Virus record (IMG/VR): IMGVR_UViG_3300032238_000317
Coordinates: 1 to 56,992 of that record
Strand: one strand, 5' to 3'
DNA from: a virus
DNA length: 56,992 nt
Position 1 is the first letter of the stretch. Each line of letters begins with the position of its first letter. A model generated the notes under the pieces. It saw only the letters and a program-made list of their open reading frames with translations, was not told the origin of the DNA and ran no database searches. Positions 1 through 56,992 of this stretch are shown one piece after another. The position numbers and the translations under genes were made by a program.

Positions 1-342
1 ATCCCTATCTTGACTATTATATTCCTTGCATCATATTATTATTTTACAACAAAATTTGCTGACTTAACAGATTTCAATATAATGAAGGAAAAAATATCAA
101 TAGTGCAAAAAGATATTTCTCTGTTACAACAGCAAGATATCTCTTCTGCAACTAAAATTACATTTATTGATACATTAGAAATGCGTTTGCGTGAATGTGA
201 AAGAAAAGTTAACTTGGTAGTAAGCAAAGACGATAGACCATTACCAAGTGATGTTACTATTGAATTAAAAGCAGAAATCAATATGCTTAAACTTGTTATC
301 GAAAATCTTAAGCAAGAAATAAAAAACACCCATTCAAAATGA
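1..342 (+). CDS. Partial membrane-anchored coiled-coil protein (5' end outside window)
   Basis: This is the only gene on the plus strand. The frame is open to the left edge, so the true start probably lies outside the window; a TTG at base 10 is the first alternative start codon seen. The first ~15 residues (IPILTIIFLASYYYF) form a hydrophobic segment like a single transmembrane anchor. The rest is polar, Lys/Glu-rich and likely helical or coiled-coil. It ends with TGA at 340-342 inside the stem-loop of the opposing terminator. The shape (one N-terminal anchor plus a helical tail) would fit an inner-membrane spanin or another small membrane protein, but no family was recognised. It is convergent with the long minus-strand operon. 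Confidence 0.55.
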   Translation: MPILTIIFLASYYYFTTKFADLTDFNIMKEKISIVQKDISLLQQQDISSATKITFIDTLEMRLRECERKVNLVVSKDDRPLPSDVTIELKAEINMLKLVIENLKQEIKNTHSK

Positions 343-351
343 ATGAGTGTT
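319..351 (-). terminator. Rho-independent terminator of the leftward operon
   Basis: Read on the minus strand, an 11-bp stem (325-335 with 341-351, one G-U pair) closes a 5-base loop and is followed directly by six T residues. On the plus strand the same hairpin has a C-A mismatch and no T run, so it is oriented for minus-strand transcription. It ends the transcript that carries the lipoprotein gene and overlaps the last codons of the convergent plus-strand gene. Confidence 0.85.
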
Positions 352-387
352 ACTAATACTATTCCCCCGTTTAATTAGATCTAAGCA

Positions 388-846
388 TCAGTTACTCGGG
401 GGATAGCAGGGATTTGCAGGATAATACATTCCACCATTATTGATGACGGGATTGTACCTGTACACATTGAGGTTTTGGGGAATCGGTGCTGCGCCAGGAG
501 TGGTTACACAGCCTGGAGTATAATAAAATGAATTGCAATAAGGGTAATAACCACCGTAACCGTAGCCACCGATTCCCCAACCTCCACCGTAATACCCACC
601 ATATCCGTAACCGTATCCGTAACCACCACCGCTGATGATGGTTGCGTTGTTAGCACCCTCCACTCCACCGACATTCAGATTGCCAGTGGTATTTGGATTG
701 TACCCGAATCCGTTACTCTTATTAACATAACGAACCACAGAACCATCGGGACGATGGATTTCTGTAACAATGTCAGTCTGCTGAGGCTGACATGCACAAA
801 GAGTGAACAGACAAAGAATAAGGATGGTATAAAGGATCTTCTTCAT
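388..846 (-). CDS. Gly/Tyr-rich phage lipoprotein
   Basis: A 152-residue predicted lipoprotein. The signal peptide has two lysines, a hydrophobic core (ILYTILILCLF) and a lipobox-like LCAC that places the lipidated Cys at residue 19. The mature part begins polar (residues 20-70) and continues with a Gly/Tyr-rich block at ~72-103 and a Pro/Asn/Tyr-rich tail. It is the last gene before the terminator and has its own consensus sigma70 promoter directly against the ATG. Phage lipoproteins expressed early often block receptors (superinfection exclusion, as T5 Llp); that role is inferred from architecture and promoter only, since no homologue was recognised. A virion or lysis role is also possible. 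Confidence 0.75.
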   Translation of the reverse strand: MKKILYTILILCLFTLCACQPQQTDIVTEIHRPDGSVVRYVNKSNGFGYNPNTTGNLNVGGVEGANNATIISGGGYGYGYGYGGYYGGGWGIGGYGYGGYYPYCNSFYYTPGCVTTPGAAPIPQNLNVYRYNPVINNGGMYYPANPCYPPSN

Positions 847-852
847 GTCCCT

Positions 853-880
853 ATTATACCATCCCTATCTCATCTGTCAA
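853..880 (-). promoter_or_regulatory. Consensus sigma70 promoter abutting the lipoprotein ATG
   Basis: Minus strand: TTGACA (880-875), 16-bp spacer, TATAAT (858-853), both hexamers perfect. The predicted +1, seven bases after the -10, is base 846, the A of the lipoprotein ATG, so the transcript would be leaderless or nearly so. Confidence 0.85.
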
Positions 881-886
881 GAGAAA

Positions 887-1024
887 TTATTGCTTGTTCC
901 AAGGCAATTTCTTGTTGATCCAGTTCCACAGTTGTGCGCCAATTAGCGAACCAGCGACAAATACTGTGATACTATAAAAAACTGTTCCGAGTGAACTTGC
1001 AAATACTGAATTGAAGTTTTCCAT
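887..1024 (-). CDS. 45-residue membrane protein
   Basis: A small ORF, MENFNSVFASSLGTV to NKQ, 45 codons plus TAA. AGGAGA lies about 6 bases before the ATG (1024-1022). A central hydrophobic stretch of ~20 residues (about 12-31: GTVFYSITVFVAGSLIGAQL) predicts one transmembrane helix, followed by a Trp/Lys-rich tail (WNWINKKLPW). It sits between the SpeD-like gene and the lipoprotein promoter. Its function is unknown; small phage membrane proteins of this type include holin-like and exclusion proteins. Confidence 0.7.
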   Translation of the reverse strand: MENFNSVFASSLGTVFYSITVFVAGSLIGAQLWNWINKKLPWNKQ

Positions 1025-1048
1025 ATGCTTTCTCCTTTCTTCTTAAAA

Positions 1049-1444
1049 TTAATTTACCTGTGAATAATTCTTTCCACGCTCCACGAAATGTTCTTCGAAC
1101 TGAGTAAACCCGAAGTACACTTTTGCAAAATCAAAAATAATTTGTGGATTGAATTTATTGCACGAATAAACATCAAGCGTAATAAAATGCGTTGGTTCAA
1201 TTGAATGAATCTGAATACCCGATTCGATCAGCGGAACCCAACCACTCACTCCCAACTTTTCGGGATAGAGTTCTTTACCGTTTTTGGTAGGTCCGTGAAT
1301 GACTATTGGTTGACTCATACGGGTCATACCAATCTCATCTACCAGTTTCTCTAGGAATCTGTAGGTGAGTTCCAAGTCATCTGCCGTACCAACTCGGCAA
1401 TTATACATGTCAAGTAAATATGAATATCCAAATGGTTTGCTCAT
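1049..1444 (-). CDS. speD: S-adenosylmethionine decarboxylase-like protein
   Basis: A 131-residue protein resembling prokaryotic SpeD, which makes decarboxylated AdoMet for spermidine synthesis using a self-generated pyruvoyl group. The key segment PLIESGIQIH (71-80) keeps the Glu-Ser pair where the proenzyme is cut (Ser75 would become pyruvoyl), His80, and Cys95 in DVYSC. The usual ESHISIH motif has Gly here instead of its first His. The start at 1444 forms an ATGA overlap with the stop of the upstream reductase gene, so it is preferred over an in-frame start 24 bases upstream. SpeD genes are known in T4-like cyanophages. Polyamine supply for DNA packaging is a reasonable but inferred purpose. 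Confidence 0.75.
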   Translation of the reverse strand: MSKPFGYSYLLDMYNCRVGTADDLELTYRFLEKLVDEIGMTRMSQPIVIHGPTKNGKELYPEKLGVSGWVPLIESGIQIHSIEPTHFITLDVYSCNKFNPQIIFDFAKVYFGFTQFEEHFVERGKNYSQVN

Positions 1445-3360
1445 GATGTTAGATCCACCAATTCGCACTTATCACCTGTGCAACTAAATGTCTGTGTTCC
1501 TGCGGTCTGATCTTCCTTCTCAAAATTCTGAAGGACAGTCCAATCCACATTCTTTGGCATCTTTGCCAAGAGTGCTTCATATTGTTCCTTCGTGCAATCC
1601 TGATAAGGTGCTTGCTTGTAACTGTGATCGGAATGCGGTAAGAATGAAATACCACTAATCTCGTCAAAGTGCTTATAGACCCATGCACCGACTTCCATCC
1701 ATTCATGTTCCTTTACAGTAATAGTAACGGATGGTTTATGCTCACACCAGTTGCGCTGATACACCAACCACAGTTCAAGTTGTTGAATTGCAGTCAAGTC
1801 ATTGCGAGTGACGCAACCATCTGGTGATTTCATCGGGAATGAAAATACCATTGTATGATCAGGTTTCATGACACAGGGTTCTGCGGGGAATCCAAGATCA
1901 ATCATCATCTTGCAAAGAGGATCCTTGCGATCTGCACGAACAGTACGAATGTAGTATTCGTTGTGACGAGCATGAATACCCGATGCAGCATCTACAAGTT
2001 GAGATACTGTACCTGATGGTTTTACACAAGTAATTGCAGCAGCAGGATTGATTCCGATTTGCTTCGCAAAATCCTTATTTACTTGAATTGCATAATGACG
2101 AAGATCCTTCAGAATTACTTCTGCTGCCTTTGCATCACGGAGTTCCTTGTTGTCCGTGATACCTGTCATTGAAACACCAAGAAGTGCTTCTTCTGTGCAG
2201 TTCTTTTCCCATTCAGATGACAGATAAGGGAAGTTTGTCAATGATGCTTGGAATGTACCAAGAATGGTTGCGAGTCTTACTTTGCGTTGCAATGAAGCAA
2301 GATTATCATCATGACGCACTACAACTTCAGTAAGATTGCAAAATTCACGGTCGCGTAGAATGATTTCACTGCAAGGATTTGTACCAAACTCATAGGATGA
2401 GTCGCGGCGATCTCCCAACTTAGCAACAGTTCGTCTACACGCATCACGATTGAAAATACCGCGTTCTCCGCTCTTTGACTTATAGAGGGAAACCCACTCA
2501 TCCATGAACACTCCTATTTCTGGTTTTTCTTTGTATGAGACACTGTTATTGGCCAATGCTCGCTGCGGATTGTCATTCCACCATGCTCCACTCTTTGCTT
2601 CTCGCATTCTTTCATCAGTGAGATTACTGAGTGATATAAGGGCAGATCTGCGGACACCTCCGACAACGACAATCTCCGCAATTTTACAGATAATGTCATG
2701 GCACTCAATGGAAGTGAGTTTGCGGCCTGCAGCTTTCTTAAAAGTGTCAATCGTGAAGCTAAACAAATCATCCAGCGGCGCTGGTCCTGATGCTCGACCT
2801 CCAAATGTCTTAAGTCGGGCGCCAGCAGGACGAACCTTTGATAGATCCCATTTTGGGATTTGCCCGCTAATGAGTAAGGATACAAGTTCTTTGTATGACT
2901 TAGCCCAACCAGCCTTAGAGTCCTGCACCACAATAGTAGTGTCCGATGGAGTGAATTCTTCTGCGATTGTAGGAAGTTTCTCAACATACTGCCTCTCCAC
3001 GCTAAATCCAACGCCAGTACCGCACATCAATATGTATAGGATTTCATCAAAAGCACGAACACGATTGACTGCAACATATGAACAATTATATCCTGCTGTG
3101 TTGTCTCGTTGAAGTGCTTCGCCCGCAGTCATTAAAGATCTCATGCTGGGCATGATCTCAAGATTTAAAACTGCATTAAAGAGTTCTTTCTCTAGTTCGG
3201 GACTCAATTCGTAATTTTGGTTATTCTTCAGATGCTCACGAAAGAAATTAAAATATCGTTGAACGGTTTCTTTCCATGTCTCGCGTCTATTTTCACTTTC
3301 AATCCATCTTGAATAACGACTAAGATGAATGAAATCCTGATAGAGTGTTGGTAAACTCAT
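1441..3360 (-). CDS. nrdJ: Adenosylcobalamin-dependent (class II) ribonucleotide reductase
   Basis: A 639-residue reductase that converts ribonucleotides to deoxyribonucleotides, of the monomeric B12-dependent triphosphate-reductase type. Visible residues are Cys93 (GYNCSYV) and Cys341 (REFCNLT), a candidate redox pair; NPCSEI at 328-333 with the thiyl-radical Cys330 and Glu332; KPSGTVSQ near residue 449; and a C-terminal CTGDKC pair (627/632) that shuttles reducing equivalents. No separate small subunit is present in the window, as expected for class II. At 639 residues it is shorter than the ~739 of the Lactobacillus enzyme. A sigma70/late-type promoter lies upstream, and it is translationally coupled to the SpeD-like gene. 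Confidence 0.9.
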   Translation of the reverse strand: MSLPTLYQDFIHLSRYSRWIESENRRETWKETVQRYFNFFREHLKNNQNYELSPELEKELFNAVLNLEIMPSMRSLMTAGEALQRDNTAGYNCSYVAVNRVRAFDEILYILMCGTGVGFSVERQYVEKLPTIAEEFTPSDTTIVVQDSKAGWAKSYKELVSLLISGQIPKWDLSKVRPAGARLKTFGGRASGPAPLDDLFSFTIDTFKKAAGRKLTSIECHDIICKIAEIVVVGGVRRSALISLSNLTDERMREAKSGAWWNDNPQRALANNSVSYKEKPEIGVFMDEWVSLYKSKSGERGIFNRDACRRTVAKLGDRRDSSYEFGTNPCSEIILRDREFCNLTEVVVRHDDNLASLQRKVRLATILGTFQASLTNFPYLSSEWEKNCTEEALLGVSMTGITDNKELRDAKAAEVILKDLRHYAIQVNKDFAKQIGINPAAAITCVKPSGTVSQLVDAASGIHARHNEYYIRTVRADRKDPLCKMMIDLGFPAEPCVMKPDHTMVFSFPMKSPDGCVTRNDLTAIQQLELWLVYQRNWCEHKPSVTITVKEHEWMEVGAWVYKHFDEISGISFLPHSDHSYKQAPYQDCTKEQYEALLAKMPKNVDWTVLQNFEKEDQTAGTQTFSCTGDKCELVDLTS

Positions 3361-3407
3361 ATAATAAAAACTCCTAATGATTATGTACTTGATTTAGTTG
3401 GTGAGGA

Positions 3408-3438
3408 TATTTATACCACAACCGATATTGCTTGTCAA
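3408..3438 (-). promoter_or_regulatory. Composite promoter before nrdJ: sigma70 -35/-10 with embedded late box
   Basis: TTGACA (3438-3433), 17-bp spacer, TATAAA (3415-3410), which is also the start of a perfect TATAAATA late box (3415-3408). The leader to the nrdJ ATG is about 43 bases and holds AGGAG (rc of ctcct at 3371-3375). Confidence 0.75.
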
Positions 3439-3445
3439 CTTTCTT

Positions 3446-4606
3446 TTAGAAAGATCCACAATCAATTGGCGATGTAAGACCACCGCCAGTAATTGTCAAG
3501 TCAATATGATTATTTTGTTCCGTCACAGTAACACTATCACCAATAAAATTTAGTGATCGTATTGCTTTTGAAACTTTTTGTCCATCTTTATAAAGTGCAA
3601 CATTACCTCCACCAGATCCTTGTGCTGCACTTCCTTTTGTTGCATTACCTATTAAGTCTTCAAAGAACTTTTGTTCTACGCTTAATGTTTTATCTTTTAA
3701 TTTTAAAGGATAAGTTGCTACTGCGACTCCTACATCTCCAGTATCACCTTTGTCTCCTTTTTCACCAGCAGGACCAGGTTCTCCCTGATCTCCTTTTTCG
3801 CCCTGTAGTCCCATCGGACCTGGCGCACCATTTGCACCAGCAGGACCAATTGGTCCGATTTCACCTTGAAGTCCTTGTGGGCCCTGAGGACCAATTTCAC
3901 CTTGATCCCCCTTATCTCCTTTTTCACCCTGAAGTCCTTGTGGACCTTGAGGTCCAATTGGACCCCTTTCTCCGTTTAATCCCGCTGGTCCCTGTTCTCC
4001 TGCAATACCTTGGAGTCCTTGTGGACCTGATTCTCCCTGTTCCCCACGATCTCCTTTAGCACCTGTTTCTCCACGGGGTCCTTCTGGTCCGATTGGGCCT
4101 GGTTCTCCGCGTTCACCGCGTTCTCCCACATCACCCTTATCTCCCTTGTCGCCTCTTTCACCTTTTGCGCCTGTAGGGCCAGTTGCGCCAATAAGTCCTT
4201 GTATTCCTCGTTCTCCGCGTTCACCTTTATCTCCTTGTACGATGATTCTCTCAACTATAACACGCTCGGCAGTAGGGTAGGCTTGACTTGCCTGAGGTTC
4301 CTTCACCTCGTTGACACTTGGAGGGGTTGCTAGTGGAATCAGTTCAAATAATTCATCTATAATGCGTGGGCCAGCATGGAGACAGATCTTATTATTATTA
4401 GAATCACGAAGTCCATATTCGCCAATACCACCCATGAAAATGGGATCACATTCCTCGTCAATAGGAATTAATGTAAAAGAGTCACCTTTATTATAACCCT
4501 GAATGTCATGTAGCAATTTGAGTTGATTGCCAATAGAATACTTCCCAGTACTTAACTTTACTGGACGGACAGAAGATTCTTTAAGGTAACTTTTAAACTT
4601 ATCCAT
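3446..4606 (-). CDS. Collagen-like virion protein
   Basis: A 386-residue protein. The N-terminal part (1-124) holds no repeats. It is followed by 56 uninterrupted Gly-X-Y triplets at 125-292, rich in KGD, KGE, RGE and PQG, which can support a triple helix without hydroxyproline. The C-terminal ~90 residues (DGQKVSKAIRSLNFIGDSVTVTE and a GGG segment) look like a trimer-forming cap of fibre type. Such proteins are usually fibres or capsid decorations. No Shine-Dalgarno is visible before the ATG (upstream is A/T only), so expression may depend on coupling to thyX, whose stop is 10 bases upstream. It lies apart from the main tail-fibre module. Confidence 0.8.
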   Translation of the reverse strand: MDKFKSYLKESSVRPVKLSTGKYSIGNQLKLLHDIQGYNKGDSFTLIPIDEECDPIFMGGIGEYGLRDSNNNKICLHAGPRIIDELFELIPLATPPSVNEVKEPQASQAYPTAERVIVERIIVQGDKGERGERGIQGLIGATGPTGAKGERGDKGDKGDVGERGERGEPGPIGPEGPRGETGAKGDRGEQGESGPQGLQGIAGEQGPAGLNGERGPIGPQGPQGLQGEKGDKGDQGEIGPQGPQGLQGEIGPIGPAGANGAPGPMGLQGEKGDQGEPGPAGEKGDKGDTGDVGVAVATYPLKLKDKTLSVEQKFFEDLIGNATKGSAAQGSGGGNVALYKDGQKVSKAIRSLNFIGDSVTVTEQNNHIDLTITGGGLTSPIDCGSF

Positions 4607-4615
4607 TTATATTAT

Positions 4616-5317
4616 TTATTTGGTTAGAACATCCCATGAAACGGGAAATAGGGGTGCAATTATTTTACCAATTGCATTTGCATATTGCTGAACTTCCCAT
4701 TGTGCGTGTGGATCCATTCTCTGCTTATATACTCGCGCATAAGCAGCAAGGGAACCCGTCCAATACCATTCCGTGTATGCTCCCTGCGGTAAAACGAATC
4801 GTGCTTGTTCAGGAGCAATACCTTTACTTAGTAGTCTATTATAGGTATCCAATGCTTCATTTACAATAAAACTATAAGCAATATTGCAAAGATTATATTC
4901 ATCGCTTCCTAGTGGTACAGGTGCTTCGGAACCTTGCTTTGCTCCATTTATGGGTTTTGATCTCCACATTGGATTGTAAAATTCAGGTTCATTGCTCACA
5001 TATCTGCGCGACACTTCGTTCTCCACAAATCCAACTTTGTGTTTAAAAAGTTGAGTACGAATAGAAATTGGAGCCTTGATACGCAAAGTAATTTGCGGAT
5101 GTGCAAATGGAGTCCAATGCTTGTGTTCTGCTAGGTACTTAATTAGTTTCTTGTCCTTCTCGGACATGACATTTTTAGTACCATCGGGAGTTTCGATTGT
5201 TTCTAATTCGCTTTCCTTTGCAAAAGAAACTCTAGCAGCATTAACCACCATGAGATCATCTCCCATGTGTGCGACATAATCAACCGAACCTTTATCCAAC
5301 ACTTTCACATTAAACAT
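4616..5317 (-). CDS. thyX: Flavin-dependent thymidylate synthase
   Basis: A 233-residue ThyX, which makes dTMP from dUMP using FAD and methylene-tetrahydrofolate. The start MFNVKVLDK at 5317 is preferred over an in-frame start 54 bases upstream because GGAGG lies 9 bases before it. The signature region reads KHKVGFVENEVSRRY (92-106). It corresponds to the classical RHR-X7-S motif but has Lys for both Arg and one extra residue before the Ser. It overlaps the upstream gene by 8 bases. Together with dUTPase and NrdJ it completes a dNTP supply pathway. I recall a similar KHK/KHQ form in other large phages, so activity is likely. Confidence 0.88.
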   Translation of the reverse strand: MFNVKVLDKGSVDYVAHMGDDLMVVNAARVSFAKESELETIETPDGTKNVMSEKDKKLIKYLAEHKHWTPFAHPQITLRIKAPISIRTQLFKHKVGFVENEVSRRYVSNEPEFYNPMWRSKPINGAKQGSEAPVPLGSDEYNLCNIAYSFIVNEALDTYNRLLSKGIAPEQARFVLPQGAYTEWYWTGSLAAYARVYKQRMDPHAQWEVQQYANAIGKIIAPLFPVSWDVLTK

Positions 5318-5897
5318 TATCCTGTTCCTCCATGCAACGAATGTAATACTGATAGATATCAGATTTTTCACTCAGGTTGTTCAGAAGAATATCTGTATAT
5401 TGCTTTTGGAATTCTTTGTTTTGAACACAAGTTATTGCAACATTAGTATAATTCATCCAATCCTCGTCATCAAATTCATTAAACTTGAACTTATGCTCAC
5501 ATAGAATGAACATCTTTAGATCATTTTCATAACCAAAAGGATCGTCTGGTGTATTGCCTGTTTTCTCAAGCCATTTAAGCATGATGCTTGCAGTTGGCAA
5601 CTTACTGTTTTCTTCTACAAAGTCCAAATACTCATCTCTAGTTTCTTCGATATCAAGAGCAAGTTCTTTGATAAAGATAGTCTGTGACAAAAGATTTGTA
5701 AGGATAATTTGCGGAGTCTTCTCTTCCGCATAATTGAAAGTAACATTTCCACTTGCGGCAAAAGACTTTGCATAATCAACTGCACGGGTCCAAAGATCAG
5801 GATCCATTTGCTTGATATAGTCAGAGAATAGAGTATTAAATTCAATGACTGCTTGCATTACATTCTGTTCGTAGTTTTCGTAATCTTCGGGATTCAT
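5310..5897 (-). CDS. Conserved hypothetical acidic protein between primase and thyX
   Basis: A 195-residue protein starting MNPEDYENYEQ. This ATG overlaps the primase stop as ATGA, so it is preferred over an in-frame TTG 12 bases upstream. It is acidic and predicted mostly helical, with many Glu/Asp/Tyr and no signal peptide, membrane segment or recognised motif. Its position inside the replication operon suggests an accessory role in DNA synthesis or nucleotide metabolism; that is inference from context only. Confidence 0.7.
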   Translation of the reverse strand: MNPEDYENYEQNVMQAVIEFNTLFSDYIKQMDPDLWTRAVDYAKSFAASGNVTFNYAEEKTPQIILTNLLSQTIFIKELALDIEETRDEYLDFVEENSKLPTASIMLKWLEKTGNTPDDPFGYENDLKMFILCEHKFKFNEFDDEDWMNYTNVAITCVQNKEFQKQYTDILLNNLSEKSDIYQYYIRCMEEQDNV

Positions 5898-6904
5898 ACT
5901 TTTTTCCAAGTGTTAAGTTTTAGTTTTGCTTCAAGACCATTGCACGAATTTTGTTGCATGATCGTTGATATTTCGATTGGAGACATACCCGCAAGAACCA
6001 TGTCATTTACATCTTTCTCTTTGACTGATTCTGGCCAGATTACAATGTCTCGTTTTGCTTCGATCAATTTCTGCATCTGTTCAACGACTGCTTCGTTACG
6101 AGGTTCGTTGTCAACTGCAAATATGATTTTCTTTCCTCTAATTGCCTTTGGTATGCACCCTGTGTTATTGATGCCCACCATAGCGACACAATTAGGCAAG
6201 AATAAAGAGTCCAACGGGCCTTCGACAACAAGTATTGTCTCTGAATTGAAACTCTGCTCGAGCCCGTACCATAATCTTTCAACATCTTTGTCCAACTTTA
6301 TTGTAATGTAACGCAAATGATGATCCTCAAGGGTTCGTCCTTGAACACCTATCAGTCCACCCTTCGCATTGAAGATAGGAATGATAAGTCTTTTATCCTT
6401 TGGTACATTGGTAGCAGTCGGATCTATTTCTTTTAACCAAGCATCAAAGTTTTCGACATAGTACAAACGAGAATAGGCAGATTCGGGAATCTTTCTACTC
6501 TTCACATATGTTAAACACATATGATTTTCATCAAGAGTATCAAGTCGTTGAGCAGTACCCATGTCCTTACGGAATACTGGTTTCTCAAACTTGAACTCGG
6601 GTTTTGTATAGTTAGAATGACCTGTTTCGCCTTCCTTCCAACGATCAAGCGAATATTGCTTGCAGAGAGAAGGAGAAACAATTTCTAAAAATCTATACAG
6701 AGTATGAGATGCACCGCAATTGTGGCAACAGAAGAACATATCGTTCTTCTTGGAAAAGAAATATCCACGAGCCTTTGACTTGCTCTTGTCGGAATCGCCA
6801 CAAATCGGGCAACGAAAATTGGCAAGGTTGTCCTTCTTCCACTTGAATTTCTCAAGCATCGGGGACACCATGCCAATAAACTTTTTGTCAATTATTATAG
6901 ACAT
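5894..6904 (-). CDS. gp61: DNA primase (T4 gp61-like)
   Basis: A 336-residue primase subunit that lays down RNA primers for lagging-strand synthesis with the gp41 helicase. An N-terminal zinc ribbon is visible: CPIC at 32-35 and C60-HNC63. A TOPRIM-type segment (ILVVEGPLDSLFL) carries the metal-binding Glu near residue 233, followed by IIFAVDNEP with its Asp. The length matches T4 gp61 (342 residues). It overlaps the small upstream ORF by 17 bases and the downstream gene by 4. Confidence 0.9.
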   Translation of the reverse strand: MSIIIDKKFIGMVSPMLEKFKWKKDNLANFRCPICGDSDKSKSKARGYFFSKKNDMFFCCHNCGASHTLYRFLEIVSPSLCKQYSLDRWKEGETGHSNYTKPEFKFEKPVFRKDMGTAQRLDTLDENHMCLTYVKSRKIPESAYSRLYYVENFDAWLKEIDPTATNVPKDKRLIIPIFNAKGGLIGVQGRTLEDHHLRYITIKLDKDVERLWYGLEQSFNSETILVVEGPLDSLFLPNCVAMVGINNTGCIPKAIRGKKIIFAVDNEPRNEAVVEQMQKLIEAKRDIVIWPESVKEKDVNDMVLAGMSPIEISTIMQQNSCNGLEAKLKLNTWKKV

Positions 6905-7070
6905 TCTTAGGTGCGAGTCCGCTCATTGTGTGATTCCACCATGCTTCCCACTCGGGAAGATCTTCATCCCGCACGAACGGGAGATCATTGTGGCGTTGCT
7001 CAACTGTGCGAGTATCATTGTCACGAATAAACTGAACTTGCTTGTAAACGATTTCTTCACTCTGCTTCAT
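6888..7070 (-). CDS. Small hypothetical protein between helicase and primase
   Basis: A 60-residue ORF ([11 protein letters not shown] to NVYNN). It starts inside the last codons of the helicase gene and ends inside the first codons of primase, the tight spacing of a real operon member. It is charged, with Trp-rich EWEAWWNHTM in the second half. No family was recognised; a primosome accessory is possible from position alone. Confidence 0.65.
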   Translation of the reverse strand: MKQSEEIVYKQVQFIRDNDTRTVEQRHNDLPFVRDEDLPEWEAWWNHTMSGLAPKNVYNN

Positions 7071-8478
7071 TGTTTATTTTCCAAGAACTTACCTGTTCAC
7101 GATACGATTGACGACTCTTTTTGAATTTGTTGTCGAACCCTTCGACACCCACATCGTCATCGTTACCCGTACCAACCAATCCACTCTGTGCTGATTCCTC
7201 TACATCATAGAGTTTCATCTTGGAGCGATTGATTCCGACTACGAATTTACGCTTCGTAGCAAGATCATTATAGCGGTTCTTCAACTGCTTGACAAGTATG
7301 TGTCCCTGTTTATCTAGATCCTCATTGGACATAATTGCAAACATAAAGTCAGCAGTTGCTGGCAAACCGAATGATTCAGATGTGTCTTCAAGATTTACAT
7401 CTGAACTTGAATACCCTGTTCTATTTGTCTGTGTTGCAGTAAAGATAGGAACATTCTTCTCTACAGCAAGTCCTCGCAATTCTTCTGCAATTGCTTTGAT
7501 GTAGGTATACGAATTCACGCTACCATTGTTTTTATAGCGAGATGAAGCACAGATGTTTAGATAATCAATAAAGATAATATCAGGAACAAATTTACGCTTC
7601 AACTGCAACTCATCAATCAGATATCTGAAGTGATTGGCACTAGCAGATGCAGTAGGATATTCCTTGATGATCAACTTACCCTTGATACGATTTGTAAGCC
7701 TGTTCAACTTTGCTTCGTATGCTTGTTTGGGTAGTTCCTTGAGATCATCCAATGTAGTATCCATTAGATTAGCATCAATTCTTTCTGCAATTCTTTCTTC
7801 TGCCATTTCACAAGTAATGTACAACACATTCTTGTTCTGTGCAAGACAATTCGCAGCATGGTGACACATGAACAACGACTTACCTACTCCAGTACCCGCA
7901 AGAATAACATTCAATGTCTTTTGAGGTGTACCACCATTGGTGATATCGTTGAAGTATTGAAGATCAAACGGAATTCGATGTTCGATCTTATGATAGAAGT
8001 CATATCGCTTCTCACCATCTTCAAGATAATCGTGTCCTACATGGGTATCAAAAGAAACGGACAATGCTTCAGAAAGAATATCTGGCAAAGCAGTTGTGTT
8101 CTTTGACTTTGATTTACCTTCGATGATATGAATAGATTCTAGGATGGCATTATAGATTGCCTTGTCCTGACAAAACTTTTCTGTCTTGTCAATCAACCAT
8201 TCCTCATCCTGCACAGCAATAGAACTGAAGTCCTTGAGTCTTTCACCAAGTTCATCGAATTCCTTTTGAGTCAGTTCATTACTGTTCTGTAGATCAATCG
8301 TAATGGCATCTACAGAGGGAGAAGCATTGTACTTCGTGATGTATTCACGAACAGTCTTGAAGAGTAGTTTCTCCGACTTTGTTTGAAAGTAATCTTCCTT
8401 GACGAAAGGAATAACCCTTCGCATATATGATTCATTCTCTAACAGATTCTTGAAGATAATGTCTTCTAGTGAACTCAT
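7057..8478 (-). CDS. gp41: Replicative DNA helicase (gp41, DnaB type)
   Basis: A 473-residue hexameric 5'-3' helicase that unwinds the fork and activates the primase. The N-terminal domain (1-150) is followed by a RecA-type motor with Walker A GTGVGKS at 195-201 and Walker [11 protein letters not shown] near 300. Its length is close to T4 gp41 (475). It starts with an ATGA overlap on the uvsX stop. Confidence 0.95.
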
Positions 8479-9518
8479 TCATCATCCTTAGTTGATGTTT
8501 CATCTTGTCCATAGCAGAACTCTTTCTGTGCTGCTACATTCAACTTTTCCATGACTTCCTTTGTAAAGTACTTCTCTGGGTTCTCAATGATGTTCTTTTC
8601 AAAACAAGTAGAACCATCGGGAAGTTCAATACGAGTCGATACCTTCTTGAATATACCATGATCTAACGCAAGATCAACTAGACCATAGTAACGATCTAGT
8701 CCACTATCGTATCGAACAAGCACATCCACCATCTTGTTTTCCTTGGTGAATCTTGCCTTGTACAACTTACAATGAATGATGTTACCGATTACATCACCTT
8801 CTGTGTTCTTTTCCTTCTTCTTGGAAAGATAAACAATTGTGGATGCAGCATACTTAAGACCAGAACCACCACCCATTTCCTTTGTTGGAACATAAGCACC
8901 AACAACATCATATGTGTGATTCGTCATAAGCATAGGAATCTTTGCAACACCAAGTTTGATTGTAAGAACACGGAAAGTAGACTTCACTACTTGTGCGCGA
9001 GTCATATCACGAACATTCTTACCCTCTGCGGTATCGTTCATTTCCTTCTCTGTGGACAACATTCCTAGAGAATCAAGAACAATAAACATAGGTTTGCGTT
9101 CAGATTCCTTCATCTCCAAGCACTTGTCTACGATGGTGATTGCTTGTCTACGGAACTCCTCTACCGTTGCTACGGGGAACACGGCGATCCGCTTAGGATC
9201 GACTCCACGCTCCTTGAACATCTCTGAAGTTACTGCTTGCTCCGAATCAAAGTACAGCACCACACCATCAGGATTGTCCTGTAGGAAACGCCTAACAATA
9301 CCAAGTGCAAAGTAAGTCTTACCTGTAGCAGACTCACCCGCAAGTGCTACGATCTTATTGTCTGGCATTCCGTTGTACAGACTTCCCGACAACAGAGCAT
9401 TCAGAATATAAGAACCAGTATCTACATATCCGCTTACATCGCTTCCTTCCAATCCCTCATCTACTGTGGATGCGTATTGATTTCCCGATGCTTTAATTAT
9501 ATCATTTAAAAAGTTCAT
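8475..9518 (-). CDS. uvsX: RecA-like recombinase UvsX
   Basis: A 347-residue strand-exchange recombinase for recombination-dependent replication and repair, working with UvsY and UvsW encoded elsewhere in the window. Walker A GESATGKT lies at 61-68, with a Walker B-like [11 protein letters not shown] further on. Three ATG codons in a row are possible starts; the third is chosen because GGGAG then lies 6 bases upstream, while for the first it would touch the ATG. It overlaps the methyltransferase stop. Confidence 0.93.
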
Positions 9519-10827
9519 CATCATCTCCCATAATTGATTCTAGTGTGCAGTCTGTGTTCGGTAGTGTACCATTGTTTTTACCGAAACACCAAATGTTTTC
9601 TATAAAATCTTTTGTCAAAAATTCATTTAATCCAGATTCCATTTTCTTTGGTCGTTGCTTGATACGCATACCCAGTTGACCAATGAAGGTTGCTTTTAAT
9701 TCATCACACATAAAGTCAACCAGTTCATCGCAAGTTCGATATCGTGTTCCCTTGATAACAGGATCCATAATATTAATAAACACAAATCCTTTATCTTTAA
9801 TCACAGGCCATACTTTGCGTAGCATGGGGAAGAAGAAACCTTCTCTCCACTTGTCGTATTCATTGTATCTTGACCACGATTGATCTTGTTCATTTTCTCC
9901 GCCTTTATTATAAAGTTCTGTGGAAAAATACGGAGGAGATGTAAACATACAATCAATACCATAGGGTGGGCAGATTGCAACCCAATCCACATCTTCTGCG
10001 GGTTTTCTGAAAAGAGTAACATGTTTCTTTCCACTACAATAGAAGTAATTATCCGCTTCATAAATGTATGGATTATCACAACCTAATTGCTTCTCATACC
10101 AAATGCATTGTTTCTTGTACATTTCAAATACATTTTCATTAGGATCGCATCCATAAAATTCTTCTGCATTTGAAGCATAGAATCCTGCAAGACGATCTCC
10201 CCACCCGCAACTCGTATCCATCACGACTTTTGCATTAGTCATCTGATAGATTGATTTTGCGACATGTGGTTTGAACTGAGTTGCGACATATGCACCAAGG
10301 CGGAACGAACCTCTCCAATTGTGTAGTCCGACTTGATTATTGCCCAATCTCCAAAAGGTATAGTTCATCTTCTGAAGAAGAGACTCATCTTTCCATATTT
10401 CAAGAGGAGCGGCAAATCCATAAGATCCACAGGATAGACGATTCTCTTGTTGAAAGAAATTACTTACATCATTGTAATAATGACCAAATTGAATCAGACC
10501 AAATCCATATTCCGTAAATGGATACTTATAGTCATCATACTTTTCCATGACATCGCGGGACTTCAACGCGGTTGAATTGAAGATAAACTTAGACATGTCA
10601 TCTTTGCAGAATTTGCTAAACTTATTTACAATTTCAGACTCTTCGATTTCCCGAAATGGAAACTTTGGTTTGTATGTAACAATGTACTTGGCAAGAGCAT
10701 CTTTGATATCTTGCTTTGTATAGTTTTCATTCATCTCTCTCCACTTATCGGGAGGAATGATTGGTAAACCATTTGCGTCTGCGTACACTTTTAATTCATC
10801 GACAAGATCAAGCAAACAGGGATTCAA
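9502..10827 (-). CDS. DNA methyltransferase (TSPPY type), copy 1
   Basis: A 441-residue predicted S-adenosylmethionine-dependent DNA methyltransferase. The AdoMet-binding motif is [13 protein letters not shown] (203-215) with CDPN at 227-230, and the catalytic motif is FTSPPYF (295-301). TSPPY is typical of N4-cytosine and some N6-adenine enzymes. A long N-terminal part (1-200) of unknown role precedes the catalytic fold. It shares the GWG-R, DPN, TSPPYF and Y-x-x-W-R-x-G-F pattern with the second methyltransferase at 28526-30145, so the two look like distant paralogues. It sits between polymerase and uvsX with 20-base overlaps on both sides. Likely roles are protection from host restriction or DNA marking; the target site cannot be read. 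Confidence 0.82.
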
Positions 10828-13342
10828 GGGTTTGTTCCTTCTTTATTTTCCATCCAATCGCGTCAAGGATGGTCTTTAGTGGTTCAACGAACGATACTTC
10901 AAACTGCTTGTTGAAGTCTATGAATCTATCTAGGTCAAACTCCTTTGGTAGTTTGCCTGGAAAAGATGCAACTCCCGCACCAAACGGATTGGGTTCCTTC
11001 AGATATACAAACTTAATTTTCTCACCGTCCTTGATAAGAGAATACTTCTTTTGAAGATTGTTCTTACGAATGAAGTGATTATACAGCAAAGATCCCTTTA
11101 CTGCAATAGGTGTTGACTTACGATAGATGTTTGTGGAATCGGAATACTTATCCATACCATTGCATCCACGGGGAAACGCGATATCTTCAACAGGACGAGA
11201 ATTAAATTCCTTTTGAAACTTCTCGGTATACTTTATCAACTGCTCTTCGTTTCCATTCAAAAGAATTTCGATGCAATCGGCAAGAGCATTACGAACAATT
11301 TCTGGCGTAGAAGATCTTGCGGTTTCGATACCCATGATCTTTTGTTCTGGTTTGGTAAGGACTACACCATCTTCACCTACAAGAACATTCAGCATGTATC
11401 TTTTCTTTGCAGTCCAAATACCCTTGTTTGAAATCGCTTCGCGCTTCATACGCATCTTTTGTTCATATGCGTTCATTTTACCGCAAAGTTCATCATATTT
11501 CTTATGAATGAATGGTTCTACTTGCTTGTCACAAACATCAAGAAGGAACTTGACGATCTTCTTGTCATCTGCACCCTTTGCACATTCATTTACCAATTTA
11601 TCAAAGCAAAGATAAATGCTATCCGTATCGCTTGCAATTACATAATCCTCATCGGTTGTCTTGAGCAATTTATTCATGTAAGCATTTAGATGCTTTTCAA
11701 TCCAACGAATAGACAACTGACCAGAAATGGTAATTGCTTCTGCCATATCAAGATTATAATATCGGAAGTATTGATTTCCGATTGCACCGAAAGCAGAATT
11801 CAACTGAATCTTACGAGCAAGTTGGAAGTTGTGATACTTTGCGATATCCTTCTTCAACTTACTCTTTTGTTCTTCGGATGCATCAGCAGGAAGAAGTTTA
11901 TATTGAGCCTTACATTCCAACATCTTCTTCTTGTATTGCTTTCGCTCTTCATACAAGGTTTCCATCAGACTGGGAAGAAATCCCTGCTTCTTTCTAGAAT
12001 ATGTTGTTCCGTTTGCTGCAATAGAAAGATCCTTTGCAGTATATTCCTGAAGATAAGTTGCGGTGACTACACCACCGTCCAATACTCCATCAGGACTTAC
12101 ATACCCCCGCTTACCGTCCTTTGTTAGAGTCTCAGGAGAGATGTTGTATTGCATAATCAAATGTGGATACAGACTATCCAAGTCAAAGGATACCACCCAA
12201 TTATACATTCCTGGCACTGGTTCTTTTACATATGCGCCAGCAAACTGATCGTCCTTGTCTCCCGATTTCTTCATGGGGATTACAATCTTCTGGGAATTCA
12301 AATGATGATAGATGATCTGATCCCATGTGCGAACCTGAGAGAAAATGTCATTATGATTTACCTTTGCGGAATATGCAATACGCAAGGCAAGTTCCATCAG
12401 ACGAAGTTTCTCTTCCAAGCGAACCACTAGATCGACATCCTTGACATTATACTCAATGAACTTTTGAAAGTTCTTGGTATAGAATTCGCTCAGACTATCA
12501 TACTCAGAGTAAGATGTCTTTCTTTCTCCCAGTTCCACATATGCAATATGATCCAACTTGTAAGATTCACGATTTACAAATGTGAGTTTACGATAAAGAT
12601 CAAAATAGTCTAGTGTAGAAATACCAACAAGATCATACACAGTATGATCCCTTTGCATCACGGTAACTATTCTTTCTTTAATTTGACGCCACGGAGAAAG
12701 ACGCTTTGATTCTCCCTCACCAAGAATTCTTTCAATTCGATTGATGAGATACGGAATGTCGAAGAAGTTTACATTCCAACCCGTGACAATATCAATGTCA
12801 AGACTTTCCCAATAACTCAGGAAATCTTGTAGGAGTCTGGACTCTGAAGAGTAGCAACGAGCGTCATGCTCATCATGAACAGGCTTAAAAGAATCCAATC
12901 CAAAGGTACAAACAGAAGTCCCAACGCGGATAGTGATAGCATTAATTTCTTCACTTGCTGTTGCGACATCTGGAAATCCTTCCTCACATTTGGTTTCTAT
13001 ATCTATGTATGCCACTCTGAGGTCTTCAGCATCATATTCAATTTCATTGGGAAACTCTTCGCCAATAAATTGATAAGTAAAGTCGGTGTTTCCATAAATA
13101 GAAAACCCCTTTACATCGGAATATTGCTGAATGAACTCACGACAATCGTTGATAGAACCAGGCTGAAAGGGTTCAACATACTCACCGAACAGAGTCTTGT
13201 ACTCTGTTTTCTTTTTGGCGGGTACATATAGAGTAGGACGGAAGGGAATCTTTTGATGGACTCTCCTTCCGTTCTCGTATCCACGAAAGAGGATATTATC
13301 TCCTCTTACAGAAATATTAGTGTAGATTTTTTGATTTGACAT
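10808..13342 (-). CDS. gp43: DNA polymerase (family B, gp43)
   Basis: An 844-residue replicative polymerase with proofreading. Exonuclease motifs are DIE (114-116), NVNFFDIP (190-197) and YNVKDVDL (298-305). Polymerase motifs are DLDSLYP (387-393, motif A), KIQLNSAFGAIGNQYF near 511-526 (motif B) and DTDS (572-575, motif C). T4 gp43 has 898 residues. All catalytic aspartates are intact and no intein or split is seen. It overlaps the upstream gene by 26 bases. Confidence 0.97.
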   Translation of the reverse strand: MSNQKIYTNISVRGDNILFRGYENGRRVHQKIPFRPTLYVPAKKKTEYKTLFGEYVEPFQPGSINDCREFIQQYSDVKGFSIYGNTDFTYQFIGEEFPNEIEYDAEDLRVAYIDIETKCEEGFPDVATASEEINAITIRVGTSVCTFGLDSFKPVHDEHDARCYSSESRLLQDFLSYWESLDIDIVTGWNVNFFDIPYLINRIERILGEGESKRLSPWRQIKERIVTVMQRDHTVYDLVGISTLDYFDLYRKLTFVNRESYKLDHIAYVELGERKTSYSEYDSLSEFYTKNFQKFIEYNVKDVDLVVRLEEKLRLMELALRIAYSAKVNHNDIFSQVRTWDQIIYHHLNSQKIVIPMKKSGDKDDQFAGAYVKEPVPGMYNWVVSFDLDSLYPHLIMQYNISPETLTKDGKRGYVSPDGVLDGGVVTATYLQEYTAKDLSIAANGTTYSRKKQGFLPSLMETLYEERKQYKKKMLECKAQYKLLPADASEEQKSKLKKDIAKYHNFQLARKIQLNSAFGAIGNQYFRYYNLDMAEAITISGQLSIRWIEKHLNAYMNKLLKTTDEDYVIASDTDSIYLCFDKLVNECAKGADDKKIVKFLLDVCDKQVEPFIHKKYDELCGKMNAYEQKMRMKREAISNKGIWTAKKRYMLNVLVGEDGVVLTKPEQKIMGIETARSSTPEIVRNALADCIEILLNGNEEQLIKYTEKFQKEFNSRPVEDIAFPRGCNGMDKYSDSTNIYRKSTPIAVKGSLLYNHFIRKNNLQKKYSLIKDGEKIKFVYLKEPNPFGAGVASFPGKLPKEFDLDRFIDFNKQFEVSFVEPLKTILDAIGWKIKKEQTLESLFA

Positions 13343-13637
13343 AAGCAGAGAATAGTACGCAGTAATTGATGATGTCTACGATTGCGTCATTGTAACCTTC
13401 GTTATCAACTTGTAGTCTACCAGCATCTGCAAAGGTAGACAAGCGTGATAACTTGTCGGTCATGCGTACTAGGAATCCTGCTTCGGTGGTGCAGATACCC
13501 ATTGCTTCACATCGTTCAAAGTTTGCAAAAGGTGTCTTTCCACTATTTCCAGCATAGTCATGGTTTTTCTTTTTCATGAGTTCTAGTGCTTGACGGCACA
13601 GATCCTCATGATGCATAATTAAATCTTCACGATTCAC
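13317..13637 (-). CDS. DUF1599 / nucleotide-modification-associated domain protein
   Basis: A 106-residue protein matching from memory the DUF1599 family: KNHDYAG near the N-terminus, TPFANFE, then GFLVRMTDKLSRLSTF and DAIVDIINYC. The family is common in phages and tied to nucleotide modification or metabolism, with no settled activity. The start is a GTG at 13637 that forms a GTGA overlap with the dUTPase stop and has AGGAG 7 bases upstream; longer in-frame starts inside the dUTPase gene look less likely. A sigma70-like promoter lies 57 bases upstream. Confidence 0.8.
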   Translation of the reverse strand: MNREDLIMHHEDLCRQALELMKKKNHDYAGNSGKTPFANFERCEAMGICTTEAGFLVRMTDKLSRLSTFADAGRLQVDNEGYNDAIVDIINYCVLFSAYVKSKNLH

Positions 13638-14152
13638 GATGATACTCCTGTTGATCCAAATCCACCCATACGGTCGGACTTCTGTGATGGTGGAGTATAG
13701 CACTGAACCAGTTGATAGTCAAGTGTTTTTATGAGTTCTGCTTGACAGATTCTATCACCGTGTTCGATAGTAAATGGTTCAGATCCTGTATTTACCAAAA
13801 TTACTTTTAGTTCATCTACATAATCAGAATCAATAATTCCTTCACAATTGGTCATTGTGATTCCATTCTTTAATGCCAATCCTGATCGCGGATGCAAACG
13901 AACCGAATAACCAACTGGAATATCTAAAATCAATCCTGTTGGTATTGCTACTCGTTGCATAGGATGCAAAGTAAATGATAGATCATTTGTTGGTTCTACT
14001 TCTTTCTTTGTAGAACCATATGCACCGTAAACTGCAATTTTTTCTTGTTTTATGCAGGCACAAATATCAAAACACGCAGACTGTTCGGTTGCGTGTTTCG
14101 GTAAAGTTGCATAAGGAGACTTACAATAAACATTCAAATATGTTGGTTTCAT
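13634..14152 (-). CDS. dut: dUTP diphosphatase
   Basis: A 172-residue trimeric-type dUTPase that hydrolyses dUTP to dUMP, keeping uracil out of DNA and feeding ThyX. Recognisable motifs are HPRSGLALKNGI (motif 2), NCEGIIDSDYVDELKVIL (motif 3 with the catalytic Asp), HGDRICQAELI (motif 4) and RMGGFGSTG at the C-terminus (motif 5). The ATG has no clear Shine-Dalgarno. It stands in the dNTP and replication block with its own sigma70-like promoter. Confidence 0.93.
   Translation of the reverse strand: MKPTYLNVYCKSPYATLPKHATEQSACFDICACIKQEKIAVYGAYGSTKKEVEPTNDLSFTLHPMQRVAIPTGLILDIPVGYSVRLHPRSGLALKNGITMTNCEGIIDSDYVDELKVILVNTGSEPFTIEHGDRICQAELIKTLDYQLVQCYTPPSQKSDRMGGFGSTGVSS
13694..13722 (-). promoter_or_regulatory. 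Sigma70-like promoter inside dut, before the DUF1599 gene
   Basis: TTGACT (13722-13717), 17-bp spacer, TATACT (13699-13694), inside the dUTPase coding sequence and 57 bases before the GTG start of the next gene, which leads into polymerase. Confidence 0.55.
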
Positions 14153-14176
14153 AATTTATAATTCACTTTCTGTGTA

Positions 14177-14581
14177 TCAGGACATTATCTCATCTCTTCG
14201 CTGCTGTGTCAAGATACCAACTGATACTAGATAGTCCATTCCCTGAATAGTAACAGGATCATTTGTTCGAATTTCTTGAGCAAATTCTGCAAACATTAAA
14301 AAGTCAGCAACACCAGCATCAGTCTCAGCAGCGGTTCTGACTGCTGCTCTTTCTGTAAAAGTAAGTCTCTTTAAAAATTCATATGCGGTATATGACTTTG
14401 GTTCTATTATAGTACCAGAGAATCTTGGCAAATCATTTTCAGTGTATAATTGTCCAATAATACAAGATTCATTTTCTTGTAAAGCAACACATTGATAATC
14501 AGAGAATAGATTACCAGATCCATCCCATACGACAATATTTTCTACAATACTAGTTTCGGTATTTACTAATGCCCATCTCAT
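14177..14581 (-). CDS. Tail-fibre-associated protein (assembly/chaperone-like)
   Basis: A 134-residue protein. The N-terminal MRWALVNTETSIVENIVVWDG is the kind of start seen in small tail-fibre-adjacent proteins of marine phages and recalls tail-fibre assembly proteins. The C-terminal half is helical (TAYEFLKRLTFTERAAVRTAAETD) and may bind the fibre tip. It directly follows the polyglycine adhesin genes in transcription, which supports a role in fibre folding. AAGGAAA precedes the start. The family call is from pattern only. Confidence 0.6.
   Translation of the reverse strand: MRWALVNTETSIVENIVVWDGSGNLFSDYQCVALQENESCIIGQLYTENDLPRFSGTIIEPKSYTAYEFLKRLTFTERAAVRTAAETDAGVADFLMFAEFAQEIRTNDPVTIQGMDYLVSVGILTQQRRDEIMS
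14184..14212 (-). promoter_or_regulatory. Sigma70-like promoter for dut and the replication block
   Basis: TTGACA (14212-14207), 17-bp spacer, GATAAT (14189-14184), inside the 3' end of the tail-fibre-associated gene. The predicted leader to the dut ATG is about 25 bases. It separates the late fibre genes from the early nucleotide/replication genes. Confidence 0.7.
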
Positions 14582-14593
14582 GTTTATTTTCCT

Positions 14594-15565
14594 TTATGAT
14601 GTTAATGCAACGATATATACATATCCGTCGCCACCTTTACCACCAGCACCAGCGGTAACCGCGTTTGCTCCACCACCGCCGCCGCCACCTGATCCGCGAT
14701 ATCCTGCTCCGCCGTTTCCTGCCGCGGTAGCGGAAGCAGCACCTCCGCCTGCGCCAGGCAATCCAGGCGACAATTTACCCATTATTTGTGGATACGGAAG
14801 CATAGTTGCAGTTTTGCCATTTGTTTCTGCTGGCGCACCAGAAGGTGTGGGATAACCATATATATTGGTATTTCTGGTATAATAAGCATCAACTACACTA
14901 ACCGCAGTACCACCAGTTGCGGTCGGAGCTATCTGTCCTCCCGTTTGACCTACAGTTGCTGCGGTTGCTCCACCACCACCAGAACCACCAGAACTACCAA
15001 AAGATACTATTGTTATAGCACCACCAGCTGTAGCACTACCCCCAGCACCAGCAGCGGTCATTGTTAATGCGGATCCATACATCCAAGATACGCGAGAGGC
15101 ACCAGCAGTTCCGCCTGTTACTCCTGCTGCGGTAGCACCACCACCACCTACTCCGCCTGGTGCTATGATTAGGAAGCCTGGTTTACCAGATACGACAAGT
15201 GTTGTATTTCCTCCAGTACCACCAGCAGTACCAACCGAACCGTTTGTTGCACCACCTGCGCCTGAGGTTCCACCCGTTCCTATAGCAATTGTCAAAGTAG
15301 TTCCTGATCCACCAAGATCAGAGACTAAGAAATCTTGTATGACAAATCCACCGCCGCCTCCGCCCGCACCACCACCAGAAGCAGTAGTTGCGTTGGTGGT
15401 TCTTCCACCTCCACCTCCGCCTCCTCCACCACCAACAGCAAATATTAATAATCTTTTTGCATTTGGAGGAATCACATATGTACCAGAAGCATCAATTTCT
15501 TTGACACTTATTATACTTTGTTCTACTAATGTAGTGGTAGGAAAACCAAAAAATCCATTGTTCAT
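14594..15565 (-). CDS. Polyglycine adhesin-like tail-fibre protein, copy A
   Basis: A 323-residue, very Gly-rich protein. An N-terminal MNNGFFGFP is followed by VKEIDASGTYVIPPNAKRLLIFAVGGGG, then Gly runs (AVGGGGGGGGGG, GSGGGGGGGAN) separated by conserved strands (DFLVSDLGGSGTTLT, GKPGFLIIAPGG, GYRGSGGG). Polyglycine-II-like sandwiches with variable loops are the fold of receptor-binding tips such as the gp38 adhesin of S16-type phages. This is a likely host-recognition tip; the receptor is unknown. It is a tandem paralogue of the next gene upstream, about 970 bp away. Confidence 0.75.
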   Translation of the reverse strand: MNNGFFGFPTTTLVEQSIISVKEIDASGTYVIPPNAKRLLIFAVGGGGGGGGGGRTTNATTASGGGAGGGGGGFVIQDFLVSDLGGSGTTLTIAIGTGGTSGAGGATNGSVGTAGGTGGNTTLVVSGKPGFLIIAPGGVGGGGATAAGVTGGTAGASRVSWMYGSALTMTAAGAGGSATAGGAITIVSFGSSGGSGGGGATAATVGQTGGQIAPTATGGTAVSVVDAYYTRNTNIYGYPTPSGAPAETNGKTATMLPYPQIMGKLSPGLPGAGGGAASATAAGNGGAGYRGSGGGGGGGANAVTAGAGGKGGDGYVYIVALTS

Positions 15566-15581
15566 ATATCAATTACTCCCA

Positions 15582-16532
15582 TTATTGTATTGCAAGTATT
15601 GCAACATAACCATTTCCGCCGTTTCCACCGTTTCCTGCGGTAGTCGCATTTGCTCCGCCTCCGCCTCCTCCACCAGATCCGCGATAACCTGTTCCGCCAT
15701 TTCCTGCGGTAGTAGCATTTCCACCACCGCCTCCTGCTGCACCAAACCACGGAGACATTCTTGATCCCATTATGGATACGCGAAGAGAATTTGCATTTGG
15801 ACCATTTGTCGCTTGTGGAATGTTTGGATATACTGAAGCATTTCTTGTATAATCTGAAGCAATTAAACTAGCAACAGTACTACCAGTTGCTGGTAATATA
15901 TTTCCACCAGTACCACCGACCTGTGTAGTAGAGGATCCACCTCCACCAATTCCACCATTATATGTAAAAGTTACTGGACTTGAACTACTTGCACTTGCGC
16001 CAGCAGCTGCACCAGTAGAACCAGCAGTCATTGCCAATGGATATCCAAATATCCAAGAAGTACGAGCGGCGCCGCCTGTGCCAGCAGTTGCTCCTGTACC
16101 ACCCTGAGCAGCAGCGTTTGTTCCGCCTGGTGCTATGATTAGAAAGCCTGGTTTACCAGAAATACCAATACTTGTGTTTCCGCCCGCAAGTCCTGCACCA
16201 CCACCAGTACCATTTGAAAGACCTCCCTGACCACCGCTACCACCCGAACCAATAGTAACTGTTAATGTAGTTCCAGATCCGCCGAGATCGGATACCAAAA
16301 AATCCTGTAGTACAAATCCACCACCACCTCCTCCACCTCCGCCAGCAGATGCAGTTGTAGTTGCAGCAGTTCTTCCACCACCACCCCCTCCGCCACCCGC
16401 ACCTATTGCGTAAATAAGCAAACGAGATGCACCTCTAGGTATTGTGTATGTACCAGAACCATCAAACTCTTTAAAGTTTGAAATGTCCGAAGATATGTCT
16501 ATTGCAGGAAACGCAAACAATCCTTGATTCAT
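15582..16532 (-). CDS. Polyglycine adhesin-like tail-fibre protein, copy B
   Basis: A 316-residue paralogue of the adjacent gene, with the same layout: MNQGLFAFP, FKEFDGSGTYTIPRGASRLLIYAIG, long Gly runs, DFLVSDLGGSGTTLT, GKPGFLIIAPGG and a GTGYRGSGGGG end. The loops between Gly strands differ from copy A, as expected for receptor-contact variation. A 40-base stretch (16122-16161) matches copy A at 15152-15191 with one mismatch. It overlaps the upstream gene by 4 bases (ATGA). Confidence 0.75.
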   Translation of the reverse strand: MNQGLFAFPAIDISSDISNFKEFDGSGTYTIPRGASRLLIYAIGAGGGGGGGGRTAATTTASAGGGGGGGGGFVLQDFLVSDLGGSGTTLTVTIGSGGSGGQGGLSNGTGGGAGLAGGNTSIGISGKPGFLIIAPGGTNAAAQGGTGATAGTGGAARTSWIFGYPLAMTAGSTGAAAGASASSSSPVTFTYNGGIGGGGSSTTQVGGTGGNILPATGSTVASLIASDYTRNASVYPNIPQATNGPNANSLRVSIMGSRMSPWFGAAGGGGGNATTAGNGGTGYRGSGGGGGGGANATTAGNGGNGGNGYVAILAIQ

Positions 16533-16954
16533 AATGTGCCAGATTCAACGATGATATTGGTTGTTGCTGTGACTGAAGTGGATGCATAAATGGAAACGGT
16601 GCTTGCACCTGTTCCGCCTGGAAGTACAAGACCAACCAACTCTGGGACTTCTTGACGAGGAACTGGAGTAGTACCAGCAGTTACTGTTACCGCAGGAACG
16701 ATCTTTTCAACCAGTAGACGCTTGGTTGTTCCGTTGTCCAGACTAATAAAGAAACGAATGGTCGTAGCAGTTGTTGTTGCGGTTGGTACTATTGATACAC
16801 GAATAATTCTTTTACCAACACCGTTTGCTGCCGATACTGCTGGTCCGCTGCAAACTAAAGAACTGTTTGTTGGTGCAGTAAGCGAAGTATCGGAAGTCGT
16901 GACTTGTGCATATTCGATGATTGGTTGTGCGGTGTATTGTGCGGTTGTTGCCAT
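16529..16954 (-). CDS. Small Thr/Ala-rich virion protein of the fibre module
   Basis: A 141-residue beta-rich protein (MATTAQYTAQPIIEYAQVT; IIRVSIVPTATTTATTIRFFISLDNGTTKRLL). The sequence looks like a compact beta sandwich without cysteine bridges. It follows a late promoter box and AGGAGA and lies between the long fibre and the adhesins, so a fibre knob, hinge or decoration role is plausible. No family was recognised. Confidence 0.65.
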   Translation of the reverse strand: MATTAQYTAQPIIEYAQVTTSDTSLTAPTNSSLVCSGPAVSAANGVGKRIIRVSIVPTATTTATTIRFFISLDNGTTKRLLVEKIVPAVTVTAGTTPVPRQEVPELVGLVLPGGTGASTVSIYASTSVTATTNIIVESGTL

Positions 16955-16973
16955 AATAAATCTCCTGTGCTAT

Positions 16974-16981
16974 TATTTATC
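16974..16981 (-). promoter_or_regulatory. T4-type late promoter box GATAAATA
   Basis: GATAAATA on the minus strand, overlapping the stop codon of the long tail fibre and 20 bases before the ATG of the next gene; AGGAGA lies between. It suggests separate late transcription of the 141-residue protein and the adhesins. Confidence 0.6.
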
Positions 16982-19900
16982 AGATTATACCTTGAGAGAA
17001 CAAGAACAACTCTACTGCTGGTACTGATGCAAATGATAATGTACCAGAACCATCGGTTGTTAGATATGTTCCTGCTGATCCATCCGTACTTGGTAGAGTC
17101 CATGTGACATTTGAAGAAACTGTTGCTGCTGATCTGAAAGAAACATAATTTGAAGAGTCGGCATCGTTAAAGCGAACTTCTCCTTGTCCTTTTACATTCA
17201 ATATACCAGCAGCAGAAGTAAGACCCACGGATAGTGTATCGGTTGTTTTGTTATAAGTCAAGCCCGAATCACCACCGAACGCAGTTCCACCATCGTTGAA
17301 TTGTACTTGAGTATCGGATCCAGCGGCACTTGTACTACCAGATGCGGTGACCCAACTTAATGTACCAGAGCCATTTGTACTGAGTACTTGTCCTGTTGTA
17401 CCGTCAGCAGAAGGAAGCGTCCACATCTTGTCTGCGGAAACCGTGGCGGGTGCTTTAAATCCAACATAATTTGAATTGTCGGTATCATAGAATCGTAATT
17501 CTGTTCGTGTTTTTAATTGAAAACCATTAAGATCTGCAAATGCGGTGATTTTTCTACCACTATCATCTACAGTCAACATAGTGTTACTTCCTGCACCACC
17601 ATAATCTCCAATAGAAATTGCAACGCCAGAATCTAAATTAACACCACCACTACCACCAGATATTAATATTGGTGTAAGATCGCTATAAGGAGAAATAGTA
17701 TCAACATAAAGAGTGCCTGGAGAAGAAAGAGTACTATCACCAATATAAACACCAGCACCATTCAAATAAATGCCACCAGAACCACCATTACCCATATTAA
17801 TATTAGTAGTTCGTGCCGCAGAAGCACCAGTACCAATATTGATGGTTTTAGTTTGAGCAGAACTTAGAGTACCAGTTGCAATATTTGTTGTAGACGATGA
17901 TGTACCAGAATAACCGAATGTTAACGCGGTACTTGAACCAAACGCAGCAAAGGTAGCACCACTATCAATTGATGTTGTAAATGTAGGTGATGTTGCACGA
18001 ACAACATTTCCTGTACCTGTGTTTGCAGTCCATTGTGGAGCAGTTCCAGATGAAGTCAGAACATAATTGCTAGTACCAATCGCAAGTGCGCTCAGTGTAT
18101 TTGTTGCGGATGAATATAGCATATCACCCGCAGTATAAGCACTAAGACCTGTTCCGCCCTTAGTTGCACCTATTGCAGTTGCACTCCATGTACCTGTAGC
18201 AACAGTACCAAGAGTCGTGATGCTTGTTTGACCAACATATGTACTCTTTATGCTAAATTGACTACCTGACTTGGTAAGGGTAACTTCATCTGCCGTATAT
18301 GTTCCAGCACCAGAGAACTGGTCAAACAAAATAGGATCGGTGTTTAGAGTCGTTATTTTTTCTGTTTGAACCCATCCAGTATTGTTGTACAGAGTTCCTT
18401 CTAGAACGAAGCAGAAATCTCCTCCTGCACAATCTGCTGCAATATTGCCATCTGCTGCTCTTCTGAGTTCTCTTGCACCGTAGCAGTAGTAAATACCATT
18501 ATATGCAGAACCCAACCCACCAACATCTCCTTCATTCTTTACCAAAATGCGATCAGCAGATGCTTCGGTTGTACTGGTGGTGAATGAGATACCATCAGTA
18601 AATGTACTTGTAAGAGCAGTACCACCTGTCCATGTGATTGCTTGTGTTCCTGCGTTATAAGATACAGTAGCACCAGTTAGAGTAGCAAGTTTTGCAGTTG
18701 TTGCTGCTTTGGTACTGGAGTGAATGTGCAGTCCTTGTGCCACATCATCAACATATTTCTTTGTTGCTGCATCTTGATCATTTGTTGGATCTTTGAGATT
18801 TATTATAGATTTGGTGGATGCATCAATACTACCAGTTCCATTTGGAACAAGAGTAATATTGGTATTTGTTCCACCCGCAGTAAATGTCAATGCACCAGAT
18901 CCAGTAATACTGCCCGTAGTTGTTCCAGTACCACCAGAACTAATTGGAAGAGTACCAGTAGTCAATGCGGATGTACTTGTTGCATATACCGCACCACCAG
19001 AAGTAAACGAAGTGAGTCCAGTACCACCATAACCTGTACCAATGGTTCCACCATTCCATGTACCAGAAGCAATTGTTCCCGTACTTGTAATGTCTGTAAG
19101 ATTACCTGAAGTAATTACAGTTCCTGTTACATTTGGAAGTGTTATTGTTCTGTTTGCTGTTGGATCAGTAACGGTTAGAGTTGTCTTGAAACTATTTGAA
19201 GTTGTACCTTCAAATATAATATTTACTGGAGTAGTAACTAAACTATCATCTGTTTTTACGCCAAGATATACATCTCCACCTTCATGTTTGATCAATCCTG
19301 CTGCTTGATCAGTATTTTGTATAGTCATACTGGGATATGTACCACCAACTATTGCACTTCCAGTTGGTGATAAAATCAATGAACCATACGGAGATATTGT
19401 TAGATTATTACTAAGACCACTATTGGTATTTAATGTAACTGCATTTCTGCCCAGTGTAACCGTACTGTTACGAATACTTGCAGTACCAGAACCATTTGCA
19501 CCTAATGTAAAGGTGGTTGCAGAAGTTCCCAACGAAAGAGTGGTAGCAGCATTAAATGCATTGACTGTTGTTGCGGTGGTATTAAAGATATCCATTGATG
19601 CACTTCCCGCAATTACTGAAGTAGTAAAGGTGGGAGATGTACCAAATACCAACGAACCAGAACCAGTTTCGTTTGAAATTACAGAAGCAAGTTCAGCAGA
19701 AGTAGTAGATGCAAATGCACTAAGTTTATTTGCAGTAAGAGCAACTGTACCCGTTGCATCTGGGAATGTGATTGTTCTATCTGCACTTAATGTACCAACA
19801 ACAAGAGACATCTCATTGTTATCATTTGTAGTACCTTCAACAAGAATCAATCCATCGGAAAGATAAAGATTACTTACTGTTGGAGAAATAATTGTTGGTG

Positions 19901-21902
19901 TTGTTATTGTTGGAGATGTACCAAATACCAACGAACCAGAACCTGTCTCATCGGAAATCACACCAGCGAGTTGAGATGAAGTGGTAGATCCAAATTGAGA
20001 AAGATTGCCACTTGTGGTTGCAAGTCCAGATATGCTACCACCCAAAGATACTGAAGTGGAGTTGATCGTAATCGAAGAATTAGTAAGCGAAGAGTTACCA
20101 ATGTTAGTTAAGGTATTACTTGCACCACTAATTGTTTTATTGGTCAGTGTTTCAGAACCAGTTACGGTTGCAAGACCAATTGTAGATGCACTTCCATTTA
20201 CCCAGAGAGAACTTGCATTATTATAATACAACAAATTGTTATCAGCAGGAGTTGTGACTGTAACATCGGTAAGAGCATCAAGATTGACTGCAACTGTACC
20301 ACCACCAGAAGTAGTGCTTCTAAATTGTCCTGCTTGAATTATCTGCAAATCACCAGCAGCGTATGCGGTATTTAAATCTGTAGTACCCTTCTTGACAATC
20401 AGATAACCGACAAAGATTGCATTTGTTCTACTGTTTTCGATTTCGGTGAAGTCTTCAAGATCAATGTTGTAGGTTGCATCCAACATTGTCGCGTATGTGT
20501 ATCTTCCATAATACACACCCAGAACATCTGGAGTATTTGGATAGAAAAATATTCTTTGAATCTGGTATTGTTTATTCGAAGGTACGGATTGCAGAGTTCC
20601 AGATCCATTATCATAATTATTTGGATCAATTACAGTTTGATTGATTACTGTTATGAATGAACCAGAGGTTGCTCCACGGTAATAACGATAAAATGTTGCG
20701 TTTATTTTTGCATCATCCGAAACAATACTTGGGTTATTTGCATCATTTACATAATTACGACCCAACATGAATGCTTTACCAGAAGCACGATTGAGTCCTA
20801 GTGGATTTGTACCAGATGCGGCGAGTGATACTGCATGTCCAGATACCTTTAGTGGTCCGAATGCACGAATAAATTGTTCATATTGCTTGTCTGTTGAGTA
20901 AGCAGTATTTGCAATTGTTCTTGCAAGAGTTATGGTGGAATTATTTGGATGCACCAATGCACCAATAATCAGATTATTTTCAATCTGATCGTCGGTATAG
21001 TATGTTCCCTGTTGATGCAGAACACCACTTGGGTCGATATACAACCAAGTTGTGCTTTGTGTTCCTATGTTTGTTACCGTTTGACCAGTAAGTGCTGACC
21101 ATGTAACATCAGTTGTAGTTGGTGCAGGATCTGCGGTATGTGAAGCGCCTGCATAATGAATAACACCTCTACCAGCAGTTATATCAAATTTAGAAGGATC
21201 ACTTCCATTTATGGTAAGGATTCCACCATGCAAAATACCAGTTGAAAGACTTGAAACCATGTAAAGACCATTGATGCCGTGTACTAAATCGGCATCAAGA
21301 CCAGAACCAGAACCATCATTTGTATTTTGCCAATATGTGTCAGTATCCAGTTGCCAACCCTGAGTACCATTCTTGATCAATACGCCGCGCGATCCACTCA
21401 ATGCAGCAATTGAAGTAAGATCAGAATCCAATGGTTGGAAGTTGGTCTGTACATAAGTTTTTGTTGCAATTGTGCTTGTGTCTACTGCAACGGTTACTGG
21501 AGTACTTCCGTTGTAAGAACCACCGCTCAATCCTGTTCCAATAGTGAGCGTGGAGTTTGTGCCGCCGCCTGCGGGAGTTGCCCATGTACCATCACCACGA
21601 AGGAATGTAGTGGCAGATGCAGTACCTGTTGCAAATATTTTGTTTACACCAACGGTTGCATCACCTATAGTCCATACAGTACCACCAGAACTTACAGTAA
21701 TATCACCTTTTGTTCCATCAGTGACACCCGAACCCATTGCATTATAATCAACAAGAAGAACAGGAGAATCGCTCGGACCACCAGTACCTACCCATACTTT
21801 TTTATCAGGAATATTGATAGCAAGTTCACCTAATGCAAGACTTCCAGCATCAGGAACATTTCCAGTATTTGTAGATCTTTTAATTTTGATTATTGTAGGC
21901 AT
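16980..21902 (-). CDS. Long tail fibre protein (1640 residues)
   Basis: A very long, Thr/Ser/Gly-rich, beta-repeat fibre. The N-terminus (MPTIIKIKRSTNTGNVPDAGSLALGELAIN, with KKVWVGT) is the baseplate-attachment domain common to many phage fibres. The body has repeated units such as SSAELASVISNETGSGSLVFGTSPT (two near copies), GGTGLSAYTAGDMLYSSATNT and LTFTAGGTNTNITLVPNGTGSI. The C-terminal ~250 residues carry repeats of RFYDTDNSNYVGFKAPATVSADKMWTLPSADG type. No intramolecular chaperone domain is obvious. It is followed by smaller fibre genes and preceded by two small structural genes. Confidence 0.88.
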   Translation of the reverse strand: MPTIIKIKRSTNTGNVPDAGSLALGELAINIPDKKVWVGTGGPSDSPVLLVDYNAMGSGVTDGTKGDITVSSGGTVWTIGDATVGVNKIFATGTASATTFLRGDGTWATPAGGGTNSTLTIGTGLSGGSYNGSTPVTVAVDTSTIATKTYVQTNFQPLDSDLTSIAALSGSRGVLIKNGTQGWQLDTDTYWQNTNDGSGSGLDADLVHGINGLYMVSSLSTGILHGGILTINGSDPSKFDITAGRGVIHYAGASHTADPAPTTTDVTWSALTGQTVTNIGTQSTTWLYIDPSGVLHQQGTYYTDDQIENNLIIGALVHPNNSTITLARTIANTAYSTDKQYEQFIRAFGPLKVSGHAVSLAASGTNPLGLNRASGKAFMLGRNYVNDANNPSIVSDDAKINATFYRYYRGATSGSFITVINQTVIDPNNYDNGSGTLQSVPSNKQYQIQRIFFYPNTPDVLGVYYGRYTYATMLDATYNIDLEDFTEIENSRTNAIFVGYLIVKKGTTDLNTAYAAGDLQIIQAGQFRSTTSGGGTVAVNLDALTDVTVTTPADNNLLYYNNASSLWVNGSASTIGLATVTGSETLTNKTISGASNTLTNIGNSSLTNSSITINSTSVSLGGSISGLATTSGNLSQFGSTTSSQLAGVISDETGSGSLVFGTSPTITTPTIISPTVSNLYLSDGLILVEGTTNDNNEMSLVVGTLSADRTITFPDATGTVALTANKLSAFASTTSAELASVISNETGSGSLVFGTSPTFTTSVIAGSASMDIFNTTATTVNAFNAATTLSLGTSATTFTLGANGSGTASIRNSTVTLGRNAVTLNTNSGLSNNLTISPYGSLILSPTGSAIVGGTYPSMTIQNTDQAAGLIKHEGGDVYLGVKTDDSLVTTPVNIIFEGTTSNSFKTTLTVTDPTANRTITLPNVTGTVITSGNLTDITSTGTIASGTWNGGTIGTGYGGTGLTSFTSGGAVYATSTSALTTGTLPISSGGTGTTTGSITGSGALTFTAGGTNTNITLVPNGTGSIDASTKSIINLKDPTNDQDAATKKYVDDVAQGLHIHSSTKAATTAKLATLTGATVSYNAGTQAITWTGGTALTSTFTDGISFTTSTTEASADRILVKNEGDVGGLGSAYNGIYYCYGARELRRAADGNIAADCAGGDFCFVLEGTLYNNTGWVQTEKITTLNTDPILFDQFSGAGTYTADEVTLTKSGSQFSIKSTYVGQTSITTLGTVATGTWSATAIGATKGGTGLSAYTAGDMLYSSATNTLSALAIGTSNYVLTSSGTAPQWTANTGTGNVVRATSPTFTTSIDSGATFAAFGSSTALTFGYSGTSSSTTNIATGTLSSAQTKTINIGTGASAARTTNINMGNGGSGGIYLNGAGVYIGDSTLSSPGTLYVDTISPYSDLTPILISGGSGGVNLDSGVAISIGDYGGAGSNTMLTVDDSGRKITAFADLNGFQLKTRTELRFYDTDNSNYVGFKAPATVSADKMWTLPSADGTTGQVLSTNGSGTLSWVTASGSTSAAGSDTQVQFNDGGTAFGGDSGLTYNKTTDTLSVGLTSAAGILNVKGQGEVRFNDADSSNYVSFRSAATVSSNVTWTLPSTDGSAGTYLTTDGSGTLSFASVPAVELFLFSQGII

Positions 21903-21905
21903 ATA

Positions 21906-22373
21906 TTAACTCTCACCACCGAATGTACCACCATCAATATCTGCTGGTGCAAAATTTGTTAAGCCTGGAATTTCTCCATTTTCATCCGTTATCAGACAAG
22001 AATATGGTTGGATAGTGCCAGGTTCATGATCCAACATTTTAGTAAAATAACTTCCAGCTATAGGTATGGGACTTCCATCCTTACCAGAAATCAAAACAAG
22101 ATTTTCAAGCATTCTTCTTGGGAAAGAATTTATAGCATCGTCTATTTGTGTTTTATTTCTTGAATTTGGATTCCACCCAACTGGATGATTTCCATATGGA
22201 TCCGATACAACATCACCTGAATTGAAATTTAAAAAATAAAAATCGGAATGACGAGGTAAATATGATGGATAAAATTCTGTATTATTTACGGATGTGTTGT
22301 CAGATCCATCGGCATTAAACATAGAACGATGGTAATCTTGAGAGTAAATAAAGACAGGATGATCTTTTCTCAT
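21906..22373 (-). CDS. Hypothetical structural protein upstream of the fibre
   Basis: A 155-residue protein (MRKDHPVFIYSQDYHRSMF to GGTFGGES), rich in aromatic, Pro and Asn residues, without membrane segment or known motif. It ends 4 bases before the long-fibre gene. From its position it could be a fibre-baseplate connector or fibre-assembly factor; the function is not known. Confidence 0.65.
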   Translation of the reverse strand: MRKDHPVFIYSQDYHRSMFNADGSDNTSVNNTEFYPSYLPRHSDFYFLNFNSGDVVSDPYGNHPVGWNPNSRNKTQIDDAINSFPRRMLENLVLISGKDGSPIPIAGSYFTKMLDHEPGTIQPYSCLITDENGEIPGLTNFAPADIDGGTFGGES

Positions 22374-22422
22374 GCCTTCCTAATCAAAATATTGATAACT
22401 GGTTGTCTTTTAATTTTAATAA

Positions 22423-22818
22423 TCATCTGGTGATTTCTCCGATGACTTCTGCTCTACCTTTCATAAGTTTCAAGACAACACCATCAGCATCTTCTAATTC
22501 AATATCATAGAAATGTTTGCCTGGTGGTAGTTCTTTTGTGGTAGTAGAACTTATTCTTAGTTTTATTAATCCTGCTTCCTCTTGCGAGAAAACGATATAA
22601 TCACCAATATATTGATTGGTAGTTGGTTCGGTATCAAGATCAATTAGTTTTTCTTCTGAAAGATATGATCTTCTAATTTGCATTCTGCAACTATAAGTCG
22701 AAGATGCATTTGTTCCGAGAAGATAGTATGGAGTGGTATTATCATCGTTCAACATATAGAATTCAAGATCATATGTCGAACCCTTGTCAATTGAGAGATC
22801 GTATGAGTATGGTATCAT
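22423..22818 (-). CDS. Baseplate/fibre accessory domain protein (paralogue of the 44547-45089 product)
   Basis: A 131-residue beta-rich protein. The opening SIDKGSTYDLEFYMLNDD and the closing HFYDIELEDADGVVLKLMKGRAEVIGEITR share a pattern (D-x-x-x-x-G-S-T-x-x-x-x-x-x-L; Y-D-I-E; x-x-G-R-x-x-I-x-x-x-x-T-R) with the 203-codon ORF after gp20. The domain resembles N-terminal baseplate-binding domains of phage upper-baseplate or fibre proteins. It starts with an ATGA overlap on the regA stop, so it can be made from early transcripts too. Confidence 0.6.
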   Translation of the reverse strand: MIPYSYDLSIDKGSTYDLEFYMLNDDNTTPYYLLGTNASSTYSCRMQIRRSYLSEEKLIDLDTEPTTNQYIGDYIVFSQEEAGLIKLRISSTTTKELPPGKHFYDIELEDADGVVLKLMKGRAEVIGEITR

Positions 22819-23216
22819 TTCTTTTTACCTATGTGATATTTAGGACACAATTCCCAATTAGATTTATCTGCGTGGGATATGATTTTAATCTGATTTAATC
22901 CTACTATATTGCTATTTAATTTTACTTGATCCTTTACCACAATCAAGCCCCATTCTTCTAACAGTTTAGCAATACGATTTCTTCTGCCAATATCATTGGC
23001 ATCAATATCGGATTCCAATCCATCTAAAAGAAAAAGTTCTTTAAAATGAACAATATAATACTTTCCGCGTTTATGTAAAATATGACAAGATTGGAATAAC
23101 TTATTCTCCTTTTTGGAGGTTATACCAATTCTTGTCAATGTTTCCTTTACTTTAAGGAAGTTTTCTACATTTGGCAGATCTACTTCTAGTAAATCCTCTA
23201 CACCTATACTACTCAT
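22815..23216 (-). CDS. regA: Translational repressor RegA
   Basis: A 133-residue RNA-binding protein that represses translation of early phage mRNAs by covering their start regions. The segment FLKVKETLTRIGI, then QSCHILHKRGKYYIVHFKELFLLDG and RIAKLLEEWGLI, with WELCPKYHIGKKK at the end, follows T4 RegA closely (122 residues there). The N-terminal 15 residues are an extension. A late promoter box and a hairpin with the Shine-Dalgarno in its arm lie upstream. It sits directly downstream of gp45-gp44-gp62 as in T4. Confidence 0.95.
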   Translation of the reverse strand: MSSIGVEDLLEVDLPNVENFLKVKETLTRIGITSKKENKLFQSCHILHKRGKYYIVHFKELFLLDGLESDIDANDIGRRNRIAKLLEEWGLIVVKDQVKLNSNIVGLNQIKIISHADKSNWELCPKYHIGKKK

Positions 23217-23223
23217 ACTATCT

Positions 23224-23249
23224 CCTAAATATCTTTATTTATATTTAGG
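23224..23249 (-). promoter_or_regulatory. regA leader hairpin with late promoter TATAAATA spanning its loop
   Basis: Minus strand: a 9-bp perfect stem (23249-23241 with 23232-23224) and 8-base loop. The 5' arm holds the gp62 stop and the 3' arm includes AGG of the regA Shine-Dalgarno AGGAG. A perfect TATAAATA late box (23243-23236) covers the inner stem and loop, so transcripts begun there lack the 5' arm. Confidence 0.6.
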
Positions 23250-23634
23250 TTTTCTTAGTTATGAGGTGATGGTGGGTTTCCTTTAAAGAATCAATCTGTT
23301 CCCGTGTCAGGATGGTCAAATACTCTTTTGCTTTGCGATCAGAACACTCGTAGACTTGCTTTACAAACTCCAAATCTGGTACTTCTTCGGACTTGAACCA
23401 TTTTGTAAATCTTTTCTTTTTTCGTAGACCATGAAGATAAAAATGATGCTTTAACTTGTTGTCTACATGGGAACGAAGATTCATTTCGTTCGCAAAAAAT
23501 ACAGTATCGGGAAGAAAAGAAAAATACCTATTGAGCAAATATGCAGGATATTTTTTCTCTTCTCTTTCTGGAAGATCTTTGAATATATCTTTTTTGTTGT
23601 AACTAGCATCGTTGATGTAATCAAATAACTCCAT
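23245..23634 (-). CDS. gp62: Clamp-loader small subunit gp62
   Basis: A 129-residue protein in the position and size range of the clamp-loader small subunit, which with four gp44 subunits opens and loads the gp45 clamp. The segments LFDYINDASYNKKDIFKDL, LLNRYFSFLPDTVFFANEMN and FYLHGLRKKKRF fit the family pattern (T4 gp62 is 187 residues). The ATG directly follows the gp44 TAA. Confidence 0.88.
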   Translation of the reverse strand: MELFDYINDASYNKKDIFKDLPEREEKKYPAYLLNRYFSFLPDTVFFANEMNLRSHVDNKLKHHFYLHGLRKKKRFTKWFKSEEVPDLEFVKQVYECSDRKAKEYLTILTREQIDSLKETHHHLITKKT

Positions 23635-24579
23635 TTACTTAACCTCACAGTCCATCATAAGTTGAACCAAACATGCGGTCAGATTGATTTCCTGATCTGC
23701 TACAAATGCTGACTTGTACTGATAATCCGCAAGTATGAGGATTGCGGAAGGAATCGTAGAAGCACTGAAATTTTCATACAGTCCATCATAGATTTTCCTG
23801 AAGATATGAACTGGATCGTTGTTGATGTTCGTGACAACCCATTTACGAACATTGGTAAAATCCTTGTCTTTCATCGCCTTCAGAAGATCCTTGATCACGA
23901 TATCTCCCGACTCGGAAAGAATACCAGTATCAATCTTTCCGTTAACAGAATACCGTTGAAGTTCATTCAACAGTCTTCGGAAATCAGGAGCATACTTCAT
24001 GATCAGTTTGGCAAGAACCTTCTCATCAAACGGAATCTGCTCTGCTGTTAGGATAGTCTTAAGACGATCCATGAACTGAGCGCACATAGTCATCTTGTCA
24101 TCACCAGTAAATTTAAAATCAATACTGGTGCAACGAGAATGTAGTGGTTCGATGATTCGACTCTTGTAGTTGCATGTCAGAATAAATCGACAATTATTTG
24201 CAAACTCTTCGATGAATCCACGAAGTGCTGGTTGCATTGATTGGGGATTGGAATAATCAAACTCGTCTAGGATGACGATCTTGGTTCCGCCACCAAACGA
24301 CACGGTGCTTGCAAAATTACGAATCTTTGTTCGCAGAGTGTCGATGTTTCCATCTTCAGAGCAGTTGATTACGATAAAGTCGCTGCCTAGTTCGTTGCAC
24401 ATTGCTTTTGCAACGGTTGTCTTTCCGCAGCCTGGGCCTCCCGAAAGAAGTAGATTCTGGCATTGACCAGAATCCACCATCTCTTGGAAAGTCTTCTTTA
24501 AAGTTGCAGGAAGAATACATTCACTAATCTTTCGTGGGCGGTATTTTTCCACCCACAGAAAGTCATTTAGATTTGACAT
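23635..24579 (-). CDS. gp44: Clamp-loader ATPase gp44
   Basis: A 314-residue AAA+ ATPase of the sliding-clamp loader. WVEKYRPRKISECILP opens the protein, Walker A GGPGCGKTT is at 47-55, Walker B ILDEFD at 103-108, and the arginine-finger region HSRCTSIDF follows. Its length matches T4 gp44 (319). It is followed without gap by gp62 and preceded 4 bases away by gp45. Confidence 0.96.
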   Translation of the reverse strand: MSNLNDFLWVEKYRPRKISECILPATLKKTFQEMVDSGQCQNLLLSGGPGCGKTTVAKAMCNELGSDFIVINCSEDGNIDTLRTKIRNFASTVSFGGGTKIVILDEFDYSNPQSMQPALRGFIEEFANNCRFILTCNYKSRIIEPLHSRCTSIDFKFTGDDKMTMCAQFMDRLKTILTAEQIPFDEKVLAKLIMKYAPDFRRLLNELQRYSVNGKIDTGILSESGDIVIKDLLKAMKDKDFTNVRKWVVTNINNDPVHIFRKIYDGLYENFSASTIPSAILILADYQYKSAFVADQEINLTACLVQLMMDCEVK

Positions 24580-24583
24580 CTAT

Positions 24584-25282
24584 TCAAGCCTCGTATGAAG
24601 ATTCGGTTTCTAGAGCGATCCAATAAGTAAGATAACGATTCTTGCTAACAAAACGAGAAACAACCTTCTCGCTGATACCAACATCGTAATCGCCAGGAAT
24701 TAACTTCATGTTTTCTGCCTTCATGTACATATTGAAAGTAGCGTTGTTTGAGTTGTCACCGACAACGATAGAATAAGAATTACTGGTAGTATCCTTCTTG
24801 TCAAGAACAACCATTTCAATCTTATCTTCATTAGAACGAACACAGATATCGGGAAGTTGAAGAACCGCAGCAGCCTTCATCAGTTCAGAGAAGTCCTTTT
24901 GCTTTAGTTCGAAGTTTACAACAACTTCTGGCATCTGAATCTTCTTGGTAGGTGCGGTCAGCAACTTTGGTTCAGAATAAAAGAACTTAACAGATGAGTT
25001 CTTGTTGTAAACCGTTACAAACTTCTCCTCAAAAACAAACTCAGGATCGGAGAAAAGGGATACGACTCCCAAGAACTTGTTTAGATCCCATAGTCCAAAT
25101 TGAATTGGAAATGACTCTGGAACCTTTGCTTCCGCAAGAACATTCTTTACGGGAGAAACGGTGGTGAGAACATCGCCAGGATTTACTAGGATGTTGGAAT
25201 TGATTGATGCAAAGTTCTTGAGAACTTCGATGGTTTCTTTTGATAGTTTCATACTCTTTGTTTGTGTCATCACAGTACTCAT
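24584..25282 (-). CDS. gp45: Sliding clamp gp45
   Basis: A 232-residue processivity clamp for polymerase and, in T4, the mobile enhancer of late transcription through gp55. The core MKLSKETIEVLKNFASINSNILV aligns with the start of T4 gp45 (228 residues); WDLNKFLGVVSLF and PGDYDVGISEKVVSRF also fit. The annotated start 10 codons earlier is kept because AGGAG lies 7 bases before it. Confidence 0.93.
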   Translation of the reverse strand: MSTVMTQTKSMKLSKETIEVLKNFASINSNILVNPGDVLTTVSPVKNVLAEAKVPESFPIQFGLWDLNKFLGVVSLFSDPEFVFEEKFVTVYNKNSSVKFFYSEPKLLTAPTKKIQMPEVVVNFELKQKDFSELMKAAAVLQLPDICVRSNEDKIEMVVLDKKDTTSNSYSIVVGDNSNNATFNMYMKAENMKLIPGDYDVGISEKVVSRFVSKNRYLTYWIALETESSYEA

Positions 25283-25296
25283 AATATACTCCTAAT

Positions 25297-25893
25297 TCAC
25301 GATGGGTTAGATTTGGACTTGATATAGTCCACACCTTCATTAAATTCAATAAACTGCTTTCTAACATTTGCAGTTTTTTCATTGTCTGCACACGATTTAT
25401 AATTTGTAAATCCAGGCATCTCCAACGGACATGTAACCTTTGGATGATGTAGTTTTGTGTACTCCACCATTTTACCATTGTCTTGATGCGGAGTCAACTG
25501 CGTAAGTGGTTTATCTCCGCATCCACATGCTCCGCAATAATGAGATCCTTCATATTTTGCGCTATTCATTCTACGAGGACATGGAGGTAATATATTACTA
25601 TTACCATGACAACTTAGAACTCGCAGCGATAGGGTTTCGGGACTTGCTTTATTATTGTTCAGTCCTCTTGATGCCATTGATTGAGCAAATGACGCTGCTT
25701 TCTGAACAATATTTTGTTGAATAGCCTGTCCTTCACCTAGGTTGCTTGCAGTGGGCGCAACCGCAGGAGCATTGTTTTTTTTTGAGGCATCTGTCTGTGC
25801 TTGAAGTTTCTTCATTACTTCAGCAGCAGATCGTCCTTGAAATTTTGCCTTTTGAAGTTCTTCTGCTAACTTCTTAGGATCTATATTACTCAT
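25297..25893 (-). CDS. Cysteine-cluster protein of the clamp operon
   Basis: A 198-residue protein. The N-terminal half is Ala/Gln/Lys-rich and probably helical or disordered. The C-terminal half has a conserved-looking Cys/His region: LSCHGN, LPPCPRR, HYCGACGCGDKPLTQL, YTKLHHPKVTCPLEMPGFTNYKSC. The spacing suggests a zinc or iron-sulphur site. I recall similar proteins in T4-like cyanophages without known function. The start at 25893 forms an ATGA overlap with the upstream gene and is preferred over one 12 bases earlier. It lies just before gp45 in transcription order. Confidence 0.7.
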   Translation of the reverse strand: MSNIDPKKLAEELQKAKFQGRSAAEVMKKLQAQTDASKKNNAPAVAPTASNLGEGQAIQQNIVQKAASFAQSMASRGLNNNKASPETLSLRVLSCHGNSNILPPCPRRMNSAKYEGSHYCGACGCGDKPLTQLTPHQDNGKMVEYTKLHHPKVTCPLEMPGFTNYKSCADNEKTANVRKQFIEFNEGVDYIKSKSNPS

Positions 25894-26078
25894 TTGCGTT
25901 CCCACTTTTCCATAAAATCATCGTTATCATTGTCTAGGTTATTATCTGTACCTGTAAAATGATCACGAATCATTTGTTTTTGATTTGAACGGTTGTCCTT
26001 TCCCTTCTTTGGATTCTTCGGACGCTTCTTGAATCGTTCAAAACTAGAATCATCGTCATGTCCATCAAACCGTGGCAT
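25890..26078 (-). CDS. Small charged hypothetical protein
   Basis: A 62-residue, highly charged protein (MPRFDGHDDDSSFERF, a KRPKNPKKGK block, and an acidic NLDNDNDDF tail), likely disordered. It is coupled on both sides: TAATG with the upstream gene and ATGA with the downstream gene. In T4 the small transcription factor gp33 lies in this neighbourhood (rnh-dsbA-33-59), but no sequence support for gp33 is seen. Confidence 0.65.
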   Translation of the reverse strand: MPRFDGHDDDSSFERFKKRPKNPKKGKDNRSNQKQMIRDHFTGTDNNLDNDNDDFMEKWERK

Positions 26079-26506
26079 TATGCAATGTCCTCCATGTCTG
26101 GGAATGCCTGCTTTACTAGTTTTTTATTAAGAACTGGATTCTTATACTTGTTCATAATTAATTGTTCATAAACTGGAGTTTCCAACCAACTCATCTCTTC
26201 AAGAATAGAAAGCAGTCTATCTTCTCTCTTCTTGGGTAGAGGAATCATATCAGGTCCTTCAAAGAAAAACCTAAGCATAGGAATTGCCTTTTCCAACTTA
26301 ATATATGAAAAAGTGATATCTACCATATTGGTTTTATATGGTGGAATATCACTAAATGCTGGTTTACGCTTGTTGAAAAACGCCCAATGTAAGAAATGCT
26401 TAAAGTGGGGATGAGTCTTTGCGTAAGACTGCATCAATTCAATTTGTTTTTCTTTTGTGCTTTCTTTTTCTACAGATGAAAGCATTTCTGTTATGGATGT
26501 ATACAT
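26078..26506 (-). CDS. Conserved T4-like phage protein (DUF6433-like)
   Basis: A 142-residue protein directly after RNase H. The pattern IPPYKT, then YIKLEKAIPMLRFFFEGPDMIPLPKKREDRLLSILEEMSW and LNKKLVKQAFPDM, resembles from memory the DUF6433 family of T4-like cyanophages (IPPYKP, LYLFVEGGN, KKLVEEAFP). The function is unknown. Its place after rnh is where T4 has dsbA, 33 and 59, so a helicase-loader or transcription role would be worth testing, but nothing in the sequence proves it. Confidence 0.65.
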   Translation of the reverse strand: MYTSITEMLSSVEKESTKEKQIELMQSYAKTHPHFKHFLHWAFFNKRKPAFSDIPPYKTNMVDITFSYIKLEKAIPMLRFFFEGPDMIPLPKKREDRLLSILEEMSWLETPVYEQLIMNKYKNPVLNKKLVKQAFPDMEDIA

Positions 26507-26507
26507 T

Positions 26508-27374
26508 TTAAAAACTCGTCAAGTCCTTCATAAGATGCGTGAGTTTATTCTCAACAAAATAATTAAACATCTTATTACTATTTATAATGGGTTTCTTGTA
26601 TTCCTCAAGAATTGCATCGACATATTCTGGCGGAATATAATTAAGATCAATCAGTTGTTGATTGCGCCTAAACATTTCCACGCTAAAATGATTTCTATTA
26701 TTAGCAATATCCAAAGGAATAGTATTGGTGAATTCTGCAAGTCTCTTTGCAGTAATGGGTTTCTGTCGCTTAGTTTCTACAATAAATGTATCACTATCGG
26801 AAAGAATATTAGGAATACCATCACCCGAATCACCACGGACAATCTGTTCAAACAGAAATGTCGTCGGATCATCGCAAGTTACCATCTTCTTCTTTTGCTG
26901 ACTGTATAGTTCCACATTGGGATAATACAGCAGTTGCTGAAAATCCTTATCGTTGGATACAATAAGAACCTTTTCTGTCGGGGAATAGTGCTTTGCAAGA
27001 ACAGCAATGATGTCATCCGCTTCGCAGCGATCCACCTTCATGTTCTTATATGGCATGTTGGTTGCGACTTCTTCGCGGATAACTTTCATCGCATCGAAGA
27101 TGACATCCCAATACTCTTGATTATCCTCGCGCATCTTCTTGCGATTTGCCTTGTAGTGTGGAAAGATTTCCTTTCTCCAATAATTGTTGGAGTCTTGGCA
27201 AATTACAATATTACCATAATCACTGCTGAACTTATCTTTAATCGAACGATAGGTGTTCAGAGTAATATGGCGAATCAGATTAATCGGATCGTCTTCTCCA
27301 AGAATCGCACTCGGATCGGGATATTGAGAGAAGATCGAAGATAGAACAATTTGAGAATTGTCGATGAGAATCAT
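26508..27374 (-). CDS. rnh: RNase H / 5'-3' flap exonuclease
   Basis: A 288-residue FEN-1/T4 RNase H family nuclease that removes RNA primers from lagging-strand fragments. Metal-binding acids are visible in MILIDNSQ (Asp5), IVICQDSNNYWRKEIFPHYKANRKK (Asp plus the basic helix), DRCEADDIIAVLA and IVSNDKDFQQLL. Its length is close to T4 RNase H (305). It overlaps the upstream gene by 4 bases. Confidence 0.93.
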   Translation of the reverse strand: MILIDNSQIVLSSIFSQYPDPSAILGEDDPINLIRHITLNTYRSIKDKFSSDYGNIVICQDSNNYWRKEIFPHYKANRKKMREDNQEYWDVIFDAMKVIREEVATNMPYKNMKVDRCEADDIIAVLAKHYSPTEKVLIVSNDKDFQQLLYYPNVELYSQQKKKMVTCDDPTTFLFEQIVRGDSGDGIPNILSDSDTFIVETKRQKPITAKRLAEFTNTIPLDIANNRNHFSVEMFRRNQQLIDLNYIPPEYVDAILEEYKKPIINSNKMFNYFVENKLTHLMKDLTSF

Positions 27375-28489
27375 TTAAATGCTTTCACAATAATTGTGTT
27401 TTCGTTGATACGAGGAGTTGCTTCTGCTTCTTTAGTCTTCAGACTATCATAATGGTTCTTGATGCTCTTGATACCACCAGTAATAGACTTGAAGAAATCC
27501 TTTGGTTTCCGCACAGTCTTACATACTGCTTTGTTTACATTCTGTACCGTGGTTCCCTTGATGCTAAATCCATCAAGAGATTCCGATTCAAAAATGCAAA
27601 CCTTGCAATACTTGGTATTGAACACAACCAACTTGGACGCTCCAATTATATCACGCGGATCAATGGAAGTCAAACCAAGTTCGGTATCTTCTCGTTGAAA
27701 CTTAAGTTTCTTTATGAGTTTTTCCGCAGACTTTTTCTTCTTCTTGCGTGGTTTTCTCTGCTTCTTCTGAAGAGCATATTGACCAGTAATATCCACAATA
27801 GAAGAAAGAAGTTCAACAAACTTCCTCAACTTTACTTTACCAAGGTATTCATATGCTTCAAGAAGTTGGGGATCGTTTCCCTCAAGTGCTTCTTGCTTTT
27901 CCTTTACGATACCCGAATAGTAATCGTGAATTGCCTGACATTCATAAGACTTCAGTTTATTATTTGTAATCCATGCTTCGACATTAAATGTCTTCATGAA
28001 TTGCTTATAATCAGAAGCAGTAATGAATTCGTCAATCTTTACTTCAAGTTCACCAATAGTATCGCTGATCTTATTTTGAATATGATCCTGTACGGAAGGA
28101 CGAACCACCTTGGGTTCCTCTTCAACGATATTCACGGCATTTGCTTTGATTAAAAGATTGGTATAGTGTCTATCAAAATACTGTTGATCTTTAACAGTAA
28201 TTCTACCACCAAGAGACATAATTCTGCAAAGAGAACCAATATCCCTAAACAGAGGATTATACTTGTCTATTGTCTTAATACGAGTCAAGGTATCTTTTGA
28301 TACCTTTTCGTCAGTCTTGCAATAATCAAGAACAAAGTCCTTGTAATCTTCTTCCGAGCAGAAGTAATTGTACCAATTCAATGCTCGTCCGATCTTACAG
28401 GAAAGTTGTTCCTCAGTAAGAGTAGCACAACCATCCCAAAGCGGTTCTTTACCCATTACGGTAGTTTCGTATTCGTTACCTTTACGCAT
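27371..28489 (-). CDS. Conserved T4-like hypothetical protein, Lys-rich linker
   Basis: A 372-residue protein beginning MRKGNEYETTVMGKEPLWDG. The N-terminal helical domain (1-250) carries an ALNWYNYFCSEEDYKDFVLDYCK stretch. A strongly basic linker (KKQRKPRKKKKKSAEKLIKKLK) near 262-283 suggests nucleic-acid binding. The C-terminal domain has VFNTKYCKVCIFESESLDGFSIKGTTVQN. Similar proteins occur in T4-like cyanophages, without function to my knowledge. The second ATG is preferred because GGAG lies 8 bases before it. If transcription begins at the promoter's +1 (28495), the first ATG would be leaderless instead. Confidence 0.7.
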   Translation of the reverse strand: MRKGNEYETTVMGKEPLWDGCATLTEEQLSCKIGRALNWYNYFCSEEDYKDFVLDYCKTDEKVSKDTLTRIKTIDKYNPLFRDIGSLCRIMSLGGRITVKDQQYFDRHYTNLLIKANAVNIVEEEPKVVRPSVQDHIQNKISDTIGELEVKIDEFITASDYKQFMKTFNVEAWITNNKLKSYECQAIHDYYSGIVKEKQEALEGNDPQLLEAYEYLGKVKLRKFVELLSSIVDITGQYALQKKQRKPRKKKKKSAEKLIKKLKFQREDTELGLTSIDPRDIIGASKLVVFNTKYCKVCIFESESLDGFSIKGTTVQNVNKAVCKTVRKPKDFFKSITGGIKSIKNHYDSLKTKEAEATPRINENTIIVKAFK

Positions 28490-28501
28490 ACTCATGTCTC
28501 C

Positions 28502-28529
28502 ATTATAGCATGAGTATCAGGAGTGTCAA
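28502..28529 (-). promoter_or_regulatory. Consensus sigma70 promoter overlapping a stop codon and abutting an ATG
   Basis: TTGACA (28529-28524) contains the TGA stop of the methyltransferase gene. The spacer is 16 bp, TATAAT is at 28507-28502, and the predicted +1 is base 28495, the A of the first ATG of the next gene. Both hexamers are perfect. Confidence 0.85.
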
Positions 28530-30145
28530 GGTTTGTAAAACACAAACACGGGTTCATATTTCATTACCTTACCGTCTACCTTGCAAAAATTTTTGCATTT
28601 TGGAATTCCATTTTCATCTACACGATTTTGGCCAGGCATAGGTTCCAGTGCCATCTTTAGCGTATACATGTATTTCATTCCAAGACTCTCCAAGATATCT
28701 TTGCTATCCTTTTCTAGTGGAAGATATTCTCCTTTAATTAAAAGGTCTGCAATATTCCACAAAAGGTATCTATTATTTCTCAGAGATTCAACACAAGTTG
28801 TTAGGGTAGGACGAAGGAATCCATCTCTCCATGAATCATAATTTGAAAATTTCTTATATGATTGCGTGGGATCTTCCGAATATGCTTCTCTGTTAAAATA
28901 TGGAGGAGAAGTAAATACTAGATCGACTTGTCCCTTATATTTGGCGAATCCTTGAGAATCACCAATAACTTCTGATCCAAGTCTAAAGATTTCGTATGTA
29001 TTTGATTGGGAGAAGAACGAGTTTCCGCGATATGTTTTTGTATTATAAAAATCAGCAAGCGAACCGTATTTACCAGCACTGCCAAGATTAGCAGGATAGT
29101 TGTCGGTATTAGGATCAGTACCGATGTAATGTACCACTCTGTCATCTGCAACGGCCATAGCACCAAGAATGCGACCGCCCCAACCAGCGGAGGGATCGTA
29201 TATATTAACCACTTCTTGATCCTTGCAATGTTCTGTGAATCTTTCATAAAGATACTTTGCTGTTAGTGGTGGAAAATTTACTGCGGGTTGAATGTAACCG
29301 ATTCTAAAGCACTTAAATCCCGAAGGAAAAACTTTCTCTCCCTTTCGGTACAAGCGAATAGCATAGATCTTGTCATCTGGCATATTATCTATATCAAAGT
29401 TGGAATGATGTCGATATTCCATCTTGTCTTTCCAAGACAATACTTGTTCTTTTGATATCATCAGAACATCAGATCTATCCAACTGAAAGTATCCAGTATT
29501 CATTCCAATTTTTGGTTCCACTTGTTCAAGTAGAAAATCATGATCTTTGAAAATAGAAGGATTGCTAAAATATGCCTCTAACCATTCTTGACCATTTGCT
29601 ACATCTATAATTGCATACTTTGGGGAATGCTTAAGTGCAGAAAGTGCATGAGAGTAGAATGAATCACGACGAAGATGACGCATAGATCCCTTTACAACTC
29701 GCTCTAATAGATCAGGATCTGCAACAAGATCATAAATGGAATAACCATTATCCTTTTCAGAATAATTGATTCTAGTCTTGAACATGTTAGAGAACCACTG
29801 ATCGACTTCCACTCCTACGCGACACTTGTTGATAATGACATCGTTCACTCTACCATCGGAGAGTTCATCAATATATTCAAATTCATGAACAGGATAAGAT
29901 TCAAGACGATTGAAACTGTCTATGATTTCCTGCTCATTCTTTCCTGTGCGCGGAGGACAACCAAAGGTGTCCCAGGCATATTTGATTTCTTCTCTCAGCA
30001 AAACAACCCAATCCTTAAACTGATCGGGTGTCATCGCAAGAAGATCTTCAAAGTATACATTTATCTTTGAATTGATTATATAATCATTACGCTGATATTC
30101 AGGAGCAGGGGAGTTCTTGATTTTTGTATTTCCAGTAATAGACAT
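28526..30145 (-). CDS. DNA methyltransferase (TSPPY type), copy 2
   Basis: A 539-residue predicted AdoMet-dependent DNA methyltransferase. The AdoMet motif is YDPSAGWGGRILG (near 316-328), IGTDPN follows, and the catalytic motif is FTSPPYFN (near 411-418) with YDSWRDGFLRPTL after it. The N-terminal ~300 residues have no recognised domain and could hold target recognition or a second activity. It resembles the 441-residue enzyme at 9502-10827 in its catalytic core. The start is uncertain: ATG at 30145 is used, but a GTG at 30163 is in frame. Either overlaps the GNAT gene, by 47 or 65 bases. Confidence 0.8.
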   Translation of the reverse strand: MSITGNTKIKNSPAPEYQRNDYIINSKINVYFEDLLAMTPDQFKDWVVLLREEIKYAWDTFGCPPRTGKNEQEIIDSFNRLESYPVHEFEYIDELSDGRVNDVIINKCRVGVEVDQWFSNMFKTRINYSEKDNGYSIYDLVADPDLLERVVKGSMRHLRRDSFYSHALSALKHSPKYAIIDVANGQEWLEAYFSNPSIFKDHDFLLEQVEPKIGMNTGYFQLDRSDVLMISKEQVLSWKDKMEYRHHSNFDIDNMPDDKIYAIRLYRKGEKVFPSGFKCFRIGYIQPAVNFPPLTAKYLYERFTEHCKDQEVVNIYDPSAGWGGRILGAMAVADDRVVHYIGTDPNTDNYPANLGSAGKYGSLADFYNTKTYRGNSFFSQSNTYEIFRLGSEVIGDSQGFAKYKGQVDLVFTSPPYFNREAYSEDPTQSYKKFSNYDSWRDGFLRPTLTTCVESLRNNRYLLWNIADLLIKGEYLPLEKDSKDILESLGMKYMYTLKMALEPMPGQNRVDENGIPKCKNFCKVDGKVMKYEPVFVFYKP

Positions 30146-30557
30146 GGCCAGGTAGAGTTCCACTCTTCCAACTTATATCACCGATTAGTTGAAAGTCATT
30201 CTTCTTATAAAAATTTATTGCACGGAGATTGTCCGCACGAACCGATAAGTATACATCTCTTTCGCACCATTGCAAGAACTCATTTAATAACTTTCCTGCA
30301 TTACCGTTTCCCTTTTGGGTATTCAGTATTTGTTTTATGGTACAAGAACCTCTAGGTGCAATGACATTTCCTATGTTATTGTTTCTCTTATAGAAATTGT
30401 ACATTATAATTACACCATCGGAATACACACAGTTGGATTTTTCTATCATTCGATAGATGTAATCTGTTCTGATGTGCGGAAAAATATTTCTATTTTGTCC
30501 AAATGCTTCTTTTATGGCATCGTAATCTGATAATGTAGCAACTGGTATTGCGATCAT
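30099..30557 (-). CDS. GNAT-family N-acetyltransferase
   Basis: A 152-residue GNAT-fold protein that would transfer an acetyl group from acetyl-CoA to an amine. The pyrophosphate-loop-like KGNGNAGKLL (motif A) and the C-terminal VYLSVRADNLRAINFYKKNDFQLIGD (motif B, Asn and Tyr) are typical. The substrate is unknown. It lies between gp46 (ATGA overlap) and the methyltransferase it overlaps. A link to DNA modification is possible, since some phages decorate bases with amino-acyl or acetyl groups, but this is inference. Confidence 0.75.
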   Translation of the reverse strand: MIAIPVATLSDYDAIKEAFGQNRNIFPHIRTDYIYRMIEKSNCVYSDGVIIMYNFYKRNNNIGNVIAPRGSCTIKQILNTQKGNGNAGKLLNEFLQWCERDVYLSVRADNLRAINFYKKNDFQLIGDISWKSGTLPGHVYYWKYKNQELPCS

Positions 30558-32269
30558 TTTATCACACTAAAGTTATTCTTCTTCACAAAGGTAATATGGT
30601 TCTCAAACTTGTCTTGTAGTAGTTCTTTTGGTTTGTGACTGATTACAAATATATTTGTATTCTTTTTCACACTCTTGAGAATATCTAGGAAAGATTCAGT
30701 TGAAGTATCGTCCAGACTACCATCAAGTACTTCATCAAAAATCAACAGATTGCAATTTACAGAATTCTTAAGTTGTGCAGTTGCTCTCCATGCAAACAGC
30801 AAAGCAAGATCTATCTTTCTCTTCTCTCCCTCACTAAAACTATCGTAGGTAAAGATATCCCTGTGCCGACTTTTGATGGTTTCCGCGAAGTTCTCGTCCA
30901 GTTCAAACTTGACAAAGAAATTCATCTGATTTAGATAATTATTAATTATCTTATTCATGATTGGAAGATAATGCTTGATGATCTTTGCTTTGATACCACC
31001 ATCTTTGATCAGATTGCTGATGATGTTATAATAGTAAGCATCTTCCAAGAACGACTTGCGCTTGTCGGTATGCTCCTGTATATCAGTTTTAAATTGAGTA
31101 AGAACTTCTTGTTCTTTTTCAATATTTTCAGAATCTTTGGTTAAATCATTAATATTATTTTGAATTTTTAGTATGTACTTACCTGTGCTAGTAAGTTGAC
31201 TATTTTTGGTACTTAGTTCTTTTTCAAGAGCAAGCATCTTCTTACCAATAGTACTAATGTCACTGATTCTTTTATCTGCTTCTGATATTTTCTGAGACAA
31301 TTGAATCAAACCATCACTATATTGTTTAAGTTTGGAAGTCTTTTCGTTAATATGATCACACTTAACTTGTTCATTTAGAGGTTGAGAACAAGTAGGGCAA
31401 TTATCATTATTTTTATAGAATTCTAAACTCTTTTCTGTGCTTTTTAGATTCACTTCAATTTGATCTTGAAGAGAAGTCAATTTAATTTTTGTCTCATGGA
31501 TGTCCACAGAATCAGCAATATTTTCAGAATACTGTTGAATATTTTTATTAATTTCTTCTATTTCAACAGTCAACTCTTCCATCAGTTTAGTAGATTCTTT
31601 AATCTCTTCCGTGTACTTGTCTAGAGTTTGCTGACTATTATTCTTAAGATTGTCTATGATTTTTTGCTGACTCTCTTGCTTGTGCTTTAGAATCTTTATA
31701 GAATCGTCAATCTCTTTCATATCATCTTTAAGTAGAGCAACCTTTCCCTTAAGAACATTGTTCATTACGGAAAAAATGTTGATATCAAGCAATGCTTCTA
31801 CGATGTTTCTACGATCTGCTGCGCTCAAACGCATGAAGGGTGTGTAGTTGGTAGAACCCAAAATAACAACTTGACAAAAAGACTTATGACTCATCTTTAG
31901 GATCTGTGTTTCAAACATCTCCTGATAGTCTTTTGCTTTTGCGTCCTGATTGATTAACTTACCATCTTTATAGATTTCAAATATCTTAGGAGACAGTCCG
32001 CGCACAACTTTATAAGTTGCTTCGTTTACGGAAAATTCAATCTCAACCTTTAGATCCTTTTCATTGATGGAGTTTACAAGTTGAGGAATATTGATATTTC
32101 TATATGGTTTGCCAAATAAAACAAAAGACAACGCATCCAACATCGTAGTCTTTCCTGCACCATTATCTCCATTGATAAGAGTGGTTTTAGATTTTAGAAA
32201 ATCAATTTCTGTAAAAGTATTGCCTGTTGAAAGAAAATTCTTCCAACGAATCTTAATAAATTTAATCAC
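30554..32269 (-). CDS. gp46: Recombination endonuclease subunit gp46 (Rad50-like)
   Basis: A 571-residue SMC/Rad50-type ATPase that works with gp47 to resect DNA ends and degrade host DNA. Walker A GDNGAGKTT is at 34-42, a long coiled coil spans ~170-420, a zinc hook CPTC lies at 291-294, the ABC signature SFSEGEKRK is near 480, and Walker B LLIFDEVLDGSLD follows. T4 gp46 has 560 residues. It ends in an ATGA overlap with the GNAT gene. Confidence 0.96.
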   Translation of the reverse strand: MIKFIKIRWKNFLSTGNTFTEIDFLKSKTTLINGDNGAGKTTMLDALSFVLFGKPYRNINIPQLVNSINEKDLKVEIEFSVNEATYKVVRGLSPKIFEIYKDGKLINQDAKAKDYQEMFETQILKMSHKSFCQVVILGSTNYTPFMRLSAADRRNIVEALLDINIFSVMNNVLKGKVALLKDDMKEIDDSIKILKHKQESQQKIIDNLKNNSQQTLDKYTEEIKESTKLMEELTVEIEEINKNIQQYSENIADSVDIHETKIKLTSLQDQIEVNLKSTEKSLEFYKNNDNCPTCSQPLNEQVKCDHINEKTSKLKQYSDGLIQLSQKISEADKRISDISTIGKKMLALEKELSTKNSQLTSTGKYILKIQNNINDLTKDSENIEKEQEVLTQFKTDIQEHTDKRKSFLEDAYYYNIISNLIKDGGIKAKIIKHYLPIMNKIINNYLNQMNFFVKFELDENFAETIKSRHRDIFTYDSFSEGEKRKIDLALLFAWRATAQLKNSVNCNLLIFDEVLDGSLDDTSTESFLDILKSVKKNTNIFVISHKPKELLQDKFENHITFVKKNNFSVIK

Positions 32270-32280
32270 AAATTACTCCG

Positions 32281-32844
32281 TCACTTATGATGACTTGGTT
32301 TCTTTCTCACAAGAACTGCTCTACGCTTCATTGAAAGTTTGCGCTTTCTGTTTGCAAGTCTTCTCTTCTTTCTTGCCTTGCGAGCAGAGATTCTTGCTCT
32401 TCTCTTCATTTTGTTAAGTTGTGCAGTTGGTCTGCGACGGCAGGATCTTCCTATCTTCATCTGCCCTGGTCCGCATTTAAAGATAACCTTACGCTTACCC
32501 CCACGAACCGCAAGAGTTCTCTTTACCGCTCCTTCTAATAGTGAAGGATCTGTGGTGCTAAGATACTGTATCTCGTATACTTCGTCTAGAGGTGTGGTAT
32601 AGAATCCTTCATCTTCTTCAAGTAGAAGAGTATTATCTTCCTCGTCTATTTCAAAATCAGTTATGTCGTCAAATACATCATCAAAATTTTCATTTATAAT
32701 AAATGATCTGTTTGTAGCACCTATGATTTCAAAATCATAGGAATCAAAAATATGCTCAACCAAGTCTTTATTCTCGGGAGCAAATAAAATTTGGGTACTA
32801 TGTTCTGAATGTTCTACGAGTGTAAATGAAAATCCATTGTTCAT
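32281..32844 (-). CDS. Acidic-basic two-part protein with Cys motif
   Basis: A 187-residue protein with strongly contrasting halves. Residues 1-110 are acidic (a DDVFDDITDFEIDEED segment), while residues ~115-187 are very basic, with KVIFKCGPGQMKIGRSCRRRP and then Arg/Lys-rich helices (KMKRRARISARKARKKRRL). The basic part looks histone-like and would bind nucleic acid; the acidic part could mask it. I recall related CKPG...C-basic proteins in other T4-like marine phages, without known role. It overlaps the upstream gene by 4 bases. Confidence 0.7.
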   Translation of the reverse strand: MNNGFSFTLVEHSEHSTQILFAPENKDLVEHIFDSYDFEIIGATNRSFIINENFDDVFDDITDFEIDEEDNTLLLEEDEGFYTTPLDEVYEIQYLSTTDPSLLEGAVKRTLAVRGGKRKVIFKCGPGQMKIGRSCRRRPTAQLNKMKRRARISARKARKKRRLANRKRKLSMKRRAVLVRKKPSHHK

Positions 32845-33431
32845 GCTATTTGTCCTTTAGAATTATTTAGTTCTAAGAGGCCTTCTGTGAACCACAGGGG
32901 AGTTTCTCTGTGAGTCCATTTAGCAATCCTGCTCTTTTCATGGATATAATATTGACGGTATGCAGCAACGGCATCCGCTGTCACCTTGTACTTATCTGGC
33001 ATTGCTTGTGCGTATTCGGTACGATGGTCAATATCATTTGTGAAAAACGCATGAGGAATTTCATAAAGAATATTCTCATACAGTTTTTGCATTTTATGTT
33101 CCTTATTGTACCTATGGGTATACTCCTTGCACAAAGCATAACCATGATGCACCAACCAGTTGTAATTGTGCAACGATTCAAATGCCCACTTTGTGCATGG
33201 GTGGTTTACCATTACTGCTTTGCAGAGCAGCAAATCCCATTGACTATTAGGATGTTGCCAACGCTTAACTTTACGATTATTAGCAGTGACTTCGATGTAT
33301 TGATTGCCGTCCATTACACGATGGACAGTTGATGCCATCTGAGCGGTTTCTACAATCATTTTTACGACATGCTTGTCACAAAGACTTTGTGCAGCAACAA
33401 CGGGATCATGATCTACTACGAAGATATTCAT
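32841..33431 (-). CDS. Conserved phage protein, MNIFVVDHDP family
   Basis: A 196-residue protein with a conserved-looking opening, MNIFVVDHDPVVAAQSLCDK, then HVVKMIVETAQM and HRVMDG; later NHPCTKWAFESLHNYNWL, YAQAMPDKYK and IAKWTHRETPLWF. I recall this family as common in T4-like and other phages with no proven activity; an annotation as pyrimidine-dimer glycosylase sometimes appears, but DenV motifs are not evident here. It has its own consensus-like promoter abutting the ATG and no Shine-Dalgarno. Confidence 0.72.
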   Translation of the reverse strand: MNIFVVDHDPVVAAQSLCDKHVVKMIVETAQMASTVHRVMDGNQYIEVTANNRKVKRWQHPNSQWDLLLCKAVMVNHPCTKWAFESLHNYNWLVHHGYALCKEYTHRYNKEHKMQKLYENILYEIPHAFFTNDIDHRTEYAQAMPDKYKVTADAVAAYRQYYIHEKSRIAKWTHRETPLWFTEGLLELNNSKGQIA

Positions 33432-33438
33432 AGCACTT

Positions 33439-33467
33439 AGTATACCACATCACTCTTCGATTGTCAA
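33439..33467 (-). promoter_or_regulatory. Sigma70 promoter abutting the ATG at 33431
   Basis: TTGACA (33467-33462), 17-bp spacer, TATACT (33444-33439). The predicted +1 is base 33432, one before the A of the ATG, giving a leaderless or one-base-leader transcript. The -35 lies within the last codons of gp47. Confidence 0.78.
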
Positions 33468-34499
33468 ACTCTCCACATAAAGATCATGAATCATTTTCTT
33501 TAATTTCAATTTATTGTCAATGTTTTCCATCTTGTCGATTTCTTCATTGATCAAACTGATGGTGTCTTTTGATACATCGTCAACAGATGCTGCCATTATT
33601 TGTTGATCGGAATAGTCTTCGATGATGCTGATTTCATATACACCGTTATCATATAGCGATTGTACAAAACTATCAAACATCACTGGATTTGTTTTGTTCT
33701 GTACAATGACTTTTACGAATGATTTGGAATACTGAGCAAAATCAGTTTCCAACATGTCGTAGTTTTTATCATCGTATCCGATCTGATAGAACAGTTTGTT
33801 TGGACTCTTGATGTATTCAAGTTCACGGGTATCGGTATCAAATACATGGAATCCCTTCTTTTCGTTGAGATCATTGAATGTAATCTGATACTGAGTACCA
33901 AGATATTCTACATTTTTATCGGATTGCTTGCAGTGAAAATGTCCTGAGAATACTTTATCAAACTTAGAAAATAGATTTACATCCAATCCTTCTTCGTGCT
34001 TTACTCCACGCAGTACTTGGAATCCAGCGATTTCAAGATGTCCAATAGCATATTCTGCATTGGTTGATTGAATTGCCTTGATGCTTTCATCGTAATTTGA
34101 TTTGTTAATCCAAGGAAGTGCAAGAAACTTTACACCATCATCCATTTCAATCTCTGCGGGAGAAGAAATGATATGCATCTTAGATCCAAACAATTCCCTT
34201 ACGGAATTGATATCATTTGTATTTCTAAAATAGGTATCATGGTTACCAATGGTGCAATAAAAATTAATATTCAGTTCTTCGATCTTCTTTATGAAGCGAG
34301 ACTGAACAGCGGAAAGAGTATGAAAATTTACATACTTTCTGCGATCTAGAAGATCTCCTAAATGAAATACCGTATTGATGTTGTTCTTGACCAAGTAAGG
34401 AAAGAACTCTTTTTCAAAGTAGGATAGAAAATGTTCTAGAAAAATCGGGGAATCGTTTCTAGCACCAAAATGGGTATCATTTATCAGAGCAATCTTCAT
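33450..34499 (-). CDS. gp47: Recombination endonuclease subunit gp47 (Mre11-like)
   Basis: A 349-residue metallophosphoesterase nuclease partner of gp46. Metal ligands are visible: NDTH (7-10), HLGDLLDRR (46-54), GNHD (85-88), GHLE (153-156) and SGHFH (185-189). T4 gp47 has 339 residues. ATGA overlap with gp55 upstream. Confidence 0.96.
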   Translation of the reverse strand: MKIALINDTHFGARNDSPIFLEHFLSYFEKEFFPYLVKNNINTVFHLGDLLDRRKYVNFHTLSAVQSRFIKKIEELNINFYCTIGNHDTYFRNTNDINSVRELFGSKMHIISSPAEIEMDDGVKFLALPWINKSNYDESIKAIQSTNAEYAIGHLEIAGFQVLRGVKHEEGLDVNLFSKFDKVFSGHFHCKQSDKNVEYLGTQYQITFNDLNEKKGFHVFDTDTRELEYIKSPNKLFYQIGYDDKNYDMLETDFAQYSKSFVKVIVQNKTNPVMFDSFVQSLYDNGVYEISIIEDYSDQQIMAASVDDVSKDTISLINEEIDKMENIDNKLKLKKMIHDLYVESLTIEE

Positions 34500-35038
34500 G
34501 CAACATCCCCATCAAATAGATCTATATTTTTCTTCTTTTTCTTCTTGGATGGTTTTGCTTCTTCTACTGCATCCATCTGCTTGTAGTTCTCTGCTTCGTC
34601 TTCGTTGATTCCCATCTGTTTCAGATAGTCACTCAGATCTCCATGAACATCCATAGATTGCAGATACTTATACTTGATATAGTTTTGCTTCTTTTCTTTT
34701 TGAATTCTGCGTAAAAAAGCAAAATAGGTTATTTGAGTAAAATATGAAAATGGATTGTGGGATTTTTCACCGTCAAAATTCTCACAATAGAGTAAGCAGT
34801 TTTCTACTGCATCACCAATCATTTCATCTTTGAACGGATAGTTTACAAAGTTTGGTTTCTTTGCCAAGTTTAAGGCAATTTCCAAAAAGCATTGTCCAAT
34901 ATAAGTTGTAATCGGAGGAGGAGTTTCGCCAGTTTCTCTCGCTTCCTTTACTTTACTTTTCCATTCTGTAATTTCTTTGAAGAACTCTTCATTACTGATG
35001 TAATGTGAGTCTGATTTCTTTTTCTTCTTTTTAGTCAT
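34496..35038 (-). CDS. gp55: Late-transcription sigma factor gp55
   Basis: A 180-residue sigma factor that directs host RNA polymerase to TATAAATA late promoters. The segment FKDEMIGDAVENCLLYCENFD and NPFSYFTQITYFAFLRRIQKEKKQNYIK match the sigma region-2-like core of T4 gp55 (185 residues). The C-terminal KKKKKKNIDLFDG ends in a short hydrophobic motif that could bind the gp45 clamp, as in T4 (inference). AAGGA precedes the start, and a sigma70-like promoter lies 24-51 bases upstream of the ATG. Confidence 0.92.
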   Translation of the reverse strand: MTKKKKKKSDSHYISNEEFFKEITEWKSKVKEARETGETPPPITTYIGQCFLEIALNLAKKPNFVNYPFKDEMIGDAVENCLLYCENFDGEKSHNPFSYFTQITYFAFLRRIQKEKKQNYIKYKYLQSMDVHGDLSDYLKQMGINEDEAENYKQMDAVEEAKPSKKKKKKNIDLFDGDVA

Positions 35039-35061
35039 ACTATCCTTTCACATGACGCTGG

Positions 35062-35089
35062 ATTATAGCACAGCACAAACTTTAATCAA
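35062..35089 (-). promoter_or_regulatory. Sigma70-like promoter for gp55
   Basis: TTGATT (35089-35084), 16-bp spacer, TATAAT (35067-35062), about 24 bases before the gp55 ATG. It is divergent from a perfect plus-strand promoter whose -35 starts 25 bases away. An early-class promoter for a late sigma factor makes temporal sense. Confidence 0.65.
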
Positions 35090-35113
35090 GTGAAAAATCT
35101 TAGAAGAAACCAC

Positions 35114-35141
35114 TTGACAAGTTTTTTTGCATGATTATAAT
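35114..35141 (+). promoter_or_regulatory. Perfect consensus promoter on the plus strand
   Basis: TTGACA (35114-35119), 16-bp spacer, TATAAT (35136-35141), reading rightward against all nearby genes. It opens into the 3' end of the 228-residue protein gene. No plus-strand ORF with a ribosome binding site follows, so any product is probably an RNA. Confidence 0.65.
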
Positions 35142-35147
35142 CACTGT

Positions 35148-35292
35148 GTGGGCTATCAAGAGGAATAGGCTTAAGACCTTAAGTTACTTAAGGTAGTCGT
35201 TGGGATTGTTCGACCAACTCTTGGGATCCTTGGGGTCCCCATTTTCATCATAGGGAAGATCAAAAGATTCCTTTGGAGGAATGCGATTTTTT
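35148..35292 (+). ncRNA. Candidate antisense RNA opposite the Sm-like gene
   Basis: Predicted from +1 near 35148 (seven bases after the perfect -10) to a hairpin at 35267-35282 (ATTCCT, TTGG loop, AGGAAT) and six T at 35287-35292. It would be ~145 nt and contains an 8-bp stem-loop at 35176-35194. The terminator is imperfect (four bases between stem and T run), and that region is also coding on the other strand, so this may be chance. Confidence 0.3.
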
Positions 35293-35870
35293 GCTTTCTT
35301 TCTTTTTGGAAGTTTATTTGCAGGAGCAGGAAGTTCGGTTTGTTCGGGTTCTTCATCATCGAACTCATCCATATCCTCTTCTTCCATATCCATTTCAGAA
35401 TTAATTTCATCCAAGAGTCCATCCAATCCCATTTGAATGTTTTCCATTAAAATCTGGAAATGCTCTGGATCTTCAAAATTAAAACTTAAGTTTAGATTTC
35501 CAGCAACTCCCTGCTGCTTGGATTCATCCTCTGGATCCGTATTTGGATCAGCATTATCCTGTTGCTGATTTAATTTCTCTGCTATCTCTAGTTCCTTAAA
35601 ATAAAAATCTAAGATCTGTTTATTAGCAGGAACGGTAGATATGATTGTATTTAAAGATAATGATATTTGTTTTTCATCTGTAAAATCAAACAGACGCTTG
35701 AATACTAAAATATCTTTTACTTTCATACCAAGTTGATTTGTAATAGACATCACCTGATATACCAAAGGTTGTTCCAATGTTATATTTTTCTTGGAAGAGG
35801 ATGTCACCAACAAACCAACCAGAGTTTCACCGCTGGTCAATTTAACGAGTACATACTTCTTTTCGTCCAT
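35184..35870 (-). CDS. Sm-like (Hfq/LSm fold) domain protein with acidic linker
   Basis: A 228-residue protein. The N-terminal ~70 residues (KKYVLVKLTSGETLVGLLV, then KKNITLEQPLVYQV and IVSFKR-like strands) have the strand pattern of an Sm-type small beta barrel, suggesting RNA or protein binding; this is a fold-level inference. A Gln/Asp-rich linker, an acidic stretch (EINSEMDMEEEDMDEFDDEEPEQ) and a basic patch (KLPKRKKAKNR) follow. A late box and strong GGAGG precede it, and it lies between uvsW and gp55. Its stop codon forms the loop of a perfect hairpin. Confidence 0.65.
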   Translation of the reverse strand: MDEKKYVLVKLTSGETLVGLLVTSSSKKNITLEQPLVYQVMSITNQLGMKVKDILVFKRLFDFTDEKQISLSLNTIISTVPANKQILDFYFKELEIAEKLNQQQDNADPNTDPEDESKQQGVAGNLNLSFNFEDPEHFQILMENIQMGLDGLLDEINSEMDMEEEDMDEFDDEEPEQTELPAPANKLPKRKKAKNRIPPKESFDLPYDENGDPKDPKSWSNNPNDYLK

Positions 35871-35887
35871 TGAAACCTCCTTCTAAG

Positions 35888-35895
35888 TATTTATA
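35888..35895 (-). promoter_or_regulatory. T4-type late promoter box TATAAATA
   Basis: A perfect TATAAATA on the minus strand overlapping the uvsW stop, 18 bases before the ATG of the Sm-like gene, with GGAGG in between. Confidence 0.7.
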
Positions 35896-37381
35896 TAATC
35901 GGTATGGATATTTTCTTGTGTTCGAAGTGTTCCGATTCGTATATCTTTAAACGCTCTTCGTAGTGTTTTAGTGTGTGGTTTTTATAGGATTTCCACGATA
36001 GATCGTCTGCCAGATCGTATAACTTTGCTTTTTCTTTGAATTCCGATTTTCTTAATTGTCTTCCGATGCTTTGTAGTACTCTAACCCTGCTTTTAGATGG
36101 AGATGAAAATATAATATTATGAAGACGGCGGATAGACACACCTGTTGAAAAAGTCCCATATGACGCGATGATGATAGCATTTTCTTCCTCCTCTGCTATT
36201 TTGCGAACTGCTTCTCTGTCATCTATTTCGGTTCCACCATGTATGAAGAAAACTTTATGTTCTGTTTTCATATCATCGAACATCTTCTTTAATTTCATAC
36301 CGTGTTTTTCTACAAACTGAAATAGTATAAGAGTATTACCTTTTAGATTTGACGCAAGATTGCAAATAAATTCATTGCGTTTTTGATTCTGTACAATCCA
36401 ATCAATCTCTTCCTGATAGGTTATTTTCTTTAGTTCTTTGCGAACCTCATCAGGATATTTTAGTAATAAACAATCAATTGATAGATTGGACAGAATGTTT
36501 TTGTCCATCAATTCCTTGGTGGATGTTACTTTATATGATCTACCAAACAGTCCTTCGATTACCAATTTATGGGTAAGAGTACCATCTAGCGTACCTGTTG
36601 TTCCTATTCGATATGGACAGGTTTTTAATTTAGTCATTATGGTAGTTAATGACTTTGACTTGAACAAGTGACATTCATCACCAAACACAGCACCGAAGGG
36701 TTCATAGAACTTATTTGGTAGTTTGTATATGCTTTGCCATGTGGATATGACTACGCGCTTTGGTGATTCCTTATCCTGTCCACCATAGATCTTGTGACAC
36801 ATACGGTGTACATCAAAGTTGTCTAGTTTTGCATAATCAACAAAATCAGAATACATCTGCGATACGAGGGATATCGTTGGAACAAGAACAAGAACCTTTC
36901 TGTCCTTTGGTAACTTATTGAGATACCAACGAAGCAAGCAATAGATTATTAAACTTTTTCCAGATCCTGTTGGTGAAAGCAACAAGCATTTACCACTCTT
37001 GATTGAATGATAAATGCTTTCTAATTGATGAGAATGTACAGTTACTGGTTTACCAGATACAGAAAGATTCAGAGTCTTTATGAAATCCGATACCTGTTCT
37101 ATCGTGAGATCTTCACCACAGGATCGTGTATTGTCTTGAACAGAATAGTTTCTGTCTGCTGCAAACTTCAGGACATAATCATGTAACCCTGAATATATTT
37201 CCTGTTTGTATATGTTGTATAACTTGATCTGACCATCCCAGATACGATTACGATACGCTGGCATGAATTTATGGCCAGGTACTTTGAATGTAAAAAAGTC
37301 GGAAAGTTCCTTAGCAATGGATCTTTCACATGCGACTTTTACATACACAGAATCAATATCATCAATAATTAAATCAGTCAT
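35891..37381 (-). CDS. uvsW: DNA/RNA helicase UvsW
   Basis: A 496-residue superfamily-2 helicase that processes recombination and replication intermediates and unwinds R-loops. Motif I SPTGSGKS is at 136-143, DECH (motif II) at 235-238, motif III-like GTTGTLDGT, and QSIGRQLRK (motif VI) near the C-terminus. T4 UvsW has 503 residues. It lies next to uvsY as in aquatic T4-like phages. Confidence 0.95.
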   Translation of the reverse strand: MTDLIIDDIDSVYVKVACERSIAKELSDFFTFKVPGHKFMPAYRNRIWDGQIKLYNIYKQEIYSGLHDYVLKFAADRNYSVQDNTRSCGEDLTIEQVSDFIKTLNLSVSGKPVTVHSHQLESIYHSIKSGKCLLLSPTGSGKSLIIYCLLRWYLNKLPKDRKVLVLVPTISLVSQMYSDFVDYAKLDNFDVHRMCHKIYGGQDKESPKRVVISTWQSIYKLPNKFYEPFGAVFGDECHLFKSKSLTTIMTKLKTCPYRIGTTGTLDGTLTHKLVIEGLFGRSYKVTSTKELMDKNILSNLSIDCLLLKYPDEVRKELKKITYQEEIDWIVQNQKRNEFICNLASNLKGNTLILFQFVEKHGMKLKKMFDDMKTEHKVFFIHGGTEIDDREAVRKIAEEEENAIIIASYGTFSTGVSIRRLHNIIFSSPSKSRVRVLQSIGRQLRKSEFKEKAKLYDLADDLSWKSYKNHTLKHYEERLKIYESEHFEHKKISIPII

Positions 37382-37402
37382 GTCCTTATTATTTAGGACA
37401 GT

Positions 37403-37846
37403 TTAATTGACTCCGTTGATGAACTTTCTCCATGCAATGGCATCACGAATATGCCATTGTAGGTTATTGATTGCTTTAATTGCTTGCTCAAGGTAGTCTA
37501 CTTTTTCTTGCTGTAGAGATACCTTGGAATCAATTGCAACCATTTCTGCATCGGATTCAATATACATGTCCACATCTTGCTTGAGAATTTTTAAATTAAA
37601 TGGTTCAAGACCCTTTTTCTCCAAGGTATCCGCATCCATTTTACCCGTATAGTATTCCCATTTTTCTCGCAGTATTGTTCTTCGCTTCATGCGATATGAT
37701 TGCAATAGCAATTTCTCATCATGATAGAAGTTCAAATACTTATTATGAATCTGAGGAATACGAAGGGATTCCGTATCCAGTTCTGCGTCATTGATACGCA
37801 GATCCTTTTCCAACATTGTTTTAAGTGTTTCTATATCTATAGCCAT
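37403..37846 (-). CDS. uvsY: Recombination mediator UvsY
   Basis: A 147-residue protein in the size and position of UvsY, which loads UvsX onto single-stranded DNA. The helical sequence (ETLKTMLEKDLRINDAELD; RRTILREKWEYYTGKMDADTL; DVDMYIESDAEM; AIKAINNLQWHIRDAIAWRKFINGV) parallels T4 UvsY (137 residues), including the YYSG/YYTG motif. Its promoter abuts the ATG and no Shine-Dalgarno is present. Confidence 0.88.
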   Translation of the reverse strand: MAIDIETLKTMLEKDLRINDAELDTESLRIPQIHNKYLNFYHDEKLLLQSYRMKRRTILREKWEYYTGKMDADTLEKKGLEPFNLKILKQDVDMYIESDAEMVAIDSKVSLQQEKVDYLEQAIKAINNLQWHIRDAIAWRKFINGVN

Positions 37847-37853
37847 AATTTAA

Positions 37854-37881
37854 AGTATACACTATTGCAAATAAAAGTCAA
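37854..37881 (-). promoter_or_regulatory. Sigma70-like promoter abutting the uvsY ATG
   Basis: TTGACT (37881-37876) contains the TGA stop of the upstream structural gene. The spacer is 16 bp, TATACT is at 37859-37854, and the predicted +1 is 37847, one base before the uvsY ATG. Confidence 0.78.
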
Positions 37882-38429
37882 GGAGTTGCTGTGGAAACTG
37901 GGAACTCAAAATTATCATCTTTATGAATCATCGTGAAACCAGAATAAGAAAATACAACAGTAGCGGTGATGTTTGATGCATCGGACGAACTTGCATCAAA
38001 GGTAACACCAGACAATGTTTTTGGCCAGCATTGCTTGTAGTTGACTTCCATCATTCTATTTGATTTATTACTCAAGATATTTAAAGTTATATCCGAGTAA
38101 ATATCTTTTTCTGGTTGTATCACTTGATCAAAAGAACGAGTAGGGACGATACGAGTCATCCAATCATACAACTGCAACCAATTCTTCATGTCTTCGGTTA
38201 CTAGAAATGTAACTTCCAGATCATCATAGTTGATTGTGGTTGCTGGTCTTTTGATTGCTGTATAGTAACTGGGTTGAACAAATTCTGGGATTTCAACGCC
38301 AGGTAAATTGATACTTTGACAAAAATATTCCAAATAAGGATACTTATGCAAAGTCAATCTGTACTTATTGACCTGAAGCAGATCAATTGTTTTTGGTTGA
38401 CGCTGTAAACCAACTGGTTCTGTTGCCAT
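37878..38429 (-). CDS. Tail-tube-like / tail completion structural protein
   Basis: A 183-residue protein with tube-fold features: LQVNKYRLTLHKYPYLEYFCQSINLPGVEIPEF, INYDDLEVTFLVTEDMKNWLQLYDWMTRI, and C-terminal NITATVVFSYSGFTM. This resembles the gp19-type tube family seen also in tail-completion and tube-initiator proteins. Its place between gp23 and uvsY is where I recall some aquatic T4-like phages carrying a tail-completion gene (gp3). The exact orthologue is uncertain. It follows the gp23 terminator, so it needs its own start or read-through. Confidence 0.7.
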   Translation of the reverse strand: MATEPVGLQRQPKTIDLLQVNKYRLTLHKYPYLEYFCQSINLPGVEIPEFVQPSYYTAIKRPATTINYDDLEVTFLVTEDMKNWLQLYDWMTRIVPTRSFDQVIQPEKDIYSDITLNILSNKSNRMMEVNYKQCWPKTLSGVTFDASSSDASNITATVVFSYSGFTMIHKDDNFEFPVSTATP

Positions 38430-38451
38430 GTGATGCTCCTATAAAAGTATG

Positions 38452-38489
38452 TAGATAAAAGAAAAGAGCGGATGTTTAGTCCGCTCTTC
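38452..38489 (-). terminator. Rho-independent terminator after gp23
   Basis: Minus strand: AAGAGCGGA (38488-38480) pairs with TCCGCTCTT (38472-38464) around a 7-base loop, followed by TTTTCTTTT. It is a strong GC-rich hairpin and closes the late head operon just downstream of the major capsid gene. Confidence 0.9.
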
Positions 38490-38516
38490 CCTTTAACTAT
38501 CAGATAGAATTAACTA

Positions 38517-39962
38517 TCAGGTTCCACCGTAGGATGCGTCATTACCGTGGAGGTTATCGACGCGGAACAGACGGTAGTATGGGTTAACTCTGCGTGTGAG
38601 AGTTTCACCGTCGTTACCAGATGTGAGTACTGGTGTACCGTCAGAGTTGATACTCTTGGTTACGAATGGGTTGGATACCAAGCCGTAACGAGTCTTGAAA
38701 CCAATCTTTGGTTGGAAGGTTGTTGTATCAACTGCGCGTACCATTTGTAGAGGTACATATGGGCAGTAGAACACACCAGCGTCATAAGGAGATGTTCCCT
38801 TATAACCAACGCATACGAAGTTGGTGTTTGTTGCGGAATATGGATCTACATAAACCTTAACGCGACCACCGTGCATGGTTCCTACCAATGTGTTGCCAGT
38901 AACATCAACATTCATACCTTGGTTGAATACTGGGGAGAAGTCCAAGATACCACTCATGGAGAGAGCAGATGCAACATCTGGGGAGCAGACGATGAAGTTA
39001 CCCTTACCACGACGAGTGATTCTTGCGATTTCATTGCATTCGCGTTCGATTTGGAAGGTCAAACCACGGAACTTTTCTGCACTCCAACGACCATCGGAAT
39101 CCTTCTCAAGGTCGTATACGCCACCCTTGAGGGAACCAAGTGCTGCTGTTGTGTTGCAAGCGAGATCTGTTTGCTTGCATCCGAGTTGAGCGACATCATA
39201 GATTGTTCTTACGAGTTCGCGGTTGATTTCAAACATGATCTCTGTGGAGAGAATGTTTGCCAACTCTGTTTCTGCGTCAAGACCGTGTACTGCCTTGAGG
39301 TCTTGTGCGAGTTCTGTTGTGTATTCTGCCTTGAGTGCGCGAGACTTAGCAACAACAGATGTCTTTTCGATGTTGAAAGACATTTCTGCGAAACCAGCAC
39401 CACTGAATGCACCTTCAACGGATGTGGTTGCAGCAGGACGACCTGGATCGAATACACCTGCTTGTGTGGTTGCAATATCGTTAGCAAAGAGATCTGCCAT
39501 TGTACCAGAAGCAGTTGTACCACCAGCGGTTGCACCACCACCAGAGTAACCAGAGTTTGCTTCGTTATACAATGCTTCTGTACCGTTTCTGTAACCAGTA
39601 CCGTCTACGCCATTGTAGCGAGAACGCATTGCAAAGATAAGTCCTGTTGGACCTGTCATTGGTTGAACACCAGCAATGTCGTATGCCATTAGATTTGGCA
39701 TTGCGCGGCGAACGAGACTGATGAGTACTGGATCGAAGGAGTCGATACCAGCTGTTGCTCCAGAGGTTGCTCCAGAACCAGCGGATGTGAATCCTGTGCC
39801 GAGTGTACCTTGTACAGACTCAGTGAGTGCGCGTTGTTGGTTCTCAAGAAGAATAGTTGTTACTGTCTTCTTGTAGTTGTCCTTGATCTCTGGAAGAGCA
39901 GCGTGTTCTACGACTGGCTTCCACTTATTCTTTGTGCTTTCTGATAGAAAAATCCCTGACAT
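38517..39962 (-). CDS. gp23: Major capsid protein gp23
   Basis: A 481-residue major capsid protein of the T4 gp23 (HK97-fold) family. Typical stretches are FDPVLISLVRRAMPNLMAYDIAGVQPMTGPTGLIFAMRSRY, MSFNIEKTSVVAKSRALKAEYTTELAQDLKAVHGLDAETELANILSTEIMFEINRE, and the C-terminal KIGFKTRYGLVSNPF. T4 gp23 has 521 residues. The N-terminal ~50 residues would be removed by gp21; the LPE at 23-25 fits the protease preference but the exact site is not certain. A perfect late box and AAGGAG precede it; a strong terminator follows. Confidence 0.97.
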   Translation of the reverse strand: MSGIFLSESTKNKWKPVVEHAALPEIKDNYKKTVTTILLENQQRALTESVQGTLGTGFTSAGSGATSGATAGIDSFDPVLISLVRRAMPNLMAYDIAGVQPMTGPTGLIFAMRSRYNGVDGTGYRNGTEALYNEANSGYSGGGATAGGTTASGTMADLFANDIATTQAGVFDPGRPAATTSVEGAFSGAGFAEMSFNIEKTSVVAKSRALKAEYTTELAQDLKAVHGLDAETELANILSTEIMFEINRELVRTIYDVAQLGCKQTDLACNTTAALGSLKGGVYDLEKDSDGRWSAEKFRGLTFQIERECNEIARITRRGKGNFIVCSPDVASALSMSGILDFSPVFNQGMNVDVTGNTLVGTMHGGRVKVYVDPYSATNTNFVCVGYKGTSPYDAGVFYCPYVPLQMVRAVDTTTFQPKIGFKTRYGLVSNPFVTKSINSDGTPVLTSGNDGETLTRRVNPYYRLFRVDNLHGNDASYGGT

Positions 39963-39990
39963 GTTAATTCTCCTTAATAGGTTTCTATTT

Positions 39991-39998
39991 TATTTATA
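39991..39998 (-). promoter_or_regulatory. T4-type late promoter box TATAAATA before gp23
   Basis: A perfect TATAAATA on the minus strand, 29 bases before the gp23 ATG, with AAGGAG between. With the terminator downstream it defines a monocistronic late transcript for the major capsid protein. Confidence 0.85.
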
Positions 39999-40003
39999 AA
40001 ATT

Positions 40004-41155
40004 TTAGTTTTGAAGGGTTCTGCTGAGTATATCGGAATACAGTTTGATGTATGGGTCATTGATATTGTTATCTTCGGAAGAATCTTCTTCAATGACTGTT
40101 TCTTCTACAAGATATTTATTATTATCTTGTTTTACGGTATTCTTTGCATTTTCTGTGATTGAGGATCCAGATCTCTTGATGTTTTCTACGAGAGTTTGAA
40201 TCTTATCTCTGAAATCATCTTCTGATTGGAATTCAAGATTTTCTGCGAGTTTTGAAATCTTATCGACTTGAACATCGGTGAGATTCTTGGTTTCTTCGGT
40301 GAAGATACCAACTGCACGAACTGCCTTATTTTCATTTACCAATTCAACATTTCGTGCGAGTTCTTCGTTGACTCTACCTTCAAGTTCTTCGATGGTTTGT
40401 GCCATCTCGTCAAACAAGTTTGTCTTGTTTTGTGGAACTTCGATGTAGGATTCAACAAAGAGATCCTTGAGTTTACCGATAAAGTTTTCTGCGATTTCTG
40501 TACGAATACCAGACTCTACTGCGAGTTTGTTTTCGTTCATCCATTCATCAACAACATAGTTGAGATAAGAATCTACCTTTTCGGTAAGTTCTTGCTTTAC
40601 ATCTTCAACTTCTTGTGTGAATGCTGTTTCGTATTGTTCGTGAATTTCCTTGATAACTTCTTCTGCTTTTGCCATTACTGCTGCTTCATAAATTGAACCA
40701 GCCTTAGAGACAAACTCTTCAGAAAGATCTTCACTACCAAAGATGCTCAGAATATCTTTGCGAACTTGTTCTTCGCTCATTGCAGATGCGCCACTTGTGG
40801 CAAAAGATGGTTTCATGGAAATAGAAGCACGATTTTGAGCGGAGTTATCTTGATAGTTCATTGTATCAAGTTTTGTTTGTCCGCCATGAGCATCTACAGA
40901 TGTTTGACCATGTGCAGATTGAACGAGTTGGCCAGGTGCTGCTTTACCAAATGCTGCTGGTTTTGAAGCAACAGAAGCACGGTTTTGAGCTGCTTGATTG
41001 CCTTGCTCTCCACCTTGCTCGTATCCACCCTCTTCATGCTCTTCGTGTTCTTCTTCTTTGGTTTCTTCTTGTTCGTGCTTGTCTTCAGAAAGCACATCTA
41101 GTTCTTCATTAACTAGAGAATCTATTAGTTTTTTTGCTGCTAAAACAGGATCCAT
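40004..41155 (-). CDS. gp22: Prohead core scaffold gp22
   Basis: A 383-residue scaffold protein, highly charged and helical. MDPVLAAKKLIDSLVNEELD is followed by a Glu/His/Gln-rich low-complexity region (45-130), then long coiled-coil segments (AMSEEQVRKDILSIFGSEDLSEEFVSKAGSIYEAAV; EEVIKEIHEQYETAFTQEVEDVKQELTEKVDSYLNYVVDEW). T4 gp22 has 269 residues; the extra length is the N-terminal low-complexity part. It is expected to be degraded by gp21 during maturation. Confidence 0.92.
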   Translation of the reverse strand: MDPVLAAKKLIDSLVNEELDVLSEDKHEQEETKEEEHEEHEEGGYEQGGEQGNQAAQNRASVASKPAAFGKAAPGQLVQSAHGQTSVDAHGGQTKLDTMNYQDNSAQNRASISMKPSFATSGASAMSEEQVRKDILSIFGSEDLSEEFVSKAGSIYEAAVMAKAEEVIKEIHEQYETAFTQEVEDVKQELTEKVDSYLNYVVDEWMNENKLAVESGIRTEIAENFIGKLKDLFVESYIEVPQNKTNLFDEMAQTIEELEGRVNEELARNVELVNENKAVRAVGIFTEETKNLTDVQVDKISKLAENLEFQSEDDFRDKIQTLVENIKRSGSSITENAKNTVKQDNNKYLVEETVIEEDSSEDNNINDPYIKLYSDILSRTLQN

Positions 41156-41192
41156 ATCTTAATCTCCTTAATTTCTATTTGTATTTAGTTTT

Positions 41193-41837
41193 TTATAAAT
41201 TTGAAAGAAAAGACTTGAAAACTCGTAATTTTGCTTCCTCAAGTTTACGAGATGGTGTATTTTTTATTTGCTTCTGCCAATCAGCAACTTGCTGTTCGCG
41301 CAGTACACCGTTATCCCAAACCCACGACTTTCCTTCCATTATTCCGTTAACGAATGCATTTGGCGCAGATGGATCTGCTACAATGTCCACAGCAGCAAGC
41401 ATGAAGTCTTCTTGTACCATATTGACTCCATTCATTTGCTTTAGTGAACCCATGCCTCTGGAAGAAACACCGAGTTTAACGCCACTATCAATAAGATTTT
41501 CTACGATCTTACCATATGGTGTTCCAAGGATTTTTGCTTTACCAATAACATCATTACCACTTTCCTTTAAATTGGTAATAATATGGGAAACTCTTTCTAA
41601 GTTTACCGTTGGTCCCTCTGGATGTCCTAATTCACCTAACGCTCTATTTTCTTTAATGTAAGATTGGTTATAGCGAGCAACTTCATTTACGAGAATATCT
41701 CTTGGGTATATTCTTCCATTTTTATTTTGTTGCTCTGCTTGCATAAAGACACCTTCGATAAAGAGGGTCTTTCTACCTTCTTTTTCTTCGGATAGAACTT
41801 TAAGTTGATTGTCGATGGTTTCGGTGATCAGGTACAT
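41193..41837 (-). CDS. gp21: Prohead protease gp21
   Basis: A 214-residue serine protease that cleaves scaffold and capsid proteins during head maturation. The catalytic His72 (GELGHPEG), Ser125/Ser126 (LGVSSRGMG) and acidic residues in AAVDIVADPSAPNAFV are visible and match T4 gp21 (212 residues). Preceded by the small core protein and followed by gp22. Confidence 0.95.
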   Translation of the reverse strand: MYLITETIDNQLKVLSEEKEGRKTLFIEGVFMQAEQQNKNGRIYPRDILVNEVARYNQSYIKENRALGELGHPEGPTVNLERVSHIITNLKESGNDVIGKAKILGTPYGKIVENLIDSGVKLGVSSRGMGSLKQMNGVNMVQEDFMLAAVDIVADPSAPNAFVNGIMEGKSWVWDNGVLREQQVADWQKQIKNTPSRKLEEAKLRVFKSFLSNL

Positions 41838-41846
41838 GTTGGTCCT

Positions 41847-42032
41847 TTATTCTTGTTCTTGATCGCATTCTTCACATTCCTCTTCCGTTTCTTCGGAGGG
41901 TTCATAAAGTGAAGCAGCAATTTCTGTTTTTCTACTTTGTAGTTTATCTTTAATCTTATCGTAAAGAGCATCGTGGACTAACTTGCGAAAGTCTTCAGAA
42001 TTATCATTTAGTAAACTATCAATCATTGACAT
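41847..42032 (-). CDS. Small prohead core protein (gp67/gp68-like)
   Basis: A 61-residue protein (MSMIDSLLNDNSEDFRKLVHDALYDKIKDKLQSRKTEIAASLYEPSEETEEECEECDQEQE). The pattern KIKDKLQSRKTEIAASLY followed by an acidic tail resembles T4 core proteins gp67 and gp68, which shape the prohead core and are digested later. A perfect late box and AGGAGA precede it. The assignment between 67 and 68 cannot be made. Confidence 0.75.
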   Translation of the reverse strand: MSMIDSLLNDNSEDFRKLVHDALYDKIKDKLQSRKTEIAASLYEPSEETEEECEECDQEQE

Positions 42033-42049
42033 TTTAAATCTCCTAGAGT

Positions 42050-42057
42050 TATTTATA
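42050..42057 (-). promoter_or_regulatory. T4-type late promoter box TATAAATA before the core-protein/gp21 genes
   Basis: A perfect TATAAATA on the minus strand, 18 bases before the ATG of the small core protein; AGGAGA lies between. It would feed gp21, gp22 and gp23. Confidence 0.75.
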
Positions 42058-42076
42058 ATAAATTAATATGTTCACA

Positions 42077-44536
42077 TTAACCGCCAGTACTGCAATTTTG
42101 ATTTGATATTATTACAGAGGATGGGGGTAATGGAGTATCACTTGAGCATCCAGAACCTTGACATTCTGCACTGCATGTTCCATTTTGTATCAAAGCACCA
42201 GATGAGCATTCCACGGTTCCCTGTTCTTCATTTGCAGATCTGTTGCAGCAAGAGCAAGGATCTGTAATATTTGCATAATTTGAAGAGGAACTATCAATCA
42301 AACGGGGTTTATTGCCTACCATTTCAAAACATTTGTTATTTACTATTTCTGTAAATTTTAACTTGTTTCCTTCGACTGTATCAGATTGATTACAATCCAA
42401 ATAGAATGTATCTGTTCCCATGTATGGAGTAGCGCAAGCACCATATAGTGCGCCAAGTTCTGGATTACAGTTAGTTGTTGAAAATGGTCCTGCCGTATTC
42501 TTCAGATAGCAATTATTTAAACAATCAGTATCTGTAGGTGAGCAACCACATAACATTTCAGCAAGAGTCGTATCGGTATCTGTGCATTTTACATGACTTA
42601 ACAAATAACGAACATCATATGGTTCTTCTGCTAGTTCTAGATTGCAATCCAAAATATCTTGTGGTAAGTATTTTGATTTGAAGCAAGGATCATTGATGTC
42701 ATCATATCCCGTGCATGCCAAGAAATTTTCTTGATTGAAAGTCCATTGATTCAAATCATTTTTCTCAAAAACATTTGAGCAAATAGAATTGCATTGAGGA
42801 TCATTTAAACGGAATGCATTTGAGCAACTATTATCTGGACCTGGTGCAGATAATGAATTATCTACAATAGGATTTTTTGCACTGATCATTCCTAGACCAG
42901 ATTCCACATCATAATACCAAAGTATGGATGTGTTTCTTAGAATTGTATCTGGTTCACCAGTGCAATCCTCATAACATGGAATGTATCCATATGTGCCAGG
43001 TCTTGCGAGTCCATTATCTGGTTTATCACAAGAACAATTCTGATTGATGCATGGTGTCTTGCATCCTGATGTGCATCCAAGGCCTGGTGCAAAAGATTTC
43101 ATTGGTGTTATGCCGATGCTACCACCATATGAACCAATTATTGTACTACCAGAACAGCAACTGTGGAATTTTTCAATAAATGTATATCCATCTGTTGGGG
43201 CAGATTCATTTGAACACGCGCAGTTATTCAACAGATCCATTGTTGGTGGCACGAATGCAATTGCAGAGGAACCATCTTTAAATGTTACTGTTGGTGCATA
43301 TTTTGTTTCATCCCAACCCCACCAGTTCTCCCAGAAATCTGCATCCTGTACTATGCTATTTCCTGCTCCATCATCGGTGATACTTGGTGGATATGCTGGT
43401 CCAATTCCCGCATATGTTCCATTAGAAATTGGAGAAGCAGAATTATATCCACCATATGTGTTGTTAAATTGTCCATTTGTTAAATTTACCAAGAACTGAC
43501 ATGATACTGGCGTATTCTTTGCACATGTTGGACAATCAGCATAACTTTCAATTGCTTCATCTTGCCATACTGTACCACCGCATACGCCTGCTAGAGCGTC
43601 GGATGGTTGACGAGTAAATGAAGATGCGGAGCAATATTTCTTTCCGTTTGATTTCTTAAACAGGAATACTGCTCCAGAAGCATCGTAATCAAAGTTTTCT
43701 ATTCCTGCTGCGTTCATGTAGTATGAACTCAATAATGCATCTGGTTGTTCTTCAAAATCTGTAAATTCTGGACATTCGCTTGTGCCGTATTTTGATAGAC
43801 ATTTCTTTGGATTTATAGAAATTACTGTACCTGTTCCAGCAGAGCAGAATAGAGTTGGACTTGAAGTTGGGCAGCCTGGTGTACCAGATGTTAAGATGGT
43901 AAATGAACCATCTATGATTTCGTTTCCATCATTTGTTGTTAGTCCGAGTAATGGAAATGATGTTGCATTTGCTGCATGATATCCTGCACCATAAACTGCT
44001 CCTGCGGGATACACCATCACAGGTGTTCCTGATATGGAACCTTTTCCATATCCAAAATGAGCATTTGATACTGGGAATGCACCAATTATGTGTCCTGTTT
44101 CACAACCAACCGCAACCATCCACCCACCATTTAATGGATTTGAATAGAAATTATTTGCTTGAAGTCCTATCCAATAACCAGAACCAAGTCCTGCTGTATT
44201 TACAGCAGGATAACCCGTAGTGGACGAACAAGCACAACTTCTTGATGGCGGAGTTGACACACAGGTAAAACATGTGCATGGATTTTCGTAATCCGTGCAT
44301 CCTGGCGCGGGTATAGGAACTGAGCAATTTTCGCATACATCAACAGGAGGATTTGCATTCAATTTAGAACACTTAAAGCAAGTACCTTGTAGTTTGCTAA
44401 GATACGCTTTATCTCTGTGTACTATATCTGGATTTGCAACTTCTTCAGAAGAAGATAATAGAATAGTTATTCTGTTTTTAGCAGTTTCTTTTGCTACTCG
44501 TTTTGGTTCTGTTTTTACTGCTACTACGAAGTCCAT
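42077..44536 (-). CDS. Large cysteine-rich protein in the head gene cluster
   Basis: An 819-residue protein with 54 cysteines by my count (6.6%), many in CxxC, CC or CxC pairs (CFKC, CENC, CTCFTC, CACS, CSCDK, CGCS, CSCC). It begins with ~45 non-Cys residues (MDFVVAVKTEPKRVAKETAKNRITILLSSSEEV) and has many Gly/Tyr/Trp/Asn segments resembling extracellular beta modules. There is no signal peptide or membrane helix. The cysteines may bind zinc while in the cell or form disulphides in the released virion. It lies between gp20 and the gp21-gp23 genes, so a virion or head-decoration role is likely but unproven. No family recognised. Confidence 0.75.
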   Translation of the reverse strand: MDFVVAVKTEPKRVAKETAKNRITILLSSSEEVANPDIVHRDKAYLSKLQGTCFKCSKLNANPPVDVCENCSVPIPAPGCTDYENPCTCFTCVSTPPSRSCACSSTTGYPAVNTAGLGSGYWIGLQANNFYSNPLNGGWMVAVGCETGHIIGAFPVSNAHFGYGKGSISGTPVMVYPAGAVYGAGYHAANATSFPLLGLTTNDGNEIIDGSFTILTSGTPGCPTSSPTLFCSAGTGTVISINPKKCLSKYGTSECPEFTDFEEQPDALLSSYYMNAAGIENFDYDASGAVFLFKKSNGKKYCSASSFTRQPSDALAGVCGGTVWQDEAIESYADCPTCAKNTPVSCQFLVNLTNGQFNNTYGGYNSASPISNGTYAGIGPAYPPSITDDGAGNSIVQDADFWENWWGWDETKYAPTVTFKDGSSAIAFVPPTMDLLNNCACSNESAPTDGYTFIEKFHSCCSGSTIIGSYGGSIGITPMKSFAPGLGCTSGCKTPCINQNCSCDKPDNGLARPGTYGYIPCYEDCTGEPDTILRNTSILWYYDVESGLGMISAKNPIVDNSLSAPGPDNSCSNAFRLNDPQCNSICSNVFEKNDLNQWTFNQENFLACTGYDDINDPCFKSKYLPQDILDCNLELAEEPYDVRYLLSHVKCTDTDTTLAEMLCGCSPTDTDCLNNCYLKNTAGPFSTTNCNPELGALYGACATPYMGTDTFYLDCNQSDTVEGNKLKFTEIVNNKCFEMVGNKPRLIDSSSSNYANITDPCSCCNRSANEEQGTVECSSGALIQNGTCSAECQGSGCSSDTPLPPSSVIISNQNCSTGG

Positions 44537-44546
44537 GTATATTCTC

Positions 44547-45089
44547 TTATCTTGTTACATTTGGTGTAATAATGAATCTTCCTTGTTGAATTCTATAAAC
44601 AACTTTCTTTGGATGGGATATGGTATCTTGTGCATATACGATTTCGATATCGTATAGAGGTTTACCATAATCAATACCTTCCATGTAAATTGCATCAATT
44701 GTAATAATGATGTTTGGATCGGTTTGTGTTGTTCCACCATCCCCTAATTGAATATCAATAGGAAAGGTATCTACACCATATCCAGACACACCATATAGCG
44801 TCAATCCAGAATCAGAAGTAAAACCAATTACATCTGTTGGGGGTGTTATTGGTAATACTGTTCCATCAACACTATCTCTGACTTGCATTCTTATGAATGC
44901 TTTGCATAGACTGTTTCCAGAAGAGTCGATAAAGCGATCTTCAAATCCTTCTGGCAATTGTGCTACTGGAATATAACCATTCTCATCACCTTTAAGATTC
45001 AGAGCATTTCCGTTTTTATCTGCAAGAGTCAGGTACATTCTGAAAGTAGAACCCTGCTCTGCTTGTACATCATAATAGGCTGCTGACAT
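44547..45089 (-). CDS. Structural domain protein after gp20
   Basis: A 180-residue protein starting MSAAYYDVQAEQGSTFRMYLTLADKNGN; this ATG overlaps the end of gp20 by 20 bases and is preferred over an in-frame start 69 bases earlier inside gp20. The C-terminal GIDYGKPLYDIEIV then RIQQGRFIITPNVTR matches in pattern the 131-residue protein at 22423-22818, so both carry the same baseplate/fibre-like domain. Its job next to the portal gene may be tied to the Cys-rich protein that follows 11 bases downstream. Confidence 0.68.
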   Translation of the reverse strand: MSAAYYDVQAEQGSTFRMYLTLADKNGNALNLKGDENGYIPVAQLPEGFEDRFIDSSGNSLCKAFIRMQVRDSVDGTVLPITPPTDVIGFTSDSGLTLYGVSGYGVDTFPIDIQLGDGGTTQTDPNIIITIDAIYMEGIDYGKPLYDIEIVYAQDTISHPKKVVYRIQQGRFIITPNVTR

Positions 45090-46566
45090 TGAAGTTTGCT
45101 CCTCCGCTTGATGGTGCTGCTTGTGGTAGTTCAGAACCAACCGCTGGTGGTTGTCCACCCGCTGCTACTTGTTGCTGTTGCGAATCAAGTTGCATTGCTA
45201 GTTGCTGTTGTTCCACGCGCTCTTTATTTATTTCATCCTGCATTGCATCTGCTTCTTGTTCTGTCATTTGCAGAATTGTCTTACGAATCCATTTCTCGGA
45301 GAAGAACTTACCAGAGAAATCACCAACATCGCGCAGAATAGAAAGTCTTTCTTTCATCATTTCAATGTTCTTTGACTCGGCAAAGTAAGAATCAGATGAG
45401 AAATCAAAACGAATGTTTTGTGAAATATCTTCCCAATCTTCTTGATTCATTATGCCCTTGGCAAGCAATTGAATTCTCATTATGTTCAAGAACATTTCGG
45501 CAAACTTCATACGAAGTTTTGCAATAAACTTTGTGAACTTAAGTTCGTCACGGGTGATTTCGGATGCTCTACCCATGTTGAATCCATTCTCTGCTTCCAT
45601 TCTGGAAATAGGAATGTTCAATGCTCTATAAAGTTTCTTTTGGAAGTACTTTACATCTTCCATTTCACCGAGGTTTTGACCGCCAGGTAGGGTTTCGATT
45701 GATGTACCTTTACCACCTTCGCGGCGAGGTAACCAATAATCTTCCAACATATGCATGGTGCGACGATCATCACGAACTTCACCTGTTGCTGCATCATAAG
45801 TTACCTTATTGCGGTAACGATTCATGATCTCGCGGAGATATTGTTCTGCTTTATTCTTCGGTAGAGAACCAACATCAATATAGAAGATTCTGCGTTCTGG
45901 AGCGCGAGAGATGCGATAGATTACTACTGCATCTTCGATCATTCTCAGTTGATTGAGTGGTTTGATTACTTTATGAAGGTAACTGTATACTCTCTTGCTG
46001 TTTCTTTCCAAAAGACCAGAATGAACATAACTTACGGAATCTGCGGTAAGACGAATACCTGTTGTATTTCCGTAAGTGATGATTGGTGTGTTTGGAGAAG
46101 GAGAGATGAACTTGTCGTAGTTTGAATATAGGTAATATTCTCTTACTGATTCTACGGTTTGAACTTTGGTAAGTTGATCTGTCTTTTTCTTTATTTCCGT
46201 GATCTTCTTGATCTTGAGAGGATCAATTTGAATGATTTTTTGTATACCTTCTTTTGGATTGTTTTCATCTAATACACAAAAATGATACATTCTTCCATCA
46301 ACATACCATTGACGAAATAGATCGTATCCCTTTTTATTAAAATTTAATAGGTAAAGAATACGATTGAATTCTTCGCTTATTTTCTTTTTAGTCGATGCAG
46401 ATATACCCTTTGCATTATCAAGATCTAACTTGATTAGAGTTCCTTCCACATCTTCAGTTACTGCTTCGTTGACAATATCGTCAATTGCAATTTCAACTTC
46501 CGCATGTCCACTGATTTCACGATACTTACGAATTAGATCTATATCTGATCTAAGATTCGTATCCAT
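45070..46566 (-). CDS. gp20: Portal protein gp20 (main reading frame)
   Basis: A 498-residue portal vertex protein through which DNA enters and leaves the head. SDIDLIRKYREISGHAEVEIAIDDIVNEA, RQWYVDGRMYHFCVLDENNPKEGIQKI, YLHKVIKPLNQLRMIEDAVVIYRISRAPERRIFYIDVG and MEDVKYFQKKLYRALNIPISRM are conserved. T4 gp20 (524 residues) has ~70 residues before the aligned start; here the first ATG lacks them. The same frame is open further upstream apart from one TAA (see next entry). The C-terminus is Gln-rich. Confidence 0.95.
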   Translation of the reverse strand: MDTNLRSDIDLIRKYREISGHAEVEIAIDDIVNEAVTEDVEGTLIKLDLDNAKGISASTKKKISEEFNRILYLLNFNKKGYDLFRQWYVDGRMYHFCVLDENNPKEGIQKIIQIDPLKIKKITEIKKKTDQLTKVQTVESVREYYLYSNYDKFISPSPNTPIITYGNTTGIRLTADSVSYVHSGLLERNSKRVYSYLHKVIKPLNQLRMIEDAVVIYRISRAPERRIFYIDVGSLPKNKAEQYLREIMNRYRNKVTYDAATGEVRDDRRTMHMLEDYWLPRREGGKGTSIETLPGGQNLGEMEDVKYFQKKLYRALNIPISRMEAENGFNMGRASEITRDELKFTKFIAKLRMKFAEMFLNIMRIQLLAKGIMNQEDWEDISQNIRFDFSSDSYFAESKNIEMMKERLSILRDVGDFSGKFFSEKWIRKTILQMTEQEADAMQDEINKERVEQQQLAMQLDSQQQQVAAGGQPPAVGSELPQAAPSSGGANFNVSSLL

Positions 46567-46707
46567 ATCAATAGCATAACCTTGCGCGTTTCCACCCGCC
46601 TCTAGGATTGTGGAACCGTCCGCAAAGTCTGCTTCTGGTGTTACTGGTTTGTTTTGGATTTCTTATTTCTTTTTACCGAAAGAGAATCCGAAAAATTGAA
46701 TTGCCAT
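46567..46707 (-). other. gp20: N-terminal part of gp20 interrupted by an in-frame TAA
   Basis: An ATG at 46707 with GGAG 7 bases upstream opens the gp20 frame: MAIQFFGFSFGKKK, then TAA at 46665-46663, then 32 codons without stop (EIQNKPVTPEADFADG, EAGGNAQGYAID) running straight into the gp20 ORF. The peptide looks like a portal N-terminus. It could mean read-through, a sequence error, a mutated start region with re-initiation, or a short leader peptide. Confidence 0.7.
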
Positions 46708-46717
46708 TATAAAGCTC

Positions 46718-46735
46718 CAAGTAAGTTATTACTTG
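46718..46735 (-). promoter_or_regulatory. Hairpin upstream of the gp20 ribosome binding site
   Basis: CAAGTAA and TTACTTG form a 7-bp stem with a 4-base loop directly before GGAG of the gp20 leader. There is no T run, so it is not a terminator; it may act on translation or RNA stability. Confidence 0.4.
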
Positions 46736-46761
46736 AATATGTATGTCTCACGAACCAAATC

Positions 46762-47526
46762 TTATCTGCTGGCAAATCCTACACCGAATGCGGAGTTACC
46801 ATTTCCATAACCAAAGGAGAATCCAGAACCATTTGGTCCAGAACCAAAGGATACTCCGAATCCTTGTCCACCCGCACCACTGCCACCGAAACCATTGTTA
46901 CCAAATCCGAATCCGTTTCCTGCTCCAGATAGGCCAGGTACTACTGCGCCAGGATTACCAAATCCTTGGCCACCAATTCCTGCTGCACTATTTACTGGAG
47001 AGTTATCGTTGACGAAGTGAGAGTAACCAAAGGTAACAGTGAATTCAGAAACTGCATCATTGTTATCATATGCAAGATCAACAGATGATACATCTCTTGG
47101 GAACATATCAAAGAACTGATATGCTCTTGTTGGTTGATAAGACTTATTCAATTGTGTTACAACTGCGGAACCAAAGATTTGTCTTGGGTTTGGATAAGCA
47201 GTTGCATTTCCTGCAAATGTATTGAACTGTTCGTGCCAGAACTCCATTGCTCTACGAAGATTCATATCTTGAGTATTCAAGATGGTGATTGTAAAGTCTT
47301 CGAATGTTCTGTCGCCAGGATACTTTGCTTGTCTTCCGAGGTATGGAACAGTGATTTCGCCCAAGATGGATGAAGGTAACTGTGTGCTACGGCAGAAGAA
47401 TTGAAGTTGCGAGAACGCTGGATTTAATGCTGCTAAGCCAGGACATGCTAGGACGAAGGTGTAGAGGTTTGGTCTTGCACCACCGTCAAAGTTGGTCATG
47501 AATGAGTTAATACTTGAGTCGGCCAT
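46762..47526 (-). CDS. gp19: Tail tube protein gp19 with Gly-rich C-terminal extension
   Basis: A 254-residue tail tube subunit. Residues 1-174 fit the gp19 fold (RPNLYTFVLACPGLAALN, FFCRSTQLPSSILGEITVPYLGRQAKYPGDRTFEDFTITILN, EFTVTFGYSHF); T4 gp19 has 163 residues. Residues 175-254 are an added Gly/Phe/Asn-rich tail (repeats like GFGNNGFGGSGAGGQGFG). A GATAAATA late box and AGGAGA precede the start. Confidence 0.92.
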   Translation of the reverse strand: MADSSINSFMTNFDGGARPNLYTFVLACPGLAALNPAFSQLQFFCRSTQLPSSILGEITVPYLGRQAKYPGDRTFEDFTITILNTQDMNLRRAMEFWHEQFNTFAGNATAYPNPRQIFGSAVVTQLNKSYQPTRAYQFFDMFPRDVSSVDLAYDNNDAVSEFTVTFGYSHFVNDNSPVNSAAGIGGQGFGNPGAVVPGLSGAGNGFGFGNNGFGGSGAGGQGFGVSFGSGPNGSGFSFGYGNGNSAFGVGFASR

Positions 47527-47545
47527 TTGTTTCTCCTGTTTCCTT

Positions 47546-47553
47546 TATTTATC
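47546..47553 (-). promoter_or_regulatory. T4-type late promoter box GATAAATA before gp19
   Basis: GATAAATA on the minus strand, 20 bases before the gp19 ATG, with CAGGAG between. It lies in the 51-base gap after the sheath gene. Confidence 0.65.
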
Positions 47554-47577
47554 CTACTTTTTAGTAAAAACCCTGTT

Positions 47578-50145
47578 TTATCCGCCGTATTCTGCGAAGG
47601 AAACACCTGTTGGTGTTGCAACGAAGTTGAGTTGGATGAAGTTGATGGAACGATTTGGTGCAACAAAGATATCTGCAACGAATCTGTTGGAGTCGATGAC
47701 AGTTGGTGTATTGTTGCTTTCATCACATACAACTGAGTAGGATGTCAGACCTCTCTTACCTTGAACTTCGCGGAGGAAAGGTTCTACCAATTGCTTGAAT
47801 TGTGAACGAGTAAATGCATCGTTGAATTCGAAGAGTTGGAACTTGGCAGCAGTTGCGATAGACTTCTCAAGGACATTGAAGAGTCTACGAACATTGATGC
47901 GATCAAATGCACTTGGTTTCTTTTGTAGAGTCTTATCACCAAAGAGAATGACTCCGAAACCTTGAGATGTGATCACTGGGTTTACATTCTTCTTATAGAG
48001 AATATCGCGTTCATCCTTGTTTGGATTGAATACGAGTTTGACTACATTGAGAATGCGTCCGCGATCATATCCTGCTGGTGACCACCAAGGATCCTTTTGA
48101 TTATCTGTACGAACCGCACATCCTGCGGAATCTGCACAGAGTGGAATGTAACGATAGACATTATTGAATCTATCGTATTGATACTTATAACCAGAATCCA
48201 TTGCGCCATAGGAAGAAGAACCCATTGCATCAACAAAGTCCGTTATACCTTCTAACAAGTCTGCTCTTGCACCACCAATTAGATCTAGACTATGGCAAGC
48301 AGATACGAATGCAATAGAATCTTTTCTATTTTCTGCAATTGCAACCAAGGAATTCAAATCCGAAGGAATTGTTGTATTATATCCAACAAGAATAGAAATA
48401 TCGGATTCATCTGCATCACCAAACGATGTTTGATATTGTTCTAGAATTCTTGCAGATACTGCTGCGGTAGAAGAATTAAATTGATTGTTTCTTCCTGCAA
48501 CATCTCCTGCAACAAGTGTGCAGATGGCAGTGCCAATTGGATCTTCATAACCTAAAAGTGTAGCAAATGCTGCTGGAGTATTTCCTGCAAAATTTGTACC
48601 CCATTCCAAACCACTATTTGGTGTAAATTGAAGATCTGCATCTTTATCACCTACCCAAATATATTGTGATTTGTTATTAATTACACTTGCCCAATAGTTT
48701 GTCGTTCCATCGGACTTCTTTGCATCTCCTGCAACTGAAAGTCCTTCGTATGTTTCCAATACTTGATTCTTTACACCTGTTATAGAACCTGTAAGATCTA
48801 TTATGGCAACATGTATTTCGTCACCACTGAATCCGTATTGCGATGCTTGATCTGTTGTATCTGGATAATTAGCAAATACATCAAATGTATTTTTTGCCCA
48901 CTGTGGATATGGGGTGGTATATAGAGAATTTGTATCTCTTGTTGTGGTAATATAAGTATCGGTGAATCCTTTACCGTATATTACGATACCTACACCGTTT
49001 AGATAAGTGCCAGGATACTTAGAATAGAATGTTGCGGTGGACAAGTCTCCACCCATCGACATCGTTTCAAAGTGTTCTCTGTTTTTAATTTGTACAAATG
49101 AACCTGTAGGTGGAATAACAGATTCCAAACCAATAGTAATTTGACGAACTGTTTCTCTTGCTAGAGTCTGCACTACCTCAAAATATGCAGTTGCGTTGTT
49201 ATAATATGAGACTTTTTCAGTTTCAGTAGTAGGCCTGGATGTTAAATTGTAACCAACACTATTTTTCAACAAAGTTGTGGTTGCAAATGTAACTTTATCA
49301 AATAATGTTTTAAAATTATTAATATTTGATTGGAAATAATATCCATTAGGATCTACATTATATATATCCAATGCATTCGATAATGCATCCAAGGCATCGA
49401 CAAGTCTTTGTTTTAACAAAAAATAATTTATATTAGTGCTATTACTAGCGTATGATGCAACAAGATCTGCTTGACTATAATCTCTAATATTATTTCCATC
49501 GGCATCAATATATCTATCATCAATATGACCATCACAGTCGCAATCAAAATATACAGTTAAAGTGGTGAGTCTGGTTAGACCGTTACTTGTCCATATAGTT
49601 GCACCTGTTCCAGTTGATGTATTTGAAGCATAGACTGATGTATTCGTTCCAGCATACAAAGTATTTACACTACTGGCAAAATAACTGTTATTTATTACAA
49701 CAGATTGAGGTGCAACATATCTTGCATCGGATACGCCAATGGGAGATCCGTTTTTGTAGCATCCGTATAGTGGTCCTCTATAAACATAGACATCCCCACC
49801 ATCATTATGAGAATCGGGATATGATTTAATAGAAACAGAATTTGCATCATTACCATTTGTAGCATCAAAGGTCGTAGCATCACTTACGCTTCTTACGACT
49901 TGTAGATTACCACCATATGTCAAGAAGTTTGATGCCATCATCCACGATGTTGCATAATATGGATCGTTTAATGGTTTGAAGAAAATGCTTTCTAGTTGTT
50001 TTTCGGTGTTGACGAGAACTCTTTGATCTGCTGGTCCCCATTGAAATAAACCAACATACCCTGCTGGTGTGGTGGAAACTGCTGGAACTATTGCAGTAAG
50101 ATCGAATTCTCTAACTTGTACGCCTGGGCTGACTTGAAATGCCAT
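47578..50145 (-). CDS. gp18: Contractile tail sheath gp18
   Basis: An 855-residue sheath protein. The N-terminal SPGVQVREFDLTAIVPAVSTTPAGYVGLFQWGP and the C-terminal FDRINVRRLFNVLEKSIATAAKFQLFEFNDAFTRSQFKQLVEPFLREVQGKRGLTSYSVVCDESNN are typical. T4 gp18 has 659 residues; the added length is in the middle (about 90-330). That insertion carries an EF-hand-like stretch, DCDCDGHIDD (201-210) and DADGNNIRDYSQADL (214-228). Preceded by AAGGAGA and a terminator after gp17. Confidence 0.95.
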   Translation of the reverse strand: MAFQVSPGVQVREFDLTAIVPAVSTTPAGYVGLFQWGPADQRVLVNTEKQLESIFFKPLNDPYYATSWMMASNFLTYGGNLQVVRSVSDATTFDATNGNDANSVSIKSYPDSHNDGGDVYVYRGPLYGCYKNGSPIGVSDARYVAPQSVVINNSYFASSVNTLYAGTNTSVYASNTSTGTGATIWTSNGLTRLTTLTVYFDCDCDGHIDDRYIDADGNNIRDYSQADLVASYASNSTNINYFLLKQRLVDALDALSNALDIYNVDPNGYYFQSNINNFKTLFDKVTFATTTLLKNSVGYNLTSRPTTETEKVSYYNNATAYFEVVQTLARETVRQITIGLESVIPPTGSFVQIKNREHFETMSMGGDLSTATFYSKYPGTYLNGVGIVIYGKGFTDTYITTTRDTNSLYTTPYPQWAKNTFDVFANYPDTTDQASQYGFSGDEIHVAIIDLTGSITGVKNQVLETYEGLSVAGDAKKSDGTTNYWASVINNKSQYIWVGDKDADLQFTPNSGLEWGTNFAGNTPAAFATLLGYEDPIGTAICTLVAGDVAGRNNQFNSSTAAVSARILEQYQTSFGDADESDISILVGYNTTIPSDLNSLVAIAENRKDSIAFVSACHSLDLIGGARADLLEGITDFVDAMGSSSYGAMDSGYKYQYDRFNNVYRYIPLCADSAGCAVRTDNQKDPWWSPAGYDRGRILNVVKLVFNPNKDERDILYKKNVNPVITSQGFGVILFGDKTLQKKPSAFDRINVRRLFNVLEKSIATAAKFQLFEFNDAFTRSQFKQLVEPFLREVQGKRGLTSYSVVCDESNNTPTVIDSNRFVADIFVAPNRSINFIQLNFVATPTGVSFAEYGG

Positions 50146-50210
50146 TTCGTTGTCTCCTTAAGATCCAAATATTTTACTTTAATATTTTATAGTTGATACT
50201 AAAGATATGT

Positions 50211-50238
50211 ATAAAAACACCCGTTTACATTAGGTGTA
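50211..50238 (-). terminator. Rho-independent-type terminator after gp17
   Basis: Minus strand: ACACC (50237-50233) pairs with GGTGT (50221-50217) over an 11-base loop, followed by a T-rich stretch (TTTTAT). The 5' arm overlaps the last sense codons of gp17. The stem is short, so it may only attenuate. Confidence 0.6.
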
Positions 50239-51858
50239 TGGATCCGCCAATGTCCAGCCATTTCCCTGTTCGTCTATCTCCAAATCTGGATCTATACCCG
50301 TTTCTATAAAACCAAAGGGAGTAAGTTCATCTTCTAGTTGTTTTAATTTTTCATCAAACACTTGCTTACGAATATCCATATTAGCAAGATCTTTGAAGTA
50401 GTTCTGTGTACTCAACCAGCAGAACAGAACCAAGCACATTACAAGGTCATCGTTGTGTCCAGTATCTGCTTCATATGAATGGTTTTTGGATGTAAACGAT
50501 ACAAGTTCTTGCACGATGTCGTAATCTGTAAAAATTAATTTATCATCTTCTACGAATGATTTTAGCAACGAACATCCCAAACGCTTGACTGCTTTGGTTG
50601 TACGAATACCCAACTGACTCTCAGATGCACCGAATCCACCATCAAGAGTTTGACCTTTTCTGCCACGAACAGAAGTCACCAAAACATTATCATATTCCAA
50701 TTCGTTATACAGTAAGTCCGCCACTTGTCCGCCAATATCGTTGATTTCTACCAATATAAATGCATCGTTGAACTTTCTAGCAACTGGGTATATTGCATTA
50801 GGATATACCATCGGTGACATTTCATTATTTCTAAATATCGCAACTACCTTGTATGGTACTCTGGTTATGTCTATGACTGTAAATGCATGGTAGTCCAGAT
50901 TGTTTCCTCTGGAGGTATCTACCGTCATAACATAAGTGTGTCCAATCTTTGGTTCTTCATATACCTTCAATCCATTTTCATCTTTATAGATTGGAGATTT
51001 AAATGTCAAAGTCTTTAACTTAGAAGCAGATATCAGGGTATTGGAACTACCAATAAAATCACATTCGAATTCCTGACGGAATTGCTCTTCGGAAGTATTG
51101 CGAATCTGCTGTTCTTTCCATTTAGCATCACGACCTGGAATGTCCGACCAATGCACCTCTACAGGTACGAACTCGTTTCTCTTCTCCTCTGCTTCCACCC
51201 AAAGTTTGTAAAACATATTCAATCCCTTGGGAGTCGATACAATTACTACTTTGGTGGTAGTACCAGAAGAAATAGTAGGATATGCAGAACTAAAGAAGTC
51301 TTCTGCTATGCCTGGGGGGACGAACGCAAACTCGTCCAGAAGAATCAGATTGTAAGAACCACCACGAATAGCAGAAGATGAGGTTGCTGATGCTACTACT
51401 TTGGAACCATTTTCTAAAATAATAGAACCCTTGTTCCACTCACCTACACCTTGCTGAATCCATTTGGGTAGGTATTCGTAAGCAGTCTTGATCTTTGTAA
51501 GCAGATCACGGGCAACCGCTTGTTTGTTTGCCAAAATAGCAACATTCACGCTAGGATTGAAAAGAATATAATGTAAAATATATGATACTACGGTCGTGGA
51601 CTTACCAGACTGACGAGGTAGTTTTGCTATGGTAAAACGATTATCATGTATAGTCTGTACTATATTTTTCTGAAAATCGTACATCTTGAAGGGAACAAGT
51701 CCCTTGTCTACATTTACGATTCTAATATATTTTTCAATAAAGTAATTAGGATCCTGAGAGCATTTGATATACTCTTCTACCTGCTCTTGGGTAAAATTAA
51801 TTGGTACATTAGCAGGTTTTAGGTTTTGGTTACCAAGATATGATGTTTTTTCACTCAT
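50230..51858 (-). CDS. gp17: Terminase large subunit gp17
   Basis: A 542-residue packaging motor. ATPase: Walker A PRQSGKST (81-88) and Walker B LILLDEFAF (171-179). Nuclease: acids in MTVDTSRGNN, VEINDIGGQ and GHNDDLVM. T4 gp17 has 610 residues. It starts with an ATGA overlap on gp16. Confidence 0.97.
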   Translation of the reverse strand: MSEKTSYLGNQNLKPANVPINFTQEQVEEYIKCSQDPNYFIEKYIRIVNVDKGLVPFKMYDFQKNIVQTIHDNRFTIAKLPRQSGKSTTVVSYILHYILFNPSVNVAILANKQAVARDLLTKIKTAYEYLPKWIQQGVGEWNKGSIILENGSKVVASATSSSAIRGGSYNLILLDEFAFVPPGIAEDFFSSAYPTISSGTTTKVVIVSTPKGLNMFYKLWVEAEEKRNEFVPVEVHWSDIPGRDAKWKEQQIRNTSEEQFRQEFECDFIGSSNTLISASKLKTLTFKSPIYKDENGLKVYEEPKIGHTYVMTVDTSRGNNLDYHAFTVIDITRVPYKVVAIFRNNEMSPMVYPNAIYPVARKFNDAFILVEINDIGGQVADLLYNELEYDNVLVTSVRGRKGQTLDGGFGASESQLGIRTTKAVKRLGCSLLKSFVEDDKLIFTDYDIVQELVSFTSKNHSYEADTGHNDDLVMCLVLFCWLSTQNYFKDLANMDIRKQVFDEKLKQLEDELTPFGFIETGIDPDLEIDEQGNGWTLADPYT

Positions 51859-52301
51859 TGATCAATATGTCTTATTTGTTCCAAACGACCTTTAATCAAT
51901 GCCTGTAGATCACTGGTGCTTCCTACAAAGATCGAATTATTGGTAATTTGACCCGCGCTTTGCTTGCTTTCGGGTTTATCATTTTTTATATCTTGCATTT
52001 GTTTATGCATAGTAAGCAAATCTTTGTTGACATCGGATACACTCTTAATCAGAGTAGCAACAACTTCATATGCTCTTGGTTGTTGTGTTTCCGATGCGAC
52101 CAAAAGAATACCATCAATCGCTTCTGCTCCGCGCTTGATAATATCTTTTAAATTTGTACGAATCTCTTCGTAATCTGCATCCAGATGCTTGTCTATATTT
52201 GGTTCGACTCGCTGAATTGCTTTTACTTCTGTTGGTTCTACAACTTCAACTTTTTGAAGATTGAACTCATCTTGTAAATTATCAAAATTTTTTGGTTCCA
52301 T
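51855..52301 (-). CDS. gp16: Terminase small subunit gp16
   Basis: A 148-residue helical protein in the gp16 position. The central QQPRAYEVVATLIKSVSDVNKDLLTMHKQMQDI matches the oligomerisation region of T4-type small terminases (T4 gp16, 164 residues). It regulates gp17 and selects the DNA substrate for packaging. Confidence 0.9.
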   Translation of the reverse strand: MEPKNFDNLQDEFNLQKVEVVEPTEVKAIQRVEPNIDKHLDADYEEIRTNLKDIIKRGAEAIDGILLVASETQQPRAYEVVATLIKSVSDVNKDLLTMHKQMQDIKNDKPESKQSAGQITNNSIFVGSTSDLQALIKGRLEQIRHIDQ

Positions 52302-52303
52302 AA

Positions 52304-54964
52304 TTAATAAGTTTTTATTATATTGTTATCTGACACGGGATATGATTGATTTGGATAAAAAATTAACAAATCTGGTCTAATAACATCATTATTTGTATTT
52401 ATATCTAAAGATTCTGGTATTAAATCAAAATAAGTTACATGATAAACGGAGGTGATCGTTAAATCTTGACAATTTGTTGATGTTGGATCTATATTTGCTC
52501 CACTTGATAAACTTCCCCATGTTCCAAGCAAAATACCTAAATCTTCTGGACCTACGATATTATCTCCTGATAAATCATAATCAGAATCATGCGAACCCCA
52601 ATTTGCTAATAATACAGCAAGATCCGCACCGTCAATTTTTCCATCTCCGTTATAATCTCCTCTTGACGAAGAACCACCCGCACTACTACAATTTGGATCT
52701 GGATATGTATATTCTATATCATAGGTATAGTTTAATGCTTTTGTTTTAATATATTGTCTTGTATTTTCTTTTAAAGAATATGATGATATATTTAAAGTAT
52801 TTTCTTTAAATTCACTATAAATTGTAGTTGTTAGATATTTTGTAGCATCATACGGATCTTGCATTTTAATTATTACTGCATCACCTTGATCAATATTATT
52901 AAAATTTAAATTAAATTCATAATATTGATTTGCTAAAAATTCTAAAGAAATTATACTAGAATTAGTCACATACTGAATAGTATCATATAATCTATTTTTT
53001 TCTTGTTGTAGATAAAAATCGTGCAATATGGTAAATGATTTAGATTGATCAAGAACATTCATAGGATAATAAATTAAAACTTCATAATTTGTATAGTCTA
53101 TTTGACTTTCAACCAATGCATCCAATGTTGCACTATATGTTATAGTATAATCTAAAAATGGTTCTTGTGATCCGTCTATTTTTTTTCTTATAAATTCAAA
53201 ATTCAATAGCGTTGGTTTATTTTCATATTTTTGATTACTGAAAAACTTTTTTAGAACAGAATTACTTGATAATATTGCAGAACCAGTATCAATTTGCGAT
53301 TGATTTAAAGGTATATTTTCTCTTAAATAATCATTTAATTTTAATTGATATACTAATTTTCCAGAATTACTTTTGACTACAACACCGTCATTTGATACAA
53401 CCTTTAATGCTCTTCCTATGTTTGTGAATTTATTTCGTTTATTGATATCTTGTGCTGTATAATATCCTTTAAAAGTAGAGAAAGGATAACTATACCAAAC
53501 ATCTCCTGTTAAAAATAAATTTTTAAATTGATACAATTCCGACACAGATAAATCTTCAAATATTTTATTAAATTTTATAGTATTTGGAAGATATACGGTG
53601 TCAATGACAGTATTTAAATCAACATCAAATGATATTTGTTGATGTAAAATTGAAGGAAAATTTGAATTTATAGGAGAATATGGTTCTGAAAAATTTTTAT
53701 AATTTAAAGACCTTTGTTCAATTAAATTTTTATAGTATAAATGCAAATTATCATTTAAATTAATAATATTTGGTTTGTAAAAATCTGGTAAATTTAAAAC
53801 AGTTAAAGCAAGTTCTTCCAAATAATTAAAAAATTTATTTACAAGATCAGTTGCAGTTGGCGATGTTGCTTTATTTATATTTACAATTGGATATATTTCT
53901 GGAAAAGTTATTGTAGTTCCACCTAAAAATACATCAATATTATTTGCTTCTCGTATAAAGTGACAAGAAGAAGAATCTCCAACTACTGGTCCGCTCGGCG
54001 CTCCATAAAATTCAATTAATTTTTTTATTTTTAAATCATCAGAATCTGTTTCCAATATAATATTATTGGTATTTAAATTATTTAAAATTATAGAATTAAA
54101 ATTATCTTTAGTTAAATAATACATGCTCGATTTTAACGATACTGTATTAATTGGAGTTATAGAAGTACCTCTAATATAATTGTTTTGATCAATAGTATGA
54201 ACAGTCAGATATTTTTGAATATCAGATACATCAATATCTGCAAAAACACTATCAGAAAATATATAAGGATAATTTGCAGTAGAAGGAAATGGCGTACTTG
54301 TAATCATAAACATATCATCAGTTACAAAACACCCAACCACTTCTTCCGCAGATGCCATCTGAAATCTTACTCTTAGCGACTCCGTTATATCTTCTGCTGT
54401 AAAAATTCCTTGATCTTTTCTTACCAACCATATTTTATTAATATCACTACCATATCCTCTTCTTGTTAATTCAGCATGAGTTCCTATTACTATTACTGCT
54501 TCTGCCACTCTTGCGGTCTGAGATCCGTCATTTAAAAGCATTTGACCACAATAATTAAATAATATACTTATTCCGCCATTATTCTCATCTGTGCCTGGAA
54601 AATTCAAAAAGTGTTTGTTTGTTCTTGTAATACTTCTGCTCAGTATGGTTATTCTTGAACCGTTGTTGTCGTTTCCAAGATAACCATTAAAATGCACTTC
54701 ATTGTTTGATTTGTAATTTAAAAAACCAACCCAATTAGGTTTACTTGATGCCAAAATACTTGCAGGATTCCAACCAGTTATTGCTCTATTTGATGAGTTG
54801 GTCGAAGAATTATCTGGAGAAACACCCCGACTGTTTCCATATCCATACAAATAAAGTCCACTTAATTCTTTATAAAATCCTGCTATGAAATTTGGTTCTC
54901 TTCCAAGAACCTGTGTGTCGGTTGGAGATAGTTGTATGGAAATACTATTATTGGGAAAATGCAT
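52304..54964 (-). CDS. Large virion protein with dockerin-like repeats
   Basis: An 886-residue protein between gp15 and gp16. The long Asn/Ile/Ser/Tyr-rich body (1-760) has no recognised motif and unusually A/T-rich codon use compared with neighbours. Near 769-817 two F-hand-like calcium loops stand in tandem: DYNGDGKIDGADLAVLLANWG and a degenerate DLSGDNIVGPEDLGILLGTWG, the hallmark of type I dockerin repeats. The C-terminal ~70 residues follow. There is no signal peptide. From its location it could be a neck, whisker or collar appendage. Dockerin-like ends in Planctomycete secreted proteins look similar. Confidence 0.72.
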   Translation of the reverse strand: MHFPNNSISIQLSPTDTQVLGREPNFIAGFYKELSGLYLYGYGNSRGVSPDNSSTNSSNRAITGWNPASILASSKPNWVGFLNYKSNNEVHFNGYLGNDNNGSRITILSRSITRTNKHFLNFPGTDENNGGISILFNYCGQMLLNDGSQTARVAEAVIVIGTHAELTRRGYGSDINKIWLVRKDQGIFTAEDITESLRVRFQMASAEEVVGCFVTDDMFMITSTPFPSTANYPYIFSDSVFADIDVSDIQKYLTVHTIDQNNYIRGTSITPINTVSLKSSMYYLTKDNFNSIILNNLNTNNIILETDSDDLKIKKLIEFYGAPSGPVVGDSSSCHFIREANNIDVFLGGTTITFPEIYPIVNINKATSPTATDLVNKFFNYLEELALTVLNLPDFYKPNIINLNDNLHLYYKNLIEQRSLNYKNFSEPYSPINSNFPSILHQQISFDVDLNTVIDTVYLPNTIKFNKIFEDLSVSELYQFKNLFLTGDVWYSYPFSTFKGYYTAQDINKRNKFTNIGRALKVVSNDGVVVKSNSGKLVYQLKLNDYLRENIPLNQSQIDTGSAILSSNSVLKKFFSNQKYENKPTLLNFEFIRKKIDGSQEPFLDYTITYSATLDALVESQIDYTNYEVLIYYPMNVLDQSKSFTILHDFYLQQEKNRLYDTIQYVTNSSIISLEFLANQYYEFNLNFNNIDQGDAVIIKMQDPYDATKYLTTTIYSEFKENTLNISSYSLKENTRQYIKTKALNYTYDIEYTYPDPNCSSAGGSSSRGDYNGDGKIDGADLAVLLANWGSHDSDYDLSGDNIVGPEDLGILLGTWGSLSSGANIDPTSTNCQDLTITSVYHVTYFDLIPESLDINTNNDVIRPDLLIFYPNQSYPVSDNNIIKTY

Positions 54965-54969
54965 ATATC

Positions 54970-55647
54970 TTATACCTGTTCTTCTGGATTATCTATAATA
55001 TAATTTGCATTTACAGAACGAATGATACCAGTATTGTTACTTGGACCAAATAGATTAATTCTTGCAGTAAATTCAAAATTCCACATTATCATGCGAGAAC
55101 TTCCTTCCATAGATCCTTCATAATCATTTTGAATTTCTACTGAATTTAAAACAAATGGAATATTCATTTTTTCTCCAGATTCACCAGATACTTCTTGTTT
55201 TATTGCAACCGTAAAGTCTGGAGTAAAATATGGAAGAATTTGTTCCGCGATCTGCAATCCATCATCCATGTAACGAACATATGCAGTAAGATTAAAATTT
55301 ACATTATAAGGTACTTCAATATAATTTAACTTATATGTTTCAAGTTGAGATTCTATTATTCTTTTGTTGACTGATGGTTTCTTACGAGATGCATCATATG
55401 ATATTTCTCCCATCTCAAATCCCATTCTCGGAAGAATAGTTTGTAGTACTACATTATCTTTATTTTCTTTATTTAAAGTATCTTTATATCTTTGAATAAA
55501 TTTTTCTTTACCACTATACACAATAGGTACTTTAATTTTTATATTATTTCCGTCTTGATTACGAACAACATATAAACCATCAAATAATGATCCAAATGCG
55601 ATTACTGTCTTGCGTAGTGTTGAATGATAGAATGGATCTCCGAACAT
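54970..55647 (-). CDS. gp15: Tail completion / sheath terminator gp15
   Basis: A 225-residue protein that caps the tail and joins it to the neck. MFGDPFYHSTLRKTVIAFGSLFDGLYVVRN, KIKVPIVYSGKEKFIQRYKDTLN, LQTILPRMGFEMGEISYDASRKK, YVRYMDDGLQIAEQILPYFTPDFTVAI follow T4 gp15 (272 residues) throughout. One-base TAATG overlap with gp14. Confidence 0.94.
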   Translation of the reverse strand: MFGDPFYHSTLRKTVIAFGSLFDGLYVVRNQDGNNIKIKVPIVYSGKEKFIQRYKDTLNKENKDNVVLQTILPRMGFEMGEISYDASRKKPSVNKRIIESQLETYKLNYIEVPYNVNFNLTAYVRYMDDGLQIAEQILPYFTPDFTVAIKQEVSGESGEKMNIPFVLNSVEIQNDYEGSMEGSSRMIMWNFEFTARINLFGPSNNTGIIRSVNANYIIDNPEEQV

Positions 55648-56351
55648 CAGTAATTACCTCCAGAGAATGGATCGTTCTCTGTAAAATCATATACACTTCG
55701 TGATTCTGTATTTATTTCACTATTGTTTGCAGCGGTTGCGTGATCTTTATCCTTTGCCATATTGAATTCATCAATAATACCATCATTATTGTTATCAATT
55801 TTATTGACTTGATTATTAACTGAAGTGTTAATGTCATCGTTGTTGACATTGATTTGTTCATAGGAGTACTTGACTTTCTCGCAAGTTAACATGAAGGAAT
55901 AAACCTTACCAGATTGATAGAAGTCGTAATCCTGATCTGCAAATTTAATTTCGTAGAGTCCAGAATCTAAAGGAAAATAAATCAAATCTCCTTCAGTTGG
56001 TCTTTCGATCTGTCTATCTGGGAAGTATTTTCTGAATGCAATTGTTTCGTGTATAAATCTGTCTTTAGAAACTTGTAGACGAAGAATATCTCTGTTTTCC
56101 AAACCCAGTTTGGTTATGGTTTCTTTGTCTCCATCATAACCAGTTGAAGTCTGTAGATGCATCTCTATTTGAAATGCATAACGAAACTTTGCACTTGTGT
56201 CTTCACCAAACAAAGAATCCATATTTTTAAATTCTCTTGGCATGTAAAAACAATTGATACCATGTATCTTGATTGTTTCCTTGACAAGATCATTAATCAG
56301 ATCTTGTGTTGGTCTATAACCGTGGTTGTTAAAATATGGATTTACTCCCAT
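55647..56351 (-). CDS. gp14: Neck protein gp14
   Basis: A 234-residue neck protein. MGVNPYFNNHGYRPTQDLINDLVKETIKIHGINCFYMPREF, FDQ-like FADQDYDFYQSGKVYSFMLTCEKVKYSYEQI match T4 gp14 (256 residues). The C-terminal tail has an EF-hand-like loop DNNNDGIIDEF at 186-196. Confidence 0.93.
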   Translation of the reverse strand: MGVNPYFNNHGYRPTQDLINDLVKETIKIHGINCFYMPREFKNMDSLFGEDTSAKFRYAFQIEMHLQTSTGYDGDKETITKLGLENRDILRLQVSKDRFIHETIAFRKYFPDRQIERPTEGDLIYFPLDSGLYEIKFADQDYDFYQSGKVYSFMLTCEKVKYSYEQINVNNDDINTSVNNQVNKIDNNNDGIIDEFNMAKDKDHATAANNSEINTESRSVYDFTENDPFSGGNY

Positions 56352-56352
56352 T

Positions 56353-56992
56353 TTATCCTACCATGAAGTCTGGTGGCAATTCGTAACGAGATGCCATTTC
56401 TTTTTCTAATAGATCTATTTCTGCTAGTGCTTCATTGTATATTTCCAAACCATTCAATGTCACACCACCAGCAAGAGAAATTCCATTATATTTTGATAGA
56501 TTGGAACCCCACTGCTTCTTTATAAGTGCGGTGGTATATGATTTTAGCAATCTATCATTATAGATTTCTGGATATGTGTTTGGATCAAGAATCTTATATG
56601 CTTCAAACATAAGGAAGTCGCCAGGAGTAAAATCCTTCCATTCTGTATCCAAATAGATCTTATTTGTTACTTTGCTGAAGCGTACTGTTTTTTCTGGTGT
56701 CAGATAATCTTGTAGCAATGCTAAATGTCTTTTAGTGATATCGTAATGCTGAATAGAACCCATCGTGTATCCAGAACCAGTACTGGAATATAAACCAAAC
56801 AAGTCATTCAATGCAATTTGATATTTTGCATCAAATATGTTGATACCAGCAGATCCGCCTAGTGTATTGAACATCTGAAATACTTTGACAACAGATAGAA
56901 TGGAACTACCATCAGGATCCATTGCTGGAGCAGCAAGGATTCCTTTGGATGAATCCGCAATTGTTGCTGCCTTTAGATCAATATATTTGTTG
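56353..56992 (-). CDS. gp13: Neck protein gp13 (5' end outside window)
   Basis: The C-terminal 213 residues of a gp13-like neck protein; the frame is open to the right edge (NKYIDLKAATIADSSKGILAAPAMDPDG before the internal Met), so the start lies outside the window. QMFNTLGGSAGINIFDAKYQIALNDLFGLYSS, DITKRHLALLQDYLTPEKTVRFSKVTNKIYLD, and EMASRYELPPDFMVG fit T4 gp13 (309 residues). Confidence 0.9.
   Translation of the reverse strand, partial: NKYIDLKAATIADSSKGILAAPAMDPDGSSILSVVKVFQMFNTLGGSAGINIFDAKYQIALNDLFGLYSSTGSGYTMGSIQHYDITKRHLALLQDYLTPEKTVRFSKVTNKIYLDTEWKDFTPGDFLMFEAYKILDPNTYPEIYNDRLLKSYTTALIKKQWGSNLSKYNGISLAGGVTLNGLEIYNEALAEIDLLEKEMASRYELPPDFMVG

Follow-up and report, generated by a model that had tools for sequence, protein, structure and literature searches.

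An in-frame TAA within the conserved N-terminal extension of a T4-type portal gene in a metagenome-derived virus record

Organisation of the gp20 locus

We analysed a metagenome-derived IMG/VR virus record, a linear fragment of 56,992 bases (the window, meaning this whole stretch of DNA), at the 5′ end of its minus-strand portal gene gp20. The 498-codon open reading frame of gp20 gives a full-domain match to the T4-like portal family PHROG 213 (E 4e-186, profile positions 54-512 of 528) and also matches T4 gp20 structures (E about 1e-110), with an alignment that enters T4 gp20 at residue 69. Matches from cultured phages across the neighbourhood are annotated as portal, tail tube and tail sheath. 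The portals of T4 (gp20) and of T4-like phages of cyanobacteria, Pelagibacter and Methylophilales (Kyanoviridae) share PHROG 213 with the window, their neighbours are likewise sheath, tube and portal genes, and the whisker and helix region at their N-termini is homologous to that of the window. Upstream of gp20, the tail-tube gene (46762-47526, minus strand) encodes 254 residues in all, including a long Gly/Phe-rich C-terminal tail; T4 gp19 has about 163 residues. Between the portal gene and a putative prohead protease gene lies a Cys-rich 819-residue open reading frame (42077-44536, minus strand).

Reading of the minus strand agrees with the layout proposed in the initial annotation, in which an ATG at 46707 behind GGAG is followed by 14 codons, a TAA and an open frame that continues into the 498-codon ORF. 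Beyond the TAA the gp20 frame runs for 32 codons without a stop, reaches a methionine at 46566 and stays open to the TGA at 45072-45070. The features of the locus are as follows.

46718..46735, minus strand: small 7-bp hairpin CAAGTAA-TAAC-TTACTTG, ending on the first G of GGAG
46715..46718, minus strand: GGAG Shine-Dalgarno sequence 7 bases before ATG 46707, read directly and kept in the nearest relatives
46666..46707, minus strand: 14 codons assigned by homology to the N-termini of about 130 relatives as the true gp20 5′ end, MAIQFFGFSFGKKK
46663..46665, minus strand: in-frame TAA at codon 15, in a variable linker where relatives have a sense codon or a linker gap
46567..46662, minus strand: 32 post-stop codons, still conserved as portal protein, whose synonymous and non-synonymous differences resemble those between relatives
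46569..46637 (core 46633-46573), minus strand: hairpin within the gp20 coding sequence, 26-94 nt past the stop, found in stop-free relatives too
45070..46566, minus strand: remaining gp20, 498 codons from Met 46566 to TGA, matching PHROG 213 and T4 gp20

The small hairpin that had been placed upstream of the gp20 ribosome-binding site is present and, judged by eye, is kept in the nearest clade; the 71-nt segment that contains it has ordinary stability (z -0.8). In the eight relatives L001-L008 this hairpin sits in a conserved block, TACATATTCA.GTA...TACTTGGAG.

The portal N-terminus and the downstream ATG

We compared N-termini across 79 related portal loci and about 51 more (8 of 59 in the second set being repeated contigs), and found an uninterrupted N-terminal extension in every one of these approximately 130 loci and a stop in none. 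An FGF-like motif opens the extension in nearly all cases and, in alignment with T4, falls near the T4 N-terminus, and the annotated portals of cultured phages begin at the place corresponding to 46707. Proteins of relatives align straight across the TAA in 83 tblastn alignments (67 in a stricter repeat), and the ribosome-binding site, start and first codons at 46707 are kept in the nearest clade. Because the alignments cross the TAA and these start-site features are retained, the interrupted extension is not a product of chance: it is encoded and homologous, yet broken by a TAA in the IMG/VR record. The proposal of an N-terminal extension that starts at 46707 and is interrupted by an in-frame TAA was thus upheld by the conserved extensions of relatives. 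Its named refutation was a set of relatives that begin their portal at the downstream ATG and do not conserve the sequence before it; we looked for this pattern and found the upstream region conserved as protein. On this comparative evidence the upstream stretch is the true portal N-terminus and gp20 begins at ATG 46707, such that the correct gp20 annotation would run from 46707 instead of 46566.

The downstream methionine at 46566 is replaced by leucine in five of the ten nearest relatives (L001, L003, L004, L090 and L095). Its ATG lies directly 3′ of a strong hairpin, and the hairpin 3′ arm holds the sole nearby Shine-Dalgarno-like sequence, AAGG at 46585-46582, which is distant from the ATG; the earlier judgement that 46566 is poorly served by a Shine-Dalgarno sequence was correct. 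Sequence comparison indicates that ATG 46566 is not the native start. These features bear directly on a reading in which the stop is genuine and an N-terminally shortened portal arises by re-initiation at Met 46566. The ATG does open the 498-codon frame, but its ribosome-binding site is poor, a strong hairpin stands between it and the stop, and the ATG is unconserved while the 32 intervening codons are still conserved as protein. The N-terminus is, moreover, essential in T4, and we regard re-initiation as highly improbable.

Decoding of the TAA and a hairpin inside gp20

The 53 major ORFs of the window end in TGA (28) or TAA (25) and never in TAG, and TAG terminators are also absent among the long ORFs of two relatives (G004 and G010). 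Since 25 of the 53 ORFs end in TAA, this codon is an ordinary terminator and is not recoded genome-wide. The window carries no tRNA genes, so no suppressor tRNA reading TAA was seen there. Proteins of relatives cover approximately 31 kb of the window; in that portion the sole convincing interrupted gene is gp20, and no second convincing in-gene TAA of the kind expected under a TAA-as-sense code was found. The few other in-alignment stops in this covered portion each occur in 1-3 short alignments at about 43-60% identity, and we read them as probable shadow frames. Phage stop-codon reassignment (for example TAG to Gln, code 15) likewise places an in-frame stop inside a conserved gene, but the window differs in having a single such TAA, in using TAA to end nearly half of its ORFs and in lacking a recoding tRNA.

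Among T4 and the T4-like relatives examined, the in-frame TAA at codon 15 is confined to the window copy. Comparison lends no support to programmed read-through, since the stop recurs in none of about 130 related loci. A genuine stop could still be read as sense, either through basal read-through or by an ochre-suppressor tRNA encoded in the host or in phage sequence outside the record. Full-length portal would then be made in smaller amounts, and each head needs just 12 copies of it. Several observations fit this explanation, including coding constraint that continues past the stop, a linker that accepts many residues, the coverage of only part of the phage genome by the record, and the proposal that putative read-through of in-frame stops is widespread in prokaryotes (PMC7918605). 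Against it stand the lack of a stop in any relative, the ordinary use of TAA as a terminator and the lack of a tRNA gene in the window. The strong hairpin 3′ of the stop also argues against it, since it begins 26-30 nt on, is common to stop-free relatives and is weaker here than in them. The base triplet directly after the UAA is GAA. We consider suppression or read-through unlikely.

A T4 gene 60-type bypass would instead leave from the AAA at codon 14 and land on the AAA at 46650-46648, joining GKKK to PVTPEADF. As in gene 60, the stop comes right after a codon (here AAA) that recurs in frame downstream, so matched codons flank the gap, and the landing Lys, five codons past the TAA, stands for an Ile otherwise invariant in the nearest clade, the one striking change in the vicinity of the stop. 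However, AAA makes up 3.2% of gp20 codons, and the calculated chance of meeting one within eight codons is about 23%. The skipped stretch also aligns with the coding sequence of relatives, none of which carries a stop or such a gap, in contrast to the non-coding gap absent from homologues that characterises bypassing. We therefore view bypass as extremely unlikely.

Nearest relatives fold a long interrupted stem at the position corresponding to window 46637-46569 (core 46633-46573, minus strand), with energies in an 80-nt window of -36 to -41 kcal/mol in L001-L005 and about -29 kcal/mol in the window and L007; the stem is broken in L008. Most near relatives carry this hairpin without a stop, usually in a stronger form (those listed are L001-L007, L090, L092 and L095), and because stop-free relatives have it, the hairpin is not there for the sake of the TAA. 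In the clade alignment 93% of cells pair, compared with 33-41% when the partners are slid, four pairs show changes on both sides, and no shuffle reached the observed covariation score. RNAalifold, unaided, recovers the same structure. To measure excess folding, we redrew synonymous codons from within each gene while keeping the amino acids unchanged. Of 43 diverse phages, 34 folded more strongly than chance in this region (p at or below 0.05), and in the nearest clade z reached about -8. In eight named phages and the window, z at the gp20 5′ end averages -3.3, compared with -0.9 in background windows. Little excess folding is seen in HTVC008M, S-SSM5 and S-CREM1, and T4 has a weak tendency. 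In one relative (G004), the region inside gp20 has the lowest energy of 1,996 coding-strand windows over 40 kb. An Rfam search of window positions 44000-48000 returned no match, and the literature searched describes no hairpin within gene 20 of T4-like phages. As judged from folding and covariation, the hairpin, which is common to many T4-like portal genes, may be an undescribed cis-acting RNA (or DNA) element of gp20. Possible roles would be to slow synthesis of a few-copy protein or to mask internal start sites; the T4 annotation lists internal-start products for genes 17 and 21.

Age and source of the stop codon

The TAA falls in a linker that varies among relatives through both substitutions and indels. 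In the 32 codons past the stop, the balance of synonymous and non-synonymous differences is about the same as in those codons among relatives, and a search for an error cluster or relaxed constraint around the stop found no enrichment of window-specific substitutions there. Because the post-stop codons show neither decay nor excess substitutions, the stop is very recent, unreal or tolerated by decoding. A single frameshift was ruled out, as the segments before and after the stop share one frame. Viral contigs were scanned by exact pattern for copies of the same virus, either allowing any codon at the stop or using the downstream sequence alone, and the contigs searched yielded none; a scan of genome contigs found no relative.

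In T4, deletion of the gp20 N-terminal region inhibits head assembly (PMC4493910), and loss of 3-4 of the six whisker residues is lethal (PMC7136217). Since this region is needed in T4, a real and unsuppressed stop should kill a virulent phage, and an error or a non-viable minority sequence is for that reason the likelier source of the TAA. We conclude that the TAA is probably a sequencing, assembly or strain-mixture error, or else a recent non-viable or defective variant, in an otherwise normal portal gene. The three explanations originally offered for the stop fared differently: read-through and re-initiation are unsupported because relatives are stop-free, TAA is an ordinary terminator, ATG 46566 is unconserved and a hairpin separates the stop from that ATG, whereas sequencing or assembly error and a recent nonsense change are jointly favoured.

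As a background for interruptions, we aligned about 545 kb of coding sequence from 131 related loci, some of them near-identical, and saw neither a true nonsense change nor a true frameshift; three candidate interruptions in relatives (L124, L108 and L021) were explained by a natural gene end and by stretches of undetermined bases. The absence of interruptions over this length indicates a low error rate in such contigs and, together with a covered window that is otherwise undamaged, counts against error. The scarcity of interruptions nonetheless weighs against frequent error and frequent natural nonsense alike and, because the background is low for both, the choice between them rests on priors. 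One form of natural nonsense would be a genuine allele in a defective genome, upheld by a co-infecting intact phage or caught soon after it arose. The rest of gp20 is intact and under normal constraint, as expected of a very young mutation, but a lethal change should be rare among virions and is an unlikely contig consensus, making this account of a defective genome rather improbable. Taken as a pair, error and defective allele are the most likely readings of the change.

Together, these results suggest a model in which gp20 would be a normal T4-type portal gene starting at ATG 46707, with the TAA at codon 15 representing a very recent, unprogrammed single-codon break in the variable linker that follows the whisker and helix of the N-terminus. 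Its source would be a base-call, assembly or strain-mixing error in the contig, or a non-viable minority variant that entered the consensus. If the stop were real and unsuppressed, translation would end after a peptide of 14 residues and leave little working portal, if any, because the re-initiation site at 46566 is poor and its product would lack the capsid-anchoring N-terminus. It is very unlikely that the record represents a natural virulent phage in whose essential portal gene an ochre codon is fixed and which makes full-length protein solely by suppression, read-through or bypass, a situation in which portal dose would be limited. Suppression, read-through, re-initiation and bypass are each singled out by no positive evidence.

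The main use of these findings at present is corrective, and the stop needs to be checked in the reads before biology is built on the TAA. Should the TAA prove genuine and be read through, it would represent a rare case of UAA recoding governing the protein that initiates assembly and is needed in just 12 copies per head. The hairpin inside gp20 could act as a control element, so far undescribed, in portal synthesis.
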